A DNA stretch of 63,326 nt from the NCBI RefSeq assembly GCF_000982415.1, contig NZ_LANI01000032.1, positions 1 to 63,326 of the forward strand, read 5' to 3'. Position numbers and translations under genes: made by a program. Positions 1 to 63,326 of the stretch are shown in pieces. The first letter of the stretch is position 1. Every line of letters starts with the position of its first letter. This DNA comes from Kiloniella litopenaei (GTDB taxonomy: Bacteria; Pseudomonadota; Alphaproteobacteria; Kiloniellales; Kiloniellaceae). The notes under the pieces were generated by a model, which did no database searches, had not been told where the DNA came from, and was given only the letters and a program-made list of their open reading frames with translations.

Positions 1-5
1 GGTGC

Positions 6-34
6 TTGACAATTAACACCGCTGCTTTTTTTAT
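6..34 (+). promoter_or_regulatory. possible sigma-70 promoter
   Basis: A perfect -35 hexamer TTGACA (6-11) is followed after 17 bases by a weak -10, TTTTAT (29-34). It lies about 75 bases before the ATG of the DUF1415 gene. The -10 is poor, so this is only a candidate. The rest of 1-111 shows no coding sequence. Confidence 0.25.
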
Positions 35-111
35 GCGCGCTGTTAAATGCTGTTTAAACTGTTCTCATATGTCGCTGGGCAGCGAGGACGATTGGTTCTA
101 TAACATTCTGT

Positions 112-690
112 ATGTCTCAGTTATATCCGTCTTATACTATTGCGAATGCACTGGAACTCACTAAATTGTGGGTTGATGTAATGGTGATCGGTCAAAACCT
201 GTGCCCCTTTGCAGCCCCGGAACGAAATCGAAAATCTATTCGTTATGTGATTGTTGAAAAGGAGAAACAATCAGAAGCGATAGAGATGTTTCTAAGTGAA
301 CTTTTGTTCTTACAGCAAAGCTCGGAAGACGAAGCTTCTACATCGCTTGTCATTTTTCCTACCGGGTTCGACAATTTTGATGTCTTTTTAGATTTACTGG
401 ATTATGCAGAAGATGCTTTGGTTCAGGTGGGCGTAGAAGGTTTATTTCAGCTTGCCAGCTTTCATCCCAATTACCAGTTTGATGGCCTGCCCAGCGAAGA
501 TATTACCAACTGGACAAACAGATCTCCTTTTCCGGTTCTTCATATCATTCGCGAAGGGCAAATGGGGCGTGTGCTGGATAGCTATAAATCACCCGAAGAG
601 ATCCCAGAAAGAAACATGGCTTTGATGGAAAGGCTGGGTGCAAAAGGTCTGATACAGCGTTTCCCGCCATTTCAAGATTACATCAAATAG
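112..690 (+). CDS. DUF1415 family protein
   Basis: A 192-aa soluble protein of the uncharacterised DUF1415 family. The family signatures are visible: VIGQNLCPF at residues 25-33, a QLASFHPNYQF stretch near 113-123 and TNRSPFPVLHIIRE near 134-147. The protein is full length and starts at the only good ATG; no strong ribosome site is seen. It converges with the permease gene downstream (about 20-bp gap). The conserved Cys, His and Asn residues hint at ligand binding or catalysis, but no reaction is known for the family. Confidence 0.85.
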   Translation: MSQLYPSYTIANALELTKLWVDVMVIGQNLCPFAAPERNRKSIRYVIVEKEKQSEAIEMFLSELLFLQQSSEDEASTSLVIFPTGFDNFDVFLDLLDYAEDALVQVGVEGLFQLASFHPNYQFDGLPSEDITNWTNRSPFPVLHIIREGQMGRVLDSYKSPEEIPERNMALMERLGAKGLIQRFPPFQDYIK

Positions 691-711
691 GGAAATTGTT
701 CCGAAGTTACT

Positions 712-2487
712 CTAAAGCGGCCAGAAGAATAAAATGGCAGGGACAGAGATCATGACGACAAGTATTTCCAACGGTAAACCCATCCGCCAATAATCACCAA
801 AGCGGTACCCGCCTGGTCCCATGATAATGGTATTGTTCTTGTGCCCGATGGGCGTCAGAAAGGCGCAAGATGCAGCGACGGCCACGCCCATAAGAAAGGG
901 ATCAGGTGAGGCACCAATAGCATTGGCGACATCCAGTCCTATGGGGGCGGCAATTAAAGCTGTGGCCACATTGTTGAGGAAGTCTGACAGGGTCATTGTA
1001 ACAATAATCAAAACCGTCAGAATGGCCCAATGAGGCCAGCCAGATGTTTGGGCCACAATCAATTCGGCAATAAGTTTAGTACCGCCAGAGTTTTCCAAGG
1101 CAATGCCAAGGGGAATAAGAGAAGCAAGAAGAACGATGACTTTCCATTCGACACTTTCATAAACTTCGCGCCCGGATACGATCCCCAAAGCAGCAAATGC
1201 AATAACACAGCCTGCGAGCGCAACGGGAAGATAAACCAAACCAGCGACAGACAGGGCAATTGCACCAAGGAAAAGGCCAATGGTCATTGAAGCCTTTTTC
1301 CTTTGTATTATGGAATGTTGTTTTTCGGCAAGCGGGAGAACGCCGAGCCATTTTGTGACTTCTGTGAGACGATCTTCGGGACCAAGTAAAAGTAACATAT
1401 CACCACTTTGTATGGTGAGCTTTCTTACACGTTCTCTAAAGCGTTTTCCTTGTCTTGAAACACCCAATAGAGTCACACCATGTCGAGAGAGAAGCTTTAA
1501 ACTGTTACTGGATTTTCCTTCTATTCTCGCACCATCTGGAACAATAACTTCTGTTAGTTTCAACGAAGAGCTTGTTAAACCCACATCATGTTTGTCTTTT
1601 CCTGCAAAATCCAGTTGTGCTAGGCCAAGAAATGATTCGATGGATTTGGGGTCACCTTCCAGAACCAGATGATCTCCAACACGGATTTCTTCATAGCGGG
1701 CAAAACCGGGTAATCGTCGGCCTCTCCGGACAAGGCCAAGAACTGTGATGTCATGTTCACCTGCAAGAGTGTAAAGATCTCTGACACGGGAACCGATAGA
1801 TTTTGAATCTTCAGGAACTTGCGCTTCGGCAACAAACAGATCTGTGTCATCTGCACTTCGAATAGTTCCTGGACGATCACGGGTGGGGATTAATCGCCAA
1901 CCAATCAGGGCGACAAAAACGATACCAGCAAAGGCAACACATAACCCAACAGGGGCAAAGTCGAACATGTTAAAGCTTTCGCCAAGAACACGTTCTCTGT
2001 ATTGGGCGATGACGATGTTTGGTGGGGTGCCTATTAAGGTGATCATGCCCCCTAGAATAGTGGCAAATGACAAAGGCATAAGGCTAAGAGCCGCAGCACG
2101 TTTGGCTTTTTCAGCAGCTTCAAGGTCCAGTGACATTAAAAGTGCGAGGGCAGCAACGTTATTGATGATCGCTGACAATGCGGCACCAACAACCGACATG
2201 ATGCCAATATGAAAGGGCAGGGGGCGATCAGAGGATAGTACAAGCCCTGAAATCAGCTCGACAGCCCCTGAATTGATTAATCCCCGTGATACAATCAAAA
2301 CAAGGGCAATGATCACAACGGCGGGATGCCCAAATCCCGCAAAGGCATCATCAGGCGTTACGAACCCGGCAATGACAGCAATAACAAGTGCTCCAAAAGC
2401 AACCAGATCATATCTGATTTTTCCCCATATCAAAAAGATGAATACAGAGCCAAAAAGAGCGAAGAGAAAACTTTGTTCTGTTGTCAT
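712..2487 (-). CDS. SLC13-type permease with two TrkA-C (RCK_C) domains
   Basis: A 591-aa integral membrane transporter of the CitT/SLC13-ArsB group. Hydrophobic segments fill residues 1-205 and 400-591. Between them lie two cytoplasmic RCK_C modules (about 225-295 and 310-385), each with the typical GDxLxLxGxxxxL ending. Repeated re-entrant-loop motifs with NNVAA/NNVAT and TPxG support the family. Substrate is probably sodium with sulfate or a dicarboxylate, which cannot be fixed from sequence. The TrkA-C pair suggests allosteric control by a nucleotide or ion. It is transcribed alone. Confidence 0.85.
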   Translation of the reverse strand: MTTEQSFLFALFGSVFIFLIWGKIRYDLVAFGALVIAVIAGFVTPDDAFAGFGHPAVVIIALVLIVSRGLINSGAVELISGLVLSSDRPLPFHIGIMSVVGAALSAIINNVAALALLMSLDLEAAEKAKRAAALSLMPLSFATILGGMITLIGTPPNIVIAQYRERVLGESFNMFDFAPVGLCVAFAGIVFVALIGWRLIPTRDRPGTIRSADDTDLFVAEAQVPEDSKSIGSRVRDLYTLAGEHDITVLGLVRRGRRLPGFARYEEIRVGDHLVLEGDPKSIESFLGLAQLDFAGKDKHDVGLTSSSLKLTEVIVPDGARIEGKSSNSLKLLSRHGVTLLGVSRQGKRFRERVRKLTIQSGDMLLLLGPEDRLTEVTKWLGVLPLAEKQHSIIQRKKASMTIGLFLGAIALSVAGLVYLPVALAGCVIAFAALGIVSGREVYESVEWKVIVLLASLIPLGIALENSGGTKLIAELIVAQTSGWPHWAILTVLIIVTMTLSDFLNNVATALIAAPIGLDVANAIGASPDPFLMGVAVAASCAFLTPIGHKNNTIIMGPGGYRFGDYWRMGLPLEILVVMISVPAILFFWPL

Positions 2488-2533
2488 GGATTACCTTGTT
2501 TTTGCCATTTTGACAGCTCAAAACGTAAATAAG

Positions 2534-3832
2534 TTAGGTGTAAACTTGTTTATGTCTCTTTATCAGATAGTTAAAAATAGATAGCCCCCACAAAAAGATT
2601 ATTGGGGTCGAAACTTGAAAAACTGGTGCGATAATTTGATACTTGTCATACAATAATATTTGCCCGATTGAAATAAACCCACTTAAAAAACAAGCAATCC
2701 AGGTTATTGCGATCCCAAACAGCATTGTGGTGCTTTCGGTTTTACCTGTTTCGATGAAATTTATGACGATTGCGGCGGGTAACAAAAGAAGCATCAGATC
2801 ATAGTAATAAAGGTGGGGGCTTAGTAGTATTCCCCAGATAAAGGTAATTGCCATGGCAAGGTCCCACCATGCGAGATCTTTTTTCCATGTAAACTTGTGC
2901 CATAGGAAATACAATAAAATTATTGTGCCTCCACTTATGATATAGATTGACGAATTCGATAATAGTACGTTTGTGTGATCCAGTAATAGAACAAAAAACC
3001 CAAAAAATGAATGAATGCCCCATGTTGGATAATTAGGGGACCGAAGAAGATCTAAGAACTGCGGGCTTACTTCTAGAAAAGCGAACATAGCATCAGGTAA
3101 AAAGATAAAACCTGTGCCCATCCATAATGATACTGAAATAACACCCCCAAGCAGGGCTTGCCAACGCCATTTTAGAAGAAGAACCACTGCAAGAGCTATG
3201 GCTAGTTGTGGTTTGAAAGCAATTAATCCTAAGAAAAAACCTGCTTTAAAGTCATTGCCATGACGCAGGTATTTATAACAAAGCACATAAAGGAGTAATA
3301 TGATTGGTGTTGCTTGGGCGTGCATAAACCATCCAAGTGTTGGGTAAAACAAAAAACAACATCCAACAAGTTTATGCAGAGGAATCTGCTGAAAGAATTC
3401 AAGCTCTTTTCGTAGTAAATTTATCGTGTAAGTCAGGACAAGAAAATTAAAAACTTGCCAGATGATTAAGCCATAAACGTAAGGTAGTCTGGCAAATGGA
3501 CTATAAATAAATGCCATAAATGGCGGGTTCAGAAACGGAGCATATCCGTCTAAGTCTTTGCTGATCAATGATTTTTGAAAATCAATCTGGTGTGGGAAAA
3601 GGAGGCTGGAATTTATCGAATATATATCTTTTAATATGCCTTGGTTTAAAAAGACACCGCCAGTATAGAACGCTAGAAAGTCACCTCCAAGTACACTTCC
3701 AGACCCTGTAACCAATCCGCTCAGGTTGATGTGTGTATAAAGAAGATACCCCCCAGTTAAAGACAACATAACAAGCGCTGGCCACAGAGCATGTGATTTG
3801 ACATACCTATCTGAAATCGGAAAGCAAGACAT
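2534..3832 (-). CDS. GT87 (DUF2029) family membrane glycosyltransferase, copy 1
   Basis: About 432 aa with roughly ten hydrophobic segments. The N-terminal motif DFLAFYTGG (near residues 50-58), followed by FLNPPFMAFIYSPFARLP, matches the GT87/DUF2029 pattern (an acidic residue in the first periplasmic loop, then a PP motif). Such enzymes transfer a sugar from a polyprenyl-phosphate donor on the outer face of the inner membrane. I prefer ATG 3832 because GAGG lies 6-8 bases upstream; ATG 3844 is also possible. It lies 3' of a paralogue in the same direction (3876-5216), probably co-transcribed. Acceptor unknown. Confidence 0.7.
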   Translation of the reverse strand: MSCFPISDRYVKSHALWPALVMLSLTGGYLLYTHINLSGLVTGSGSVLGGDFLAFYTGGVFLNQGILKDIYSINSSLLFPHQIDFQKSLISKDLDGYAPFLNPPFMAFIYSPFARLPYVYGLIIWQVFNFLVLTYTINLLRKELEFFQQIPLHKLVGCCFLFYPTLGWFMHAQATPIILLLYVLCYKYLRHGNDFKAGFFLGLIAFKPQLAIALAVVLLLKWRWQALLGGVISVSLWMGTGFIFLPDAMFAFLEVSPQFLDLLRSPNYPTWGIHSFFGFFVLLLDHTNVLLSNSSIYIISGGTIILLYFLWHKFTWKKDLAWWDLAMAITFIWGILLSPHLYYYDLMLLLLPAAIVINFIETGKTESTTMLFGIAITWIACFLSGFISIGQILLYDKYQIIAPVFQVSTPIIFLWGLSIFNYLIKRHKQVYT

Positions 3833-3875
3833 TAGGGGCCTCATACTTTTATGGTTTATTTATTCGCTGGGTCAG

Positions 3876-5216
3876 CTAAGTCGAGTTATTTGAATTAGAT
3901 AGTTGCGGAGGTGGTGATGTGACTGATTTATAGAGCAGATAGCCAAAATAGAAAACGATTACAGTGGTAAACTGGACGCCGATATTAGGCAGTTCCAATA
4001 AATTGCTGATCTTTAGTTGTACAGAGGTGAACTGGCTACCGAGATAACAGGCTACCCAGACCAAAGTCATCCATAATATTATTCGGGGGCTTTGGGGGTA
4101 AAGCTGTGGCAAGTGCTGAGTAACTATCGCGGCAGGAAGAAGCAACAGCATCAGATCATAATAATATAAATGGGGGCTAATGAGTAGTCCCCAGCAGAAG
4201 GTTATCGCCATATGTATATCCCAGCTGGCTTTATCGGTCAGCCATGTGTTTTTATTCCACGAAACAAAAAGTAAGCTGAGACTGCCAACTGTCAGAATAA
4301 CCGTAAGGACGTTTGTTGCGGTGATGCTCACGGGGTCCAGTAACAGCGCCGAAAATCCAAAAAAGGAATTAATGCCCCAAGTTGGATAGTATTCAGCCCT
4401 TAATAGGTCAAATAGGTAGGGGGATATGGTAAAATAAGCTTGTAGCTCGTCAGTCATGTATACGATGGCATAACCGGTAACTATTGTTACAGAGCAGATA
4501 CCGCCGATTATCGCTTTCCATCTACATTTTAGGATAAGAATAAATGCTACGCCGACGGCCAGTTGGGGTTTAAACAAAAGTAATCCCAAGAAAAAACCAG
4601 CTCGAAAGTCCTGCCCATTACGCAGTGATTTAAAACACAGGCAATAGATAAACAGGATAATCGGAGCGGCCTGACCATATAAAAAACAGGCAATTGTCGG
4701 AAAAAAAAGAAAACAGCAAAGATAAAGTTTGATGCTTGAAAATTGCTGTAGCCTTGGTAGTTCACTTCGTATTGTTAGAACGGATAGGAAAAGTAAGACC
4801 AGATTAAAAAATGTCCAGCCTATAAAGGCAGGTACATAGTCAAAATAAGCAAAGGGGGCGTATAATAAAGCGGTGAATGGTGGGTTAATAAAGGGACTTA
4901 ATTTATTGAAGTCGGGTCCTATTATCGTTTGTTGAAAAGTTAATTGATTTGGAAAATATATTTCTGAAACCGGATTACTTTGTTGATGTATAAAAATGTG
5001 CTCATACACGCTATCAAGGTTATCGTTTAAATAAAAACTGCCGCCTGTGTAAAAAGCCAGAAAATCAACGCCAAGAGGGACACCGAAATAGGATTCCTGA
5101 CCTGTTCCGATTAAAATGCTTAAAAAGTAAAAGAAAATGGTCAAAACAGCCATTATTGTGCTGTAGCCAAGAGCTCTTTTTTTAAAGCTGGGTAACAATG
5201 GATATTGAAAAAACAA
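3876..5216 (-). CDS. GT87 (DUF2029) family membrane glycosyltransferase, copy 2
   Basis: A 446-aa polytopic membrane protein clearly paralogous to the next gene: DFLAFYTGGSF aligns with DFLAFYTGGVF, FINPPFTALLYAPFA with FLNPPFMAFIYSPFA, and SPHLYYYDLMLLLLPAAIV occurs in both. The start appears to be TTG 5216, with AGG about 10 bases upstream. As the promoter-proximal gene it probably leads a two-gene operon. The pair may build a cell-surface glycan or lipid-linked sugar; no other glycan gene is nearby, so the product is unknown. Confidence 0.7.
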   Translation of the reverse strand: MFFQYPLLPSFKKRALGYSTIMAVLTIFFYFLSILIGTGQESYFGVPLGVDFLAFYTGGSFYLNDNLDSVYEHIFIHQQSNPVSEIYFPNQLTFQQTIIGPDFNKLSPFINPPFTALLYAPFAYFDYVPAFIGWTFFNLVLLFLSVLTIRSELPRLQQFSSIKLYLCCFLFFPTIACFLYGQAAPIILFIYCLCFKSLRNGQDFRAGFFLGLLLFKPQLAVGVAFILILKCRWKAIIGGICSVTIVTGYAIVYMTDELQAYFTISPYLFDLLRAEYYPTWGINSFFGFSALLLDPVSITATNVLTVILTVGSLSLLFVSWNKNTWLTDKASWDIHMAITFCWGLLISPHLYYYDLMLLLLPAAIVTQHLPQLYPQSPRIILWMTLVWVACYLGSQFTSVQLKISNLLELPNIGVQFTTVIVFYFGYLLYKSVTSPPPQLSNSNNST

Positions 5217-5387
5217 AATTGACCTATTTTGAAAGGATCATAAAGTTTTTTTATTATATCTATTTGGTTAATTTAGAATAAATTATGATGATTTCATATG
5301 TTTAGTATCAGTTGAAGAATGGGTTTTTGTTTCTCAGGGATTTAATTCTGCTACAGTGACGCGGGGTTTTTCTAAGGGGTTACATTG

Positions 5388-5846
5388 ATGTCCGGAAAAT
5401 GGGATACACGTTATTTGAAACTTGCCAGGGAAGTTGCGACTTGGTCAAAAGACCGATCCACTCAGGTCGGGGCGGTTATTATTCTTGAGGATAATACGCC
5501 TGGTCCTTATGGCTTTAATGGCTTTCCGCGTGCTGTTGATGACGATGCTGACGAACGCCATGCGCGACCACTAAAGTACGACTGGACAGAACATGCTGAA
5601 CGCAATGCAATTTTTCATGCTGCGCGTGTGGGTGTCAGGTTAAGCGGGGCTTCTATCTATGTGACTCATTTTCCCTGTTCGGATTGTTCAAGAGCAATTA
5701 TCCAAAGTGGTATTAAGGAAATTGTTGTGGATGCAAAAAGCAAAGAAGATCCTGATTTCGCAGAGCGCTGGGGGGAAATTCAAACTCAGGAAGTTATGCT
5801 GAAAGAAGCTTCAGTTAGATGGCGTTTCGCCATTGTTAATGATTGA
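5388..5846 (+). CDS. dCMP deaminase-like cytidine/deoxycytidylate deaminase
   Basis: A 152-aa zinc deaminase. The zinc/catalytic motif HAERNAI (His ligand plus proton-shuttling Glu) and the second motif PCSDC (two Cys ligands) are intact and spaced as in deoxycytidylate deaminases, which convert dCMP to dUMP for dTMP synthesis. ATG 5388 is chosen over an in-frame TTG at 5385 because AAGGGG (5374-5379) sits 8 bases upstream. The glyoxalase-family gene follows directly, suggesting co-transcription. Another nucleotide or base as substrate cannot be excluded. Confidence 0.85.
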   Translation: MSGKWDTRYLKLAREVATWSKDRSTQVGAVIILEDNTPGPYGFNGFPRAVDDDADERHARPLKYDWTEHAERNAIFHAARVGVRLSGASIYVTHFPCSDCSRAIIQSGIKEIVVDAKSKEDPDFAERWGEIQTQEVMLKEASVRWRFAIVND

Positions 5847-5855
5847 GTGAAGACG

Positions 5856-6236
5856 ATGAAGAAGGTAACCGGGCTAAACCACATCACATTGGCCGTGAAG
5901 GATCTGGATAGGTCTATCCTGTTTTATCGGGATATCCTCGGACTTGATTTGGTAAAGGTCTGGCCGGGTGGGGCTTATCTTGAAGCCGGGTCTTTCTGGA
6001 TTTGTCTCTCACCAGATTCTGTTACAAGGGACACACCACATCCCGATTACACACATATTGCTTTTAGTGTTGAAGAAGATGATTTTCCATCTCTTTGTCA
6101 GCAACTCAAAGAGTTTGGTGTTGAAGTCTGGAAAGAGAATAAAAGCGAAGGGGCCTCTTTCTATTTTCTCGATCCAGACTGTCACAAAATGGAATTACAC
6201 GTAGGGGATCTTCAAAGCCGTCTGAAAGTTATGTGA
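5856..6236 (+). CDS. FosA-like glutathione transferase / VOC family protein
   Basis: A 126-aa single VOC (glyoxalase) domain. GLNHITLAVKDL (first metal His), DYTHIAF (second His) and KMELHVGDL (Glu ligand) match FosA metal ligands, and WKENKSEGASFYFLDPD matches the FosA potassium and fosfomycin-binding loop, with Ala in place of the usual Asp in SEGDS. FosA adds glutathione to fosfomycin. Chromosomal FosA-like genes are common and may act on other epoxides. ATG 5856 gives the normal FosA N-terminus; a GTG at 5847 abutting the previous stop is an alternative. Confidence 0.75.
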   Translation: MKKVTGLNHITLAVKDLDRSILFYRDILGLDLVKVWPGGAYLEAGSFWICLSPDSVTRDTPHPDYTHIAFSVEEDDFPSLCQQLKEFGVEVWKENKSEGASFYFLDPDCHKMELHVGDLQSRLKVM

Positions 6237-6257
6237 TCCCCTGAATAAGCATATATT

Positions 6258-7487
6258 CTATCTCTGGATAATTTGCTTCCCGCCTTTGATCAGTTCTTGC
6301 AAGGGGTTGAAGCCCATATGATAGGAAAGTTCAGCAGGGTGGGTAATATCCCATATTGCCAGATCAGCGACTTTTCCAACTTCCAGACTGCCATGGGTTT
6401 TTTCCAGGCCCAGTGCCTGTGCTGCATGTAACGTGACCCCTCGCATTGTTTCCGTTGGCGTCATCTTGAAGAAAGTACAGGCCATATTCATGGCAAGTAA
6501 GAGAGAGCAACAGGGGGATGAACCTGGGTTCATGTCTGTCGCAACAGCCATGGGAACAGTGTTTTCCCGAAACAGATCAATTGGCGGTTTTTTTGTTTCA
6601 TTAAGAAAGTAAAAAGCACAGGGCAGGATAACCGCGACAGAGTTTGCTGCGGCCATTGCTTTGGCCGATTTTTCTGACACATATTCTAAATGGTCAGCTG
6701 ACTTGGCGCCATATTTTGCGGCAAGGGCTGCCCCACCCAGATCACTGAGCTGCTCAGCGTGAAGTTTCAGGCTAAAGCCAAGGTCTTTTGCGGCTTTAAA
6801 AAGTTTCTCTATTTGTGCCGGGGAAAAGGCAATCCCTTCGCAGAAGCCATCAATGGCATCAGCCAACCCGGATTTTTCCAGGTCCGGGAGTTTTTCAATT
6901 ATACTATCGATATAACCATCGCCGTCATTTTGATACTCTTCTGGAATGGTGTGGGCCGCTAGATATGTCGTGATGACATCAAGTGGCAGATTTTCACCAA
7001 CTTGCCGGGCGACGCGTAATTGTTTCGTTTCATTTTCCCAGTCCAGGCCATACCCGGATTTAATCTCAAGAACTGTGACCCCTTCAGACTGAAGGGACTG
7101 TGCCCGTTTCATTGCTTTATCAAAAAGCTCTTGCTCGCTGGCGGCGCGGGTTGCTTTTACTGTCGAGCGTATACCGCCACCGGCGCGTGCGATTTCTTCA
7201 TAACTTGCCCCCTCGAGACGCATGTTAAATTCATTGATGCGCTCACCGCCGTGCACAATGTGTGTGTGGCAATCTATCAAGCCGGGGGTGATCCATGATC
7301 CATTAAGGTCATTAATTTCTTTTGCCAGTTTTTCCGGGGCATCGGGCAACTTTGATGCTTCACCCACCCAAACAATGTTGCCAGCTGTACTGGCAATAGC
7401 TCCGTTATGAATTATGCCCAATCCGGCGTCATTTTCGACGTCATGTATTGTACATAGATTACAGTTAATCCAAAGGCTATCCCACAT
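6258..7487 (-). CDS. hutI: imidazolonepropionase
   Basis: A 409-aa cytosolic metal-dependent amidohydrolase that opens 4-imidazolone-5-propanoate to formiminoglutamate in histidine breakdown. Metal-binding motifs are in order: DCHTHIVHGG, KLHAEQLSD and ATDMNPGSSP. Length matches HutI. ATG 7487 has CGGAG about 8 bases upstream; an upstream in-frame start at 7529 would run through the operator and is unlikely. No other hut gene is in the window, so it is a stand-alone unit here. A HutC-like palindrome lies just upstream. Confidence 0.95.
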   Translation of the reverse strand: MWDSLWINCNLCTIHDVENDAGLGIIHNGAIASTAGNIVWVGEASKLPDAPEKLAKEINDLNGSWITPGLIDCHTHIVHGGERINEFNMRLEGASYEEIARAGGGIRSTVKATRAASEQELFDKAMKRAQSLQSEGVTVLEIKSGYGLDWENETKQLRVARQVGENLPLDVITTYLAAHTIPEEYQNDGDGYIDSIIEKLPDLEKSGLADAIDGFCEGIAFSPAQIEKLFKAAKDLGFSLKLHAEQLSDLGGAALAAKYGAKSADHLEYVSEKSAKAMAAANSVAVILPCAFYFLNETKKPPIDLFRENTVPMAVATDMNPGSSPCCSLLLAMNMACTFFKMTPTETMRGVTLHAAQALGLEKTHGSLEVGKVADLAIWDITHPAELSYHMGFNPLQELIKGGKQIIQR

Positions 7488-7511
7488 AACAAGCTCCGAG
7501 GTTTGTATTTG

Positions 7512-7529
7512 AGTATATTGTATATACAA
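7512..7529 (-). promoter_or_regulatory. HutC-like operator abutting hutI -10 element
   Basis: A perfect 12-bp palindrome TTGTATATACAA occupies 7518-7529, matching the TGTATATACA core bound by the GntR-family repressor HutC. Reading the minus strand, a -10-like TATACT (7517-7512) follows it directly, so a bound repressor would block RNA polymerase. The hutI start lies about 25 bases further on. Relief by urocanate is known for HutC; its use here is inferred. Confidence 0.7.
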
Positions 7530-7720
7530 CTTTGTTTTGGATCGTAAAGAAGATTTAGAGCTAAATCTATCATAATCTAGCCATGTGTTCGGTTTGAAAA
7601 TTGTGCCGGAGGGATGATCGTACGCTTGCGTTAAGGCTTATGGTTGGCCAGTATCGGTGGAACTGATGTTGGCTGGATAAGAAACAGATCAGCCCAATGT
7701 AACTATCCCGGCTCTAAGAA

Positions 7721-8149
7721 TTATTCAGCAGCAGAGGTAAAACGCTTTTCATCTTCGAACATGCGTAGCGCCCATAACACGCCGAGAACGCCACCTTTTA
7801 CAAAGGGCAGGATAGCCATTGTCAGGGCAAGGGTTAGCGCGGGCCAGATTGCAACATGCGTAAGAAGGGAAGGGGAATAAAGCTGTTCTGTCCACATGAC
7901 ACCGGGTACAACAATATGCCCCACGATTGTGATGGTGAAGTAAGGGGGGATATCGTCAGCTCGAATGTGGCTTAGTTCTTCGTGACAATGCGCACACTCG
8001 TCATTAACAGTGACATATTTCCGAAAGATATTCCCTGTACCACAATGGGGGCATTTTTTCCGTATTCCGCGCTTTAAAGCTTGGAACACAGATCTTTCTT
8101 CCGGTTTTTGTTCGGCGAATTCCCCAAGGTCTTTATTGTTTTCGCTCAT
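7721..8149 (-). CDS. DUF983 family zinc-ribbon membrane protein
   Basis: A 142-aa protein. CPHCGTGNIFRKY near residue 34 and CAHCHEEL near 53 form a four-Cys zinc ribbon, followed by two hydrophobic helices (about 70-90 and 96-115). This is the standard DUF983 layout of alphaproteobacteria, in which the protein is often found near cytochrome oxidase or Nudix genes; that context is absent here. Function unknown; a membrane chaperone role is only a guess. Confidence 0.85.
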   Translation of the reverse strand: MSENNKDLGEFAEQKPEERSVFQALKRGIRKKCPHCGTGNIFRKYVTVNDECAHCHEELSHIRADDIPPYFTITIVGHIVVPGVMWTEQLYSPSLLTHVAIWPALTLALTMAILPFVKGGVLGVLWALRMFEDEKRFTSAAE

Positions 8150-8194
8150 TACAACCGTTGTAAACTATAACTCGCCCGCATCAGCGGGCACAGA

Positions 8195-8788
8195 CTATTT
8201 AGATTTACAAGAAAGTGCCTTGTGAAGGGCAGATGGCGAAATGACGCACCCCATTAGATTTGCTCTCCACAGGTCAACACCGTCTAGTGTTGCGCCAGTT
8301 AGTATAGCCCCACGTAAATCTGCATCACTTAAATCGGCCCCGGATAAATCTGCGTCTTTAAGGTTTGCTCCATGAAGGCTGGCCCGAACAAGGTTCGCAT
8401 TTGTCAGGTCAGAACCACTCAGATCAGCCCCGGAAAAGTCTGCACCAGCCATATCGGCATTCTGTAACTTTGATCCTGGCATAACCATGTCAGACAAGTT
8501 CAAATTATTCAGATTTGCTCGGGACCCTTGATTGGAATCTTGAATCCAGGCGTGGTGATCCGCAAGAACTCTTAAGAGATCTCGGGCTTTTGCTGACTTT
8601 TCTTTTGCCAAGTTCTCATCAAGTTCAGATTGATCAACGATCTCTGTGTCATCAGGTAACTGGGCCATCATAAACTGAACCCTTAGTTGACGCCTGGCAT
8701 CTTCAAGATCTTTGGCCTGAATTTCACCAGTTTCAACCCGTGACATAGGGTCAGCTTGAATCTGGTAAGTATATTTTCTTAGGCTCAT
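8195..8788 (-). CDS. pentapeptide-repeat protein
   Basis: A 197-aa protein. The N-terminal 100 residues are mixed and contain a segment DARRQLRVQFMMAQLPDDTEI. The C-terminal half (about 115-185) is a run of A(D/N)LxX pentapeptides such as ADFSG, ADLSG, ANLVR, ADLRG and ANLMG, which fold as a right-handed quadrilateral beta-helix. GGGAGTGG lies just before the ATG. The role of such repeats here is unknown; some relatives mimic DNA or scaffold proteins, but nothing in the context supports this. Confidence 0.85.
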   Translation of the reverse strand: MSLRKYTYQIQADPMSRVETGEIQAKDLEDARRQLRVQFMMAQLPDDTEIVDQSELDENLAKEKSAKARDLLRVLADHHAWIQDSNQGSRANLNNLNLSDMVMPGSKLQNADMAGADFSGADLSGSDLTNANLVRASLHGANLKDADLSGADLSDADLRGAILTGATLDGVDLWRANLMGCVISPSALHKALSCKSK

Positions 8789-9183
8789 TTACCACTCCCT
8801 GCGAATTTTATTTTAAGATCTTATCGGAAACGGAATGAACTTACGACAATTTCCTAAACAAATTATGGACAGAATAAAAAAGTCCTAAAAGATGTCGTTC
8901 GATTCTTCTTAATCGCAAGAGCGTGATTAGGAAAACACAACGTTGTTGAAAAATGTTTTTGCTTATGTCTGAACGCTTGATTTGTAAGTTAATGTATTGA
9001 ATTAAAAGAAAATTTTTCTTTGTTTGATTGAGGTGCTGCCTCTGTTATCAATACAATTTATCTGGAATGCGACCTTTTCAGTAGGACAATTTTAAGATTC
9101 TCACGCCATAAAATAACTTTGGATGGGAACATTTGGATTCTTTCATTTTGGGTTTCCCTGTTCAGCCGTATTGGAGGTTAAGT
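8789..9183. other. 395-bp intergenic region between divergent genes
   Basis: AT-rich DNA between the pentapeptide-repeat gene (minus) and the response regulator (plus). It should contain both promoters. I see no convincing -35/-10 pair, RNA gene or long inverted repeat. Confidence 0.5.
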
Positions 9184-9585
9184 GTGTCTTGGGCAGCGGA
9201 CGATTGGAAGAAATTAAAGGTGGCTGTGGTTGATGACAGTAGGGCCGTACGATCGATGATGAAACTGATGCTTTCATCCTTGGGCGTGGGTGAAATTTTT
9301 CTCTATGAAAATGTTAGCGAAGCGATGGATGGTATTGAAAAGAAAAAACCTGATCTTGTCATTTCCGACTATTACATGGTGCCAGAGACGGGGCTGGATT
9401 TGCTCAATCGTTTGCGCCAATCAACCGAAGAGCTTACCCGGGCACTTCCCTTTTTAATGATGAGTGGTTACGAAAAATCTGACACACGTTTTTCTGATGA
9501 AATTTCAGGGTATATGCCAAAACCCGTAACTGTTGATCTTGTTAAACATCATATTATGTCTGCCTGTATTGACAGGCCAGAATAA
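9184..9585 (+). CDS. single-domain response regulator (CheY-like)
   Basis: A 133-aa receiver domain without output domain. The acidic pair is in VAVVDDSRAV, the phospho-acceptor Asp in LVISDYYM, the switch Ser in FLMMSGYE (Ser instead of the commoner Thr) and the conserved Lys in GYMPKPV. GTG 9184 is preferred because GGAGG (9173-9177) lies 6 bases upstream; an upstream in-frame TTG at 9133 lacks a ribosome site. No kinase is adjacent. It may act by protein contact like CheY or as a phosphorelay shuttle. Confidence 0.85.
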   Translation: MSWAADDWKKLKVAVVDDSRAVRSMMKLMLSSLGVGEIFLYENVSEAMDGIEKKKPDLVISDYYMVPETGLDLLNRLRQSTEELTRALPFLMMSGYEKSDTRFSDEISGYMPKPVTVDLVKHHIMSACIDRPE

Positions 9586-9635
9586 GAAAATAGATTGGTC
9601 GTGCTGAAGCAGCATTTATTGTAAGGTTTTGTAAG

Positions 9636-9971
9636 TTGTATCAAGAAGTTCCCCCTGTTTCTCTGCAGCGTTTGACAAATAGACGTCAAGCACCGCGTCA
9701 TATGGTTTCTCCTGGCACAAAAGTACGCTTGATTGCTTTTGATAACAGTTATGATTGTGAAGTTCTTGATTTGTCATTCTGCGGTGCGCGTCTTCTACTG
9801 GAAACCAAGCTTCCTATTGGGAGTGAGATTATTATATCTCATAATCACTGTGGACGTGTTTTGGGGACGGTTAAATGGAATTCGCCACAAGAAATTGGGC
9901 TGGAGCTCGGCCCGGGGGTGGGGCGCTTGCTAACCCGTTGTAATCGTTCTGAATCTATATGTCGCCAATAG
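9636..9971 (+). CDS. PilZ domain protein
   Basis: A 111-aa PilZ domain. The c-di-GMP binding signature is present as RRQAPRH (RxxxR) near residues 16-22 and DLSFCGARL (D/NxSxxG) near 45-53. The apparent start is TTG 9636, with AAGG about 9 bases upstream. It follows the response regulator by 50 bases and could be co-transcribed, linking phosphorelay and c-di-GMP control; that link is inference. No other domain is present. Confidence 0.8.
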   Translation: MYQEVPPVSLQRLTNRRQAPRHMVSPGTKVRLIAFDNSYDCEVLDLSFCGARLLLETKLPIGSEIIISHNHCGRVLGTVKWNSPQEIGLELGPGVGRLLTRCNRSESICRQ

Positions 9972-10055
9972 TAATAGTGGCCTTTGAAATTCATGTGTAC
10001 TAACGAAATTCAATGGCGCTATTCAGTTTACTCTAAATAATCGAGCTGGCTGTGT

Positions 10056-10850
10056 TTAGGCCCTTTCAGCCTTTGGGTTTTGAAGCCGTTCATTTTTTTT
10101 AAGGTGATTTTCGAGCTTTCGAACGAAATAGGTCACAACGAGTATGAGTGCTAGGTATTCCAAAATAAGGAATGTATATATTTCCAGCGGGCGGTATTCA
10201 TTCACAACCAGTTCTGTTGCACGCCTAGTCAGGTCGCTATAGCCGATTACAGAAGCAAGCGAAGACATTTTAAGCATGTAAACAAATTGGTTCCCCAGTG
10301 GTGGAATGATTTTTCTTATTGCCTGGGGGAGTATGATCAATCTCATTTTCTGGAAATATGTTAGCCCCATACTTTCTGCTGCTTCATGCTGGCCTGTATC
10401 AATCGATTGAATGCCAGCCCTGAATATTTCAGCTTGAAAGGGACTGTCGCAAATTGCCAGAGCTAATACCCCGGCTGCAAATAAGCCGAGATCTATCCCC
10501 AAGACGACGGGAAGACCGTAATAAGTCCATAAAATCATTACTAAAACAGGTATAGATCTGAAAACTGCGACGTAAAATAAATTGATTACCCGCAGATATT
10601 TATTGCTGGAAATACCGGGGAGGCTAATAAGTAAACCTGCTGTCATGGAAAGAAGAATAGCTACGATCGACATTTCAATCGTTCCCAGAAGCCCACCCAG
10701 TAAAAATTGAATATTGTTCTGTCCTGATAGTTTGGTCGGATCTACAACATGCCACCCCCAAGTATAGTCACCACCACAGCCGGAAAGCATGACGAGCAAG
10801 GATAAAGAGATGATAAGGTTTGTTCGGGGTTTTGAAATATGTATGTCCAA
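10056..10850 (-). CDS. amino-acid ABC transporter permease with N-terminal lipobox
   Basis: A 264-aa HisM/GlnP-type permease. Residues about 10-26 look like a lipoprotein signal ending in a lipobox (MLSGCGG); a short periplasmic YTWGWHVV segment and then about five transmembrane helices follow. The ABC-contact loop is recognisable as EAAESMGLTYFQKMRLIILPQA (EAA motif, residues about 165-187). The start is probably TTG 10850. No ATPase, binding protein or second permease is adjacent, so it is an orphan component. A polar amino acid is the likely substrate class. Confidence 0.8.
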   Translation of the reverse strand: MDIHISKPRTNLIISLSLLVMLSGCGGDYTWGWHVVDPTKLSGQNNIQFLLGGLLGTIEMSIVAILLSMTAGLLISLPGISSNKYLRVINLFYVAVFRSIPVLVMILWTYYGLPVVLGIDLGLFAAGVLALAICDSPFQAEIFRAGIQSIDTGQHEAAESMGLTYFQKMRLIILPQAIRKIIPPLGNQFVYMLKMSSLASVIGYSDLTRRATELVVNEYRPLEIYTFLILEYLALILVVTYFVRKLENHLKKNERLQNPKAERA

Positions 10851-10990
10851 GATGAGAGAGCCTTTTGGGCGTTGATACAGGTTTTGTCAGGGATACAATA
10901 TCAGCGAAGTGCCACAGAAGAGCGAATTTGCCATAGCTTGCTTTTGTGGCATAATATTTACAGTCTCTTTCAAATACAGACACATTATTG

Positions 10991-11020
10991 TGATCCAAAA
11001 TCATGACCGTGACGTAATAA
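10991..11020 (+). promoter_or_regulatory. candidate ECF11 (RpoE/ChrR-type) promoter
   Basis: TGATCC (10991-10996), an 18-base spacer and TAATAA (11015-11020) resemble the promoter recognised by ECF11 sigma factors such as Rhodobacter RpoE (TGATCC-N18-TAAGA-like, from memory). It lies 63 bases before the ChrR-like gene, which would place the anti-sigma factor under control of the sigma factor encoded at 11845-12435. Confidence 0.5.
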
Positions 11021-11083
11021 TAACTCAAGCCTTAATAAAGATATAAATGGCTTGGTTAATTTTAAGCGTAGAGAACAAGAATA

Positions 11084-11764
11084 ATGACAGGCATCAATTC
11101 CGGATCTGTATCCAGGGATGACATAATCGCAGTATCAAAACCGCAACATCATCCCATGGAAGAACATTTGGTAGATTATGTTTCAGGTAGTTGTAGCCAC
11201 AGCTTGGAACTGTTTATCAATGCTCATCTCTCTCTTTGTGCAGAATGTCGAGATCAAGTAGCAAAATTACAGGCCCTTGGTGGAGCTTTGTTAGATAAAA
11301 TTCCTTGTGAGGATCTTCCCGAGGGAATGGAAGAGAGAGTTCTCGATCTTTTGGATTCTGCCGAAATTACAAGTTTTCCAAGCCCTAAACATGAAATGTT
11401 GATGGATTTACCAGAACCTGTGACAGCTCTTTTGCCAAGCGATCCAGCAAAACTTTCATGGGATAGGAATGTTCTGACTGGTGGCGAAGCTTTGTGTCTT
11501 GGGGCTGTGAGTGAAAAAGAAGATACAGCAGGTGCCAGTTATTTGTTTTTGCTCAGGATACCTGCGGGAGAGCGTATCTCTGTCAACGGTGAGATCGCTG
11601 ATTTTGGATATTTGCTTGTTCTGGATGGTGGCCTCCTATGCGGCGATGATGATCTTTCTGTTGGTGATATAACGGGGTTAGATCAACTACGTGAAAAACA
11701 CTATGCAGTTGACGATCTATCGCTCACTTATTGTCTTTTGTTGCTGACGAAAGATACAGAATAA
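11084..11764 (+). CDS. ChrR-like zinc anti-sigma factor with cupin-like C-terminus
   Basis: A 226-aa protein. Residues about 27-60 carry the zinc anti-sigma signature: HLVDYVSG, then HLSLCAEC (His, then Cys-x2-Cys), as in ChrR, which holds its ECF sigma factor inactive until singlet oxygen or organic peroxide stress. The C-terminal half (about 125-222) has the length of the ChrR cupin, but the HxH...E metal ligands expected before LVLDGG are missing. It is convergent with the ECF sigma gene 11845-12435 rather than in an operon with it. A candidate ECF promoter lies upstream. Confidence 0.8.
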   Translation: MTGINSGSVSRDDIIAVSKPQHHPMEEHLVDYVSGSCSHSLELFINAHLSLCAECRDQVAKLQALGGALLDKIPCEDLPEGMEERVLDLLDSAEITSFPSPKHEMLMDLPEPVTALLPSDPAKLSWDRNVLTGGEALCLGAVSEKEDTAGASYLFLLRIPAGERISVNGEIADFGYLLVLDGGLLCGDDDLSVGDITGLDQLREKHYAVDDLSLTYCLLLLTKDTE

Positions 11765-11844
11765 GGCGCTTCACGAGAGACTGATAAGTTATATTTCTTT
11801 TATCAGATCAAATCTCGACATATTTATAGCCAAATCAGGGATTG

Positions 11845-12435
11845 TCAGATACTTGGCCCAAGTATGCGTCTTAATTTATTAATTGCTAATCTCAATCGGG
11901 ATTTTACGGTTCCAAGCGGCAGATTTGTGTGCTCTGCAATCTCTTTGTGTGTCATATCTTCGTAAAAGGCGAGTTCCAGTAAACTTGCCTGATCAGCAGG
12001 CAGGCTTTCTATCGCCTCTTTGAGAAGGGATTCGACTTCTTGATGTTCAATGTCTTGATCCTGACCAGGAGATTCGTCTATTTGATTTTGCAGGTGCAGT
12101 TGCCCTTGCAAATAGTCTTGATCAACAGGAACCAGTCTTTGTCTGCGATAGCGATCAATGCGTCGGTTACGTGCAATGGCAAAAACCCAACTAGAGACAT
12201 AACTTTTTTCTGGATCATAGGATTCTGCCTGGCGCCATAGAGTAAGCATGACGTCCTGAACCAAACCTTCTGTAATGTTATTATCGGTGCCGAGTTTTCG
12301 CATATAGGACATGAGGCGAGGAGCAAAATGCCTGAAAAGTTTGACAAAGGCCTCGCGATCTCTGGAATGGGCTACCAGAGCCATTAAATCTGCCTGTTGC
12401 TGAGCACTCAGGCTATCTGTTACACCATCATCCAA
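11845..12435 (-). CDS. rpoE: ECF sigma factor (ECF11/RpoE-like)
   Basis: A 196-aa sigma-70 family ECF factor. Region 2 spans about 25-95 (FRHFAPRLMSYMRKLG, LVQDVMLTLW, SSWVFAIARNRRIDRYRR), and region 4 spans about 135-190 with the helix-turn-helix DMTHKEIAEHTNLPLGTVKSRL. The acidic-rich linker fits the ChrR-paired ECF11 group. The probable partner is the convergent gene at 11084-11764. Its regulon would be photo-oxidative or peroxide defence by analogy with Rhodobacter. The gene symbol is by similarity. Confidence 0.85.
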   Translation of the reverse strand: MDDGVTDSLSAQQQADLMALVAHSRDREAFVKLFRHFAPRLMSYMRKLGTDNNITEGLVQDVMLTLWRQAESYDPEKSYVSSWVFAIARNRRIDRYRRQRLVPVDQDYLQGQLHLQNQIDESPGQDQDIEHQEVESLLKEAIESLPADQASLLELAFYEDMTHKEIAEHTNLPLGTVKSRLRLAINKLRRILGPSI

Positions 12436-12840
12436 CGCTGAAAACTCCCCTAGCGTGGCCGATTTCTCGGGCTGATTCAGAAGTCTTTGGGATAGCTGTT
12501 CATTCTGTGGCGTATATTTTTACATTACCCAACAAGTTGAACGTCTCCCCCATTGAATTCTGTAATTAAGGCTGGAACATTTTGTTCCGTTATATTCTCT
12601 CCTATCGATTTATCGACACTTTTTTGTATTTTTATAGTGTGGCAGAATTGAGGTTATAAATTGGCATACCTCAATTATTGCGCTTTCAACCTTTACAGAG
12701 ATTGTAATGGATTTCATGGTAGAAATCTCATGGTAAATGTCGTTACTGTGCCTCTGTATAATATGACTTAAAGTAAATATAGTTCGTTAATGTTATAAAA
12801 AAAAAGCGATAAACATAATTTAAATGTAATTGGAGTTCTG
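12436..12840. other. 405-bp intergenic region with a short dyad
   Basis: AT-rich region between the divergent ECF sigma gene and the DUF4126 gene. It contains the dyad GGAACA-TTT-TGTTCC (12574-12588, 6-bp arms). The arms resemble a -35 of general-stress EcfG promoters, but no CGTT lies at the right spacing on either strand. No RNA gene or ORF is evident. Confidence 0.4.
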
Positions 12841-13539
12841 GTGTCTCTTTTTGAAATCGTAATTTTGGCTATGGGGGTGGCTTGGGCTGGGGGGATTAAC
12901 CTCTACGCGACGCTTGCTATTTTGGGGATCCTAGGTGCAAGCGGTCAGTTAGCATTACCCACGGCAATGGACATTGTAGAGCATCCGGCTGTTATTGTAA
13001 TTGCCATTATTTTTTATGTTATCGAATTTATTGCAGATAAAATTCCGGCGGTGGACTCCGTTTGGGATGGCATTCATACCTTTATACGTATACCCGCCGG
13101 CGCAATGATGGCCGCTGGTTTGTTGGGGGATATAAGTCCAGAAGCCCAGGCAATGGCATTTGTGGGGGGCGGAGGACTCGCAACCATTAGTCATTCAATG
13201 AAGGCTGGTACGCGTGCCATTCTAAATACTTCCCCGGAAGCCTTTACCAATATAGCAGTTTCCTTAGGTGAAGATGTCTTGGTTATTGTTGGCTTGGCAA
13301 CAGCTTTGTTAAGCCCGGCTGTTTTTGCTGCGTTTTTGGCATTGTTCCTGATTTTGGCTATCTGGATCGTTCCCAAAATTTTCCGGGGTATACGAAAGGT
13401 TTTCCGGTTTATATTCGGAAAAAGTGATAATGGAAATGATCGGGCTCAATCACACGAACAAACATTGTCAGCCTCGGAACAATTAGAAGATGAAAGCTTT
13501 GTTGGGGAAGCTAAAAAGCTTGGTCACCGCAAGGATTGA
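12841..13539 (+). CDS. DUF4126 membrane protein
   Basis: A 232-aa protein with four to five hydrophobic helices, starting with GTG after TTGGAG. The DUF4126 features include WAGGINLYATL near the N-terminus, DKIPAVDSVWDGIHTFIRIPAGA around residues 63-85, and a Gly-rich turn FVGGGGLATISHSMKAGTRA. The last 40 residues are hydrophilic. Function is unknown; the conserved charged turns inside a hydrophobic core suggest a transporter- or channel-like fold. It converges with the phosphodiesterase gene, with a 2-base gap. Confidence 0.75.
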   Translation: MSLFEIVILAMGVAWAGGINLYATLAILGILGASGQLALPTAMDIVEHPAVIVIAIIFYVIEFIADKIPAVDSVWDGIHTFIRIPAGAMMAAGLLGDISPEAQAMAFVGGGGLATISHSMKAGTRAILNTSPEAFTNIAVSLGEDVLVIVGLATALLSPAVFAAFLALFLILAIWIVPKIFRGIRKVFRFIFGKSDNGNDRAQSHEQTLSASEQLEDESFVGEAKKLGHRKD

Positions 13540-13541
13540 AA

Positions 13542-14360
13542 TTAATTTGCGGCGGGGGTGGGAACGCCCTCTGTCAGGCCATTTGTATAAGGTCCAACAA
13601 AACTTAGATGAGATACTAACCCTGTGTCGTTATCCCAATGAAAAAGGCGAATACAGGCGGGTTCGAACCTTGGGGTAAGATCTTCAACGGGGCGCAATTC
13701 AAGGGGGTAAGAAAATGTTGCACTGGGTGTGACAAACAAAACAGTATTGGCCCAATTTGCAACGCTATCCCGATGAGTATGACCACAGGCAATACCGAGT
13801 ATCTGATTGTGGTTTTCTATGATTTTAGCTAGTTTTTCTCCGTTGAAACAACGCATGCCATCTTGATACGGCAGCTGTAATTTTGCTGGCGGATGGTGCA
13901 TGAAAATAAGGGTTGGTCGCTCAGGTGCGTCCGTAAGTTTATTATTAAGCCACTGCAAGCGCTCATCGCAAATCATACCGTGATGTGCACCAACTTCTAA
14001 TGAGTCCAGCATGATCAGTCTTAATGGGTACTGTTCTATTGTGTATTGCAGGAATGTACCTTGGTTGGGTAGGTATCCATCGTCATGAAACAGTTTGCGT
14101 AAACTTTCCCTGGTGTCGTGATTGCCGGGCATAACGAAATACGGAAGTGCCATTGTGTCTAGTAACGTCTTGGCGCGTATATAATCTTCTTCATTTCCGT
14201 GGTTTGATATGTCGCCGGATACAACGACCAGATCAGGCCGCGGCCTAAGATTTGATAGGTGGGCAATAGTTTCAACGAGCCGATCGTATAGATCAATTGG
14301 TCCATTATCCGTTTCAATGATACGCCCGACATGAAAGTCGGTTATTTGGGCAATTAGCAT
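13542..14360 (-). CDS. CpdA-like metallophosphoesterase
   Basis: A 272-aa calcineurin-like phosphoesterase. All motifs of the class III cyclic-nucleotide phosphodiesterase group are present: DFHVGR near the start, GDISNHG near 50, GNHDTR near 80, HHPP near 155 and GHTH near 195. The likely activity is hydrolysis of 3',5'-cyclic nucleotide or glycerophosphodiester phosphates using a di-metal centre. Length and motif order resemble CpdA. No signal peptide is present, so it is cytosolic. Confidence 0.8.
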   Translation of the reverse strand: MLIAQITDFHVGRIIETDNGPIDLYDRLVETIAHLSNLRPRPDLVVVSGDISNHGNEEDYIRAKTLLDTMALPYFVMPGNHDTRESLRKLFHDDGYLPNQGTFLQYTIEQYPLRLIMLDSLEVGAHHGMICDERLQWLNNKLTDAPERPTLIFMHHPPAKLQLPYQDGMRCFNGEKLAKIIENHNQILGIACGHTHRDSVANWANTVLFVTPSATFSYPLELRPVEDLTPRFEPACIRLFHWDNDTGLVSHLSFVGPYTNGLTEGVPTPAAN

Positions 14361-14442
14361 GGTGTACTCATTTTACGGCCTAATCGTTGGTCCCTGTGAT
14401 TGTCCTGTAGAAAATTAATTCCTAAGAAGTGACAGACGAGAA

Positions 14443-15966
14443 TTATGCGATCAGAAGTTTTTTTGTTCTTGCTGATGGAAAGCGTAAAGAGACGACAGTA
14501 CCTTGTCCCAAAGTACTGTCAATACTCAGCTCTCCTTGATGAAGCTCTGTAAATGATTTTGCAATTGATAGCCCAAGGCCAGTTCCATCGTGGTTTCTGG
14601 TTTTGCTTTCAGCGACTTGAGTAAAAGGTTGTGTCACCCATTGTAAGTCATCAGGGGATATGCCAATGCCGTTATCAGAAACTTTAATTTCTAATTCCTG
14701 ATTACCTGTTAACTCTGCTGTTATCCGTACTGTACCATTCGGGTCAGTAAATTTAATTGAATTGGTTAAAAGATTTAAGACAGTTTGCTTTATTTTGAGA
14801 CGATCCAGTGAGAAAGAGGGTAGGTCTTTTGGGCATTCAATTCTTATTTCAATATTAGCCTGAGAACTGCGTTCTTTTACCAATGTCTTACATTCATCGA
14901 GTATGGTTTCTAAATGAACATCTTCTTCGTCTAATGCTACATTTCCAAGCTCGATCTTTGATTGATCAAGGATTTCTGAAATCAGTTCTAATAGATGAAT
15001 ACTCGATCCGTTGATTGCTTCAGAATATTCTTTGTATTTAGGATTAGAATGTTGGCCAAACATCTCTGACATTAAAATTTCTGAAAAGCCAATGATACAA
15101 TTCAATGGGGTTTTAAGTTCGTGGCTCATATTTGCCAGAAACTCCGATTTTGCGCGGCTGGCCAGCTCGGCAGTTTCTTTTGCTTTTAACAGGGTGTTTT
15201 CAGTATTCTTGATGGCTGTAATATCGCTTTGGATAGATACAAACCCTTTGCCGGGTACAGCTCTGTCAGTTGTTCTTATCCATCGGCCGTCTTTAAGCTT
15301 AACGGTAAATGATCCTTTTAGCTCGCGCCTGTAAGCGGCTTTCCGTTCCAGATAATCTTCACCTTTTTCATCGCCGATAGCCACATTACCGTTAAGAATA
15401 TCAATTTGTCCCAGTTCTTTAAAATGAACGCCTGGTTTGGCTTGTTCTTTGGTGTATTGGTACATGTTTCGGAAATTTTGATTACAGATTTCCAGATGCC
15501 CATTGCTGTCGTACATGACAAAAGCTTCTGCGATAGAATCTATTGCGTCGACAAGCGCATGCTGTGCTCTGTATTGGGGCGTGATATCTTCTATCGTATT
15601 AAGAATATACGATGATTGCTCTTCAGATGGTATTTTAAAAAGTGCTTTTTTTATTCTGATGTGATGTTCTTGACCAAGGATATTTTTTACCGTCAGATCC
15701 AGAGATTTTGGTGAACCCCTTTGTAAAACTTCCCGATCTAAATCGCGGATGATTTGTTGCGGTAGGGAAGTCTCCAGTAATTTTTCAACCTTGCATCCAT
15801 TACATGGGGGGGGGGGTGCCGTAAAATCTTCAAAGGGGGGGGTGGGTGCCGTAAAATCTTCAAAGGCAGAATTTCCTGCAATGAAAACTTGAGATTCATC
15901 AGTAATAAACACGGGGAGAGGAAAGGCATTGAGCAGGGCCTGCCAATCAGAAACGCAATTTTTCAC
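14443..15966 (-). CDS. PAS-domain sensor histidine kinase with homopolymeric C tracts
   Basis: A 507-aa cytosolic hybrid of two PAS-like domains (about 1-130 and 140-255), a HisKA domain with the phosphorylated His in FLANMSHELKTPLN (near 285), and an HATPase_c domain (N box LLTNSIKFTD, G1 DNGIGIS, G2 GTGLGLS). No receiver or DNA-binding domain is present. Residues about 35-55 hold an imperfect 10-aa tandem duplication FEDFTAPTPP/FEDFTAPPPP encoded next to C8 and C11 tracts, so slippage could switch the gene on and off. No cognate regulator is adjacent. Confidence 0.9.
   Translation of the reverse strand: MKNCVSDWQALLNAFPLPVFITDESQVFIAGNSAFEDFTAPTPPFEDFTAPPPPCNGCKVEKLLETSLPQQIIRDLDREVLQRGSPKSLDLTVKNILGQEHHIRIKKALFKIPSEEQSSYILNTIEDITPQYRAQHALVDAIDSIAEAFVMYDSNGHLEICNQNFRNMYQYTKEQAKPGVHFKELGQIDILNGNVAIGDEKGEDYLERKAAYRRELKGSFTVKLKDGRWIRTTDRAVPGKGFVSIQSDITAIKNTENTLLKAKETAELASRAKSEFLANMSHELKTPLNCIIGFSEILMSEMFGQHSNPKYKEYSEAINGSSIHLLELISEILDQSKIELGNVALDEEDVHLETILDECKTLVKERSSQANIEIRIECPKDLPSFSLDRLKIKQTVLNLLTNSIKFTDPNGTVRITAELTGNQELEIKVSDNGIGISPDDLQWVTQPFTQVAESKTRNHDGTGLGLSIAKSFTELHQGELSIDSTLGQGTVVSLRFPSARTKKLLIA
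15806..15872 (-). repeat. 30-bp tandem duplication with G11 and G8 homopolymers
   Basis: On the plus strand, 11 consecutive G (15806-15816) and 8 consecutive G (15835-15842) flank two copies of TGCCGTAAAATCTTCAAAGG (15817-15836 and 15847-15866). They fall inside the 5' coding region of the kinase. The 30-bp spacing keeps frame, but a one-base change in either tract would not. Confidence 0.9.
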
Positions 15967-16122
15967 ACCAACACCTACCCACTAAACCACATTTGGGAAT
16001 GAATTAACGCCAAGCTTTAGGCTTGTTTCTATAATTTTTCCATTCTGGAAATTATTTATAATCAGGAAAAGTTTCTAAAGTTTAAAGAGGCATTACATCG
16101 GTATTTTGATATGGCTATTGAA

Positions 16123-16767
16123 TTAACTGAGAAGGCCCCTTTTTAAGCCATCCAGTATGTACTGAATGGCGAGTGCCGCAAGTACAATACCAAGAACTCG
16201 AGAGATAATATGAGTTATTGTATCGCCAACAAAGCGTTCCAGTTTGTCGGCGAGCAAGAAGAGGGTAAGGCAAAGCAGAAGAACCCCGGCCAAAACCATT
16301 AGAATAGCGGATTGTGCGACAATATTTTCTTTGTTTGCACTCATAAGCAACATAACTGTTGCGATGGCCCCAGGCCCGGAAATCAACGGAATGGCAAGGG
16401 GGAAAACTGCGATATCTTCATGATGTTCAGAACTTTTTAGTTCTTCGGCCTTGTTTTCCCGTCGTTTGGCGCGTTTATCAAATACCATTTCCAAGGCAAT
16501 CAGGAACAGCATTACGCCTCCGGCAATGCGAAAAGCCGGGAGACCGACGCCCAATAGCTCAAGAAAACGATCCCCCAGAAGAGCAAAGAAAACCAGAATA
16601 ACACCGCCAATCAAGACACCCTTGAAGGCCATTTTTCTTTTATGTGCTGCATCTGCCCCTTGTGTCAGTCCTATGAAGATCGGTAATAAGCCCAGCGGAT
16701 CTATAATGACAAATAGAGAAACAAAAGCGGTAAGTGCAATGTCGAAAATGGCAGGCGTTAGCATCAA
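16123..16767 (-). CDS. MarC family membrane protein
   Basis: A 214-aa protein with six predicted helices in two groups of three, separated by a charged loop (FDKRAKRRENKAEELKSSEHHED). FVIIDPLGLLPIFIGLT near the N-terminus and PLISGPGAIATVMLL in the middle are typical MarC (UPF0056) motifs. MarC proteins were once linked to antibiotic resistance and are sometimes annotated as NAAT transporters; substrate is uncertain. Monocistronic. Confidence 0.85.
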   Translation of the reverse strand: MMLTPAIFDIALTAFVSLFVIIDPLGLLPIFIGLTQGADAAHKRKMAFKGVLIGGVILVFFALLGDRFLELLGVGLPAFRIAGGVMLFLIALEMVFDKRAKRRENKAEELKSSEHHEDIAVFPLAIPLISGPGAIATVMLLMSANKENIVAQSAILMVLAGVLLLCLTLFLLADKLERFVGDTITHIISRVLGIVLAALAIQYILDGLKRGLLS

Positions 16768-16959
16768 GAAAATCTCAATCTCATAGGCTATATGTAATTA
16801 CTTTAATTCTTCAATAGCTTTATATCCTATAATAAACTCTTAAGCGATGTGCTTTTCTTTGACGCAGGGTCGAAGGAAAGCGCCCCTTGTTAAGGTGAGT
16901 TTGAATATCTATTCATGAGGATAGGTGAGATTTTGGAGTATAAAAAAGAAGGTCAGTCT

Positions 16960-17289
16960 ATGGTGTGTCCATACGATTATCATGTACATTTTTATTTTGA
17001 TCAGAATACAGTGACTTCGGCGCGACAAATTTGTGAAGACGTGCGTGACAAATTTTCAGTTCCTATGGGGCGGGTTCACGAGAAAAATGTCGGTCCACAC
17101 CCTAGATGGAGCTGTGTATTGACTGTTCCTGTTGAAAAATTTGGAGACGTTATTTCCTGGGTCTCACTTAATCGTGCTGGCTTGACTGTGTTTATTCATC
17201 CAAACACTGGCGACGATCTAAAGGATCATAGGGATCACGCTATATGGATGGGGGAAATGCTTGCGTTGGATTTGACAGTATTTGATTGA
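16960..17289 (+). CDS. DOPA 4,5-dioxygenase family protein
   Basis: About 109 aa. YHVHFYFD (metal-binding HxH near the N-terminus), GPHPRWSC and VFIHPNTGDDLKDHRDHAIWMG are the hallmarks of the DOPA-dioxygenase (PF08883) family, which forms an aromatic-ring-cleaving or related fold. ATG 16960 with GAAGG upstream gives the normal family N-terminus; an ATG at 16915 would add 15 residues. The substrate in bacteria is unknown. Confidence 0.75.
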   Translation: MVCPYDYHVHFYFDQNTVTSARQICEDVRDKFSVPMGRVHEKNVGPHPRWSCVLTVPVEKFGDVISWVSLNRAGLTVFIHPNTGDDLKDHRDHAIWMGEMLALDLTVFD

Positions 17290-17427
17290 TTGTCATTATT
17301 CAAAGGCAGATGGTGCCAGTTTTTTGTAATGTTCTAAGTATGTTAAGCTATATTCCATGTTAAAGAGGCTATGCTTCGGCTCTTGGATGGGGTACTGTTT
17401 TATAAGAAAGTTATAAAAGGGGATACT

Positions 17428-17649
17428 ATGAAAAAGTGTAATAAGTGTTTTTCTGAACGTGTTGTCCGTTACGAACTTTCCCGCAAGGATATTGAGGAAT
17501 CCGGTCGCTGGTATCTGGATAATGATATAGGTAAATATCAATCTGAAGATATCAAAGATGTTGAATCTGGTCATGTCTCTGTCGACTTGACATTACATGT
17601 TTGTCTTGGATGTAGTCATGTCCGTGGTACTGCTGCTAACCGGGAATAG
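17428..17649 (+). CDS. small zinc-ribbon protein
   Basis: A 73-aa protein with CNKC near the N-terminus and CLGC near residue 63, a likely four-Cys zinc site bracketing an acidic, charged middle. ATG 17428 follows AAAAGGGGA at ideal distance. No family is recognised. A 9-bp perfect inverted repeat overlaps its stop codon. Confidence 0.6.
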   Translation: MKKCNKCFSERVVRYELSRKDIEESGRWYLDNDIGKYQSEDIKDVESGHVSVDLTLHVCLGCSHVRGTAANRE

Positions 17650-17661
17650 ATACTATTCCCG
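17641..17661 (+). terminator. inverted repeat at gene end, terminator candidate
   Basis: CGGGAATAG (17641-17649) pairs perfectly with CTATTCCCG (17653-17661) across a 3-base loop. The stop codon lies inside the left arm. The following sequence has only a short T4 after seven bases, so termination efficiency is uncertain. Confidence 0.4.
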
Positions 17662-17741
17662 ATAGATCTTTTGAAACAAAAAGCCAGTTTCTCATTTAAG
17701 GGAAAATGAATTTTTAATTAAAGCAGGGCTTTCCTGATTTT

Positions 17742-18080
17742 TTAGTGATCTGATTTTTCTAGGAATTTATCACCTAGACCTGTTTCATAGGAAACACCTT
17801 CGGCAGTTAAAGTAATTGCCTGCCCATCTTCTCTGACCAAGCCTTTACGTGCGAGAGCAACCCAAACGGCAGGATTACTGAAACCGCTGGCATCCTTTGC
17901 TGAAACGACAAATTCACCCACGTGCACATGATCGCCGTGTGCGTGGGGGAGCTGAGACAGTGTCACGTCACCGTTGGGGTGATGTACAGCTTGCCTTTCG
18001 TCGCGCCCAATGACCTGAGCCAGTACAAGCGTTCGTAGTTGTAACTTGTTCAATTTTAACGGATTTTTCTTTGCAGCCAT
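17742..18080 (-). CDS. conserved hypothetical protein with His-rich middle
   Basis: A 112-aa protein, not assigned to a named family. Lys-rich N-terminus (AAKKNPLKLNKLQLRTL), then a short His-rich stretch LPHAHGDHVHVGEF (residues about 43-56), then a segment WVALARKGLVREDGQAITLT that looks like the end of a winged helix. Starts at ATG 18080. The composition suggests a small metal- or DNA-binding protein, but neither is shown. Confidence 0.55.
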   Translation of the reverse strand: MAAKKNPLKLNKLQLRTLVLAQVIGRDERQAVHHPNGDVTLSQLPHAHGDHVHVGEFVVSAKDASGFSNPAVWVALARKGLVREDGQAITLTAEGVSYETGLGDKFLEKSDH

Positions 18081-18200
18081 CGGTTTTTTCCTCGGTAGCA
18101 GTATTTATATTTTCTGTTTGATTATGAAGTGTTGAACACTTCTTAGCGCGCTAAGAGAGTCTTGGAAAGACTAAGTTAAATATCCATAAGTTTTGGGATT

Positions 18201-18758
18201 TTATTGCGTTAAGGAATAGAGATTTTGCCCAAGAAAATAAGGATCACAGTCTGTTGGTACAGTATGTAGTTGTCCCTCATATTTCATTCCTAATTTTTGC
18301 AATACTTTGTTTGAAGCAGCGTTTTCAACAGCAACAATACCGACAAGTTTTTTTATCTCAATTGTCTTTAGTGCATAGTTTCTCAGGGCGCTGGCAGCCT
18401 CTGTGGCAAAGCCTTTACCCCAATGTTCCGGTGCAATGGTGTAGTAAATTTCAATCAGGCTTTGATCCCAATCGGCCGGTCCCAAGCCGCACCATCCAAT
18501 GAGTTGCTCTGTTTCTTTTGAGAGAATGGCGAGGTTGAGTTTATGCAGTTTTTCCTTGCTATTGCTTTTATGACAGCCAATTGACCAGGTGATTATACCT
18601 TCCACCTCTTCGAGAGAGAGGGGATCGTCAGGCAAGAATTCAAGAACTTTAGGATCAGATGCAATTCTCTGGAGTGATGGTGCATCTTCCATTGCATAGG
18701 GGCGCAAAATCATCCGCGCTGTTTCAATGCGGCAGTTTACAAAAATATCTGACATCAT
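18201..18758 (-). CDS. GNAT acetyltransferase (RimJ/RimL-like)
   Basis: About 185 aa. ETARMILRPYAMEDA near the N-terminus, then EIYYTIAPEHWGKGFATEAASALRNYA (acetyl-CoA binding motif A, Q/RxxGxG/A form as WGKGFA) and NAASNKVLQKLGM (motif B) identify the RimJ/RimL-type GNAT fold. Substrate may be a ribosomal protein N-terminus, a small amine or an antibiotic. I chose ATG 18758; an upstream ATG at 18833 adds a basic tail without a ribosome site. Divergent from umuDC. Confidence 0.8.
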   Translation of the reverse strand: MMSDIFVNCRIETARMILRPYAMEDAPSLQRIASDPKVLEFLPDDPLSLEEVEGIITWSIGCHKSNSKEKLHKLNLAILSKETEQLIGWCGLGPADWDQSLIEIYYTIAPEHWGKGFATEAASALRNYALKTIEIKKLVGIVAVENAASNKVLQKLGMKYEGQLHTVPTDCDPYFLGQNLYSLTQ

Positions 18759-18871
18759 GATGCTCAACTGGCTGGCGAGTGGGTTTGTTTTTATCCTTAG
18801 GTTGAACCTAATTAAATTAGGTTTGGGTGACAATTTAATTGTTGCTTGCTGTTAAAGAGAAGTCACTTCCC

Positions 18872-18905
18872 TTGACATAATAATTATTTTGTTCTCTATT
18901 TGTTC
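18872..18905 (+). promoter_or_regulatory. SOS-regulated promoter of umuDC
   Basis: TTGACA (18872-18877), a 17-base spacer and TCTATT (18895-18900) form a promoter. The alphaproteobacterial LexA box GTTC-N7-GTTC (18891-18894 and 18902-18905) covers the -10, so LexA would block the promoter until DNA damage. Confidence 0.8.
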
Positions 18906-18943
18906 TTGGTTTGATGTTGAGCATAACGAATAAGAGTACACCC

Positions 18944-19381
18944 ATGAAAAAAGAAGCTCTTGAGTGCATGGGACGGGCGAAAAAAAGAGGATCTCTCCCG
19001 CTTCCTCTTTATGCTTTCAGAATTCCTGCTGGTTTTCCGTCTCCGGCTGAAGACTATATGGAAGGGAAACTGGATCTGAATGACGAGTTGGTTGATTGCG
19101 AAGAGGCGACTTTTTTTATGAGAGTGTCCGGAGATTCCATGATTGGGGCAGGCATCATGCCGGGCGGAATGCTTGTTGTCGATCGATCTCTGGAAGCAAG
19201 GCATGGCAAGATTGTTATTGCTGTGGTGGATGGTCAGTTGACGGTCAAGCGCCTCTATGATCGCGGGGGGCGAGTCCAATTGTGTTCAGAAAACCCCAAA
19301 TACCAACCAATCAAAATTTCGAGAGAGCAGGATCTACAAATCTGGGGGGTGGTGACGAGTGTGATCACCAGACTGGACTAA
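18944..19381 (+). CDS. umuD: UmuD-like S24 self-cleaving subunit of DNA polymerase V
   Basis: A 145-aa protein. PAGFPSPAEDY contains the Ala-Gly self-cleavage site. The catalytic Ser is in VSGDSMIGAG and the catalytic Lys in GQLTVKRLY, as in UmuD/LexA S24 peptidases. RecA filaments trigger cleavage to the active UmuD' form. ATG 18944 gives a normal UmuD length with AAGAG upstream; TTG/ATG at 18911-18914 lack a ribosome site. Operon with umuC (6-base gap), under an SOS box. Confidence 0.92.
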   Translation: MKKEALECMGRAKKRGSLPLPLYAFRIPAGFPSPAEDYMEGKLDLNDELVDCEEATFFMRVSGDSMIGAGIMPGGMLVVDRSLEARHGKIVIAVVDGQLTVKRLYDRGGRVQLCSENPKYQPIKISREQDLQIWGVVTSVITRLD

Positions 19382-19387
19382 CCTGCC

Positions 19388-20713
19388 ATGATTAATAATC
19401 CTAGTGATATGATCTTTTCTCAAGCCAAAACTTCTGATCATTGTCAGTGGATTGCATTGGTTGATGTCAACAATTTCTATGCCTCCTGTGAACGGGTTTT
19501 TCGCCCGGATCTGGAAAATGTCCCGATTGTTGTGCTGTCAAACAATGATGGCTGTGTAATCGCGCGCTCGGAAGAGGCCAAAAGGCTCGGCTATAAAATG
19601 GGTGACCTTTTTCACGTTATTAAGCCAAAGCTCCGCCAGACGGGTACAAAGGTGTTCTCGTCAAACTATGCGCTCTATGGCGATATGTCTGACCGGGTCA
19701 ACGAGATTTATAGCCGCTTTACGTCCGGGATCGAAGTTTATTCCATTGACGAGAGTTTCCTTCGCTTTTCGGGGGGAGGTGTTGTTCACAATTTGGCGAC
19801 ATTGACTGAGCTGGGGCAGTCTATTCGTCAAACAGTAGGTCAATATACAGGATTGCCCGTTTGTGTCGGGATTTCGACTACAAAAACGCTGGCCAAGGTC
19901 GCGAACCGCATTGCCAAGAAGAATAGTCACTATGACGGCGTCTTTGTGTTTGAGCCGGATAACAAGGCGCAGTTGCAACAGATATCTATTGATGATGTCT
20001 GGGGGATTTCCCGTCGATTAACGCCAAAGTTACAGGCGCTGGGTATCTATAGTGCGCTTGATCTCGCGTCTGCTGATCCCAAACGTATTCGATCCGGTTT
20101 TAATGTCGTGCTTGAACGCATGGTGCACGAGCTTAACGGTATTTCATGTCTTGCGGTGGAAGAGGTGGTGCCGCCAAGAAAAAGCATTATCGTTTCCCGC
20201 GGATTTGGTCGCTATCTAAGCGAGTTTTCTCTTATTCAACAAGCCGTTGCGGCCCACGCAACACGGGCCGGAGAAAAACTTCGCAAACAACAGCTTGCGG
20301 CAAATAAGCTGAGCATTTCGTTACGGACCAGTCCGCATGGTAAAGATCAGGTCTATTACAAAAAGTCCTTTGGTATTACTTTTGCCGAGGCGACCAGTGA
20401 AACGGCTCTGTTGATCAAGGCAGCAGAACATTGCCTCAGGAAGGTTTATCGGAAAGGATTGCTGTATCAAAAAGTCGGGGTCTTCCTGGGCGGACTGGTT
20501 GATGCTCAAGGGGTGCAGCAGAGTATTTTTACGCAAAAGGACGTGACGAAATCAAAGGCGTTGATGCGTGTTCTGGATGATCTCAACCGTTCCCATGGTC
20601 GCGATACAGTTCGCTTTGCAGCATCGGGCATAGATGAAGACTGGAAAATGAGACAGAAGATGATTTCCCCGCGCTATACCACGCGCTGGAGTGACCTGCC
20701 TGTTGTAAGATAG
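19388..20713 (+). CDS. umuC: UmuC, Y-family DNA polymerase V catalytic subunit
   Basis: A 441-aa Y-family polymerase. [15 protein letters not shown] carries the first catalytic Asp and the steric-gate region, [14 protein letters not shown] the finger motif, and [12 protein letters not shown] the second acidic pair (near residues 115-125). The little-finger and UmuC C-terminal domain ([25 protein letters not shown]) is complete. With UmuD'2 it forms error-prone translesion polymerase V. Confidence 0.95.
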
Positions 20714-20897
20714 GGATATTATTTTCTAACGCGGTTGCTTACACGCTATGGGTTATAAAATGACCAGCTGAGCAAAAGCTTCCGGTCTGGGATGATTGCT
20801 TGGGGAAAAACTTGCCCAAAGAGATCTCTTGAAGGTCATTTACATCTATTTTATCGCTTGTTAGGCGGAAAATCCCCTCTGTTTTTGATTGTAAAAA

Positions 20898-20914
20898 TTG
20901 GCATCTATCTTGCT
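20898..20914 (+). promoter_or_regulatory. sigma-54 promoter
   Basis: TTGGCA (20898-20903) and TTGCT (20910-20914) put GG and GC exactly 10 bases apart, the hallmark of -24/-12 promoters. The start site would fall near 20925, 24 bases before the ATG at 20949. Expression therefore needs RpoN and an enhancer-binding activator not in the window. Confidence 0.65.
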
Positions 20915-20948
20915 TCGTGTTTTCTAAACTAATGATGGAAAAGAAAAC

Positions 20949-21473
20949 ATGATCAATCTTCTGAACTCTTCCTGGTTTGATCGCAACACCGCGGCCAATT
21001 CTTCGAACAATCCATATGTTCAGCAGGCGCGTGAACAGGCACTTTTGGCCAATAAAGCCAAAAACAATGTGGGTGATGCGCAAGCTGAGGCAACAAAGAA
21101 CAGAGATCAGATTTCCATCTCGCCAGAAGCACAAAAGCTGATTTATCAGCAACAGTTGGATAATCCGCGTACTGATCGGCAAAAGGCTGCGGACCTTGTT
21201 CGCTTTATGCCAAGCAGTGTTAAATCCATGACAGGCGGCCTTAACTGGATGGACGCGGCAAAGGCCGCGACGGTTGATAGCAGTTCAGATGTTGCCAAGA
21301 AGCTCGAGGAAGCCAAGGTCAAGGATATGTTGGAATATCCTATGGAATATCTAAGACAGATTGGCCCAGCGGCTCTTTCTGCCCAAGCCAAAGCTATGGG
21401 GTTTGAAATGCCACAATCTTTGGCCGATCTGACCCAAAAACAGGCCCAAAGTCTCGTCCTTAAGCTAATGTAA
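20949..21473 (+). CDS. hypothetical protein under sigma-54 promoter
   Basis: A 174-aa hydrophilic, Ala/Gln/Asn-rich protein. The N-terminal third (AREQALLANKAKNN, ATKNRDQISISPEAQKL) looks like a disordered or coiled segment; the C-terminal part has PMEYLRQIGPAALSAQAKAMGF and LADLTQKQAQSLVLKL. No named family is recognised. The sigma-54 promoter makes a flagellar, nitrogen or biofilm role possible, as RpoN often controls these in alphaproteobacteria; this is inference. No signal peptide. Confidence 0.65.
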   Translation: MINLLNSSWFDRNTAANSSNNPYVQQAREQALLANKAKNNVGDAQAEATKNRDQISISPEAQKLIYQQQLDNPRTDRQKAADLVRFMPSSVKSMTGGLNWMDAAKAATVDSSSDVAKKLEEAKVKDMLEYPMEYLRQIGPAALSAQAKAMGFEMPQSLADLTQKQAQSLVLKLM

Positions 21474-21628
21474 AAGAAGTTCTGTTAGAAGGAGAGGCAA
21501 GACAGTTAAAAGTCCGGGCCAAGGTTGTCGAAAATAGTTTTTTCAAGCGTTTAATTATACGGCATAATTTTTGATCAAGGCACTGACCGGGTTTGGGTAC
21601 ACTGACGATATAGGTAGGAGAGTTCGGT

Positions 21629-21868
21629 ATGAGTGCTGGTGACTTCAAGTCGTTCCTAAAGGAAAAAACAGTTTTACCAAAAGACGCGGCTGGATGGATT
21701 GATCTTTTTCTCGCCGATCTTAATGTCCCCGATATTTCAAATTTTAACGAGCTTAAAATTTATCTGGATAAACATGTTGAAGGTCCGGATAAAAAAGAGC
21801 GTTTAAAAAGTGTTCCACATTATTGGGAAGAATACGAGAAGAGCTTGAAAGAAAAGGATGTGCAGTAG
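21629..21868 (+). CDS. small hypothetical protein
   Basis: A 79-aa acidic/basic soluble protein with a good ribosome site (TAGGAGAG) before ATG 21629. Sequence features DAAGWIDLFLADLN and SVPHYWEEYEKSLKEK suggest a helical bundle. No family recognised, no membrane segment. Possibly co-transcribed with the next plus-strand gene (97-base gap). Confidence 0.55.
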   Translation: MSAGDFKSFLKEKTVLPKDAAGWIDLFLADLNVPDISNFNELKIYLDKHVEGPDKKERLKSVPHYWEEYEKSLKEKDVQ

Positions 21869-21971
21869 ATGGCTGCACGGAGGTATGACAAATACGAGAG
21901 CCACCGGGTTATTGAAATTTATATAGATTTGCCTCATTCTTGGTATGTTCAATTTATAGGGGGGATTGAGT

Positions 21972-22481
21972 GTGGAGGAAGCAAATCAGGCTTTTCTTGT
22001 GGCATTGGAATATGCCCAAAAACAAATTGACTGGTATCAGTTTTTTGGCATTTCCAAGTTGATTCTGTTCCGGGTTGTCGGGGGCCTATCGATTATCTGT
22101 ACTATTTTCATCGCGTACCTTTCAGCAACGCTTGATGATAAAAAAACAACACTTTTCAGTCTTTCAAAAAAGAAACTCGTCACAATCTTGGCTATAGTCA
22201 GTGCGCTTAGTGTTTCCTTGTCCGGTTTTTTTGGATGGAGAGGGGCTTGGGAATCGCATCGTCTTGCCCAATTTCAAATCGAATCTTTGATGGTGGAAAC
22301 AGAAATCCGGAAACTCAAGCTGGAAAGTGACGGTGATGTTGCTGGCGTGTTCATGCTTGCAAATGAATTGTCGGAAGAGACGGCCAGGATAGTTCAGCAT
22401 GAAAGTTCTGAATATTTCTCCTTTATCCCTAGCATTGATGAAGGTGTTAACGCTTCCTCAATGCCAAGAGAGGTGCGTTAG
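21972..22481 (+). CDS. hypothetical membrane protein, two helices
   Basis: About 169 aa. Two hydrophobic helices (roughly residues 32-48 and 65-85) flank a charged loop, followed by a coiled-coil-like hydrophilic tail (WESHRLAQFQIESLMVETEIRKLKLES). GTG 21972 is favoured because AGGGGGG lies 7 bases upstream; TTG 21966 is an alternative. Its end overlaps the convergent lipoprotein gene by 4 bases. No family recognised. Confidence 0.55.
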   Translation: MEEANQAFLVALEYAQKQIDWYQFFGISKLILFRVVGGLSIICTIFIAYLSATLDDKKTTLFSLSKKKLVTILAIVSALSVSLSGFFGWRGAWESHRLAQFQIESLMVETEIRKLKLESDGDVAGVFMLANELSEETARIVQHESSEYFSFIPSIDEGVNASSMPREVR

Positions 22482-23011
22482 TTAATAAAAGGACCTTCTT
22501 CAACATAGCCTTCAATTGCTTTTGTTGCTATTCCAAGAACATAGCCAGCTGATTTTCCTGTTGTTGCTACGATCATGTAATTTTTACTATCAAAATATGC
22601 GCGAAAACAATGTGTGACGGTTTTTGCTTTTCTGTATTTGAGGCACAGTCGATTATCAGTGATTTTCCACTGCCCCGTTAGCTTGTTCGAGCAATCCCAT
22701 TGGTCAGGAACACTGGTTGTATTGCAATAACGATAAATTGAGTATCCGTCCTCGTTATAAAATTCCATCCAGCGGGAACGGTGCTTTTGGATTGGAACAG
22801 ATGGGGTGCTTACATATTCACCAGTGATCGTTTTATTTAATATAAGACGAGTAATTTCCTCGCCCGATAATGGTATTAATCCTCTGTTTCTTAGGCTTTC
22901 TTCGGATGTGTCAGTCAGGGACTGTGCCATGAATGTCGTATTTTTGTTATTAGTTGCACATGCTGCCAGAATTAAACTGAATAAAGTAAGTAGTATTTTT
23001 CGGTAGGTCAT
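22478..23011 (-). CDS. putative lipoprotein
   Basis: About 177 aa. MTYRKILLTLFSLILAACAT is a textbook lipoprotein signal with lipobox LAAC, so ATG 23011 is the start. The mature part has Cys pairs (YRYC, WDCSNKL, RLCLKY, VTHCF) and a GQWKITDNRLCLKYR motif like small beta-barrel lipoproteins that sense heme or lipid; no family is assigned. Monocistronic, last host gene before the prophage. Confidence 0.7.
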   Translation of the reverse strand: MTYRKILLTLFSLILAACATNNKNTTFMAQSLTDTSEESLRNRGLIPLSGEEITRLILNKTITGEYVSTPSVPIQKHRSRWMEFYNEDGYSIYRYCNTTSVPDQWDCSNKLTGQWKITDNRLCLKYRKAKTVTHCFRAYFDSKNYMIVATTGKSAGYVLGIATKAIEGYVEEGPFIN

Positions 23012-23247
23012 TTTTATAAGCGCAGAAAAATTTTGGGTAGGGAAGAAAGATGACGAACTGTACATTATGAGTATAGTTTCTTCAATTTATGGAAGAAGTG
23101 GACACAGAATTTCCGAACGGATGACGTTTAACGAACTTTGCGAACTTTAGCACTGACACACTAAATGGCACACAACCCACTGATTTTTAACAGTAGGATA
23201 TGTATAAATGATGTCTAACGTATTGATATTTGATATTTGAGGAAGAA

Positions 23248-23278
23248 AAGTGGTGCCTCCACCAGGACTTGAACCCGG
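23248..23278. repeat. attL core, left prophage boundary
   Basis: A 31-base direct repeat identical to 63296-63326. It begins AAGTGGTGCC and covers the 3' end of a tRNA gene read on the minus strand. The tyrosine integrase gene lies 61 bases inside, as expected. The distance between copies is 40,048 bp, the prophage length. The true core may extend to the anticodon loop (23296), which cannot be tested because the window ends at 63326. Confidence 0.92.
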
Positions 23279-23296
23279 AACCCCCTGATTACAAAT
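23251..23296 (-). pseudogene. 3' fragment of a tRNA gene (probably tRNA-Thr, UGU)
   Basis: On the minus strand this reads an anticodon loop TTTGTAA (anticodon TGT), a T arm with CCGGG-TTCAAGT-CCTGG, then TGGAGGC-A-CCA. The 5' half is missing: bases beyond 23296 do not complete the anticodon stem. It is the piece displaced by phage insertion. The intact tRNA should start beyond 63326, where the phage supplies the same 3' end. Confidence 0.75.
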
Positions 23297-23339
23297 CCGA
23301 GGTCTTATAGGTAAATGCTTGATAAATATATATTGTACT

Positions 23340-24413
23340 TCAAGGGCTTTTCCGATTCTTTGTCAATTTTAGATAGGGTTTTTCATGCGATGCATGATTT
23401 ATTTTTGTGACATCTAGAGCGTCCGCAACACTATCTAAATAATCCGGCGCATGTTTACCGTAAATATTTTCAAAAACATCTTCTGACATGCCGAGATATC
23501 GAGCGCCTTTTGCCTTGTCTATTCCTTCCATAACAATCCACGTTGCGGCAGAGTGTCGAAGAACGTGCGGGGTGATATGAGGAAGGCCAGCACGATCCGC
23601 GCAACGTTTAAAAGCTTTCTTAACATCTTTAACGGGTTTGCCGTGGTACTCGATTACATGATCGGTTGTTGCTAGGCGTTTGTAATACTCAAGAGTTTCC
23701 CTTAAGCCTTTGCTCATTGGGATGAAAGATCTTTTCTTGTTGCCCACGTCCTTACCAAAATCAATTCTATTTCTGTCAAAATCAACACGGTCCCAGGTTA
23801 GATCGCAAACTGCGCCCTTTCTTTGGCCCGCTGAAATTGCGAGGGTGATGAATAGAGACAAGTGCGGGGTTTGCTCTGCTTCTCTGATGAGTGCTGAGAC
23901 TTCTTCTCTTGTGGCCCATTCTTGGCGAGCTTCGGGGGCTGCAACAGGCATCTTGAATTTGGGTGCAATAATCCACTTTTCACGCTCGGCCCAATGCAGT
24001 GCGGCTCTTAATGTGGCGAGGTCTTGCCGAATAGATGCGTTACCTACGCCTTCCGCGCCCCTTTTCTTGGCGTAATCTTTAATTGTGTTCTGTGAGATTT
24101 GGTGGGGGAAGATTTTCCCCATGTGGCGACTTATGTTTGTGCAATTTCGTTTAATGTCTTCGATGCTTGAGCGCCCTTCAAACATCTTCTCTTCATAGTA
24201 GCCGCTAAGTATTAAGCTAACAATTGGTTGCTCTGGCGGTGCTATTCTCTGGCGTTCTACAAACTGAGCTAAAAATAATTCCGCTGCTTCGCGATCTTTT
24301 GAGCCGGAGGAAGCGGTTTTTGTTCTTCCTTCGTCAGTCCATTTAACTTCGAAATAGCCGGAACGATTACGCTTGAGTTTATAATTGAAAGTTGTGTTAC
24401 GGGGGCGACCCAT
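23340..24413 (-). CDS. int: tyrosine integrase
   Basis: A 357-aa tyrosine recombinase. An N-terminal arm-binding and SAM-like core-binding region (about 1-160) precedes the catalytic domain: Arg in SAGQRKGAVCDLTW, Lys in the beta-hairpin region, HVLRHSAATW (H-x-x-R), and nucleophile Tyr in FENIYGKHAP. The usual LGH is LGMS. It catalyses integration and, with Xis, excision at the tRNA att site. It is the last gene of the leftward operon and overlaps xis by 145 bases. Confidence 0.92.
   Translation of the reverse strand: MGRPRNTTFNYKLKRNRSGYFEVKWTDEGRTKTASSGSKDREAAELFLAQFVERQRIAPPEQPIVSLILSGYYEEKMFEGRSSIEDIKRNCTNISRHMGKIFPHQISQNTIKDYAKKRGAEGVGNASIRQDLATLRAALHWAEREKWIIAPKFKMPVAAPEARQEWATREEVSALIREAEQTPHLSLFITLAISAGQRKGAVCDLTWDRVDFDRNRIDFGKDVGNKKRSFIPMSKGLRETLEYYKRLATTDHVIEYHGKPVKDVKKAFKRCADRAGLPHITPHVLRHSAATWIVMEGIDKAKGARYLGMSEDVFENIYGKHAPDYLDSVADALDVTKINHASHEKPYLKLTKNRKSP
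23378..23399 (-). repeat. left arm-type site candidate, inverted copy at 63219-63240
   Basis: Twenty-two bases containing CATGCGATGCATG. The reverse complement recurs at 63219-63240 with one mismatch. The sites flank the two att cores at about 100 and 56 bases. This geometry fits arm-type binding sites of the integrase or of Xis/IHF. This copy lies inside the end of int. Confidence 0.6.
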
Positions 24414-24577
24414 CTGTCTTCCTTGAAAACCTCTATGTCTTCTCTGCGCAGCCTAATACCACCACCCGGCAAGCGCAAGAAACCTATTTTACCTAAACTA
24501 ATCCATTTGCGTAGAGTAGGCTCTGAAACTCCAAGTTCAGGGGCTGCCTGCTTAACAGTTAAACAAGGTGGTATCAT
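24269..24577 (-). CDS. xis: excisionase-like MerR/HTH_17 protein
   Basis: A 102-aa protein. Residues 5-53 form a winged helix of the AlpA/excisionase type: LTVKQAAPELGVSEPTLRKWISLGKIGFLRL, then GIRLRREDIEVF. The C-terminal half is Lys/Pro-rich and lies in the 145 bases that overlap int in another frame. Starts 4 bases before the end of the preceding gene. Its position next to int supports a directionality factor; a transcription role is also possible. Confidence 0.8.
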   Translation of the reverse strand: MIPPCLTVKQAAPELGVSEPTLRKWISLGKIGFLRLPGGGIRLRREDIEVFKEDRWVAPVTQLSIINSSVIVPAISKLNGLTKEEQKPLPPAQKIAKQRNYF

Positions 24578-24771
24578 CTATCGCCCTCCGTAGTCGCAAT
24601 AGGCACGAGCCGCGTTTTTACTTCATCCGGCACCACTTTTCGCAGTGCTTCATATTGATCAGGGGTGATTTCGTCGTCGTAATTCGATTTGCGAATTACC
24701 CCTATTCCTTTGTCGGGGTGATCATCGAACGGGTTAACAGCAACAACTCTGCCATCTTTAATGATGTGCAT
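24574..24771 (-). CDS. hypothetical phage protein
   Basis: About 65 aa. ATG 24771 follows GAGAGGGTGAG and lies 5 bases after the preceding stop; a longer start at 24807 would overlap the previous gene. Charged and soluble: IIKDGRVVAVNPFDDHPDKG, then DDEITPDQYEALRKVVPDEV. Small phage proteins of this make-up are common in the leftward arm, function unknown. Confidence 0.55.
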   Translation of the reverse strand: MHIIKDGRVVAVNPFDDHPDKGIGVIRKSNYDDEITPDQYEALRKVVPDEVKTRLVPIATTEGDR

Positions 24772-24776
24772 CACAC

Positions 24777-25214
24777 TCACCCTCTCTCTTCCTGTAAGGC
24801 GTCCCATGCTGCATTAAATACTTTCTCGCAGGAAGGTGACCAGGTATCACCACATTTGATTGCCGAGGCGGCAAAACTCAGGGCAGTTTCAATAGGCTTC
24901 CGCTGATTGATCGCCTCAGTATCGTTAAGGGTTTGCTCAGCAATTCCGATGCAATCGACCTCTTCAATCCGGCTTGGATCGTCAAAATGAGTTTTGATAA
25001 GCCCCTTGGTGTAATCCATCAGCCCCTGTAAGGCGTTTACAAGGTCACCGTTGTTGGCTTGAAGCATGTTGACCGTTTCCTGCTGGCCCATGATATATTT
25101 GCCAACATCGCGAGGAACCCTGAGTTCTTTGTTGTCTCTCGTTGAGAGGAAGGCGTCACATTTGTATGAGCTGCCGAAGTAGACGCCAACGATGTATCCA
25201 TTGATGTTCATCAT
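24777..25214 (-). CDS. hypothetical phage protein
   Basis: A 145-aa soluble protein in the leftward operon, overlapping the Lar-like gene by 4 bases (start in its stop). The middle is rich in helix-forming residues (MLQANNGDLVNALQGLMDYTKGLIKT); the end contains CGDTWSPSCEKVFNAAWDALQEE. No family recognised. Confidence 0.6.
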   Translation of the reverse strand: MMNINGYIVGVYFGSSYKCDAFLSTRDNKELRVPRDVGKYIMGQQETVNMLQANNGDLVNALQGLMDYTKGLIKTHFDDPSRIEEVDCIGIAEQTLNDTEAINQRKPIETALSFAASAIKCGDTWSPSCEKVFNAAWDALQEERG

Positions 25215-25825
25215 TCACCCTCCGGTGCTGGTTCATCTATCCCATAGAGGGCGGTGCCTGCTATCTTTCTGCACTGATAAAGATGATGGCCTAAGTTTTT
25301 CCCGTAGTTGCATGTGTGGTTGAAGATCTTCTCCATATCCGATTCAAGATCGGCTATAACCCCCTCAAGCTCTTTTACTCGGGCTTGGCTGCGTTCAAGT
25401 TCCTTATGCGCTGGCAATCGATCAACAGGAAGATCCTCGCGCTGTGACAAGATTCTGTTACGGGCAACCACATCCGCATGGTTAGCTTTCCATTGCTCAA
25501 TCTCCGCCTGCTGGCTTTGGATGATTTGTCTTTGTTTGGCCATCACCTTTCTGAATATGACGTTAATTTCATACTCGCTGGATAGTCCTGTTATGCTTTT
25601 CAGAAGTTCTTCGGGTGATTTCTCTCCAACCTCGGGGCTGGTGCGGGTGTTCCATTTCTCAATAATAATAGCCTTTGCCTCATTTAAGGGCATATCTTCT
25701 TCAAGGTCTTCACTGCGCGCACCACAATCACAGGCAATTGATCCCTCAAAAACGCCAAACTTATTTTCCCAGATATCTTCGAAAGCTTCGCTCCCGCAAA
25801 AGGGACACGGTTTTAGCTCACTCAT
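25211..25825 (-). CDS. Lar-like zinc-ribbon protein with coiled coil
   Basis: A 204-aa protein. The N-terminal CPFCGSEAFE with CDCGAR and IEKWNTRT is the Lar (restriction alleviation) signature, residues 5-62. The rest is a long helical region (RQIIQSQQAEIEQWK, LERSQARVKELEGVIADLE) predicted as coiled coil. Lar proteins of Rac-type prophages modulate host type I restriction; many phage homologues are uncharacterised. Part of the overlapped leftward operon. Confidence 0.7.
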   Translation of the reverse strand: MSELKPCPFCGSEAFEDIWENKFGVFEGSIACDCGARSEDLEEDMPLNEAKAIIIEKWNTRTSPEVGEKSPEELLKSITGLSSEYEINVIFRKVMAKQRQIIQSQQAEIEQWKANHADVVARNRILSQREDLPVDRLPAHKELERSQARVKELEGVIADLESDMEKIFNHTCNYGKNLGHHLYQCRKIAGTALYGIDEPAPEGE

Positions 25826-25917
25826 GGCCTTGCTCCACTCTTAATTGATTTCATTGCAACCAAATGATCGATAGTTGCCAGCAGTAAGGCCGCAAAAAAG
25901 ATGTACATAAACAGCAT
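25822..25917 (-). CDS. 31-aa single-helix membrane peptide
   Basis: Starts at ATG 25917, sharing one base with the previous stop (TGATG), behind GGAGGGTGAGG. Encodes one transmembrane helix (MYIFFAALLLATIDHL) and a short basic tail (AMKSIKSGARP), ending 4 bases inside the Lar-like gene. Translational coupling on both sides supports expression. Function unknown. Confidence 0.5.
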   Translation of the reverse strand: MLFMYIFFAALLLATIDHLVAMKSIKSGARP

Positions 25918-26015
25918 CACCTCACCCTCCATTCTTTTCTCAGTTCCTCGACCAGCTCTGGTGTGAGCGGTGGACGCCCTACAGCGGCGAGGGCGGCTTG
26001 TATTGGGGCGGTCAT
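25917..26015 (-). CDS. 32-aa peptide, translationally coupled
   Basis: ATG 26015 overlaps the stop of the zinc-ribbon gene by 4 bases (ATGA), and its own TGA overlaps the ATG of the next peptide. The product is MTAPIQAALAAVGRPPLTPE followed by LVEELRKEWRVR, a short helix. It is too short for family assignment; the tight coupling is the main evidence. Confidence 0.45.
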   Translation of the reverse strand: MTAPIQAALAAVGRPPLTPELVEELRKEWRVR

Positions 26016-26215
26016 GCTGCGTCCTCACTCTTGGGTTTAATAAATCGCACAATGCCGTGTCTCGGACAGTTCCATGCGCTCTGACCATCTATGCGTTTCT
26101 TCTGCATGTAGGCTGTGCAGCGGGGACAGCGTGGCTTTCGTTTTTTGCGGTAAGGCTTAGGGTTGTAATCCCCGCTAATCTCTTGCCTTGCTTCTGCGAT
26201 TATTTGTTTAAACAT
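26012..26215 (-). CDS. small zinc-ribbon phage protein
   Basis: A 67-aa basic protein with CPRCTAYM and WNCPRHGIVRF, a Cys3/His-type zinc ribbon, preceded by KPYRKKRKPR. ATG 26215 follows AAGGAAAC. A 17-bp hairpin ends directly at this ribosome site. Probably binds nucleic acid. The upstream part of the open frame (to 26374) is the hairpin leader, not coding. Confidence 0.6.
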   Translation of the reverse strand: MFKQIIAEARQEISGDYNPKPYRKKRKPRCPRCTAYMQKKRIDGQSAWNCPRHGIVRFIKPKSEDAA

Positions 26216-26227
26216 GTTTGTTTCCTT

Positions 26228-26297
26228 GGAGAGCGGCGGGAATATTGCCTTCTGCTGTGATCCTTGGTTTCTATTCCCGCCGCTCTCCGGTTTTTTT
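26228..26297 (+). terminator. 17-bp perfect inverted repeat with T7 on the plus strand
   Basis: Arms 26228-26244 and 26272-26288 pair over 17 bp with a 27-base loop; TTTTTTT follows at 26291-26297. On the plus strand it has the shape of an intrinsic terminator. All genes here run on the minus strand, where the hairpin instead sits in the leader and ends at the ribosome site of the zinc-ribbon gene. Confidence 0.6.
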
Positions 26298-26325
26298 CGG
26301 CTCGGCTGGTTTTTTTGAGCCTGTT

Positions 26326-26356
26326 TTACTAAGCCAAGCGTAGTGAGGCTTAGTAA
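26326..26356. repeat. 10-bp inverted repeat downstream of recT
   Basis: TTACTAAGCC (26326-26335) and GGCTTAGTAA (26347-26356) form a perfect dyad with an 11-base loop. It lies between recT and the small zinc-ribbon gene. It could be a minor terminator, RNA-processing site or operator; no T tract follows closely. Confidence 0.5.
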
Positions 26357-26405
26357 GGCCGCTCCCCTGGACAAAGACAGCGAAGGGTTACGGCATGTAA
26401 TTCAG

Positions 26406-27410
26406 TTAACTTGCCAACTTCATGAGTTCAGGCTCATAGTGCTCAAGCCATCCGTCTGGCAGATTGTCTTTATTCTTCCCAACCCATTCGTTGAGTGACT
26501 TCTCGCCTTTTTCGGCGGCGGCCTTTGCAGCGTTCAGTTTTGGCTCATCTGCATCAAATGGTTCAAACTCAACGACTTCCTTTTCTTCATCATCCGCAAA
26601 GGTATCAAGTGCGCTTTTATCTTCGACCTGAACAGCTTCTTCCTCATGCTCGATTGCCGCTTCAACAACGACCTCACCATGGGTATCAATGTAGCTGTGT
26701 TCGCCTGTCTCATAGCTCTGAGCAATATGAGCGGCCTTCTGAACGTCCATAGGTAGATATTTAGCAATCCTGCGAATAACGGTCTTGCGGCCCATTTCAG
26801 AGAAGTGGTCAACCCAAGGGCTATTTACTTTGCCATTCTTGGCGAAACGGACAGCGGCTTGATAACCTTGTGACCCATCACGGATACTCTCAACCTCTGT
26901 ACGGCTCATTACGTCCCAATGGCTCCCGCCATCTTTAAACCTTGCGCATGCCCAGAAGTGTGTAATCTCACCTCGCTCGCCCTGAGCGGGAATGTGCTCA
27001 AGTTTCTCATCAAGTCCGAAACGAAACTCAAACTCGTCATTCTCATGAACCGCTTGAGCCTGAATGCTCTGCACCTCACCAGAGTTACGAGCTAGGGTGA
27101 GAAGCCCTTTGTAACCCGGTATAAACTGACAGCGCATTTGCCCACGCACTTTGAAGGGAATCATGTAAGCTTGTCCTAGAATGCCGTCAGGAACCAAACC
27201 CAACTGAGCGCAGGACATAATCGCAGAGAACAGGCTTGTCCGGTCACACTCAAGTAGTTTAGGGTTGTTTTGAATAGCTGTCATGGTGACGCGCAATAGG
27301 CGCTCAGGCGTTACATGCTTGGGTAAAGCATTTTTAAACTGAGGCTTCATTTTCTCAAGTACGCTGCGCACCTGATTTGTCTTCTCTTGAACGGCTGGTA
27401 GATTGCTCAT
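26406..27410 (-). CDS. recT: RecT single-strand annealing protein
   Basis: A 334-aa RecT-family annealase. PERLLRVTMTAIQNNPKLLECDRTSLFSAIMSCAQLGLVPD near residues 34-75, then GQAYMIPFKVRG, QFIPGYKGLLTLARNSG and SEMGRKTVIRRIAKYLP are the family core. The last 90 residues are acidic and variable. It anneals single strands made by the partner exonuclease. Its ATG overlaps the end of the exonuclease gene by 4 bases. Confidence 0.95.
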   Translation of the reverse strand: MSNLPAVQEKTNQVRSVLEKMKPQFKNALPKHVTPERLLRVTMTAIQNNPKLLECDRTSLFSAIMSCAQLGLVPDGILGQAYMIPFKVRGQMRCQFIPGYKGLLTLARNSGEVQSIQAQAVHENDEFEFRFGLDEKLEHIPAQGERGEITHFWACARFKDGGSHWDVMSRTEVESIRDGSQGYQAAVRFAKNGKVNSPWVDHFSEMGRKTVIRRIAKYLPMDVQKAAHIAQSYETGEHSYIDTHGEVVVEAAIEHEEEAVQVEDKSALDTFADDEEKEVVEFEPFDADEPKLNAAKAAAEKGEKSLNEWVGKNKDNLPDGWLEHYEPELMKLAS

Positions 27411-28294
27411 TCTGCTGCTTCCTTCTGCATTGGTGATACGTGTAAGTTTCTGTATCCGCGCCTTGTGTAAGCTGGAATTTCAACGTCTTTCACCTCCCCA
27501 GCTAACAGGCGGTAATCATCAACAAAGGCAACGGATGCATCGCCAATCTTGGTTAGTATCTCGGCCTTGGCTGCTTTGCGTTCCTTGGTCCAATTTTTCT
27601 CTTTTTGGGAGGCCTCGACATAACGTGCGCAAAGCTCCTTTATGTAATTGTCACCGCGCATATTGATCGCCTCACCACCGCCTGAGCGGTAGAGTAGGGA
27701 TAGGGTGTCAGCATCAGTTCTGAAATCCGGTGACGGCTCTTTGTTGTCTCGGATGGATTGCCAAAATTCAGCAATGCCGTTTTCAATCTTCTGAATGACT
27801 TTCTCGTGTCTGCTGTACTCAAAGACCTCTAGTTGATTGCCGCCGATAAGAACTGCTATTGCACCCCATGAACGACCCATGACTGATAACTGTTGCTGTA
27901 ATTGGAGTTGATAATAGATAGGTGGCTTGTGATCAGGCCATTCTTTGAAAATTTGCCAATCAACATTCTTAATCTCTAGTGCGCCGGGGCCTCTGTTGTG
28001 GCTGATAATCTCAAAGTCTGGACTTGCGCCCATGCCTTCAATTGTTTTGTGTGTGAGGTATCTATGGACCTTATTAATATTCCAGCCTGTCTTTTCGGCG
28101 GTAGCCATTGCTATGGCACGCTCTAGTATATTTCCCCACTGAGTACGGTTATCATCTAGACGGCTCTCTTCAATGTTTCCTGCCTTCCTGTGCCATAACT
28201 CGAATTTTGTGAGGAATGGAGACAGATTAAAGACAGCGGCAACCTCTGAGGCTCCTATATATTTAACGCGTTCTGAATGAGGAATATTACTCAC
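27407..28294 (-). CDS. YqaJ family viral exonuclease
   Basis: A 295-aa PD-(D/E)XK nuclease of the YqaJ/lambda-exonuclease group. IGASEVAAVFNLSPFLTKFELW at the N-terminus, WGNILERAIA, GASPDFEI and GALEIKNVDW (the D...ExK metal site) and YYQLQLQQQLSVMG are all present. It starts with GTG 28294, overlapping the preceding stop (GTGA). It acts with RecT in recombination-dependent replication and repair of phage DNA. Confidence 0.9.
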   Translation of the reverse strand: MSNIPHSERVKYIGASEVAAVFNLSPFLTKFELWHRKAGNIEESRLDDNRTQWGNILERAIAMATAEKTGWNINKVHRYLTHKTIEGMGASPDFEIISHNRGPGALEIKNVDWQIFKEWPDHKPPIYYQLQLQQQLSVMGRSWGAIAVLIGGNQLEVFEYSRHEKVIQKIENGIAEFWQSIRDNKEPSPDFRTDADTLSLLYRSGGGEAINMRGDNYIKELCARYVEASQKEKNWTKERKAAKAEILTKIGDASVAFVDDYRLLAGEVKDVEIPAYTRRGYRNLHVSPMQKEAAE

Positions 28295-28461
28295 ACCCGC
28301 ACCCCACGCTCTTCCAGTACTTTTGCAGCAAGGCTTTTGACCTCTGAGTGTGTCGAGCGTTTCTCCAAGTCCTTGAGAAAACCCAGACCCCAGCCTTGCC
28401 CCTGTTCGAGTGCAGTAGCTGCCTCGTTCAGCAATTTGATTTCCTTTGAAACGCTAGGCAT
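28291..28461 (-). CDS. 56-aa hypothetical phage protein
   Basis: ATG 28461 to TGA 28291, with start and stop each overlapping neighbours (the stop overlaps the GTG of the exonuclease). The product begins MPSVSKEIKLLNEAATALEQ and ends AAKVLEERGVRV, a predicted helical hairpin. No family recognised. Confidence 0.55.
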   Translation of the reverse strand: MPSVSKEIKLLNEAATALEQGQGWGLGFLKDLEKRSTHSEVKSLAAKVLEERGVRV

Positions 28462-28780
28462 CGGTCTTGCCTTCCGCTTTGGCTATGGCTTTGCGGGCCT
28501 GAATTACTTCGGCGTCCTCTTCAGGGTTCCAATTGCCGCAATCGCCACTTTCGATCATCTGCACATACATTTTGGTGAATGCTTTCAAAGCTTCCAGAAG
28601 GTCAGGAGCAGCGGCTATCAGTTGGGCGCGTTGTCGGTTGACTTCATGGGTGGCTGATACATCGGCAACGGTTGCCGCTACTGTTGCGTCACACACTGTC
28701 TTTTCATGGCAGATGTAGATTTCACATGCTTCGTAGTGGCATGGCTCTTCTGTGTGCCAAGGGCCGTTAATCTCACTCAT
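28454..28780 (-). CDS. hypothetical phage protein with LIAAAPDLLEAL motif
   Basis: A 108-aa protein. NRQRAQLIAAAPDLLEALKAF in the middle is a motif found in very many small phage proteins of unknown role. The N-terminal half (WHTEEPCHYEACEIYICHEK) has several Cys/His and could bind metal. It overlaps the previous gene by 8 bases. Confidence 0.65.
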   Translation of the reverse strand: MSEINGPWHTEEPCHYEACEIYICHEKTVCDATVAATVADVSATHEVNRQRAQLIAAAPDLLEALKAFTKMYVQMIESGDCGNWNPEEDAEVIQARKAIAKAEGKTDA

Positions 28781-29447
28781 AACTAACTACTCCGTGTATC
28801 TCTGGGTCGATGCTCCAAACATCAACGGCAATTTTGAGCTTTTTCTTTACCGCTCTAATATTGGCATTGAGATTCACAGAAAAATACGGCGGCGTATCGC
28901 CCTGTTTTCTTGCCTGCCGTACCACTTCTTTTTGCCCCTCAAGTAGCTGTAATTTTTTGTGCAGGCGAGGCAGACAGTCCGGGCTGTCCATAAAGATTTT
29001 TTCCGCTGCGTCTTCGGCCCCCAAGGCACGGTCATTAAGCTCATTGGCCTCACGATCAAGCGCAACTGACTTCTCCATGTTGCGGCTATTGTCTTCAATG
29101 ATTTTCCTATGTCGTTTTTCAGAGTGATGTCCGACCTTGATCGGTTCGCCTAGCGAGAGAAAATCTCTGTACTTCAAGGATTTTTCGTAAGCATCATTAC
29201 TGAGCAGAGCTTTCTTTTCCGCACGCTGCTTAAATCTTTCGGCATTTCTTAGATGTTTTTCTCTGGAGCAAAAGCCATCCTGACGCACGTAGCTATGATA
29301 GTGTTTGCCATTCACAGATTTGAGGTGCTTCCAAACCAACACATCCAGCTTTTTACCTCTGCGCGTGGCTACCTGAACTTTAGTTCCGTGATCCAACACC
29401 TTGTCAGATTCAAGGCAATAGATGCCTTTGGTGTATTTTTTTAACAT
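28773..29447 (-). CDS. DUF3560 protein
   Basis: A 224-aa basic, helix-rich protein. SREKHLRNAERFKQRAEKKA and GEPIKVGHHSEKRHRK (about residues 100-116) match the DUF3560 core found in phages and plasmids. Starts at ATG 29447, one base inside the preceding stop. Function unknown; location with recT/yqaJ suggests DNA metabolism. Confidence 0.7.
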   Translation of the reverse strand: MLKKYTKGIYCLESDKVLDHGTKVQVATRRGKKLDVLVWKHLKSVNGKHYHSYVRQDGFCSREKHLRNAERFKQRAEKKALLSNDAYEKSLKYRDFLSLGEPIKVGHHSEKRHRKIIEDNSRNMEKSVALDREANELNDRALGAEDAAEKIFMDSPDCLPRLHKKLQLLEGQKEVVRQARKQGDTPPYFSVNLNANIRAVKKKLKIAVDVWSIDPEIHGVVSYE

Positions 29448-29590
29448 CAACGTATTGTCTCCGAAATTTGGACGAGGAATGCAAGCGGGTCTTCAAACCC
29501 TGCTAAGTACGAAAGGATGATCAGCCAGAAGGCGATTAGGGCGGTTAAGCCCAAAGATGCCTTGGCTAAGAATTCGAGGGTGGCGATCAT
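29447..29590 (-). CDS. 47-aa single-helix membrane peptide
   Basis: ATG 29590 overlaps the previous stop by 4 bases (ATGA) and its TGA shares one base with the DUF3560 start. One long hydrophobic segment (LGLTALIAFWLIILSYLAG) precedes an amphipathic tail. Coupling on both sides supports it as a gene; function unknown. Confidence 0.5.
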   Translation of the reverse strand: MIATLEFLAKASLGLTALIAFWLIILSYLAGFEDPLAFLVQISETIR

Positions 29591-29940
29591 TGGGCTGCTA
29601 CTCCGAACGTGTCGCCAAACGGCTTAACGAACATGCTTTCGAATGAGTTTTCATCAGCGAATACGTGACCCTCATACTCAAGGTTCTCTCTAGCATCAGC
29701 CAGAAAAAGGCGGTTCTTAGATAGGTCCGTGAAAGCAATGCCTTTTAGCGTGTCCGGTAGATCGTTCAGTGACGTCTCTTTGCTTGGGTAAGGCTTGCTG
29801 CCAATCATCTGCAATTCTGTAATCACAGGGCGGTTATCAGCGGCTGTGACAGTCGCGACCACCTCAAAGCTGGTTACAAAAAAACCATCAACCTCATAGT
29901 CCCATGTGAAAGGTACGGTAGCTTCGATTGAATGCGTCAT
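29587..29940 (-). CDS. hypothetical phage protein, first gene of leftward operon
   Basis: A 117-aa acidic, beta-rich protein (TVPFTWDYEVDGFFVTSFEVVATV). It begins MTHSIEATV at ATG 29940. Promoter-proximal gene of the operon that runs to int, so likely expressed first after induction. Related small proteins occur at the head of recT/yqaJ operons, but I cannot name a family. Confidence 0.6.
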   Translation of the reverse strand: MTHSIEATVPFTWDYEVDGFFVTSFEVVATVTAADNRPVITELQMIGSKPYPSKETSLNDLPDTLKGIAFTDLSKNRLFLADARENLEYEGHVFADENSFESMFVKPFGDTFGVAAQ

Positions 29941-29979
29941 CTGACTGGCCTCTATTCGATTGCGATAGAGATAATGTAA

Positions 29980-29997
29980 TGCGGTAAATTAGCCGCG
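29980..29997. promoter_or_regulatory. phage operator of leftward operon
   Basis: TGCGG-N8-CCGCG (29980-29984 and 29993-29997) has the same geometry as the operator beside the repressor gene (32303-32320). Half sites ACCGCA (30019-30024) and TCCGCA (30042-30047) follow. It lies between the start of the leftward operon and the HNH gene, where a repressor could shut off both. Confidence 0.6.
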
Positions 29998-30119
29998 TCA
30001 ACAAAATAATGTAAAAATACCGCAATTAATGTTGTCAATTATCCGCACGTAAGGCATAACTACTCTATCAGCGATTCGTTGATCGCCTTAAATTAGTTTG
30101 GGTAAGTAAGGGTAATCCG

Positions 30120-30668
30120 ATGGCAAGAAAGAAAACTAAAAGCGGCTATCCTAAGAATTATTTTGATGGAAAATTAAAGATAATTAATCGAATGAGTAGG
30201 GAGGGCGCTCGCACAACAAATAGAAATGTTCGCGTTGGCGTTCTTTATAAGAGATGGCTGGAGCATGTGGGTGACGAAATCAGAGCTTACGATCAGGGAG
30301 ATATGGTATCTGATATGGTTGCATGGCTAGAGGGGACGGAAGAAAGCGCGTGTCCAATAACCATAGCTAAGAAAAAAGCATCCAGAGAAGCAAAGAAAAC
30401 AAGAGAGGAAATGAAGGCGTTTTATGCATCGTGGGATTGGAAGAAGTTAAGGTATTCAGTGATATTAGAATACGGTAATAAATGTATGTTGTGCGGATCC
30501 GGCCCAGAGTATGACAGAATAGTTGTGGACCATATTAAGCCTATATCAAAATTTCCTGATTTGGCGCTTGAAAAAGACAACCTTCAAGTTCTTTGCGATT
30601 CCTGTAACATGGGTAAAAGTAACATTCATTATGACGATCACAGACCCTCACCATTGAAGAAAAACTAA
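30120..30668 (+). CDS. HNH endonuclease
   Basis: A 182-aa protein. CMLCGSGPEYDRIVVDHIKPISKF followed by NLQVLCDSCNMGKSN is a complete HNH nuclease with two CxxC zinc pairs (residues about 125-170). The N-terminal 100 residues are basic and helical. It points away from the leftward operon and looks more AT-rich than its neighbours. It could be a homing-type nuclease or a defence gene acquired as cargo. Confidence 0.75.
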   Translation: MARKKTKSGYPKNYFDGKLKIINRMSREGARTTNRNVRVGVLYKRWLEHVGDEIRAYDQGDMVSDMVAWLEGTEESACPITIAKKKASREAKKTREEMKAFYASWDWKKLRYSVILEYGNKCMLCGSGPEYDRIVVDHIKPISKFPDLALEKDNLQVLCDSCNMGKSNIHYDDHRPSPLKKN

Positions 30669-30674
30669 ATAAAC

Positions 30675-30700
30675 TCAGTATTTCAGTTATAGAGCTGAGA
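30675..30700 (-). terminator. weak terminator candidate
   Basis: On the minus strand CTCAG pairs with CTGAG across about 16 bases and is followed by TTTATTT. It lies downstream of the two-gene membrane unit (30761-31472) and just after the convergent HNH gene. The stem is only 5 bp, so support is modest. Confidence 0.3.
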
Positions 30701-30760
30701 AAAAAAGAATGATAAAATTTATAAAAAAAGAGGCTGGCGGTCGGGACGAAATCGCCCCGC

Positions 30761-31240
30761 CTACGCCGCCTTCAAATCAAGGCTATCGTGAAGTTTTGAA
30801 ATGTCTGGTTCGTTAAGCTTTTTGTCAGTTAATGTGGTGATTTTCATCAGTAAAGAAAAAGCTACCAAGCCCTTATAGGTCGGCTGAGACATAACCGTTA
30901 AAGACCAATGCCTTGTCATTTCAAGCCACTGTTCTCTATTCTCAGTTTTCGCGACAGATGAGGCGGCACCACCCCCTGATCGCTTTTCCCTTACGACCTG
31001 ATCTAACGCCTCAATCACAATGTCCATTGACTTGGGATGGTTAAGGGTTTTTGAGTAAAAGGATATTCGGCTTAATTCATCCTTTGTGATACTGTCAGAG
31101 CTTATTAATGTGTGAGCAGTTTCGAAGAATTTATCTCTGTGAAATTGACGCGAAGCCAAAACAAAAGACCAGCACTTAGCCCAGAGCCAAAACGATGCGA
31201 TTGTTAGTATTGTGGCAAGGATTATAATAAATTCAATCAT
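30761..31240 (-). CDS. membrane-anchored hypothetical protein B
   Basis: A 159-aa protein. One N-terminal transmembrane helix (FIIILATILTIASFWLWA, residues 4-21), then a soluble helical domain with FETAHTLISSDSITKDELSRI and a Gly/Ala-rich linker. It overlaps the upstream gene by 8 bases and lies in line with the CI repressor gene, so it may be expressed in the lysogen. No family recognised. Candidate superinfection-exclusion protein. Confidence 0.6.
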   Translation of the reverse strand: MIEFIIILATILTIASFWLWAKCWSFVLASRQFHRDKFFETAHTLISSDSITKDELSRISFYSKTLNHPKSMDIVIEALDQVVREKRSGGGAASSVAKTENREQWLEMTRHWSLTVMSQPTYKGLVAFSLLMKITTLTDKKLNEPDISKLHDSLDLKAA

Positions 31241-31472
31241 CTAAATTTAACTCCTCTCCAAATAACTCTAATTGTCTTTTCTTTATTTCGTGCTGCAATA
31301 ACTTATCTTCGTGTTGATATCTGCGCCTATCAGCCCTGTCATCTTTAATAAACTTTAAAGTTGTCTTAAATAAGGATCTGATGAGTAGAGTAACACAAAT
31401 AATGATGACTGCGGCTATTTTATGGTCGTCAGATTTAAAAAACTCTAAAAAGCCAAAGTCAGGCAAATCCAT
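31233..31472 (-). CDS. membrane-anchored hypothetical protein A
   Basis: A 79-aa protein: short acidic N-terminus, one helix (IAAVIIICVTLLIRSLF, residues 19-35), then a strongly charged tail (DRADRRRYQHEDKLLQHEIKKRQLE) likely to form a cytoplasmic coiled coil. It lies 51 bases downstream of the repressor gene on the same strand and overlaps the next gene. No family recognised. Confidence 0.6.
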   Translation of the reverse strand: MDLPDFGFLEFFKSDDHKIAAVIIICVTLLIRSLFKTTLKFIKDDRADRRRYQHEDKLLQHEIKKRQLELFGEELNLDD

Positions 31473-31523
31473 TATCTACACTCAATTTAATCATAAAAAT
31501 ATTAAAATCAACCAAGGGCGTGC

Positions 31524-32246
31524 TTAAACCCGCCTCCCAAACCAGACAACGCGCCCGATCACCTGTAATTCCTCAGCACTACGCTCGTATTCGTTATGGT
31601 GCTTGTTGTCAGAACTCACACGGCAAGTAAGCGGATCGGAATGGGGAATAAACTCTAACCGCTTAACCACAAGCCCCAGACCATCGTTGATTGCAAAGAT
31701 ACCTGGGGGCGATGGTCGGGTATCACCAGTATTGATCATGACGTGATCGCCAGTCAGTAGGGTGGGGGACATTGAATCGCCTTCAACCTCAATGATAACG
31801 GCTTTCTCTGGTGGGGTGTTTAGTTTGACGCGAATGTGCTCTGTCGGGAACTGCCACTGCTCTTTGACTGCATCCCTCTGGTAGCCGTTGCCGTTGTCGT
31901 CATACCAGTAATCAACGCCAGCTTCACCACCGCCACCCATGCCCGCCCGAACGTCAATCTCTGGAACCGTTGTCACGGCGTCCATATTTGGCGTACGGCC
32001 AATCGCAACGACGTTACTGGGGAGGGGTGGTGTATGGGGCGTTTCTTCTCCTGACGTAAGCCATTCGACAGAGACCTTTAGTGTATTCGCTAGGCCCAAT
32101 ACAGTCTCAATCCGAGGGGATCTCCCACGTCGGATATTCCGGATTGAATCATATTTTTCTGTAGCGTCAAAACTAGCTGCTCGCTCAGATAATCCGAGAT
32201 CGGCAAGTCGTTGATCTATACGCCTAATCATTTGTTCGTTTTCCAT
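31524..32246 (-). CDS. cI: CI-like S24 phage repressor
   Basis: A 240-aa repressor. The N-terminal HTH (RRIDQRLADLGLSERAASFDA, then SIRNIRRGRSPRIETVLGLANTL) binds the operators upstream. The S24 domain carries the cleavage site in VRAGMGG, catalytic Ser in EVEGDSMSPTLL and catalytic Lys in GLVVKRLEF, so it should self-cleave upon RecA activation. ATG 32246 is preferred; ATG 32264 would lie in an operator half site. Confidence 0.9.
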   Translation of the reverse strand: MENEQMIRRIDQRLADLGLSERAASFDATEKYDSIRNIRRGRSPRIETVLGLANTLKVSVEWLTSGEETPHTPPLPSNVVAIGRTPNMDAVTTVPEIDVRAGMGGGGEAGVDYWYDDNGNGYQRDAVKEQWQFPTEHIRVKLNTPPEKAVIIEVEGDSMSPTLLTGDHVMINTGDTRPSPPGIFAINDGLGLVVKRLEFIPHSDPLTCRVSSDNKHHNEYERSAEELQVIGRVVWFGRRV

Positions 32247-32257
32247 GAGGCTATTTA

Positions 32258-32320
32258 ACCGCATTTAAAAAGTATCGTCATGCGGTAAATTTACATTGAC
32301 ATTGCGGTTATAAAGCCGCA
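32258..32320. promoter_or_regulatory. operator cluster between cI and cro
   Basis: TGCGG-N8-CCGCA (32303-32320) is a full dyad; half sites occur at ACCGCA (32258-32263) and TGCGGTAAAT (32281-32290). The same dyad controls the leftward operon at 29980-29997. The cluster lies between the divergent repressor and Cro-like genes, as OR does in lambda. Confidence 0.65.
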
Positions 32321-32351
32321 TATTGTTGGTAAATTAACCGAGGAAAGATTG

Positions 32352-32600
32352 ATGACACTTAGACAAAAGTTGATTGATGACGCTGAAAACTTCTGTGCAA
32401 AGCAAGGTGTAAGCTTATCTCGCTTATCTACAATTGTTGTGAATAGTGGGGCCTTCTTCAAAAAGCTGGAAGAGGGCAAGGGTTGCAGTATCGATACCTA
32501 TGAGACCTTTCAAAAAGTGTTCTCAGATCCCGAAGCTTGGGAAGAGGCGCGACGTAATGAAAAAGAGCGTCGTAAGCGTTCTCTTACCCAATGTCACTGA
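32352..32600 (+). CDS. Cro-like small regulator
   Basis: An 82-aa basic protein divergent from cI, in the Cro position. GVSLSRLSTIVVNSGAFFKKLEEGKG looks like a helix-turn-helix; SIDTYETFQKVFSDPEAW is a conserved follow-on in small alphaproteobacterial phage regulators. ATG 32352 follows AGGAAAG. It probably competes with CI for the TGCGG operators. Confidence 0.65.
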   Translation: MTLRQKLIDDAENFCAKQGVSLSRLSTIVVNSGAFFKKLEEGKGCSIDTYETFQKVFSDPEAWEEARRNEKERRKRSLTQCH

Positions 32601-32611
32601 GGGATGCCCCA

Positions 32612-32803
32612 ATGAGTTATCTAATACGTATATTTTTGCTTTCTCTTTGCGTGTTTTGGGTCTCGGTGTTCGTCTTTGATGTCCTGGACGGCAACTATTC
32701 ATCTGCGCTTATGGAGGCCGCTGCCTTTGTATGGTCAGCGGCTATCGCATGGTTTTTCAACGACTACGACACCCCAAAAAACCCCGGAAGCTCAGCCGCA
32801 TGA
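32612..32803 (+). CDS. small two-helix membrane protein
   Basis: A 63-aa protein with two hydrophobic segments (IFLLSLCVFWVSVFVF and AAAFVWSAAIAWFF). ATG 32612 is chosen since GAGGG lies about 8 bases upstream; the open frame reaches back to 32591. Its 3' end overlaps a possible minus-strand gene. No family recognised. Confidence 0.5.
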   Translation: MSYLIRIFLLSLCVFWVSVFVFDVLDGNYSSALMEAAAFVWSAAIAWFFNDYDTPKNPGSSAA

Positions 32804-32973
32804 CGCATAAGCCTACCCTCACACTCAGACAGCCGCTTGATCTCCATTCGCGCGACGTTGGCCGTCACATGATCGGCAATATCTCTGCTGCTGGCCTCAA
32901 GGTCTTGGAGTCTAAACATGGCTGCGGCGATGGTGTCGAGCGTCGGTCTGATACAGTTGGCGTCGTTTCTCAT
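32764..32973 (-). CDS. possible minus-strand small protein
   Basis: A 69-aa helical protein (IRPTLDTIAAAMFRLQDLEASSRDIADHV...) on the strand opposite to the right operon. CGGAG lies 9 bases before ATG 32973, and the composition looks coding while the competing plus-strand frame does not. It overlaps the membrane gene's 3' end by 40 bases. Could be antisense control of the cro-cII transcript instead. Confidence 0.4.
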   Translation of the reverse strand: MRNDANCIRPTLDTIAAAMFRLQDLEASSRDIADHVTANVARMEIKRLSECEGRLMRHAAELPGFFGVS

Positions 32974-33060
32974 GATTGGTACTCCGCTGTTTGTCCTGAT
33001 GCGGTGGAGAGTGCGCGTTTTTTCTCAAGTCTGTCACCTGAATAAGAAGTGGTTGAATTC

Positions 33061-33531
33061 ATGCGACAATTACCAAGAGCCGATTATTTGAAGATCAACG
33101 CCAGAACAAAGCGGCTTGTTGAAGCTGTTGGCGGTGGAAAAGAAGCTGCTAGCTTGACGCGAGTCAATGAGACTTCAATCAGCAATTATCTGAATGTTCA
33201 TCATGAGCAGTTTATGCCTGCCGATGTGATTGCCGATTTAGAGTGCGTAGCTGGTGAGCCGTTGTTGTCTGGTCTGATTGCAGAGTTGTCAGGTGGTCAT
33301 ATCACAGGACCAGAGGAAACAGACCCTATACGGATGTTTGCGGCATTGAACGGCAAGCTGGGTGAGCTTTGCGGTAAAGCCTGTGAATACGCGGATGACA
33401 ATCACTACGACAATTACGAACTGGATGACCTGATCAAAGGGGCTGAAACGCTCATGATCGCGGCTGGTCGTGTGCATGACAATATCAGCCGAATGAGAGA
33501 ACAAAGGCGCGTTAAATCCGCAGCCGAATAG
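33061..33531 (+). CDS. CII/CP76-like regulator
   Basis: A 156-aa protein. ARTKRLVEAVGGGKEAASLTRVNETSISNYLNVHHEQFMPADVIADLE is the HTH domain of the phage CII/CP76 family (residues 10-60); a helical domain follows. ATG 33061 is preferred to GTG 33049. By position it may activate early genes or influence the lysis-lysogeny choice. Confidence 0.7.
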   Translation: MRQLPRADYLKINARTKRLVEAVGGGKEAASLTRVNETSISNYLNVHHEQFMPADVIADLECVAGEPLLSGLIAELSGGHITGPEETDPIRMFAALNGKLGELCGKACEYADDNHYDNYELDDLIKGAETLMIAAGRVHDNISRMREQRRVKSAAE

Positions 33532-33569
33532 TTACCCTGTTTAACTCTGAAAAACTTAAGGAATTAGCC

Positions 33570-33881
33570 ATGAGTAAAACCCTTCACAACACGACAGTGG
33601 ACGAAGCAAAGAAGAACGTCAGCGATCTTATCACCTACGGGGATGGCGACACGTTCAAGCTTATTTGTAAGGCGTCAAGCAAGCATGAGGGCTGGATGAA
33701 GTCAACGAAAGCCATGCAGATTGATGGCCTTGGCTGTGTAATCCAAGTGACAACACAGCACTACGACAATGTCTCTGAAGCTCTTACTTTCGTTCCCGGT
33801 TGCCGCATTGAAGAAATTGGCGGCGATAAGTCCAACGGGCGCAGGATTGTTTTTGGTCAAAGCCCTTCAGGCGCCACTTAA
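33570..33881 (+). CDS. hypothetical phage protein
   Basis: A 103-aa soluble protein in the right early operon (HNTTVDEAKKNVSDLITYGDGDTFKLICKASS...). It contains no recognised domain or membrane segment. AAGGAATTAGCC precedes ATG 33570. A strong intrinsic terminator lies downstream. Confidence 0.6.
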   Translation: MSKTLHNTTVDEAKKNVSDLITYGDGDTFKLICKASSKHEGWMKSTKAMQIDGLGCVIQVTTQHYDNVSEALTFVPGCRIEEIGGDKSNGRRIVFGQSPSGAT

Positions 33882-33948
33882 CGAACACCCTAAGCCTTTT
33901 GCCGTTGTGGCTCAGTATCGAAAACAACGGCAGCCTCCCTGTTGACTA

Positions 33949-33983
33949 TGCCGGGGAAAGGTGTTCGCCCCGGCAGCTTTTTT
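33949..33983 (+). terminator. intrinsic terminator
   Basis: TGCCGGGG (33949-33956) pairs with CCCCGGCA (33968-33975), followed by TTTTTT (33978-33983). A classic rho-independent terminator that would limit early transcription, requiring antitermination or a second promoter for downstream genes. Confidence 0.75.
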
Positions 33984-33995
33984 GAGAGTGATTTT

Positions 33996-34256
33996 ATGAC
34001 GATAGCCGATGATAAAATTAAAAGCTCAGTCGAACGCCTAGAGCGACTTAACGACGAGATCAAAGCTCTCAATGCTGATAAAGCTGAGGTGTTGGCAGAG
34101 GCTAAATCATTCGGGCTAGACCCCAAGGTAATCAAGGCCGTCGTCAGGGATCGGGCGAAGGATCAACAAGCTCTCCGTGAAGAACAGGAAATCTATGATT
34201 TGTACTGGCACGCCGCACATGGCTCACGCGTGCACGCACGAGAGGCTGCAGAGTGA
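33996..34256 (+). CDS. GapR-like DUF2312 protein
   Basis: An 86-aa protein nearly all DUF2312: IKSSVERLERLNDEIKALNADKAEVLAEAKSFGLDPKVIKAVVR, then a DQQALREEQEIYDLYWHA tail. Host GapR is a nucleoid protein that binds over-twisted AT-rich DNA ahead of forks. A phage copy beside the replication genes may help phage DNA replication or take over host chromosome structure. ATG 33996 follows GAGAGTG. Confidence 0.85.
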   Translation: MTIADDKIKSSVERLERLNDEIKALNADKAEVLAEAKSFGLDPKVIKAVVRDRAKDQQALREEQEIYDLYWHAAHGSRVHAREAAE

Positions 34257-35041
34257 TGCTCAAAGTTCTCGACATCTTCTCAGGCATAGGCGGCTTTTCT
34301 CTTGGCCTTGAACGAACCGGCGGCTTTGAAACTGTCGCGTTCTGCGAGATTGAAGATTACCCCCGCAAGGTATTAGCAAAACATTGGCCTGATGTGCCGA
34401 TCTATAGGGACGTTCGAAATGTCAACGCAAAGCAACTTATTACCGATGGAATTGCCGTTGATATCGTTACAGGCGGCTTCCCCTGCCAAGACCTCAGTAT
34501 CGCAGGAAAGCAAGCCGGCATCGAAGCGGAACGCTCAGGCCTCTGGTCCGAGCTCTGCCGAATTATTGGCGAAGTTCGACCCAAGTACGCAATCGTGGAG
34601 AACGTCACAAATTTGCTTAGTGGCCCTGACGAGCAACCAGGCGAATGGTTTGGCCGAGTTCTCGCAGACTTGGCCGAGATCGGGTATGACGCGGAATGGT
34701 ATTGCATACCGGCTTCCTGCGTTGGTGCACCTCACCAGAGGGACAGGGTCTGGATCGTGGCCTACCCCAAATGCCCGGGACTACAAGGATTTATCTCGTT
34801 CAGGAGCACATTTATTAGCACGAAAAAGGCACTCGCCTTCAATAGCAACAAAAACTCTCGAGCTTGGGCGTCATTGGTTGGAGGTGAGCTCATTTTACGA
34901 AGCGGCGATGGGGTATCCGTTGGGATGGAGCGAGTTAGAATAAAGTCGCTTGGAAACGCTGTTCACCCTCTTGTGCCTGAGTGGATCGGATACGCAATTC
35001 TTGAAGCTGAAACGGCTCGTTATGCGGAGGCCGCGCAATGA
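34256..35041 (+). CDS. C5 cytosine-specific DNA methyltransferase
   Basis: About 261 aa. Motif I LDIFSGIGGFSLGLE, motif IV GGFPCQDLS (catalytic Cys), motif VI VENVTNLL, motif VIII APHQRDRVWIVA and motif X SLGNAVHPLVPEWIG are all present. Only about 60 residues separate motifs VIII and X, so the target-recognition region is very short. It may modify phage DNA against host restriction. A second, 183-codon ORF runs in the +1 frame inside it. Start overlaps the GapR stop (TGATG). Confidence 0.85.
   Translation: MLKVLDIFSGIGGFSLGLERTGGFETVAFCEIEDYPRKVLAKHWPDVPIYRDVRNVNAKQLITDGIAVDIVTGGFPCQDLSIAGKQAGIEAERSGLWSELCRIIGEVRPKYAIVENVTNLLSGPDEQPGEWFGRVLADLAEIGYDAEWYCIPASCVGAPHQRDRVWIVAYPKCPGLQGFISFRSTFISTKKALAFNSNKNSRAWASLVGGELILRSGDGVSVGMERVRIKSLGNAVHPLVPEWIGYAILEAETARYAEAAQ
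34392..34943 (+). CDS. nested +1-frame ORF within the methyltransferase
   Basis: A 183-codon ORF entirely inside the methyltransferase gene. Its product (SPAKTSVSQESK, LLAKFDPSTQSWRTSQI, LAEFSQTWPRSGMTRNG, SWPTPNARDYKDLSRSG, AMGYPLGWSEL) resembles, from memory, a group of phage proteins linked to such methyltransferases (PTPxARDxKD and MGYPxGW motifs). No ribosome site precedes the possible ATGs. It could be a real overlapping gene, a frameshift product, or conserved only by the overlapping frame. Confidence 0.4.
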   Translation: MCRSIGTFEMSTQSNLLPMELPLISLQAASPAKTSVSQESKPASKRNAQASGPSSAELLAKFDPSTQSWRTSQICLVALTSNQANGLAEFSQTWPRSGMTRNGIAYRLPALVHLTRGTGSGSWPTPNARDYKDLSRSGAHLLARKRHSPSIATKTLELGRHWLEVSSFYEAAMGYPLGWSELE

Positions 35042-35400
35042 CCCCTGCTTCTGCCACATACACAACTCAAGCCAAACCCATAAGCCTGAACAACGCTTAT
35101 AAAAACGTGAAGGGCAGAGGCAGGGTTAAGACTGCTGAATACAAGGCTTGGATCATGGCCTTGCAGTACGAGTTCAAAAGCCAGCTAAGGCATAAGATCG
35201 AAGGTCCGTACAAACTCATTATCAGGGTCAATCAACACGTAACTAAGGCAGATGTGGATAACCTCATTAAGCCGATTTCTGACGTGCTTGTTTCCATCGG
35301 CGCAACTGACGATGACCGGAAAATGCGCGGTGTCGATATCGAATACGAGGACCGCGAAGACACGATTATCTGGATTACAGGATATGGGAGGGCGGCGTGA
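35038..35400 (+). CDS. rusA: RusA family Holliday junction resolvase
   Basis: A 120-aa RusA endonuclease. KADVDNLIKPISDVLVSIGATDDDRKMRG contains the catalytic Asp residues of the family. It would resolve recombination intermediates made by RecT/YqaJ. Its ATG overlaps the methyltransferase stop (ATGA). Confidence 0.9.
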   Translation: MTPASATYTTQAKPISLNNAYKNVKGRGRVKTAEYKAWIMALQYEFKSQLRHKIEGPYKLIIRVNQHVTKADVDNLIKPISDVLVSIGATDDDRKMRGVDIEYEDREDTIIWITGYGRAA

Positions 35401-35582
35401 AACGTAACGACTGGAAAAAACACCACGCAAGGCTTCAAGAGGTGACAAAGGCCGGAGATACACGGGGCATCCATGCCGCTTGGAAAAAGCTCCGTCAGTC
35501 CACAACGCAGAAGCTAATAGACGAAATGCCGCTGACGTCAAAAATACGACTTGGCATTAGCAGAATGACTAGGGGCGGGTGA
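35397..35582 (+). CDS. hypothetical phage protein
   Basis: A 61-aa basic protein; starts with GTG overlapping the rusA stop (GTGA). Predicted helical (HHARLQEVTKAGDTRGIHAAWKKL...). No family. Confidence 0.5.
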   Translation: MKRNDWKKHHARLQEVTKAGDTRGIHAAWKKLRQSTTQKLIDEMPLTSKIRLGISRMTRGG

Positions 35583-35945
35583 ATGTACAAGGTCGCCTCA
35601 AGAAAGGCTCAGAGCGCAGTCTCGCGGATGACGATGAGAAATACATCTGTGGACGGAATCAGTGAGCCAACGGACAAAGAGCGCAGAGAAAACCTTGTGT
35701 CTATTTACAAGGTAGTCGTTGAGAAGCTGACTGCACTCCCTAAAAAGCACCCTAAACGTGCGGAACTAGCTAAAGAAGCTCAACACCTACAAGGACAAAT
35801 CAAATCCCTGGGCGACAAAAAGAAATTTAGAGGTATTGAGAACTACTTCATAGATGAAGTGAAGAGGGTTATGCCGCCTTTGCAGTTCAAGATGCTTATG
35901 AATTTGGCTCGTGAAAACATGAGAAAAGCAGAGGCAGCCGAATGA
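35583..35945 (+). CDS. hypothetical phage protein
   Basis: A 120-aa basic, helical protein: EPTDKERRENLVSIYKVVVEKLTALPKKHPKRAELAKEAQ, then FRGIENYFIDEVKRVMPPLQFKMLM. Resembles small phage proteins in replication operons but no family is named. It directly abuts the previous gene and overlaps the next by 4 bases. Confidence 0.6.
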   Translation: MYKVASRKAQSAVSRMTMRNTSVDGISEPTDKERRENLVSIYKVVVEKLTALPKKHPKRAELAKEAQHLQGQIKSLGDKKKFRGIENYFIDEVKRVMPPLQFKMLMNLARENMRKAEAAE

Positions 35946-36166
35946 CCGAGAAAGCGAAGACAAAGATCAAAAGCAGCGGGTATGCCGCTCTGGATATTAT
36001 CAGAGGTCGTCATAGCTTAAAGAGACGGCTAAAGAAGGGCGAAAAGGTGTTCTTCGATGTTCGTGTCCAGATTGATCCTGATTCACGGGCTTGGAATGAT
36101 GACGGCACCTCAATTGAGTTTGGCTGCATTGTTCTTGATGTTGATGAGGTGGAGGCAGCCGAATGA
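35942..36166 (+). CDS. hypothetical phage protein
   Basis: A 74-aa protein with basic N-terminus (AKTKIKSSGYAALDIIRGRHSLKRRLKKGEK) and an acidic beta-like C-terminus. Both ends overlap neighbours by 4 bases (ATGA). Function unknown. Confidence 0.55.
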   Translation: MTEKAKTKIKSSGYAALDIIRGRHSLKRRLKKGEKVFFDVRVQIDPDSRAWNDDGTSIEFGCIVLDVDEVEAAE

Positions 36167-36642
36167 CTGAGAAAACAAACCTCCGCAGATCGGAATACAA
36201 TCTATTCAAGCTAATTACCGAGGCTCCGCTCGGACAAATTCGATATAAAAAGCTTGCGGAATTAAGTGGGAAATCAAGAACTGCATTTTGCAATTCAATA
36301 TGCTTCCTAAGTCAAGCCGGGTTGATCTCGAAAACAGGCGGGACCAAAAACAAAACGGTTCACGCGAATAAGCGCCTCGATGAGGTACAGATAGGACCTG
36401 TTCAAGTGGACCGCATTCATATTCCTTTAAACACTGCCAAGCCGAAATCCAACAAATACAAGGGCCAAGAGAAAAGCCGTAAGTGCCTAAAGTGCCGCAC
36501 CGAGTTCAAGAGCGAATGGCCGGGGGAGCGTATTTGCAAGGCGTGTAAAACAAGCCGGGCATGGACCGATGACAACCAATTCACACCCACAGGCGACGGT
36601 GACGGCTTCGGCGTGTCCAGTCTTGTTACGGGGGTGATTTGA
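36163..36642 (+). CDS. winged-helix plus zinc-ribbon phage protein, paralogue 1
   Basis: A 159-aa protein. Residues about 10-60 look like a winged helix (YNLFKLITEAPLGQIRYKKLAELSGKSRTAFCNSICFL); residues about 105-135 carry the zinc ribbon KCLKCRTEFKSEWPGERICKACK. Shares this layout and the CxTFKSEW/ICxxCK motif with the following gene. Probable DNA-binding regulator, possibly of late transcription; target unknown. Confidence 0.65.
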   Translation: MTEKTNLRRSEYNLFKLITEAPLGQIRYKKLAELSGKSRTAFCNSICFLSQAGLISKTGGTKNKTVHANKRLDEVQIGPVQVDRIHIPLNTAKPKSNKYKGQEKSRKCLKCRTEFKSEWPGERICKACKTSRAWTDDNQFTPTGDGDGFGVSSLVTGVI

Positions 36643-37106
36643 TGACTGAGATACAACTAACACCTACGCCCTATAAAGTTTTCGCTGCTCTCGTTGACGC
36701 TCCTGGTCATGAGATTTCATATACCGAGCTTAAGAATAAAAGCGGCATGGCTGATATTTCGTCTTTCCCTAGGCATATACAGGAGCTGGTGGCGAAAGGT
36801 CTTATACAGTGCCTCGGCAATCATCGTTCTCGCTATGTTGTGCTTAAGGCAAATCCCGCTGACGTGGTTGAGGTTGAGCGGTATTCACGAAAAACCAGTC
36901 AGCATTCTAAGCCGCTATCCGAGGCCGTTAAAAAGCGCAAATGCCTTTCCTGTCAGAAGACATTTAAGAGCGAATGGGTCGGAATGCGTATCTGTGGCGA
37001 TTGTAAATTAACCCCTGCATGGCAGGGAGCAGACAACCCATACACCCCAGAATGCGATACAGAAGAAACTAATGTGTCAGGGTTAAGTACGGGGATATTG
37101 ATATGA
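36639..37106 (+). CDS. winged-helix plus zinc-ribbon phage protein, paralogue 2
   Basis: A 155-aa paralogue of the preceding protein: wHTH (YKVFAALVDAPGHEISYTELKNKSGMADISSFPRHIQELVAKGLI) and zinc ribbon KCLSCQKTFKSEWVGMRICGDCK, then AWQGADNPYTPE matching AWTDDNQFTPT. Overlaps the first by 4 bases. Tandem duplication in the early operon; function unknown. Confidence 0.65.
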   Translation: MMTEIQLTPTPYKVFAALVDAPGHEISYTELKNKSGMADISSFPRHIQELVAKGLIQCLGNHRSRYVVLKANPADVVEVERYSRKTSQHSKPLSEAVKKRKCLSCQKTFKSEWVGMRICGDCKLTPAWQGADNPYTPECDTEETNVSGLSTGILI

Positions 37107-37141
37107 CCGCAGTTGTCAAGGAATCCTTTACAGGTGGGGGT

Positions 37142-37747
37142 TTAACTATACCCCGCCAATTTCGAAATGTTGGTGTAAGACCTTCCTGCAATCGCCTCAA
37201 GGGCCTTCTTGGCTTCACCAGAGGGGAGGCGCTCACTTTTTACGCCCTGTGTCGTCTTGGGGTCGCTGCAATAATCAAGGATTGCTGGCTCAGTAACAGC
37301 GACTTGCGCGCACAATGCGATTGCGGCATCGACTTCATACCACCCCAAGGCGTTGGTCCGTTTATTCTCAACTCTTTCGATCAGTATCCTTATAACTGCT
37401 CTAAGATTCAATATTACATGAGCATCGCTAAACGTGAGATTATCAGGTCTTATTCTAAGTTCAATAATTGCATTTCGCTGATTGTCGGTAATCTCCCTGT
37501 CTTCACTTACCGGAATTGCGCTAACTCGAGCAATGCTTTGCATAGGGATACTGTTAAAAATCTCTTTGCCGTTATTAGGTGCCATGCCTTGGTTGACAAT
37601 AGTTTTGGGGCTACTTACTTGGCCTTTGTAATTATACTCATCACGGCTGCTTCTCGGGCTGTAGTTACTTTCTTTACCACCAAAGAGATCATTGAGAACG
37701 TAAATAACGATGCCAATAAATATGGCAGTAATAACAAATTCGACCAT
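37142..37747 (-). CDS. minus-strand membrane-anchored hypothetical protein
   Basis: A 201-aa protein on the strand opposite to the early operon. It has an N-terminal transmembrane helix (FVITAIFIGIVIYVLNDLF), a variable linker and a helical soluble domain (ITDNQRNAIIELRIRPDNLTFSD..., EVDAAIALCAQVAVTEPAILDYC). AAGGGGGAG precedes ATG 37747, whereas the plus-strand frame over the same DNA has no coding look. Possibly a lysogeny-expressed cargo gene. A dyad lies 37 bases upstream. Confidence 0.65.
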   Translation of the reverse strand: MVEFVITAIFIGIVIYVLNDLFGGKESNYSPRSSRDEYNYKGQVSSPKTIVNQGMAPNNGKEIFNSIPMQSIARVSAIPVSEDREITDNQRNAIIELRIRPDNLTFSDAHVILNLRAVIRILIERVENKRTNALGWYEVDAAIALCAQVAVTEPAILDYCSDPKTTQGVKSERLPSGEAKKALEAIAGRSYTNISKLAGYS

Positions 37748-37784
37748 TTTTCTTACTCCCCCTTAGCGGGAAGTTTTCAAAATA

Positions 37785-37799
37785 GACTCTACCAGAGTC
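37785..37799. promoter_or_regulatory. dyad operator candidate
   Basis: Perfect 6-bp arms GACTCT/AGAGTC with a 3-base centre, just upstream of the minus-strand gene 37142-37747. Shape fits a dimeric repressor site; no matching site was noticed elsewhere. Confidence 0.4.
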
Positions 37800-38027
37800 C
37801 AGAACTTTCTTCATTATTGACAAAAATATACATCGGGCGTAGTCTTCCTCTTGAGGCGTTAGAACCTTTAAAAGAGCGGATACCCACCCCGAAAGTGTGG
37901 ATTTTTTGTGCCCAAAATTTGGGTGTCTCACTTCGGTGGGAGGGCGGTGAATACAATACCCTTCGGGGGAATAAACCCGCCTGTCTCTTTTCAGGTTCTA
38001 AACCTCCCGCCACCAGTGGGTCGTTAG

Positions 38028-38070
38028 AAGCTCTTTGGTGTCGGTTGCTCAACAGCCGAAAAGAGGGCTT
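38028..38070 (+). promoter_or_regulatory. stem-loop that occludes the KilA-N ribosome site
   Basis: The inner hairpin CGGTTG (38042-38047)/CAGCCG (38053-38058) sits on an outer stem 38028-38036 with 38062-38070. The Shine-Dalgarno AAGAGGG (38061-38067) lies in the outer stem, 7 bases before ATG 38074. Translation would depend on opening the stem. Confidence 0.45.
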
Positions 38071-38073
38071 AAA

Positions 38074-38772
38074 ATGACCAATTTAATTCCACATACCATA
38101 AATTCATCTGTAATTAACCAACGTTCAAGCGATGGGTTTATCAGCGCGACAGCTATGTGTAACGCTGCTGATAAACTACTCGCTGACTACAGACGCCTAT
38201 CCTCTACAAACGAGTATCTTTGCGCCCTCAGTAACGATATGGGAAATCCCATAACGGACCTAATCCAGATTAAGCGCGGTGGTCGCCCAGCCGAACAAGG
38301 CACATGGGTTCATCCTAAAGTCGCCCTTCATCTAGCGCAGTGGTTATCCCCAGAATTTGCCGTTCAGGTGACGAATTGGGTTTATGACTGGATGACCGGA
38401 CAAGCGCCCGTCGCAGTACGTGCTCACACACGCAAAAAGCCAGTCAAGAAACCGGAACACACAAAGACGCCTATAGAGCGGTGGGACGAGGCGCAGAGCT
38501 ATCACCGAGCAAAGCAAAACAATATCCGCGCAGAACTCAGAGAGCTTATCCGGTCAACACTTGCCGAGAGTAAGCGGCTGACACCATTAAGTCTGACATG
38601 GGGTGAAGCTGGTGCGACGTTCCCAAAGGCTGAGCGCTTGATGACTGAGGCCAGTATACAGGCATTCGGCAACAACAACGAGGAAGCTTTGAGGAATCTA
38701 TATGAGGCGGCTTCCCTGTACCGCGACACCCTTAAAAGTCTCGAAGGAAAGGCGCTTATTCCATGGCACTAG
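38074..38772 (+). CDS. KilA-N domain protein
   Basis: A 232-aa protein. RSSDGFISATAMCNAADKLLADYRR, then RGGRPAEQGTWVHPKVALHLAQWLSPEFAVQVTNWVYDWM is a complete KilA-N DNA-binding domain (residues about 15-110). The C-terminal part is helical. Such proteins can act as antirepressors or replication regulators in phages. ATG 38074 is in a structured leader. Confidence 0.85.
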   Translation: MTNLIPHTINSSVINQRSSDGFISATAMCNAADKLLADYRRLSSTNEYLCALSNDMGNPITDLIQIKRGGRPAEQGTWVHPKVALHLAQWLSPEFAVQVTNWVYDWMTGQAPVAVRAHTRKKPVKKPEHTKTPIERWDEAQSYHRAKQNNIRAELRELIRSTLAESKRLTPLSLTWGEAGATFPKAERLMTEASIQAFGNNNEEALRNLYEAASLYRDTLKSLEGKALIPWH

Positions 38773-38948
38773 ATATTCGAGTTTATCGGTACAGGAAGAC
38801 AGCCAAAGAGCTTCGGGAAACCAAGGAACGGCTCAAACACTTCCTGACAAAACATGAAAGGGCCGCGCTTGGTTGCGCGGCTCACAGGGCCGAGGCTGAG
38901 GCTAACTTGATAGAGCGTATGCTTGGGGGTGGTGATGCATCCAAATGA
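38763..38948 (+). CDS. hypothetical phage protein
   Basis: A 61-aa basic helical protein (YRKTAKELRETKERLKHFLTKHERAALGC...) bridging kilA-N and dnaB, overlapping both neighbours by 10-14 bases. Function unknown; could be a helicase-loader-like partner by position, without sequence support. Confidence 0.5.
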   Translation: MALDIRVYRYRKTAKELRETKERLKHFLTKHERAALGCAAHRAEAEANLIERMLGGGDASK

Positions 38949-40323
38949 ACTACCTCATAACGAAGAGATTGAAATGGCGTTTATTGCCGCTTTAATGGCG
39001 AGCAATAAAGCCTATTACTATGTGTCCGACACTGTGCGCGTTGAACATTTTCACTTTCAAATCCACGCAGATATTTATCAGGTTATCACTGATTTGATAA
39101 ACGCCGGAAAGCAAGCAAACGCCGTTACTCTGACAAACTACTTTAACCAGCACCCTTTATTGACCGATATTGATGTTAGAGCTTATCTGGGTGAATTACA
39201 GTCGTTTTTGGTTACTGTTATCAATATTAAAGATTATGCGGAACAACTTGAAGATTTGCACTTGCGCCGCGAGGCAATCAGGGCAGCACAAGAAGCCACC
39301 GAAAGGGCTTTATCTATAGATCTAGAAGAGACGGGCCGCGACGTAATAGAAGGGCTTGAGGGGCGTTTATATTCGATAATTGAGAAGGGCACCGAGAAAA
39401 AGCAACGATCCACAAAGGAAGTTGCCCAAAGCGCCTTCAAGAGTCTTGAGGAAGCATACAAGCGAGGTGGTGAGATACGGGGGCTATCAACAGGTTTTAT
39501 TGATGTAGATCGCCGGATGGGTGGCTTATGCCAAACACACCTTATCATTCTTGCGGCAAGGCCATCTATGGGGAAAACCGCTCTTGCCATTAATATGGCG
39601 CGGAAGATCGCATCAGACGGTATACCCGTCGGAGTGTTTTCGCTCGAAATGTCTCCTGAAATGCTACATGACCGAATGGCGGCTGACCTCGCCACGGTTG
39701 ATTCCGAGTGTATCAACCAAGGGCGACTTAACGAGGATGAATTTATACGGTGTCGAAATGCTTATAGGCAGATAGAAAATCTCCCCATAATCATTGATGA
39801 AAATTCGGCGGGATTTCCTGTGGAAAAGCTGGCGGCAAAAGCCAGATGGATGAAGCGGAAGCACAACATCAAGCTCATAATTGTGGATTACCTACAGCTT
39901 TTATCTGCCAGAGCCGAGAGCAAGGTTCAGGAAGTCACCAAGATAAGTAATACACTCAAGGCCATAGCCCGTGATCTAGATATACCTGTGCTGGCCTTGT
40001 CACAGCTTTCTAGGGCTGTTGAGCAACGGGAAGACAAGCGCCCCCAGCTATCTGATTTACGTGAATCAGGGTCTATAGAACAAGATGCCGATATAGTCGC
40101 TTTTCTGTACCGTGATGAATACTACGCAGAGCGAGAGAAGCCACAGAACAACAGCGACTTAAAGGCAATTGAGGCTTGGGAAGCTCGTAAGGAAGCGTCT
40201 TACGGCAAGGCTGATTTGATTATCAGTAAGAACAGAGCGGGCAGGGTCGGCACAGTGGGGCTATCGGCGCAATTACAGTACATGAGATTTGGAAATTTGG
40301 CTAAGGAAGGATATGCGGCATGA
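38935..40323 (+). CDS. dnaB: replicative DNA helicase, DnaB family
   Basis: A 462-aa DnaB-type helicase. N-terminal DnaB domain (NEEIEMAFIAALMASNKAYY..), then the RecA-like core with Walker A ARPSMGKTALA, Walker B IKLIIVDYLQLLSA, and LRESGSIEQDADIVAFLYRDEYY. Full length. It unwinds phage DNA at the fork. ATG 38935 with GGGGGTGG upstream. Followed at once by the initiator gene with iterons. Confidence 0.95.
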   Translation: MHPNELPHNEEIEMAFIAALMASNKAYYYVSDTVRVEHFHFQIHADIYQVITDLINAGKQANAVTLTNYFNQHPLLTDIDVRAYLGELQSFLVTVINIKDYAEQLEDLHLRREAIRAAQEATERALSIDLEETGRDVIEGLEGRLYSIIEKGTEKKQRSTKEVAQSAFKSLEEAYKRGGEIRGLSTGFIDVDRRMGGLCQTHLIILAARPSMGKTALAINMARKIASDGIPVGVFSLEMSPEMLHDRMAADLATVDSECINQGRLNEDEFIRCRNAYRQIENLPIIIDENSAGFPVEKLAAKARWMKRKHNIKLIIVDYLQLLSARAESKVQEVTKISNTLKAIARDLDIPVLALSQLSRAVEQREDKRPQLSDLRESGSIEQDADIVAFLYRDEYYAEREKPQNNSDLKAIEAWEARKEASYGKADLIISKNRAGRVGTVGLSAQLQYMRFGNLAKEGYAA

Positions 40324-41174
40324 TCAATGGTTGGGTGTGTGTCCATAGACGTATGGTGGAGTGGGAATGGTATACCGACGCGAATACTTTTCGCGTGTTT
40401 ATGCACCTTCTTTTGAAAGCAAATCACGAGCCTAAAAAGTGGCGTGGCGTGACTGTGAAAAGGGGTCAATTAATCACCGGAAGAAAGGCCCTTTCTCAAG
40501 AATTATTGATTTCAGAGAGATCCATCAGAACTGCCCTTAAAAACCTTAAAATGACCAACGATGTGACCATCGAGCCGAGTAGCTCTTACTCATTGATAAC
40601 AATAAACAATTACGAGAAATATCAAGATAAAAAAGAACCAAGCGACCAACAAAGTGACCAGCAAGCGACCAGCAAGCGACCAGCAAGCGACCAGCAAGCG
40701 ACCACAAACAACAATGATAACAAGATAACAAAAGAAGAGGGTAAAGGGGGAATTTCGGAAAATGAGATCGAATTGCCAAAAGGGGTAGATAGCCCAACTT
40801 TTTCTCAATTAGTGAGTATGGCAAAGGGGATCAAATATCTGAAACGGACGGATGCAGAAGGGGCGGTTAAGGCGTGGCTTAAAAGGGCTGGTTTGGAATG
40901 CGGGACAGCCTTGATCCAGCAATGTTCGATGATGCGTTATGACGTGGATTGGATGGATGGGATGGTTAAGAAGCTTGAGAGCGGAGATTTAAAAACGCCA
41001 AGGCAGATTGCAGAAGCCAAGCTCGTAACCAAGCTTGAACGGGAAGGTGGGCACGAGAACCTGATGAAATATATTCAGCGCAGAAGGAAGTTGCCGGAAG
41101 AGGATAAGCCTAAGTTTGATGATATCGCTTTTAAGGAAAACGGCATCGAAATTGAACACGGGATTTGGGGGTAA
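40320..41174 (+). CDS. phage replication initiator with internal iterons
   Basis: A 284-aa protein. N-terminal winged helix with RKALSQELLISERSIRTALKNLKM (residues about 50-80) as in phage replisome organisers, a Gln/Ser/Asn-rich linker encoded by 11-bp repeats (100-130), and a C-terminal helical domain. The repeats do not keep codon phase, so they are probably DNA sites (origin) as in lambda O. Start overlaps the dnaB stop. Confidence 0.75.
   Translation: MINGWVCVHRRMVEWEWYTDANTFRVFMHLLLKANHEPKKWRGVTVKRGQLITGRKALSQELLISERSIRTALKNLKMTNDVTIEPSSSYSLITINNYEKYQDKKEPSDQQSDQQATSKRPASDQQATTNNNDNKITKEEGKGGISENEIELPKGVDSPTFSQLVSMAKGIKYLKRTDAEGAVKAWLKRAGLECGTALIQQCSMMRYDVDWMDGMVKKLESGDLKTPRQIAEAKLVTKLEREGGHENLMKYIQRRRKLPEEDKPKFDDIAFKENGIEIEHGIWG
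40640..40740. other. putative phage replication origin (iterons plus AT-rich region)
   Basis: Six 11-bp repeats with consensus AAGCGACCAGC at 40640, 40652, 40663, 40674, 40685 and 40696. An A-rich stretch (40703-40740) follows that could melt. It lies inside the initiator gene next to dnaB, the same plan as lambda ori. Confidence 0.7.
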
Positions 41175-41176
41175 CA

Positions 41177-41479
41177 ATGATCGATATAAAAAACGCAAAA
41201 ATTTTATGGCGCAAGAAAACGGGCCCCGTGGAAGTTATTGACTGGAACGACAAGGAAACGAAAGAACAGGCGAGATTGACTAATTGCAATGGGGTTTGTC
41301 GGCGCGACTGGGTTGGGGCTGAAAGCGATGAAATACGTATGGAGATGCTGAAAGATCTATTTGTTTTTATTACTAGGAATCATGGTGTTGACCCGGTGGA
41401 AGTTCATCAAGCTTTTTGCAAGATCAAGCAATACACCGAATTGCATAGCTTTGGCGAGTTGATGAAAGCGGAGGGCTAA
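41177..41479 (+). CDS. hypothetical phage protein
   Basis: About 100 aa, soluble: ILWRKKTGPVEVIDWNDKETK, then CNGVCRRDWVGAESDEIRMEM, HGVDPVEVHQAFCKIKQY. ATG 41177 follows GGGGGT. Found after the initiator; no family named. Confidence 0.55.
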   Translation: MIDIKNAKILWRKKTGPVEVIDWNDKETKEQARLTNCNGVCRRDWVGAESDEIRMEMLKDLFVFITRNHGVDPVEVHQAFCKIKQYTELHSFGELMKAEG

Positions 41480-41626
41480 ATGATCATGATTGGTAAGGCT
41501 CTCGTAGTATTAATTCTTGCCGCGGTGGGGATTTATTTTTCAAGGCTGGATGATTGGGATTTTACAACATTCATTTTTCTTGCTGCCGCTTTGTTTGGTG
41601 GCGTCGGACTGCTGGAGGGGAAGTAA
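41480..41626 (+). CDS. 48-aa two-helix membrane peptide
   Basis: ATG 41480 directly follows the previous stop. Two hydrophobic helices (ALVVLILAAVGIYF and FTTFIFLAAALFGGVGLL). GGAGGG lies upstream. No family. Confidence 0.5.
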   Translation: MIMIGKALVVLILAAVGIYFSRLDDWDFTTFIFLAAALFGGVGLLEGK

Positions 41627-41630
41627 GCGC

Positions 41631-42119
41631 ATGACCAAAGCAAGCGAAGATCGCCTCATCAAGTGGCAGCGTAAACAGGGCAGGGTTATCGAGAGCGGCA
41701 TTCTCACAGAGCAAGCCGGAGTGTTCGCGCATCGTGTCACAGATCAGCGGTTGATAGATCGGTACAGAGTGCGGGGGAATATTACACATCGCCAATGGGA
41801 GGCTGGTGATAGGCTGTATCAGACGTGGTACAGCGCGGGGCGTTCGCCTGTGCAGGTCGTGGGCATGACTGTGCGTGTTGATGGTGGTGGGGCCAAGCGG
41901 GAAATGTCAGAGCATCAGGCGTTGTGCTGGAGTAGTTTTGTCAGGGCTTTGAGGTCTTTGCCGTATTCGGCGCAGTCATTGATTGTTGATGTGTGCTTGC
42001 ATGAAGTTAAAGTTGCAGAGCATACTAAACGAGTTGGACGAGGGCGTGACGGCGGTATGTATGGGCTGTCTTTGTCACTGGATTTTTTAGCGGATCATTA
42101 TGGGATGCCGAGGGCGTGA
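41631..42119 (+). CDS. DUF6456-like phage protein
   Basis: A 162-aa basic protein: RLIDRYRVRGNITHRQWEAGDRLYQTWYSAG, then LPYSAQSLIVDVCLHEVKVAEH and a C-terminal GMYGLSLSLDFLADHYG. The ITxRQWEAGxRL pattern and the end helix resemble DUF6456-type DNA-binding proteins of alphaproteobacteria. In the position of late regulators. ATG 41631 is used; the open frame further upstream overlaps the membrane peptide. Confidence 0.6.
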   Translation: MTKASEDRLIKWQRKQGRVIESGILTEQAGVFAHRVTDQRLIDRYRVRGNITHRQWEAGDRLYQTWYSAGRSPVQVVGMTVRVDGGGAKREMSEHQALCWSSFVRALRSLPYSAQSLIVDVCLHEVKVAEHTKRVGRGRDGGMYGLSLSLDFLADHYGMPRA

Positions 42120-42353
42120 TGAAAACGGGACACACCGACCTACAAAACGGGACACACTTTTTTAAGTGGTTGTAATAAAAAGAAAAATTTTGCAATAAGT
42201 GCCGAAGTGGCGACCCATACGGGATTCGCATCCATGATTTGTGATTGTTTGAGACGAGTGACTGTTCCCTTTTTAATCTCTTTATGTTCATGCTCTGTTG
42301 ACAGGTTCGGGGCTGAGTGATACATTTCAGATAGTTTCTAAAACGTGCGACCA

Positions 42354-42380
42354 AAGCCCTGCCTCTCGGTGGGGCTTTTT
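42354..42380 (+). terminator. intrinsic terminator before late genes
   Basis: AAGCCC (42354-42359) pairs with GGGCTT (42372-42377), with inner CC/GG, and runs into TTTTT. It ends the early operon just before the HNH-terminase module, so late expression needs a new promoter or antitermination. Confidence 0.65.
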
Positions 42381-42392
42381 GCGTTGGGGATC

Positions 42393-42743
42393 ATGGCTAA
42401 AAAGAACTGGAAAGAGATAGACCGCAAGCGCGGTAGTTCACGAGAGCGTGGCTATGACAACCGCTGGCGCAAGTATCGCAAGGAGTTCTTAGCTGCTAAC
42501 CCGCTGTGCGTGAAGTGCAAGGCCAAGGGTATCATCGCCAGTGCGAACGTAGTGGATCACATCGAACCGCACAAAGGTTGCAACAAGTTATTCTGGGATA
42601 CTGACAATCATCAGGCATTGTGTAGCCCATGCCACAACAGCACCAAGCAAGCCGATGAGAAGCGTGGTTACTCTAACGAGATTGGCTCTGATGGCTGGCC
42701 CGTTGATGGGGCGCATCCGTTTAACAAAACAAAGCGATTTTAA
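42393..42743 (+). CDS. HNH endonuclease of the packaging module
   Basis: A 116-aa HNH nuclease: CVKCKAKGIIASANVVDHIEPHKG, then NHQALCSPCHNSTKQADEKRG. Located directly upstream of terS in HK97-type phages, where it assists cos cleavage with the terminase. ATG 42393 after GTTGGGGATC. Confidence 0.85.
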   Translation: MAKKNWKEIDRKRGSSRERGYDNRWRKYRKEFLAANPLCVKCKAKGIIASANVVDHIEPHKGCNKLFWDTDNHQALCSPCHNSTKQADEKRGYSNEIGSDGWPVDGAHPFNKTKRF

Positions 42744-42821
42744 AGCTCACTGATGCGCTTGATTTACTCCAGTGCCTTACACCTCATTGATGATTAAAGA
42801 TGCTTATCCTGAGCCTTCCTA

Positions 42822-42872
42822 TAGGGGGGGAGGGGTAAAAGTCTAGGGGTCTAGGGTAAGGGACCGCCGAGG
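42822..42872 (+). other. candidate cos region
   Basis: Between the HNH gene and terS lies a G-rich tract, then GTCTAGGG twice in tandem (42841-42856) and GGGACCGCCGAGGGG. HK97-group phages keep cos in this position with similar G-rich sequence. The exact nick points cannot be set by eye. Confidence 0.45.
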
Positions 42873-42919
42873 GGAGTTACATTTTCAGCGCCACAGTTCA
42901 GATTTTCGGGATTTAGGTA

Positions 42920-43300
42920 ATGCCCAACCACAGAACGCCGTTAGCTAAGGCGCGGGCAACGGGACAGGACCGGAAAAACAAAGGTCGGTTCGAAAACAGG
43001 TCCGAGCCTGATGGAATTGTACCGCTCGGTGAGCCGTCCGAATTTATGAACGATGACGAACGCGGTATCTGGGAGGGGTTTAAAAAAGATTTCCCATGGC
43101 TTGCTGCTTCTGATCGGGTTTTGATGGAAATCGCCTGTGTGCTTCGGTGCAAGCTGATTAATCGCGAAGAGATGACGAACGCTGAAATAAACCAACTTAG
43201 AATGTGTATCTCGGCGATGGGCGGAACGCCCGCAGACAGGACAAAGATAACAATACCTGATGGCAAAACGAGAGACCCGGCAGACAGCTTCTTTAACTGA
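42920..43300 (+). CDS. terS: terminase small subunit, P27 family
   Basis: A 126-aa protein: PLGEPSEFMNDDERGIWEGFKKDFPWLAASDRVLMEIACVL is the P27 core. Binds the packaging site and hands DNA to the large subunit. Its end overlaps terL by 41 bases. Confidence 0.85.
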   Translation: MPNHRTPLAKARATGQDRKNKGRFENRSEPDGIVPLGEPSEFMNDDERGIWEGFKKDFPWLAASDRVLMEIACVLRCKLINREEMTNAEINQLRMCISAMGGTPADRTKITIPDGKTRDPADSFFN

Positions 43301-45056
43301 TCGGGCGACTGCATACGCGCAAGGTGTTGTTGACGGTGATTTTCCGGCTGGCCCACATGTTAGAGGGGCTTGCAGGCGCCACTTGGATGATTTGCAAAAC
43401 GGGCATAAGCGGGGTTTGTGGTTTGACTATGAAGCCGCTGCAAGGGTGATTGATTACTTTCGGGTTGTCCTGACGGTTCTCGATTTCAGGCTTGGGGAGG
43501 TTGTCCCTTTTGAACTGGCTGACTGGCAAGCCTTTTGTGTCGGGTCATTATTTGGCTGGAAGAAGGACAATGGAAATCGTCGCTTTCGAACTGCTTATAT
43601 AGAAACGGGGAAGGGATCAGGTAAGTCGCCACTGGCTGCGGGTATTGGTCTTTACATGATGACCGCTGATAAAGAGCAGCGGGCAGAGATTTACGCGGCG
43701 GCAACAAAAAAAGATCAAGCAATGATCCTGTTTCGCGATGCGGTTTCGATGGTCAATGCTTCGCCTAACCTGAGTAACAGATTAACCAGATCGGGTGGCA
43801 ATCCGGTTTGGCAATTGTCGCACTTGCCAACGGAATCATTTTTTAAGGCTATATCGAACGACAACGGACAGTCAGGGCCGCGACCATACTGCGCTTTGGT
43901 TGACGAGCTTCACGAGCACAAGGACAGAACCTGTCTGGAAATGCTTGAGGCTGGTTTTAAAGGTCGCGAACAACCGCTGTTGTTTATGATCACGAATAGC
44001 GGGTCAGACAGAACAACGGTTTGTTGGGAACAACACGAACACGGTGCGCGGGTTTGTAAGGGTGATGTTATCGATGACGATTTCTTTACTTATATTGCCG
44101 CGCTTGATGACGATGATGACCCCTTTACGGACGAAAGCTGCTGGGCGAAAGCTAACCCGACTTTAGGGATTACGATTAAAGAGGATTATTTACGCTCCCA
44201 AGTCGCTGCGGCAAGAGCGATGCCAGGGAAACAAAATACGGTTCTTCGATTGAACTTTTGCCGATGGACTGATGCTGAAAGTGCTTGGGTATCAAAGCAG
44301 GCGTGGGATGCATGTGAAAAAGATGTTCAGCTATCTGATTATATCGGAAAGCCATGCTGGGCTGGTCTGGATTTGTCTTACTCAAAGGATTTAACGGCAC
44401 TGGCTTTGGTCTTTGCTGTTGAAGATGAATACCACTGCTTTGTTGAGTTCTGGACGCCGGGCGCAACAATGAAGCATCGGGCAGATCAAGACCGGGTGCC
44501 TTACCCTCAATGGGTCGAGCAAGGTTACTTAAACGCGACTGACGGCAAGATTGTTAAATTGGAATCAATTGGTTCGCGGCTTGGTGAGGTGATGGAAGAT
44601 TTTGACCTACAAGCCGTTGCTTATGATCGATACAGATTTAAAGAACTTGAAGACGATTTCGCAGATTTAGGTATTGAGCCGCCGATGATTGAACACCCAC
44701 AAGGGTTCAGGCGTGGCGGGGCGTTAAAAGACGTTCGCGGCGATCATATTCTCGATGAACATGGGAAGCCTAAAGAAAACCCGCTCTGGATGCCGGGATC
44801 TATTGAAGAGTTTGAAAACGCAATCATTGAAGAGCGTTTTGTAACGCCGATTAATCCGGTCCTGCGTTGGAATGTGTCTTCTGTTGTGGCCCGGGAAGAT
44901 CCAAGCGGTGTGGGTAATAAAGTTTTTGACAAGCGAAAAGCAACAGGCCGGATTGATGGTGCTGTGGCTTTAGCGATGGGAATTGGCGCGGCTAAGGCTG
45001 GGCAATTGAATGGTGCTGACTCTGTTTATGAAGAGCGCGGCTTACTTGTGATGTGA
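43260..45056 (+). CDS. terL: terminase large subunit, HK97 type
   Basis: A 598-aa Terminase_1 motor. Walker A is ETGKGSGKSPLAAG, Walker B is YCALVDELHEH (residues about 210-220), and the nuclease domain begins with AGLDLSYSKDLTALALV and ends with GRIDGAVALAMG. Cuts concatemers and drives DNA into the prohead. Confidence 0.95.
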   Translation: MAKRETRQTASLTDRATAYAQGVVDGDFPAGPHVRGACRRHLDDLQNGHKRGLWFDYEAAARVIDYFRVVLTVLDFRLGEVVPFELADWQAFCVGSLFGWKKDNGNRRFRTAYIETGKGSGKSPLAAGIGLYMMTADKEQRAEIYAAATKKDQAMILFRDAVSMVNASPNLSNRLTRSGGNPVWQLSHLPTESFFKAISNDNGQSGPRPYCALVDELHEHKDRTCLEMLEAGFKGREQPLLFMITNSGSDRTTVCWEQHEHGARVCKGDVIDDDFFTYIAALDDDDDPFTDESCWAKANPTLGITIKEDYLRSQVAAARAMPGKQNTVLRLNFCRWTDAESAWVSKQAWDACEKDVQLSDYIGKPCWAGLDLSYSKDLTALALVFAVEDEYHCFVEFWTPGATMKHRADQDRVPYPQWVEQGYLNATDGKIVKLESIGSRLGEVMEDFDLQAVAYDRYRFKELEDDFADLGIEPPMIEHPQGFRRGGALKDVRGDHILDEHGKPKENPLWMPGSIEEFENAIIEERFVTPINPVLRWNVSSVVAREDPSGVGNKVFDKRKATGRIDGAVALAMGIGAAKAGQLNGADSVYEERGLLVM

Positions 45057-45062
45057 GGCAAA

Positions 45063-46310
45063 ATGGGTTTTAGGGATTGGTTCCGGGGCGATCAAGTACC
45101 GGCCAAAGAAGAAAACACGCCTCAAGCGATGGGCCAGACGTACGATTTAAGTAATGTGACGTCTTCGCAAGAGCTTGCAGATTATATGCGCTCCGGCAAA
45201 GAAACCGCTTCTGGCGTGGCAGTGGGGGAGTCCGAAAGCTTACAGGTTTCTACGGTTTTTCGCTGTGTAAATTTACTGTGTGGTGTCATCGGGACCGTCC
45301 CTATTCGAATTAAGGATGAAGAGACGTTAAAGGTTGATTACAAAAACCCTATTTCAGTCCTTATAAATCGCAAGCCAAATGGTTGGCAGACGGCGCAAGA
45401 GTTTAGAAAATATCTGCAAATGTGTGTTTTGCTGCGGGGTAATGGCTACGCTTACAAAGTGCGCTCTGGGAGTAAAATAGTTTCTTTAATCCCAATGCCT
45501 CCTAGCCAGACAGAAGTTAAGCAAGAGAACGATCTTTCGCTTAAGTACACATACACACGCCGTGATGGGACGAAAGTTGAGTTCGCACAGGATGATATCT
45601 TCCACCTACGAGGCATGTCACTGGATGGGGTTAAGGGATTATCTGTAATCCAGTACGCTAGAGAGGCGATAGGCTTTTCAAAGGCCGCATCAGATCATGG
45701 GTCATCAACATTCAAGAACGGAACTAATCTAGGCGCTGTGCTAGAGCATCCTAAATCAATGGGGCCAGACGCGCAAAAGCGACTTCGTGATGGTTTAGAA
45801 AAATATCGAGGGTCAAAGAACGCGGGTAAGACCCTCATTCTCGAAGAGGATATGAAATACAAGTCTCTCGGGATGACCTTCGAAGATGCTGAATTTGTTG
45901 AAAATAAAAAGTTCTCAGTCATAGAGATAGCCATGTTCTTTGGCGTTCCTCCGCATATGATCGGGTTCACTGAAACATCAACTTCATGGGGTTCTGGCAT
46001 CGAGCAGCAATCAATGGGGTTTGTGAATTACACCCTCAATGATTGGTTCGAGACCTGGACGGGGGCCACCGAGCGCGACCTGCTGTCTAATCGTATGGAT
46101 TTAGTTGCAGAGGTTGATTCGTCAAAACTGTTACGTGGCGATATTGCAGCCCGGTCTGAGGCAAACGCAAAATCTCTGCAATGGGGTTATCGTAGCCCGA
46201 ATGAGGTACGCCGCTCAGAGGGTCTGCCACCAAGAGAGGGTGGTGACCGTTTCTATGAGCCGCCAAACACCGCAGGAAAGCAGAACGGAGATAAAGACAA
46301 TGAGTCTTAA
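45063..46310 (+). CDS. portal protein, HK97 family
   Basis: A 415-aa portal: VSTVFRCVNLLCGVIGTVPIRI, LLRGNGYAYKVR, IFHLRGMSLDGVKGLSVIQYAREAIG, and SVIEIAMFFGVPPHMIGFTETSTSWGSGIEQQSMGFVNYTL are all family motifs. Forms the dodecameric DNA gateway. Overlaps the protease gene by 11 bases. Confidence 0.95.
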   Translation: MGFRDWFRGDQVPAKEENTPQAMGQTYDLSNVTSSQELADYMRSGKETASGVAVGESESLQVSTVFRCVNLLCGVIGTVPIRIKDEETLKVDYKNPISVLINRKPNGWQTAQEFRKYLQMCVLLRGNGYAYKVRSGSKIVSLIPMPPSQTEVKQENDLSLKYTYTRRDGTKVEFAQDDIFHLRGMSLDGVKGLSVIQYAREAIGFSKAASDHGSSTFKNGTNLGAVLEHPKSMGPDAQKRLRDGLEKYRGSKNAGKTLILEEDMKYKSLGMTFEDAEFVENKKFSVIEIAMFFGVPPHMIGFTETSTSWGSGIEQQSMGFVNYTLNDWFETWTGATERDLLSNRMDLVAEVDSSKLLRGDIAARSEANAKSLQWGYRSPNEVRRSEGLPPREGGDRFYEPPNTAGKQNGDKDNES

Positions 46311-47148
46311 AAAACTTCCTGAAATAAAGGCTTTTGATAGCTCTATTGTTCGTGGCTGGATCATGAAAGACGAAGCTATTGACGGTTGGAACCCTGCTGT
46401 AAAAGCGGCTGACAGTGACAACACGACAATTACGATGCTCGATGTGATTGGCGACGATCCTTTTTCTGGTGGAGGCGTAACAGCAAAGCGGATTAGCGCA
46501 GCCCTTCGCAGTATCGGTGAGCAAGATATTACTGTTGAATTAAATTCCCCTGGTGGCGACTTCTTTGAGGGCATCACGATTTACAACATGCTTCGGGAAC
46601 ATAAGGGGCGAGTTACGGTTAAAATCCTCGGTATCGCTGCATCCGCTGCATCTGTGATTGCAATGGCCGGTGATGATATTGAGATCAGTGAGAGCGGGTT
46701 CTTAATGATCCATAATGCTTGGTCTGTCTTTGTTGGAAATCGCCACGATTTAAGAGGGGCTGCTGACACTTTGGAGCCGTTCGATACCGCGATGGCAGAG
46801 CTTTACGCAAAGAGGTCGGGCGAGAGTGTTGAGGTAACGTCCGAGTGGATGGATAACGAGACGTATTTTAATGGCAAGGAAGCTGTAGAGGCTGGCTTGG
46901 CTACTTCACTTCTGGAAAGCGACCAGATTGAACAAGACGAAACACAAGCCCTAGATGCAAAGGCAATTAGAGCCTCAATCAAATTAGACAACGCGCTTCG
47001 AGCGCATAAACCAGACATGACTCGCTCAGAACGCCGCGCGCTTCTGGGTGATGTTAAAGGCAGTAAGCTCGGCGCTACTGTAACCGTTACGCCCTGCGCT
47101 GACGATATATCCCTAAGCCTAATGAACTTGGCTAATTCAATCCGATAA
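46300..47148 (+). CDS. ClpP-like prohead protease
   Basis: A 282-aa S14-type maturation protease. NSPGGDFFEGITIYNML, then GIAASAASVIAMAGDDIEIS (catalytic Ser in SAAS) and FLMIHNAW (catalytic His). It processes the capsid scaffold. ATG 46300 has GGAG upstream; the open frame back to 46105 overlaps portal and is not coding. Confidence 0.92.
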   Translation: MSLKKLPEIKAFDSSIVRGWIMKDEAIDGWNPAVKAADSDNTTITMLDVIGDDPFSGGGVTAKRISAALRSIGEQDITVELNSPGGDFFEGITIYNMLREHKGRVTVKILGIAASAASVIAMAGDDIEISESGFLMIHNAWSVFVGNRHDLRGAADTLEPFDTAMAELYAKRSGESVEVTSEWMDNETYFNGKEAVEAGLATSLLESDQIEQDETQALDAKAIRASIKLDNALRAHKPDMTRSERRALLGDVKGSKLGATVTVTPCADDISLSLMNLANSIR

Positions 47149-47163
47149 ACATAGGAAAATATC

Positions 47164-48468
47164 ATGAAGACGCTAGATAAAACACGCGGTCCGCGTGGCT
47201 TTATGGCTGTGCGCGCAGATGCCACCGACCCTAAAGCTGCTGTAGAGGCGGTTCAAAAAGCCTTTGCTGAATTTAAGGCAACAAATGAAGAAATCATCAA
47301 AGCCGAAGTAAAAAAAGGCGTTGCTGATGTGATCGACGTTGAAAAGCTTGATCGCATCAACGCAGCGCTGAATGAACTTCAAGCGACCGTCGATGAAAAC
47401 GCCAAGAAAATGGCGGCATTGCAGTTTGATCCTGTCCGAGATCAAGAAGAGATCGCACCAGAAGTTAAGGCGTATAACGACAAGTTCAATGACTGGTTCC
47501 GCAATGGCGGTGAGGCCCTTGAAAAAGAACTGAAAGCAGCTAATCGCCCAGGTGGCGTTATGGCCCCTCTCGCAGCTACAAATGATGTGGAGCGAGGGCT
47601 AACGGCACCTGTCGAATGGGACCGTCAGATTACTGACAAACTTAAAGATGCTTCCGAAATGCGTATGTACGCAACGGCAGTCCCAGTAACGGGCGCGGGC
47701 TTTAAGCATCTTTATAATTTGCGCGGCACATCATCCGGGTGGGTCGGCGAAACCGAGCAGCGGGATGCGACTCACGGCTCTGCTTTCGCGGATTACGAAT
47801 TTTCTTTCGGGGAAGTTTACGCAAATCCAGCAGCAACAGATTATGTTCTTGAAGATTCAGAAACTGATATTGCTGCGTGGATTTCAAGTGAAATTGAAGA
47901 TGAATTTGCGACGCAAGAAGGCATTGCGTTTGTAAGCGGTGATGGGGTTAAGAAGCCAAAAGGCATAACACAATATACCTCAACCATTGAAGGCGCTTTG
48001 GCTGCTGCTGATCGGCATCCTCTTGGCCCGATTGCTGAGGTTAATTCTGGTCACGCCTCTCAAATCACAGCAGATGGTTTGATTTCTTTAAAATACGCAA
48101 TTTCAACCCGCCGCACATCAAGGGATACGGGTTATTTTGCGAACCGCAACACAATCGCCGCAATCCGTAAACTTAAAGATGGCGACGGTAATTATTTGTG
48201 GCAACCCTCGTATGCGGCAGACCGACCCCAGACTGTGGCTGGGCAAGCTATGCGTGAATTGTCTGGATTGCCGGATATTGCGGCTAACGCAATTCCAGTG
48301 CTTTACGGCGATATGAAGCAAACTTATCGCATCTTTGATCGTCGGGGGGTTCGTTTGCTTCGCGACCCGTACACCAATAAGCCTTACACCATGTTCTACA
48401 CAACCAAGCGTGTAGGCGGTGGTTTGTGGAATCCTGAGTGGATGCGCTACCACAAAATCGCGGCTTAA
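47164..48468 (+). CDS. major capsid protein, HK97 fold
   Basis: A 434-aa HK97-type capsid protein with an N-terminal helical delta/scaffold domain (about 20-130, AVEAVQKAFAEFKATNEEI...) before the mature coat (LTAPVEWDRQITDKLKDASEMRMYA..., EGIAFVSGDGVKKPKGI..., GGGLWNPEWMRYHKI). The protease next door should remove the N-terminal part. Confidence 0.95.
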   Translation: MKTLDKTRGPRGFMAVRADATDPKAAVEAVQKAFAEFKATNEEIIKAEVKKGVADVIDVEKLDRINAALNELQATVDENAKKMAALQFDPVRDQEEIAPEVKAYNDKFNDWFRNGGEALEKELKAANRPGGVMAPLAATNDVERGLTAPVEWDRQITDKLKDASEMRMYATAVPVTGAGFKHLYNLRGTSSGWVGETEQRDATHGSAFADYEFSFGEVYANPAATDYVLEDSETDIAAWISSEIEDEFATQEGIAFVSGDGVKKPKGITQYTSTIEGALAAADRHPLGPIAEVNSGHASQITADGLISLKYAISTRRTSRDTGYFANRNTIAAIRKLKDGDGNYLWQPSYAADRPQTVAGQAMRELSGLPDIAANAIPVLYGDMKQTYRIFDRRGVRLLRDPYTNKPYTMFYTTKRVGGGLWNPEWMRYHKIAA

Positions 48469-48487
48469 TTGGCTTATTTTTAATGAT

Positions 48488-48517
48488 GGGGCGTGGACCA
48501 GTCTGCGCCCCTTTTTT
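48488..48517 (+). terminator. intrinsic terminator after capsid gene
   Basis: GGGGCG (48488-48493) pairs with CGCCCC (48506-48511), followed by TTTTTT (48512-48517). Partial termination here would keep capsid expression higher than that of connectors. Confidence 0.75.
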
Positions 48518-48530
48518 ATAGGTGATCATT

Positions 48531-48740
48531 ATGAGTAACACTAAAAAAGAAGCCCCTGAGAAGACAGAAAAGAAGACTCAGGACAGCCGTTTTGAATCGG
48601 AAAAAAGCGGAAAGAAGTTTGAAAAGGCATTCAAGGGTGCAACTGGTGGAAATCCATACCCAACGGATTTTGCAAAGGGTGATGATTGCCCTAAAGACCT
48701 TCTGGATGCGGCAATAAGCGTTGGCGCGGTCAAAAAATAA
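48531..48740 (+). CDS. hypothetical Lys/Glu-rich phage protein
   Basis: A 69-aa charged protein (SNTKKEAPEKTEKKTQ..., then DFAKGDDCPKDLLDAAISVGAVK). AGGTGA precedes ATG 48531. Located between capsid and connector genes; could be a small head decoration or assembly factor, no evidence either way. Confidence 0.6.
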   Translation: MSNTKKEAPEKTEKKTQDSRFESEKSGKKFEKAFKGATGGNPYPTDFAKGDDCPKDLLDAAISVGAVKK

Positions 48741-48742
48741 CC

Positions 48743-49300
48743 ATGTCACTCACCATAACAACACCAGCAGCGGACAAGCCTGTTTCTCTCGCAGAAGCAA
48801 AGCGTCAATTGTCCATGGAGGACACAGCCGACGCTGATGCGCTTATCACATCTCATATTGCGGCGGCTACAGCCCATGCTGAGACAATTCTGGGGCGGGC
48901 TTTGGTGACCAGAACCTATACAGCGACACTTGATTGCTGGCTGGATTGTATCTGGTTGCAGATGCCCCCGCTTGGTGTTGTTAATTCTGTTAAGTATGAC
49001 GATGTTGACGGAGTAGAGCAGACACTCGCTGCTTCTGTTTACGAGGTTGGAGAGCGTTTCGGACAGGCTTTCGTAAAGCTGGCCCCTAATCAGTCATGGC
49101 CTGATCTTGATAGCACTAAAAGTCTTGATCGCATTCGTATTGAATACACTGCGGGCTATGGTGATTCGTCTAAGGTTCCAGATGATATCAAACATGCAAT
49201 ATTGCTTTTGATTACATACTATTTTGACGAGGTTGATAGCAGTATCCTGACCACAGCCGAGAATATGTTAAGTCCTTATCGGGTGTGGGAGCTGGCATGA
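48743..49300 (+). CDS. head-tail connector, phiE125 gp8 / HK97 gp6-like
   Basis: A 185-aa protein: PVSLAEAKRQLSMEDTADADALITSHIAAATAHAETILGRAL is the conserved N-terminal helical motif; the C-terminus LDRIRIEYTAGYGDSSKVPDDIKHAILLLITYYFD is equally typical. Joins portal to tail. Confidence 0.85.
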   Translation: MSLTITTPAADKPVSLAEAKRQLSMEDTADADALITSHIAAATAHAETILGRALVTRTYTATLDCWLDCIWLQMPPLGVVNSVKYDDVDGVEQTLAASVYEVGERFGQAFVKLAPNQSWPDLDSTKSLDRIRIEYTAGYGDSSKVPDDIKHAILLLITYYFDEVDSSILTTAENMLSPYRVWELA

Positions 49301-49617
49301 ATAAGGGACGGCTTCGGGAGCGGATTTCCTTGCAAGAATTGTCACTCGTTAGTGATGGCGGTGGAGGTCAAACTGAAACTTGGGGAGAGGTCGCCAAAGT
49401 ATGGGCCAATGTAAAGCCCCTCTCTGGTCGCGAGCAAATCACAGCCGACAAAGAAGCATCGACAACACTATATCGAATTAAAATCCGCAGCCGTGGTATT
49501 TCATCCTCTTGGCGCGTTGTTTGGGGATCAAAAATCCTGAATATCAGAGAGATTTTAGAAGGTGATAGCAGCGAAAGGTATTTGTTTTTCAATGCTGAAT
49601 TAGGGGCTGCGACATGA
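49297..49617 (+). CDS. phage head closure protein
   Basis: A 106-aa head-closure (SPP1 gp16-like) protein: GRLRERISLQELSLVSDGGGGQTETWGEVAKVWANVKPLSGRE is the family signature. ATG overlaps the previous stop (ATGA). Confidence 0.85.
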   Translation: MNKGRLRERISLQELSLVSDGGGGQTETWGEVAKVWANVKPLSGREQITADKEASTTLYRIKIRSRGISSSWRVVWGSKILNIREILEGDSSERYLFFNAELGAAT

Positions 49618-50099
49618 GTGCTAAGGCTCACAACAGGCGACAGGCTGCGAAACTGCGCCGTTTGCTGCAACGTGCGCCAGAAGAAATTACCAAAGAAGTT
49701 AAAGAGGCTTTGGTTGAAGCGGCTCAGACGGTTCAGGCTGATGCCATTAAAAGAGCGCCTTATCCTGAATTGAAGCGTGCACTTGCTGATAAACAGGCCA
49801 TAGGTATTCAATCCAACGGTTTTAAAGTTGTGATGGGGTTTCGGACGAAATCACAGCTTAAACGAAACGATGTTGATTATGAGCCTGCGTGGGTTGAGTA
49901 CGGCACAAAGCCACACAGCTTAAAGCGGCGGTCATTCGTTAAGGGTAAGCAAATTAGAGTTGGTAGTGGCGGGCAGCACCCTGGTACACCAGCAAGACCA
50001 TTTATGACGCCAGCCGCAGAGATTAATCGTAAAGAAAACCGTAGGCGTGTCGGTGATGCTGTAAATAAAGCTGTTAAGAGGATGGTTCGTAATGGCTGA
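49614..50099 (+). CDS. HK97 gp10-like tail component
   Basis: A 161-aa basic protein; VEYGTKPHSLKRRSF, then HPGTPARPFMTPAAEINRKE is the HK97 gp10 end motif. Head-tail joining / tail terminator neighbourhood. Confidence 0.85.
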   Translation: MSAKAHNRRQAAKLRRLLQRAPEEITKEVKEALVEAAQTVQADAIKRAPYPELKRALADKQAIGIQSNGFKVVMGFRTKSQLKRNDVDYEPAWVEYGTKPHSLKRRSFVKGKQIRVGSGGQHPGTPARPFMTPAAEINRKENRRRVGDAVNKAVKRMVRNG

Positions 50100-50475
50100 T
50101 GCGTCATGGAAGGTTCAGGAGGCTATCTACGCCAAGTTGAGCGCAGATTTATCAGTGAACGTCTATGATAATGTGCCGCCAGAAGCACAGGCCCCTTATG
50201 TCACGATAGGCGATGATACTGCGACCGACGACAGTACAAAAACGGATGACGGACAGCAAATAACGCTGACGATACACGCGTGGTCTGACTATGCCGGACG
50301 CAAAGAAGTCAAGGAGCTTGGAGCGCAGATTTACGCAAGTCTTCACAAGCAACCTCTTACTGTAACGGGCTTTGATGTTCGTGAAATCCGTTGGGTGTTT
50401 GGCGATACGATCCGAGAGCCAGACGGGCATACCTATCACGGTGTGCAACGATTTAGAATTTTTGTTCAAGGTTAA
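50092..50475 (+). CDS. DUF3168 tail completion protein
   Basis: A 127-aa protein: VQEAIYAKLSADLSVNVYDNVPPEAQAPYVTIGDD, ITLTIHAWSDYAGRKEVKELGAQIYASL match DUF3168, a tail terminator fold. Overlaps the preceding gene by 8 bases. Confidence 0.88.
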   Translation: MADASWKVQEAIYAKLSADLSVNVYDNVPPEAQAPYVTIGDDTATDDSTKTDDGQQITLTIHAWSDYAGRKEVKELGAQIYASLHKQPLTVTGFDVREIRWVFGDTIREPDGHTYHGVQRFRIFVQG

Positions 50476-50479
50476 TTCC

Positions 50480-50504
50480 AGCCGCTTTTGAGCGGCTTTT
50501 TTTT
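50480..50504 (+). terminator. intrinsic terminator before major tail protein
   Basis: AGCCGCT (50480-50486), loop TTTG, AGCGGCT (50491-50497) with T8 (50497-50504). Classic form. Confidence 0.8.
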
Positions 50505-50518
50505 ATGGAGTAAGGAAA

Positions 50519-50929
50519 ATGGCTAAAGAGAGTGGCGTTAAGGTCATCTTAAAGGTTGGTGATGGCGCTGACCCAGAAGCATTCAATGACTTGTCTGGTC
50601 AAAAAGACACTCGCATGAGCGGCGCAGCAAATGCGGTTGATGTGTCGGACAAGACGACAGGCGGTTGGGGTTCGACGTTGCCCGGCACCCGGAATATGAC
50701 GGTCACTTCGTCCGGTTTTGCTGTGTGGCCCGACACGAACGGGCTGCAAATCCTTCGCGCTCATTGGGAAGCTGGAACGAATGTGAATTGTGAACTGATT
50801 CTGAATGATTCTGGCAATAAGTACGCTGGCGCGTTCTCAATCACACAGCTTGATATTGGTGGGGCAAATGATGGGGCTACCGAATACAGCGTTACCCTTC
50901 AAAATGCTGGTCAGCCTACTTATTCCTGA
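50519..50929 (+). CDS. major tail tube protein, TP901-1 family
   Basis: A 136-aa tail tube protein: DTRMSGAANAVDVSDKTTGGW and GAFSITQLDIGGANDGATEYSVTLQNAG are typical. ATG preceded by TAAGGA. Confidence 0.88.
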   Translation: MAKESGVKVILKVGDGADPEAFNDLSGQKDTRMSGAANAVDVSDKTTGGWGSTLPGTRNMTVTSSGFAVWPDTNGLQILRAHWEAGTNVNCELILNDSGNKYAGAFSITQLDIGGANDGATEYSVTLQNAGQPTYS

Positions 50930-51291
50930 TGGTAAATAAAATCAGGGGCGAAGTTCCGATAACTTTGGACGGCAATAAGTATAAGCTTGTTCCGTCCTTT
51001 GAGTGCCTTTGTAAGATCGAAGCGGAAACAGGCATGGGTATTGTTGCTCTGGCCCGTAAAGTTTACGCGAGTGACTTCACGTTAACAGAGATTACTTCGA
51101 TCATTACCCATGGGCTTAATGCTGCGGGTGAGCCAGCAACCTTTGGTGCAGTTGGCCCGATGGTTGTGGCTTCTGGGGTTCTCTCTGAGGGTGTTCAAAC
51201 ACCTGTCAGATTGTTCTTTGACTATGCCATTACTGGTGGTCAGGCAAAGAGTGCTGAGGGAAACGCGAAAGCGGCGAAGAGTTCGAAGTAA
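50929..51291 (+). CDS. tail assembly chaperone, GTA/TAC_11 type (short form)
   Basis: A 120-aa protein. EVPITLDGNKYKLVPSFECLCKIEAETGMG, then LTEITSIITHGLNAAG match the TAC_11 family of gene transfer agents. Its last codons include a GGGAAAC slippery site; a -1 shift adds 74 residues (see next entry). Confidence 0.85.
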   Translation: MVNKIRGEVPITLDGNKYKLVPSFECLCKIEAETGMGIVALARKVYASDFTLTEITSIITHGLNAAGEPATFGAVGPMVVASGVLSEGVQTPVRLFFDYAITGGQAKSAEGNAKAAKSSK

Positions 51292-51488
51292 TCCCTTTTC
51301 GTCGCTATCTCGGTATCGCATCAGGGGTGCTTGGTTGGTCCCCTAACGTCTTCTGGAAATCCACACCGCACGAGTTCTTTGCCTCACTCGAGGAAAGGAC
51401 AAAATCCAACTCGCCTGATGACAAGTCGGATAGCGAAGAGGATTTCGCACAGTTCCGTCAAAAACTTGAACGAGCAAACGTGATATGA
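50929..51488 (+). CDS. tail assembly chaperone, -1 frameshift product (long form)
   Basis: The zero frame reads GAG-GGA-AAC; slippage on G-GGA-AAC (51258-51264) to GGG-AAA enters an open -1 frame ending at TGA 51488, total 186 aa. The added part (EVIPFRRYLGIASGVLGWSPNVFWKSTPHEFFASLEE) resembles the separate GTA protein rcc01693 (L-GVLG-SP-xFW-xTPxE pattern). No start codon opens this frame before it. A 7-bp stem (51270-51276/51300-51306) lies 5 bases downstream. TMP ATG overlaps the stop. Confidence 0.75.
51258..51306 (+). promoter_or_regulatory. programmed -1 frameshift signal
   Basis: Slippery heptamer GGGAAAC (51258-51264), 5-base spacer, stem AGCGGCG/CGTCGCT (one G-U pair) with a 23-base loop. 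Lambda uses GGGAAAG at the same kind of gene. Confidence 0.75.
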
Positions 51489-53989
51489 GTGAAATTGAAC
51501 GGCTTATATGGCAGATCGAGGCGAAGACCGAAGGGTTGCGTCGTGAGCTTAAGAGAGCCGAGCAGTCAGGCGAGAAATTCACTCGTAAGATGGACCAGAC
51601 GGTTGCGCGGACGAATAGCCAGTTTGCTGGATTGGGTCGGGTTCTATCTGGTGCCGTTGTTCCTGCGTTGGGTGCTGTTGCAGGGGCCTTATCTGTCCAG
51701 CAAATCTATCGCTATGCGGAAGCCTGGAAGCAGACGGAAAACAGGTTAAAGCTTGTAACAAACGGCACTGCTGAACTGACTGCCACACAAAATAGCTTGT
51801 TTTCTGTAGCTCAGAATACAAGGTCCAGCTTTGAAAGCACTGCGGATCTTTATTCGAGAGTTGCGAGAAGTACGGAAGAATTAAACCTCTCTCAATCCAA
51901 GCTTATTGAGCTAACGACGATTGTTAATCAGGCCAGCCGTATATCTGGCGGTGGTGTTCAGGAAGCTGCGGCGGCTGTCCAGCAGTTCGGGCAAGCTTTG
52001 CAATCTGACAGGCTTCAAGGTGACGAGCTTCGTTCTATTCTGGAAAACGCTCCCCGGTTAGCAAAAGCCCTTGCTGATGGCTTGGGCGTTTCTGTTGGTG
52101 AACTTCGCGCTCTCGGGGCTGAGGGATCATTAACCGCGGACAAGATAGTCAATGCTCTATCTACGCAATCACAGGCACTGCAAGAAGAGTTCGACAAGAT
52201 CGAGAAAACAGGAGCCGAGGCATTAACCCAGCTTGATAATGCCTTCTTGCGTCTGATTTCCACAATGGATAGGGCAACGGGGTTCTCTAAGGGGTTTGCT
52301 AAAGCTGTTAGCGGTTTTTCTGATTTCATTGAAGACGCGGGGCTTGAGGATGCAGAGCAGTCAATTTCGAGCCTTTCGTCTGAAATCGCCGATCTAAAAA
52401 AAGAAATAAGCATCTCGGAAAAGATCAGCTTCTTTGGTGGGGACGTTGAAGAGAAAAGGCGGGAGCTTCAAAAGCTTCAAGATATTGTATCATCACTTCG
52501 GGGTGACCTAAATAAATCACCCTTGCAGATACAACTCGAATTTGATCTTGATAGTTTGCAAAGAAAAGCGGCAGAAGCCAAAATTCGAGCCACGGAAGAG
52601 CTGGAAAAACACAAGAGCAACCTTCTTGATCTAGGGTTTAATGATGTAGACGGCAATGATGCTGTTAACCAAATCAACAAGCAGGTCGTTTCCTTAAATA
52701 AGCAAATTATCGAAACAATCAACAACCTCTCGAAGCTCACGGGCGGGCAGCATCCGGGTGGGGCTGTTGCAATCACTTCTACAGCGACTAAAGAAAAGCC
52801 CCCAACAGAAGAAGAGCTAAAAGAAGCAGAGGCAATCAAGCGCAAAAGAGAGCAGCTGCAATTTCTGCTTGAGCAAGAGCAGCGTAATGAACGCCAGCAG
52901 TTCCTTAATAATCAACTTAATCAGCTAGGTATTGATATTAATCACAAGTCGGCAGGGTCAATTCTTAAGGTCGCTAATGCTCTTTTTGATGTTAGAAAGA
53001 AAAAAGAAGAGTTAGCTAAAGCTGATCAGGACAAAAAAGAAGCTGACGCCGAACTTGAGCAGCAAACTAAAGCCGTAAAAGATGTTGAGCAAGAAATAGC
53101 TAACATCGAGCGCGAAGTTCAGGCGCTTCTCCAAGGCAAAGAAGCTTACGAAGCATACCAACAAGCCCGAGAGATTGAGCAGGGTTCAGAAGCTATCCGT
53201 GAACGCCTTGAGGCATTGGGCCTTGAAGAAGAGCAGATCAATCGTCTGATAGAAGCTTACGAGCGACATTCAGAAGAACTCGACAAAGCAGAAGAGACGT
53301 TCAAAAAACGCGAAGAAGCTGTTGAGCGTCAAAAACAGTCAGAGCAGGAGCTTGCCGATATCCTTGAAAACGGTATCGGGCGTTCATTATCCGCTGCGGC
53401 AGATGGCTGGGACGCATTGGGCAAGGTTGCTCTTGATGTTTTGGGGCAAATTCTAGCTGAAAGCTTGAAGCTTGAAGATGTTTTGTCTAGCTCCGGTGGT
53501 TCTGGTGGCGGTAGCGGTATTTTTGGGGGCCTCTTTAGCAGCCTCACGTCAGGGATCGGCTCTCTATTCAAGTTTGCTGACGGCGGTAAAATCGTTGGTC
53601 CGGGTGGGCCACGATCTGATTCAATCCTCGCGGCGGTCAGTAACGGCGAATACGTTGTGAATGCGGCGGCAACAGCTAAGAATCTGCCTTTGCTTGAGGC
53701 TATTAATTCAGGAAATATCCCAGCTTTTGCAGATGGTGGTTTTGTCGGTGGCTCTGTGCCTCGTGTACCTGATATCTCGAAATCCATGCAGACAATCAAC
53801 AACAGCAACCGCTCAAGCTCTAACAATAGCGTGGTTTATAATATTGATGCCCGAGGTGCGGAGGTTGGAGTAGAACAAAAGATCAAACAGGCACTTGATG
53901 AACGCGAGCCGTTGATTATTGAAGGGGCTGTTCAACAGGTTCAAGAAGAAAGCTACCGAAGTGGCAGCGGCTATCTGGGGGGGTATTAA
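51485..53989 (+). CDS. tape measure protein
   Basis: An 834-aa tail length protein. N-terminal tape-measure domain (LSVQQIYRYAEAWKQTENRLKLVTNGTAELTA, LQGDELRSILENAPRLAKALADGLGVS), long coiled coil (about 440-620, rich in Glu/Gln/Lys), then a Gly/Ser-rich patch and a C-terminal domain. By the usual 0.15 nm per residue, a tail of about 125 nm. Siphovirus morphology. Confidence 0.93.
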   Translation: MSEIERLIWQIEAKTEGLRRELKRAEQSGEKFTRKMDQTVARTNSQFAGLGRVLSGAVVPALGAVAGALSVQQIYRYAEAWKQTENRLKLVTNGTAELTATQNSLFSVAQNTRSSFESTADLYSRVARSTEELNLSQSKLIELTTIVNQASRISGGGVQEAAAAVQQFGQALQSDRLQGDELRSILENAPRLAKALADGLGVSVGELRALGAEGSLTADKIVNALSTQSQALQEEFDKIEKTGAEALTQLDNAFLRLISTMDRATGFSKGFAKAVSGFSDFIEDAGLEDAEQSISSLSSEIADLKKEISISEKISFFGGDVEEKRRELQKLQDIVSSLRGDLNKSPLQIQLEFDLDSLQRKAAEAKIRATEELEKHKSNLLDLGFNDVDGNDAVNQINKQVVSLNKQIIETINNLSKLTGGQHPGGAVAITSTATKEKPPTEEELKEAEAIKRKREQLQFLLEQEQRNERQQFLNNQLNQLGIDINHKSAGSILKVANALFDVRKKKEELAKADQDKKEADAELEQQTKAVKDVEQEIANIEREVQALLQGKEAYEAYQQAREIEQGSEAIRERLEALGLEEEQINRLIEAYERHSEELDKAEETFKKREEAVERQKQSEQELADILENGIGRSLSAAADGWDALGKVALDVLGQILAESLKLEDVLSSSGGSGGGSGIFGGLFSSLTSGIGSLFKFADGGKIVGPGGPRSDSILAAVSNGEYVVNAAATAKNLPLLEAINSGNIPAFADGGFVGGSVPRVPDISKSMQTINNSNRSSSNNSVVYNIDARGAEVGVEQKIKQALDEREPLIIEGAVQQVQEESYRSGSGYLGGY

Positions 53990-54612
53990 TGGTTTCGTAT
54001 CCCCTTACTCTTCCAGCAACACCCGGCATTCGTAATTTCTCGATGAAGCCACTTTCAGCCGTCGGCATGAATGTGTCCCCCTTCACCTTCTCTCAAGAGG
54101 TTCAGGTAAGCCAAGGACAACAATGGACAGCGGAATTTGATTTACCACCGATGCTGAGGGTCCATGCTGCTGATTGGCAAGGTTTTATGTTGGGTCTTAA
54201 TAGCTCTGAGGGCACGTTTCTTATGGGTGACCCCGATGCAACAGAGCCGCTTGGAACACCGACTGGAACGCCTGTTCTCGATGGGAATCACGCCGTAGGG
54301 GTCAGAGAAATCAACATCAAAGGCTTAACAGCTAACTCAACGGGCAACCTGTTACGTGGTGATGTTATCCAGATCGGTAGCGGATCAAGTGCAAGGCTGC
54401 ATCGTGTCGTTGAGGCGGTCAATGCCGATGCAAACGGCAAGGCAACCGTGGGTATTTGGCCTTTGGTTAGGACAGGCAGGGCAGACAATGAGCCTGTTGT
54501 AACTTCTGGCGCTGTTGGTCTATGGCGTCTTGCCCCAAACACAACGGAATGGGCTTCTGACGTTATTGGCCATCACAATATCTCTATCAAGTGTATCGAG
54601 GTGGTGCCATGA
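53989..54612 (+). CDS. distal tail-like protein
   Basis: A 207-aa protein beginning MVSYPLTLPATPGIRNFSMK; the middle has TFSQEVQVSQGQQWTAEFDLPPMLRVHAADWQGFMLGLN and FLMGDP, a pattern of distal-tail/hub-adjacent proteins in GTA-like phages. Overlaps tmp by one base. Confidence 0.7.
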   Translation: MVSYPLTLPATPGIRNFSMKPLSAVGMNVSPFTFSQEVQVSQGQQWTAEFDLPPMLRVHAADWQGFMLGLNSSEGTFLMGDPDATEPLGTPTGTPVLDGNHAVGVREINIKGLTANSTGNLLRGDVIQIGSGSSARLHRVVEAVNADANGKATVGIWPLVRTGRADNEPVVTSGAVGLWRLAPNTTEWASDVIGHHNISIKCIEVVP

Positions 54613-55157
54613 GCGTTGAAGACACATTCTCCTATATTGAGGATAATGATGTTTTCTCGCCCATTATTCTTGCTGAATTTGATTTTGATCCTACGCCCGT
54701 CCGAGTTTTTACGGGCCTCGGAGAAATAGTCTGGCAAAGCAAAGCGTTTACCGGAATTGGTAATCTGGGTGAGATATCAAACCCTCAAGACGGCAATGAT
54801 TTAAGAGCAAATACCCAAGCTTATCGTTTAAACGGGATTCCATCTGAATACCTGGGGATTGTCTTGACTGAGAACTATCAAGGTCGGCGGTCAAGGTTGT
54901 GGCTTGGCGTTCTTGACGAATACGGACAATTGGCGGGCGATCCTTATCTAATTTCTGATGGGCGCATGGATACGGCGACCATTGAGGACAATGGCGATAC
55001 TGGCTCGATCACGATACAGGCTGAGACAATTCTTATTGATTTAGATAGGCCGCGCGAACGCCGATACACCCACGAAGACCAGCAAGATTTGTACCCCGGA
55101 GACAAGTTTTTCGAAAAAGTCACCGCAACACAGAACAAAGAAATCATCTGGAAATGA
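54609..55157 (+). CDS. phage tail hub-associated protein
   Basis: A 182-aa protein: PIILAEFDFDPTPVRVFTGLGEIVWQSKAFTGIGNLGEIS and DGRMDTATIEDNGDTGSITIQAETILIDLDRPRERRYTHEDQ. Typical of the gene between distal tail and NlpC-like peptidase in this phage group. Overlaps by ATGA. Confidence 0.7.
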   Translation: MSVEDTFSYIEDNDVFSPIILAEFDFDPTPVRVFTGLGEIVWQSKAFTGIGNLGEISNPQDGNDLRANTQAYRLNGIPSEYLGIVLTENYQGRRSRLWLGVLDEYGQLAGDPYLISDGRMDTATIEDNGDTGSITIQAETILIDLDRPRERRYTHEDQQDLYPGDKFFEKVTATQNKEIIWK

Positions 55158-55570
55158 CGAGATTTGAAGACTGGCCCAACCAGCTAAATCGTTTTGTTGC
55201 GGATTGGCTGGGCAAAAAGCACGTCTGGGGTGCTTCTGATTGCTCGATTATGTGTCTGGATTGGGTCGAGCGGGCCACAGGTCGAAAGGTCGGTGAAGAT
55301 GTAGCGGGTTCTTATGATAGCGCAGCCGGGGCTTTAAATTTTCTTGCAGAAAATAACTATGAAGACCTTGGGGATATGGTCACCGATCGGCTTGGTTCAG
55401 AGCCGATTGACAGAGCCTTTTTACAGCGGGGAGATATTGCGCTTGTCGATTGCCCTAAAGCCCGTGAAGGCATTGGGGTTGTCACTGGCTCTCATATTCT
55501 GATCGTTGATATAAAGCAGGGTGGATCACTGATTCCGCTCTCTCGGGCTATTGCCGGATGGAGGCTGTAA
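55154..55570 (+). CDS. DUF6950 / NlpC-P60-like tail peptidase
   Basis: A 138-aa protein. WGASDCSIMCLDWVERATGRKV has the catalytic-type Cys of NlpC/P60 folds, and RGDIALVDC is the usual next motif; GVVTGSHILIVDI may provide the His. Tail peptidases open the cell wall during DNA entry. Activity not certain. Confidence 0.7.
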   Translation: MTRFEDWPNQLNRFVADWLGKKHVWGASDCSIMCLDWVERATGRKVGEDVAGSYDSAAGALNFLAENNYEDLGDMVTDRLGSEPIDRAFLQRGDIALVDCPKAREGIGVVTGSHILIVDIKQGGSLIPLSRAIAGWRL

Positions 55571-55571
55571 C

Positions 55572-56576
55572 GTGGGTGGAATTGTTGCGGCTGCTGTCGC
55601 TGCTGTTGCCGGGGCATTAGCCAAAGCCAGCATTGGTGCGCTTATAGCCAAGGCTCTGCTTGGCGCTGCTCTTAACTTCGGGCTTTCGGCTGTATCTAAT
55701 GGTCTGTTTGGTAAAAAGGCGTCTGCACCAAAACAAAAGCAGTTTGGCTCGTCAAGAATATTGACATTTCGTGAACCAGTTCAATCGCGAGATGTTGTCT
55801 ATGGTGAGGTTCGCAAAGGCGGTTCGCTTCCTTTTGTCGATACAAGCGGAAGCTACCTCTACATGGTTTTGGCTTTAGCCGGACATGAAGTTGATAGCAT
55901 TAAGGAAGTTTATTTTGCTGAGGAAATCGTTCCTTTGGACGAAAACGGCAATGCTATTGGCAAATACGCCGGATATGTGAAGATTAATAAGCATTTGGGT
56001 GGGCCAAATCAGCAAGCCGATCCTGATCTCGTCGCGGCGTTTCCAGACTGGACTGAGGACCATAAAGGCCAAGGCGTTGCCCACATTGTAGCTCGTCTTA
56101 AATATAATCAGGACAAATTTCCAAACGGAGCACCAACGATTTCAGCCCTTATCAGGGGCCGAAAAGTCCAAGACCCTAGGACGGGTCAAGTTCAGTGGAG
56201 CGACAATGCCCAGCTTTGTATTGCTGACTACCTAAAAGACCCGCTCTACGGGCTTGATATTGATGACTATAACTTACCAGAAGATAGTGTAATAGCTGGG
56301 GCTAACGCCTGTGATGAGACTGTGGCGATTGAAGGGACGAGCCGCGCCGTTGCGTTGCCCGAAGCCAGCTTTTCACTTGAATATGACCTAAGAACGGTTT
56401 GGGAAGATCCACCACCAAGACAACGAGAAGAGGGCGGCTCTGCTTCTGATAACTTTAATGGCGGCGGCGGCTTTAATGAAACTGGCGGTGGCAATTCAGG
56501 TGGTAGCAGTGGCGGGCATCCGGGCGGCGATGGCGGTGGCGGTGGATACGGCGGCGGCGCGGGGGCTTGGACGTAA
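55572..56576 (+). CDS. tip attachment protein, N-terminal half
   Basis: A 334-aa protein. A hydrophobic Ala-rich N-terminus (about 2-45), then RILTFREPVQSRDVVYGEVRKGGSLPFV, YLYMVLALAGHEVDSIKEVYF, and ISALIRGRKVQDPRTGQ...WSDNAQLCIADYLKDPLYGLD are the standard start of lambda J-like tip proteins. It ends in a 45-residue Gly-rich tail (NFNGGGGFNETGGGNSGG...). GTG 55572 start. The rest of J lies in the next gene, joined by TAATG. Confidence 0.8.
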   Translation: MGGIVAAAVAAVAGALAKASIGALIAKALLGAALNFGLSAVSNGLFGKKASAPKQKQFGSSRILTFREPVQSRDVVYGEVRKGGSLPFVDTSGSYLYMVLALAGHEVDSIKEVYFAEEIVPLDENGNAIGKYAGYVKINKHLGGPNQQADPDLVAAFPDWTEDHKGQGVAHIVARLKYNQDKFPNGAPTISALIRGRKVQDPRTGQVQWSDNAQLCIADYLKDPLYGLDIDDYNLPEDSVIAGANACDETVAIEGTSRAVALPEASFSLEYDLRTVWEDPPPRQREEGGSASDNFNGGGGFNETGGGNSGGSSGGHPGGDGGGGGYGGGAGAWT

Positions 56577-58861
56577 TGCCATACGTAACAAAAAACAACG
56601 GCCCCACATCATATGTCAATCTTGGTACAGATCTTGGTTTGGAAACAGGGGACAAGGTTAGGGTTGCCAGCACTGGCGATCTGCCAGACCCGTTATTGGT
56701 TGATACTGACTATTATATTATCCGCTCGTCAGGCACTAAGATAGCCTTTGCTGCAAGCGAAGCTGATGCGCTCAATGGCGCTAAGATTGAAATCTCTGGC
56801 GGCTCAGGGGCGATGACCGTGATGCCGAGAGAAGTTTTGCTCGTAACTGACAAACACGCCTTGCGTGATGGTGATGTGGTCAAAGTGTCCAGTACTGGTG
56901 ATCTGCCAGACCCGCTTGACGCGGTGACGGATTATTATTGTTCCGTTCTCTCAAACAAAAGAATTAAGCTTTCTGCAACGGCGAATGGTTCTGCTATTCA
57001 GTTAACAAGCCCTGGTACTGGCAGTTTGTCGATTAAGCGGTCTGGAACGCGACGTTATCGGCTTAATGGTGACTTTGAGAGCAATTTAAAGCCACGCGAA
57101 ATAATACAAAACATGCTTACTTGCTGCGCGGGCGACCTAATTCCGTCGGGCGGGTCATGGTATATCCAGCCCGGTGTGTGGGAGCCGCCGACCATAGAGC
57201 TAACAGCAGATGATTTTCGAGGACCGATCAAAGTAAGCCCGAGGACAACAAGGCGTGATCTATTTAATGCCGTTAAGGGTAAATATATCAGCCCTGACAA
57301 TGACCATCAGCCCGCTGATTATCCTGTTGTCCGAAACGCCACTTATGAGGCGAGAGATAACGGAAAAGTTATCTATAAGGACTTTGATCAGAACTTTACA
57401 GATTGCCCGTGTCAGGGGCAGCGGGTCGCAAAGATAGTTCTTGAAAAGGGCGCTCAACAAATAACGGTTAATTTGCCTTGCAAGTTACGGGCAATGAAAG
57501 TAACGCCGGGCAAAAATGTGATGCTTACCCTGCCTCGTTTCGGGTGGGACAAAAAGTATTTCTTTGTAGAAAAAAGAACTCTGGTAACTGAAAAGGGGGC
57601 CAACGGCGTCCCTGTTTTGGGTATCGATTTGGTTCTTCGTGAAACTGCGCCAGAAATTTACGACTGGAACTCAGGTGAGGAAACAATTGTCGATCCCGCG
57701 CCAGACAGTAATTTACCTTCGCCGTTTGATGTTCCGCAACCGGGCATTCCGTCAGTCACTGAGGAATTATATAGGTCGCCCGGGGGTGGTCTAAAAACAA
57801 GAATTACCTTTGAAACAGCGGTCACGGAATGGCCGTATCCCCTAGAATACGAATACGCTTTCTCAATCAACGGGTCGTCTCTAAAAATTATCCCGAAAAA
57901 TAAAAACCCGAAGGTGACAGTTCAGGATGTTGATAGTGGTGATATTTATGTAAGCGTTATAGCTTATAACGCTCTCGGGGTGTCTTCTTCGAACGCCGAG
58001 TTTATAGGCAAAATATATGGCCTGACCGCACCACCACAGCCTTTAAGTGAGGTTAATCTGCAAAAGATCGGCGGGCTGGCTTACATCACATGGAAAGCAC
58101 TAAGCGAGCTTGATGTGGTGTTTGGCGGGCGCGTCTTAATCCGTCATTCACCCAAGCCGTTAAGTGAAGCTCTTTGGGAAAATTCGGTTTCTATCGGTGA
58201 GCCTGTTGCTGGAACCGCTGGTTCTGTTGCTTTGCCATTGCGGGCGGGTACATACCTTCTAAAAACAGAAGATAGCGGCGGCAGAAGAAGCACTGAGACA
58301 GCCAAGGTCGAGACCGATGGGGCGGGGTTGGTTGCATATAGCCCGCTTACATATGTCCAAGCTCATCCCGCTTGGTCTGGCGAAAAAGATGGCACTGTGC
58401 TGCGGAATGGCTCTCTGAGGCTGTCATCGCAACAGCTTATTTCGGAAGTCGATCTAATTTCGGAGATTGAGTCCTTTAATACGCTCGGCGGTATCAGAGA
58501 AACGGGAAAATATCGCTTTGCGTCTGGGATTGATCTGGGATCAGTAAAGCCTGTGAGGCTTCGCGTTGAGGTCGATGTAACGGGATACGACGAGAGCAAT
58601 AAAATATCCAAGCGCGGATTGATATCAACGTGGCCCTCAATCCTTGGCGACATGACGGGCGACGTTGAATGTGACCTGTGGATCACGACGACAAACGATG
58701 ACCCGAACGGCGGTTCTCCTGTGTGGTCGGACTGGAAAAAAGAAGTCGGCTCAGAACATAACGTGAGGGCTTTTGATTTTGAATTGCGACTCAGATCTGG
58801 CGACGAAAACACCAACATAGCAATAAACGAATGCACCATTTACGCTGACGAGGTTTCCTGA
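56576..58861 (+). CDS. tip attachment protein, C-terminal half with duplicated insert
   Basis: A 761-aa protein. Residues about 1-145 hold two copies of a domain of about 70 aa (TGDLPDPLLVDTDYYIIRSSGTKIAFA; TGDLPDPLDAVTDYYCSVLSNKRIKLS). Then RRYRLNGDFESNLKPREIIQNMLTCCAG, PIKVSPRTTRRDLFNAVKGKYISP continues the J fold, with Fn3-like repeats behind. ATG shares a base with the previous stop. Host-range determinant. Confidence 0.85.
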   Translation: MPYVTKNNGPTSYVNLGTDLGLETGDKVRVASTGDLPDPLLVDTDYYIIRSSGTKIAFAASEADALNGAKIEISGGSGAMTVMPREVLLVTDKHALRDGDVVKVSSTGDLPDPLDAVTDYYCSVLSNKRIKLSATANGSAIQLTSPGTGSLSIKRSGTRRYRLNGDFESNLKPREIIQNMLTCCAGDLIPSGGSWYIQPGVWEPPTIELTADDFRGPIKVSPRTTRRDLFNAVKGKYISPDNDHQPADYPVVRNATYEARDNGKVIYKDFDQNFTDCPCQGQRVAKIVLEKGAQQITVNLPCKLRAMKVTPGKNVMLTLPRFGWDKKYFFVEKRTLVTEKGANGVPVLGIDLVLRETAPEIYDWNSGEETIVDPAPDSNLPSPFDVPQPGIPSVTEELYRSPGGGLKTRITFETAVTEWPYPLEYEYAFSINGSSLKIIPKNKNPKVTVQDVDSGDIYVSVIAYNALGVSSSNAEFIGKIYGLTAPPQPLSEVNLQKIGGLAYITWKALSELDVVFGGRVLIRHSPKPLSEALWENSVSIGEPVAGTAGSVALPLRAGTYLLKTEDSGGRRSTETAKVETDGAGLVAYSPLTYVQAHPAWSGEKDGTVLRNGSLRLSSQQLISEVDLISEIESFNTLGGIRETGKYRFASGIDLGSVKPVRLRVEVDVTGYDESNKISKRGLISTWPSILGDMTGDVECDLWITTTNDDPNGGSPVWSDWKKEVGSEHNVRAFDFELRLRSGDENTNIAINECTIYADEVS

Positions 58862-60138
58862 TGGCACAGCATAATGACTTGATTATAGACGACCAGACGG
58901 GATCTGATTTCCTGCCTGATATAAATTCGATCTTAATGGCGATCTTAACACAAAACTCCGGGAATGATGAGCCGCCTGCAACTGTTCCCTTTATGTATTG
59001 GGCAGAGCCAGACACAGATACACTTTGGCAGCGAAATGCAGCTAATGATGGGTGGGTTAATAAGGGGGGGCTGTCGACTGCACTGGGGGTGCTTGCAAGC
59101 AAAAACACCGTCAGCACAGCAGAAATAGATGACGGTGCGGTCACATCTGCAAAATTATCTCCTAGTATTTCGCTCGCATCAACCGACCAAGTAGCCCGCA
59201 AATCAATAGCCCTACTCCAATTCAACCAAATGGCGCAAAACAACTACACGCTTCAGAATAAAGATGATGGCGTGACAGACGTTTTTGCAGATGAAAGTGG
59301 GGTGGATACTGGCGCCTCTACGAACCAGTCATATAGCGCTGCGGGTGATTATTACGAAGGCATAGGGCCAGTTGGTACGGATGCAATCCCTACTATGACA
59401 GGGGCCTCAGCTCCGTCCGGTACGGCTTCGGCCTCTTCTGAATACGATGCCTCATATTCAGCATGGAAAGCCTTTGATAACAACAGCACGAATGATTTTG
59501 TCTCTCTTGCTAATGATATTCCTGGCTGGATTGAGTATGATTTTGGAATTGCTACAGCTATTGGTGGCTACACTGTAACCGGACCGCCTGCCGCAAACCT
59601 TACCCGCGCCCCTAAAGATTTTAAGCTTCAGGGTTGGAATGGATCTTCATGGGTTGACCTGGATACTCAGACAAATGTGACAGGTTGGACCGACAAACAA
59701 AAGCGTTCGTATACACTGATAGGCTCTGCGAACTACGCAAAATACCGCCTATACATCACATCCTTAAACGGCGATGTTTATCTTCACATAAACGAGTTTG
59801 AGCTTCTAGCGGCAGGTGATGCGGTAAACATGACTATTCAGTCTGCGGCATTTGCAGCAGATACAGTCCCGACGGAGATGGACCTATTTATATGGCAGGA
59901 AGATATCGACGCTATCACGCTGAACACTGATCTCAAGGCATATGTCAGTAGAGATAACGGGGCAACGTGGACGCAAGGAACGCTTGTTGAAGAGTTCTCG
60001 GCACCTGTAGGCCGGATCTTATCGGCTCTTGATGTTGATATTTCAGCCCAACCTTCCGGCACTTCGGTGAAATGGAAAATCGAAACCCTCAACACCAAAG
60101 CGCAGCGTATTCGCGGTGTGGATCTTCAGTGGAGCTAA
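58861..60138 (+). CDS. tail fibre with F5/8 type C domain
   Basis: A 425-aa protein. N-terminal tail-attachment region with SAKLSPSISLA; residues about 195-320 form a discoidin (F5/8 C) domain: YSAWKAFDNNSTNDFVS, WIEYDFGIATAIGGYTVTG, FKLQGWNGSSWVDLDTQTN, YAKYRLYITSLNG. Predicted carbohydrate-binding receptor protein. Confidence 0.85.
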   Translation: MAQHNDLIIDDQTGSDFLPDINSILMAILTQNSGNDEPPATVPFMYWAEPDTDTLWQRNAANDGWVNKGGLSTALGVLASKNTVSTAEIDDGAVTSAKLSPSISLASTDQVARKSIALLQFNQMAQNNYTLQNKDDGVTDVFADESGVDTGASTNQSYSAAGDYYEGIGPVGTDAIPTMTGASAPSGTASASSEYDASYSAWKAFDNNSTNDFVSLANDIPGWIEYDFGIATAIGGYTVTGPPAANLTRAPKDFKLQGWNGSSWVDLDTQTNVTGWTDKQKRSYTLIGSANYAKYRLYITSLNGDVYLHINEFELLAAGDAVNMTIQSAAFAADTVPTEMDLFIWQEDIDAITLNTDLKAYVSRDNGATWTQGTLVEEFSAPVGRILSALDVDISAQPSGTSVKWKIETLNTKAQRIRGVDLQWS

Positions 60139-60142
60139 GAGA

Positions 60143-60415
60143 ATGGCAGTAGCAAGACGTAAAAAGCGGGGAAGCGCACCAACCCTCCCTAAACGCGATT
60201 TCATGAGGTTGTTCACGGACAACGAGCGCCGAGCGATTATCGGGGCGGCAATGCAAAATGTTGATATTGCCGATTGGAAAGACGGGCTTTTACTGGCTGA
60301 TGATATCTGGCTGGATCACCCTGATTTGCTCTCTGGTGTGACTGCAATTGTCGCGGCTGGTTTACTCACAGAAGCGCGTAAAGATGCCATTCTCGCAGGG
60401 GAAACGCCGACATGA
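60143..60415 (+). CDS. hypothetical tail-end protein
   Basis: A 90-aa protein: basic N-terminus (AVARRKKRGSAPTLPKRDFMRLF), then helical IIGAAMQNVDIADWKDGLLLADDIWLDHPDLLSGV. ATG 60143 in AGAGAATGG. No family. Confidence 0.55.
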   Translation: MAVARRKKRGSAPTLPKRDFMRLFTDNERRAIIGAAMQNVDIADWKDGLLLADDIWLDHPDLLSGVTAIVAAGLLTEARKDAILAGETPT

Positions 60416-60777
60416 TCAATTGGCCAGATTACCCCAACTTCTCTGCTTCTGAATTTACCTGTAAATGCGGCTGTGGTCGTGCAGATATGAAGCCTGAGTT
60501 TATGGCAAAGCTGCAAGAGCTTCGTAATCAGGTCGGGCCTCTGGAAATCACAAGCGGCTTTCGGTGCCGGAATCACCCTGTGGAGAAAAACAAGAAGCGG
60601 CCCGGCGCGCATTCTGCCGGACTGGCTGCGGATATCGTTCCGCTCAAATCAAGGCGTTACGATCTACTTACCACCATTAGCGACATGCGTTTTAAGGGTA
60701 TTGGGGTTGCTAAGACTTTCATTCACATAGACGAGGGCCACCCCTACGCATATCGCCCTGCGTCATGGAGTTATTAG
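60412..60777 (+). CDS. M15 family peptidase endolysin
   Basis: A 121-aa peptidase_M15_3: FSASEFTCKCGCGRADM, ITSGFRCRNHP, GAHSAGLAADIVP (HxxxxxxxD zinc site), FIHIDEGHP (second His pair). Cuts peptidoglycan cross-links. No signal peptide, so needs a holin. Confidence 0.88.
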   Translation: MINWPDYPNFSASEFTCKCGCGRADMKPEFMAKLQELRNQVGPLEITSGFRCRNHPVEKNKKRPGAHSAGLAADIVPLKSRRYDLLTTISDMRFKGIGVAKTFIHIDEGHPYAYRPASWSY

Positions 60778-60791
60778 GGAAGTTATTGACC

Positions 60792-61109
60792 ATGAAAAAC
60801 ATATTGATGACGGTCGCTCTTGTAGCGGCTTTTTTTGTGTCTGCTTGCACGACACCGGGTGGTAATAAGCTTACACCTGAGCAACAGCTACAGCTTACTT
60901 GTGACGGCATTTCGTCCACAATCAAAGTTCTGGCCGGATACCGCGCAGCAGGGGAGCTATCCGAAGACTCTGTTAAGCTGGTTAATGACCTTCGCCCGTC
61001 AACGGTTGCGCTTTGCGATGGCTCTGTGACTGATTACCAGAGCGCGTTAACAATACTTTCCAACACCGCTTTCACTCTTCTCACAATCCGTAAAGGGGCT
61101 GAATCATGA
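60792..61109 (+). CDS. phage lipoprotein
   Basis: A 105-aa lipoprotein: MKNILMTVALVAAFFVSACT has lipobox VSAC, so ATG 60792 is the start. The mature part is helical (LTPEQQLQLTCDGISSTIKVLAGYRAAG). In the lysis module; may be an outer-membrane spanin-like partner or other helper. Confidence 0.7.
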   Translation: MKNILMTVALVAAFFVSACTTPGGNKLTPEQQLQLTCDGISSTIKVLAGYRAAGELSEDSVKLVNDLRPSTVALCDGSVTDYQSALTILSNTAFTLLTIRKGAES

Positions 61110-61294
61110 GCGCATCAACGCTTGCAACAATTAACGCTTTGTTTGAAGTCGGCATGTTTGCCTTTAAAGCATATCACGCTGTTCAATCCGGTGATAAGAC
61201 GCCAGAGCAAATTCGCGCTGAATGGGACGTGATCAAAGGAAAAATGGAAAGCTCTTGGGATGCTTGGGACGCAGCGGGCAAAAACAATGGCTAA
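61106..61294 (+). CDS. hypothetical lysis-region protein
   Basis: A 62-aa soluble, amphipathic protein (ATINALFEVGMFAFKAYHAVQSGDKTPEQIRAEWDVIKGKM...). Overlaps both neighbours by 4-8 bases. Family not named, though similar short ORFs occur in this region of related phages. Confidence 0.55.
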   Translation: MSASTLATINALFEVGMFAFKAYHAVQSGDKTPEQIRAEWDVIKGKMESSWDAWDAAGKNNG

Positions 61295-61709
61295 GGTGTA
61301 TGAGTTCACACCTGAATACGATCTGGCCCAGATCAAGTCATCGCGTCCCCCAGGAGCGGTGCTGGTCTGGGTGTCGCCCGAAGATCCCGACAATCCCTTT
61401 ACGGCTGCTTGCGCCCACAAGATCACAGGGCCAAGAGGAATGGACGTGATTGTGCCGGGGGGCTTTAACTACGACGGGGCCTCCGCGCCTCGTGCACTAT
61501 GGTGGTTTATTCCAAGGGCTGATGCGCGTTTCTTTCGGGCGGCAACTTTGCATGATCTACTTTATGCAAGCCGGGAAGGCTCCCGGGCGGTTGCTGATGC
61601 GATTTTGCGGATCGTGGCAGAACAAGACCGGATGCCGTGGCTCAAACGATGGGCAGCTTATATCGCAGTCAGGCTTGGTGGTCGTGCTGCTTGGGACGAT
61701 GACGATTAA
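61287..61709 (+). CDS. DUF1353 protein
   Basis: A 140-aa protein: IVPGGFNYDGASAPRALWWFIPRADARFFRAATLHDLLY is the DUF1353 signature, present in many tailed phages near lysis genes. Function unknown; contains a conserved His/Asp pair. ATG 61287. Confidence 0.8.
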   Translation: MAKVYEFTPEYDLAQIKSSRPPGAVLVWVSPEDPDNPFTAACAHKITGPRGMDVIVPGGFNYDGASAPRALWWFIPRADARFFRAATLHDLLYASREGSRAVADAILRIVAEQDRMPWLKRWAAYIAVRLGGRAAWDDDD

Positions 61710-61722
61710 CAAAGGGGTGCCG

Positions 61723-61998
61723 ATGCCCAATCAACTAGAGAGTCGCGTCAAAGCGCTCGAAGAGTGGAGAAATAAGCAGATGATTGTCCAGGCGCTCTCG
61801 GAAAACAACATGAAGCATATGGACGAGAGGTTTGATCGTGTAGAGAATGCCATAAAGGGGATCACGGACAACATCAAAGAGATTACAGAGAGCAAAAACA
61901 AGGTCGGATCTCGTGTCCTTTGGATTGTCGGCACCGCTGTTATAAGTGCCTTTGTAATGTTTGTCATAAACGGAGGGCTTTCTATTGCGCCTTCTTAA
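61723..61998 (+). CDS. holin-like protein (XhlA layout)
   Basis: A 91-aa protein: N-terminal coiled coil (LESRVKALEEWRNKQM..., MDERFDRVENAIKGITDNIKEITE) and one C-terminal helix (LWIVGTAVISAFVMFVINGG). AAAGGGG precedes ATG 61723. Layout like XhlA; holin role is inferred. Confidence 0.65.
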   Translation: MPNQLESRVKALEEWRNKQMIVQALSENNMKHMDERFDRVENAIKGITDNIKEITESKNKVGSRVLWIVGTAVISAFVMFVINGGLSIAPS

Positions 61999-62437
61999 TA
62001 ATAATTATGCTTTTTGCGCTTTGCTAATCTTGGCCGCCGCACCTTTAGTTATAACGGGATTGAAGGCCCTAATCCCTGCATCACACTGGATGGAAGTGCA
62101 GAGCGTCGTTGTGTCTGACGCGAAAGCAGGGAAAGCGCCCTTGCTATCTGTCGAGAGATCAATCCATAAAAAGTTTACTGCAACGTGGGTTGCCGAGATC
62201 CACAAAAAACAGCCTTCCGGCGTTTTCGCAACAACATGCTTTCAAGATGGCAAAAATGTTTACACGCCAACTGACAAGCTGCCGGATAACATAGACTTAA
62301 ATTGGTGGACATATCCCACCGTGTGCGATCTTGGTGAGGGTGAATATCGGATGGTCACTGTTTGGGTGATTGCCCCTGAGAACTTCCCGGCAAAGCGCGT
62401 CGAAATCGCATCAAATATATTTAAGGTCATTCCTTAG
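61985..62437 (+). CDS. membrane-anchored phage protein
   Basis: A 150-aa protein: N-terminal helix (ALLILAAAPLVITGL), then an exported beta domain (VQSVVVSDAKAGKAPLLSVERSIHKKFTATW..., CDLGEGEYRMVTVWVIAPENF). TTG 61985 with GGAGGG 7 bases upstream. Function unknown. Confidence 0.6.
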   Translation: MRLLNNNYAFCALLILAAAPLVITGLKALIPASHWMEVQSVVVSDAKAGKAPLLSVERSIHKKFTATWVAEIHKKQPSGVFATTCFQDGKNVYTPTDKLPDNIDLNWWTYPTVCDLGEGEYRMVTVWVIAPENFPAKRVEIASNIFKVIP

Positions 62438-62473
62438 GCTGGATTACATAGTTGAATCCAGTTAAAAGAGGTA

Positions 62474-62884
62474 ATGCTTAAATACCTCACAATCATTCCC
62501 TTCTTATTTATGCCTCCCGCATTCGCCGATGGGCTAACAGTTCCCGCCGATGTTATATCTGTTTACGACGGCGACACCTTCAAGGCTAAAGCGCATCCGT
62601 GGCCCGGCATGTCAATTGATGTTTCTGTAAGGGTAAACGGTATTGATACCCCCGAGATTAGGGGCAAGTGTGATGGGGAGAAGCAAGCCGCAATCGCAGC
62701 CCGTGATTACGTGCGTGAAGTGCTTGGGGGGTCGGTAATTCTTAGAAACGTCAAGCACGGAAAGTACGCCGGGCGCGTTGTTGCTGATGTGTATTTGACG
62801 GATGGCCGCAGCCTGACAGAGCTTTTAATAGCGTCGGGATTAGGCCGGACTTATGATGGCGGCAAGCGGTCTGGGTGGTGTTGA
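62474..62884 (+). CDS. secreted thermonuclease (SNase) family protein
   Basis: A 136-aa SNase. Signal peptide MLKYLTIIPFLFMPPAFADG, then ISVYDGDTFKA, VRVNGIDTPEIRGKC and GRVVADVYLTDG with the catalytic Arg/Glu/Arg residues. Exported nuclease at the prophage right end; a likely lysogenic-conversion gene. AGAGGTA precedes ATG. Confidence 0.88.
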   Translation: MLKYLTIIPFLFMPPAFADGLTVPADVISVYDGDTFKAKAHPWPGMSIDVSVRVNGIDTPEIRGKCDGEKQAAIAARDYVREVLGGSVILRNVKHGKYAGRVVADVYLTDGRSLTELLIASGLGRTYDGGKRSGWC

Positions 62885-62915
62885 CCGTCATAAACGTTCT
62901 CTATACGTTCTATGG

Positions 62916-63200
62916 ATGACGCACGACTCATACATCACCACCCAAAAGCACGGCTTCTACAAATTCACTGTCTATGATCATTCAGGCCGGATTGTTAAAA
63001 AGGAAGTGATCGTCAAGAACGACATGGAACGACCCGCTTTAGAATACGCCTATCGGTTACTGGAAAAGCAAACCCGTGACGGCCTTGGCGGGATGGTCGG
63101 GGTGACAGGGCCTAAAATACACAAGGTCGTTTATAAGAATCAGGGTGACGTGGAGCCGTCTGAAATGATGTTTGATGATATGGATTGTTGGGTGGAGTGA
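62916..63200 (+). CDS. hypothetical prophage-end protein
   Basis: About 94 aa, soluble: YITTQKHGFYKFTVYDHSGRIVKKEVIVKND, RPALEYAYRLLEKQTRDG. ATG 62916 is a choice; the frame is open back to 62853 within the nuclease gene. Last gene before attR; no family. Confidence 0.5.
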   Translation: MTHDSYITTQKHGFYKFTVYDHSGRIVKKEVIVKNDMERPALEYAYRLLEKQTRDGLGGMVGVTGPKIHKVVYKNQGDVEPSEMMFDDMDCWVE

Positions 63201-63218
63201 AGGGTAATTTAAATAGTT

Positions 63219-63240
63219 AATCATGCATTGCATGAAAAAC
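63219..63240 (+). repeat. right arm-type site candidate
   Basis: Contains CATGCATTGCATG. Matches the reverse complement of 23378-23399 with one mismatch in 22. Lies 55 bases from attR. Confidence 0.6.
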
Positions 63241-63295
63241 TCGCAATTATAGTCTGCTGGCTGATTTGTTTAAGTGTTTGATTTTTTAGGAAAAG

Positions 63296-63326
63296 AAGTG
63301 GTGCCTCCACCAGGACTTGAACCCGG
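63296..63326. repeat. attR core, right prophage boundary
   Basis: Thirty-one bases identical to 23248-23278, covering the 3' end of the tRNA gene on the minus strand. The window ends inside the match; the intact tRNA should continue at higher coordinates. Confidence 0.92.

Follow-up and report, generated by a model that had tools for sequence, protein, structure and literature searches.

Between the tail tube and tape measure genes of the window (the whole stretch of 63,326 nucleotides from Kiloniella litopenaei analysed here) lie two overlapping reading frames that, with a probability we put at about 94%, form a -1 frameshift locus of the lambda G/GT type, in which a first tail assembly chaperone (Pfam family Phage_TAC_11) would be fused to a second one (Phage_TAC_6). 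A sequence-only reading of the window had already proposed that a -1 frameshift fuses two tail chaperones of the gene transfer agent (GTA) type, and the frames, the domains, the conservation among relatives and a survey of the family all speak for it. The features concerned are the following:

50519..50929, + strand: major tail tube protein, 136 aa (PF06199, E 1.1e-23)
50929..51291, + strand: zero-frame gene for the short, gpG-like tail assembly chaperone, 120 aa (PF11836, Phage_TAC_11)
51255..51257, + strand: TGA in the -1 frame directly 5' of the heptamer, barring entry into that frame further upstream
51258..51264, + strand: candidate slippery heptamer G_GGA_AAC, in the zero frame over GAG GGA AAC
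51258..51488, + strand: -1 frame extension (T-like domain; PF09550, Phage_TAC_6)
51265..51269, + strand: spacer of 5 nt between heptamer and stem
51270..51281, + strand: 5' arm of a 12-bp stem; invariant among three sequences except at 1 of 12 positions (A replaced by G, the pair kept as G-U)
51282..51294, + strand: loop of 13 nt containing the zero-frame stop TAA (51289-51291); variable at 5 of 13 positions among three sequences
51295..51306, + strand: 3' arm of the stem, covering the PFRR codons of the second domain; invariant at all 12 positions among three sequences
51485..53989, + strand: tape measure protein, 834 aa (PF20155, E 9.6e-58)

The two frames thus sit where the lambda G and T frames sit, in the order tube, TAC_11, TAC_6, tape measure. 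The tail tube protein matches the RcGTA tail tube Rcc01691 (phmmer, E 4.6e-9), and the zero-frame product matches PF11836 with 54.2 bits (E 1.6e-14), above the Pfam cut-off of 27.8. Pfam names this family Phage_TAC_11 yet describes it as a tail tube protein (GTA-gp10); we favour the chaperone over the tube because of the gene order and the frameshift arrangement. When the PDB was searched with a profile of five rows for the first chaperone, nothing matched. The -1 frame product matches PF09550 with 29.1 bits (E 1.4e-6; cut-off 23.4), so that its claimed resemblance to rcc01693 holds for this Pfam family but not for the rcc01693 family itself (TIGR02216), against which it scored 20.9 bits, under the NCBIfam cut-off of 56.1.

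The zero frame ends in GCT GAG GGA AAC GCG AAA GCG GCG AAG AGT TCG AAG TAA, the TAA being 51289-51291. Since TGA occupies 51255-51257, the stop-to-stop -1 frame starts exactly at 51258; it runs to the TGA at 51486-51488, which overlaps the tape measure ATG at 51485 (ATGA), and has 76 codons including GGG AAA, or the 74 codons after the slip that the sequence-only reading had counted. The predicted long form has 112 + 74 = 186 aa. As that reading had also stated, the second part has no start of its own in front: the first ATG, GTG or TTG in the window's -1 frame is GTG 51327, already within the conserved domain, and in this the second part is like the T part of lambda.

The canonical heptamer is read directly at 51258-51264, in frame as proposed and near the end of the first gene, with the second frame at -1, as expected of a X_XXY_YYZ slip site. 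We rejected rarity alone as evidence, GGGAAAC occurring 9 times in the window against 8.3 expected; what is unusual about this copy is its phase and place. Upstream of the overlap, in the body of the surveyed loci whose second part lacks a nearby start, in-frame X_XXY_YYZ occurs at about 0.2% per codon (9 in 4433 codons), hence a chance expectation of about 2% for the 11-codon overlap. In PMC5009743, G_GGA_AAC ranks among the best sites for mammalian ribosomes and G_GGA_AAG is highly shift-prone in E. coli, so the slippage rate in the window may be low.

The hairpin proposed downstream, a 7-bp stem (51270-51276/51300-51306) after 5 bases, is real and has the 5-nt spacer, but it is only part of a 12-bp stem (51270-51281/51295-51306) that includes two G-U pairs. 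The fold of 51258-51345 has a z of -2.48, with 3 of 200 shuffles folding equally well. Relatives of the locus were found in IMG/VR: L003/L051 (92% identical to the window in the first part, 79% in the second), L004 (79% and 87%) and L052 (59% in the second part). Aligning relatives had been suggested as a check, and GGGAAAC proved unchanged in L004 and L003/L051. In a close comparison of three sequences (window, L004 and L051), variation affected 14 of 33 positions upstream of the heptamer block (51213-51245), none of 20 in the block that holds the heptamer (51246-51265), 1 of 24 in the stem (A-U to G-U) and 8 of 23 after it (51307-51329). The slower change of the 5' arm could have a second cause because both frames code there, from which the 3' arm is exempt. 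Neither L004 nor L003/L051 has an ATG, GTG or TTG ahead of the second domain. The more distant L052 lacks a canonical heptamer and has G_GGG_GAA with an 8-bp stem instead, while L062, 35% identical to the window in both parts, again has GGGAAAC in frame over E-G-N codons. The same heptamer lies near the corresponding place in L062, L063, L181, L189, L191, L193, L194, L199, L201 and L225, and in some relatives the second part has its own start (L013 of the window's order; L202 and L207 among viral contigs).

For the wider survey, loci of PF09550/PF11836 were taken from the order to which the window belongs (12 of 61 genomes), a sample of the class (44 of 385 genomes, or 47 of the 385 when profile A3 was used; L001 in this set is the locus of the window itself), another order of the class with one genome per species (PF09550 in 31 of 40), named genomes (the best 80 of 563), viral contigs together with two phage records, and the RcGTA-like family (matches in 111 of 149 genomes, of which 71 had their loci examined). 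Two locally built profile HMMs positioned both domains in each locus. A locus was scored as having no start when the second frame held no ATG, GTG or TTG in the stretch that opens 60 nt ahead of the first gene's end and closes where the second domain starts; under this definition a start can still lie farther upstream, as it does in some of these loci (e.g., L009, L012, L014, L018). The first round gave 186 distinct loci, from which 9 in the +1 frame, 2 in the same frame, 5 without a second domain and 2 with a far stop were excluded. Among the 168 kept, all with the second part at -1, an in-frame canonical heptamer was present in 77 of 93 loci with no start, 11 of 17 with TTG only and 8 of 58 with ATG or GTG (77/93 vs. 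8/58, Fisher p 1.4e-17, a value that overstates independence because the loci are related). Canonical heptamers in the 93 no-start loci fell 101/15/17 into phases 0/1/2, against 9/12/7 in the 4433 codons of their upstream bodies. Eight of the 16 no-start loci without a heptamer have NNG_GGG_GAA (G_GGG_GAA) in common.

Over all sets there were 307 loci, 2 without a first-domain match (L047, L069); after removal of 50 duplicates, 255 distinct loci remained. The second part has its own start (-1 frame, ATG/GTG near the stop) in 102, 10 of these with an in-frame heptamer; the others comprise 77 with a heptamer and no start, 18 with TTG, 8 with GGGGGAA, 28 in the +1 frame, 7 in the same frame, 5 without a second domain and 2 far, and 8 no-start loci with neither a canonical heptamer nor GGGGGAA. 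By set, the distribution was as follows:

Viral, 28 loci: 16 heptamer, 8 GGGGGAA, 2 start, 1 +1, 1 without second domain
Window's order, 11 other loci: 10 heptamer without nearby start (mostly A_AAA_AAA), 1 start
Other order, 29 loci: 20 start, 8 heptamer, 1 +1
Named genomes, 76 loci (from the best 80 of 563): 27 heptamer, 22 start, 15 TTG, 5 none, 4 +1, 2 far, 1 without second domain
Class sample, 40 loci: 16 heptamer, 11 start, 3 none, 3 +1, 2 TTG, 2 same frame, 3 without second domain
RcGTA-like family, 71 loci: 46 start (-1 with ATG/GTG), 19 +1, 5 same frame, 1 TTG

Where the second part lies in the +1 frame or in that of the first, an ATG or GTG is nearby in 33 of 35 loci (exceptions L044, L286), so that of the 95 loci lacking a nearby start 93 have the -1 frame. 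In one of these exceptions, L286 (genome G527, RcGTA-like family), both chaperone domains lie in one open frame, which may be an in-frame fusion or a frame-damaged copy. The in-frame NNG_GGG_GAA was seen in eight viral contigs (L052, L177, L178, L179, L182, L183, L184, L203), with a stem of at least 8 bp right after the site in seven and of 7 bp in L182; it is possibly a non-canonical slip site.

Hairpins were searched at GGGAAAN and GGGGGAA sites in 28 loci of the viral-contig and class-sample sets (non-phage ones included, e.g., L031 in a GTA-like cluster), with the helix starting 3-8 nt downstream. Because the helix is picked as the best per sequence, the actual test is the comparison with 140 control segments from the same loci under the same helix search: helices of at least 8 bp were found in 22 of the 28 loci (at least 6 bp in 26) and in 7 of the 140 controls. 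The spacer measures 5-7 nt in 24 of the 26 loci having a helix, and the pair types differ between loci (helix column 9: GC 17, CG 7, GT 1, AT 1). A stem of at least 8 bp was absent in six of the 28 (none in L008 and L225, 6 bp in L057 and L201, 7 bp in L182 and L199). When those of the order and named sets were added (37 loci), the mean fold z was -1.72, against -0.14 in the 102 own-start loci (p 1.8e-7, which likewise overstates independence). At the other sites, over all sets, it was -0.94 for TTTCCC (17 loci), -0.26 for CCCTTT (10), 0.03 for AAACCC (12) and -0.23 for AAAAAA (9), and the six GGGAAAG loci of the named genomes (from the best 80 of 563) had z values of -1.7, -1.4, -0.6, -0.2, -0.1 and 0.3.

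The most serious competitor, to which we nevertheless give only a few chances in a hundred, is that the second domain is made as a separate protein by termination-reinitiation, either from a non-standard start (e.g., ATC 51291-51293 beside the TAA) or from the internal GTG 51327. Stop-overlapping starts are indeed used in many homologues (the 102 own-start loci among the 255), the depositor of Sinorhizobium phage phi2LM21 assigned a CTG start to a homologue, and the ATC in the window opens the conserved IPFRRY motif; a start at GTG 51327, however, would remove that motif, and there is no ATG, GTG or TTG before the domain in the window, L004 or L003/L051. Reinitiation also leaves unexplained why heptamers are phase-specific, why a hairpin follows at a near-fixed distance and why the frame is exactly -1 in 93 of the 95 loci lacking a nearby start.

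A sequencing error or a decayed gene, i.e., one former gene in which a base was lost or gained, would likewise leave two domains in different frames, but the same arrangement recurs in independent contigs (L004, L003/L051, L052 and others) and both parts are conserved as proteins in L003/L051 and L004; we take this explanation as refuted by the relatives and give it next to no weight. Hardly any more credible is slippage of RNA polymerase, or another recoding route, in place of tandem tRNA slippage on the ribosome. Nine no-start loci carry A_AAA_AAA, where transcriptional slippage is possible, but the window has GGGAAAC, a poor site for polymerase slippage, followed by a hairpin at a spacing typical of ribosomal frameshift sites. 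Ribosomal -1 frameshifting hence stays the preferred reading of the window.

In lambda, according to PMC5009743, the G and T genes precede the tape measure gene and yield, besides a short protein, a smaller amount of one that is extended at its C-terminus through -1 slippage close to the 3' end. The window shares the gene place and the scheme of short and extended forms; it is unlike lambda in its GTA-type families (PF11836/PF09550), and the likeness drawn here is one of arrangement. The lambda heptamer is G_GGA_AAG, whereas that of the window ends in C and is followed by a long hairpin. GGGAAAC itself has been proposed as a tail chaperone frameshift site in Caulobacter phage Colossus, Burkholderia phage KL1 and the haloarchaeal virus HCTV-1 (PMC3556154, PMC3483164 and PMC5009743), which belong to other virus lineages and are compared with the window here by heptamer and purpose. 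These papers thus document the lambda mechanism and name both G_GGA_AAC and G_GGA_AAG as sites of tail chaperone frameshifting. Two further papers call frameshifting usual in these genes of Rhodobacter capsulatus phages (PMC8601537) and, in a survey of disrupted genes, give measured values of 6% and 7% for two HK97-like chaperone genes (PMC3711429). Closer to the window by family, Rhizobium phage RHph_Y3_1 has an in-frame GAG_GGA_AAC close to where its first chaperone gene ends, as in the window, but was deposited with separate genes and possesses an ATG at the second domain as well, so the locus (L308 1440-1503) could use the frameshift, its own ATG, or both. In phi2LM21, also deposited as separate genes, the second with its CTG start, CTG_GGA_AAG lies in frame shortly before the first chaperone gene stops; in its locus (L008 2900-3060) the CTG stands beside the previous stop and the in-frame GGGAAAG (2947-2953) ends 15 nt before that stop. 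Judged from these letters, the separate chaperone gene of phi2LM21 is likely an overlooked frameshift.

RcGTA has the same two domain families in the same order as the window (g10, Rcc01692; g10.1/g10.5, Rcc01693), and in PMC11409702 and PMC9765227 the second GTA chaperone is treated as a separate gene; no reported frameshift for the GTA pair was found in the passages of the literature that were consulted. The sequence-only reading had accordingly held that the two are separate genes in GTAs and that lambda-style control sets this phage apart from them. The first statement is borne out in the RcGTA-like family, where 0 of 71 loci are frameshift-like and 24 are in a frame other than -1 (R. capsulatus itself is not among the 71 loci, and the family label rests on the tube protein of L022, which matches Rcc01691 with E 9.3e-73), but many other alphaproteobacterial GTA-like clusters carry in-frame heptamers and no nearby start for the second part. 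The contrast between phage and GTAs is therefore not a general one. Like the window, 27 of the 76 named-genome loci (from the best 80 of 563), in Hyphomicrobium, Methylocystis, Rhizobiaceae and allies, have an in-frame heptamer and no nearby ATG, GTG or TTG, although their heptamers (TTTCCC/CCCTTT, AAACCC or GGGAAA) are mostly unlike that of the window and their downstream folding is weaker.

The window element itself appears, on sequence criteria, to be a siphophage-like prophage carrying a GTA-type tube and chaperone segment, rather than an RcGTA-type GTA: no match to TIGR02217 or TIGR02218, the RcGTA-type tail-tip families, was found in its genome, these being matched in 12 of 15 genomes searched, and the PHROGs matched by its tail tip are J-like. 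This tail tip protein is distributed over two ORFs (window 55551-58861), the first (55551-56576) matching positions 6-295 and the second (56567-58861) positions 297-527 of PHROG 5616, and the two overlap as TAATG at 56574-56578, after a glycine-rich stretch. Both TIGR families adjoin the chaperones in 10 of the 11 frameshift-like GTA-type genomes searched (G443 is without them), as they do in two genomes of the window's order, G028 and G040, and the tube protein of L095, a CCCTTTCCCT locus, matches Rcc01691 with E 8.4e-48.

On balance we lean towards the view that -1 frameshifting is common for this pair in GTA-like clusters, with the RcGTA-like lineage and several others having a separate, stop-overlapping gene and with repeated switching between the two. 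The sites would be CCCTTTCCCT in Hyphomicrobium and relatives and GGGAAAG in others. Both arrangements occur within the order sampled by one genome per species and, in one case, within a single taxonomic family. The tree of the first chaperone (100 columns kept, 86 of 177 inner branches open, six loci dropped for want of a start motif) gives 20 changes of arrangement against a shuffled mean of 59, usable as an order of magnitude only, and 13 changes within the GTA sets, on the same weak tree. The CCCTTTCCCT signal is partly codon preference, because own-start loci also write the FPW codons as TTTCCC (20 of 35, against 18 of 19 where the slip site lies at the domain start), and the case for frameshifting in GTA-like loci is weakened by the less clear folding at their sites. 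An A_AAC_CCY right before TGA was seen in GTA-like Hyphomicrobiales loci (L126, L139, L142, L145-L147, L150, L172 and others) and may be a slip site, a TTG start or another coupling; these loci were kept apart because CCT-TGA itself creates TTG and the folding is not unusual (z 0.03).

For the window we infer that slippage occurs and that two tail assembly chaperones would be made from one start codon. Most ribosomes would read 50929-51291 into the 120-aa TAC_11 protein (gpG role), and a minority, held up by the 12-bp hairpin that begins 5 nt after the heptamer, would slip back one base on G_GGA_AAC, the tRNAs on GGA and AAC re-pairing with GGG and AAA, and read 74 more codons into the 186-aa TAC_11-TAC_6 fusion (gpGT role). 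If the two products behave as in lambda, the tape measure protein would be coated with many copies of the short form and few of the long one, and the TAC_6 part would bring in the tail tube protein, whose gene lies just upstream. Both products, binding tape measure and tube, would be absent from virions.

The window thus holds a well-supported, very probable further frameshift locus within the GTA-type chaperone family, and the split of the same pair into frameshift-like and two-gene arrangements across phages and GTA-like clusters is the more interesting result. Two arrangements of one protein pair offer a natural comparison for why a fixed ratio of two chaperones is kept in tailed particles. 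The result bears on how the pair is annotated in phages and probably also in GTAs; if frameshifting is used there, part of the short separate second chaperones annotated in GTA-like clusters would be mis-annotated. If this holds in real GTAs, domesticated particles would have kept, and in some lineages lost, the recoding signal.
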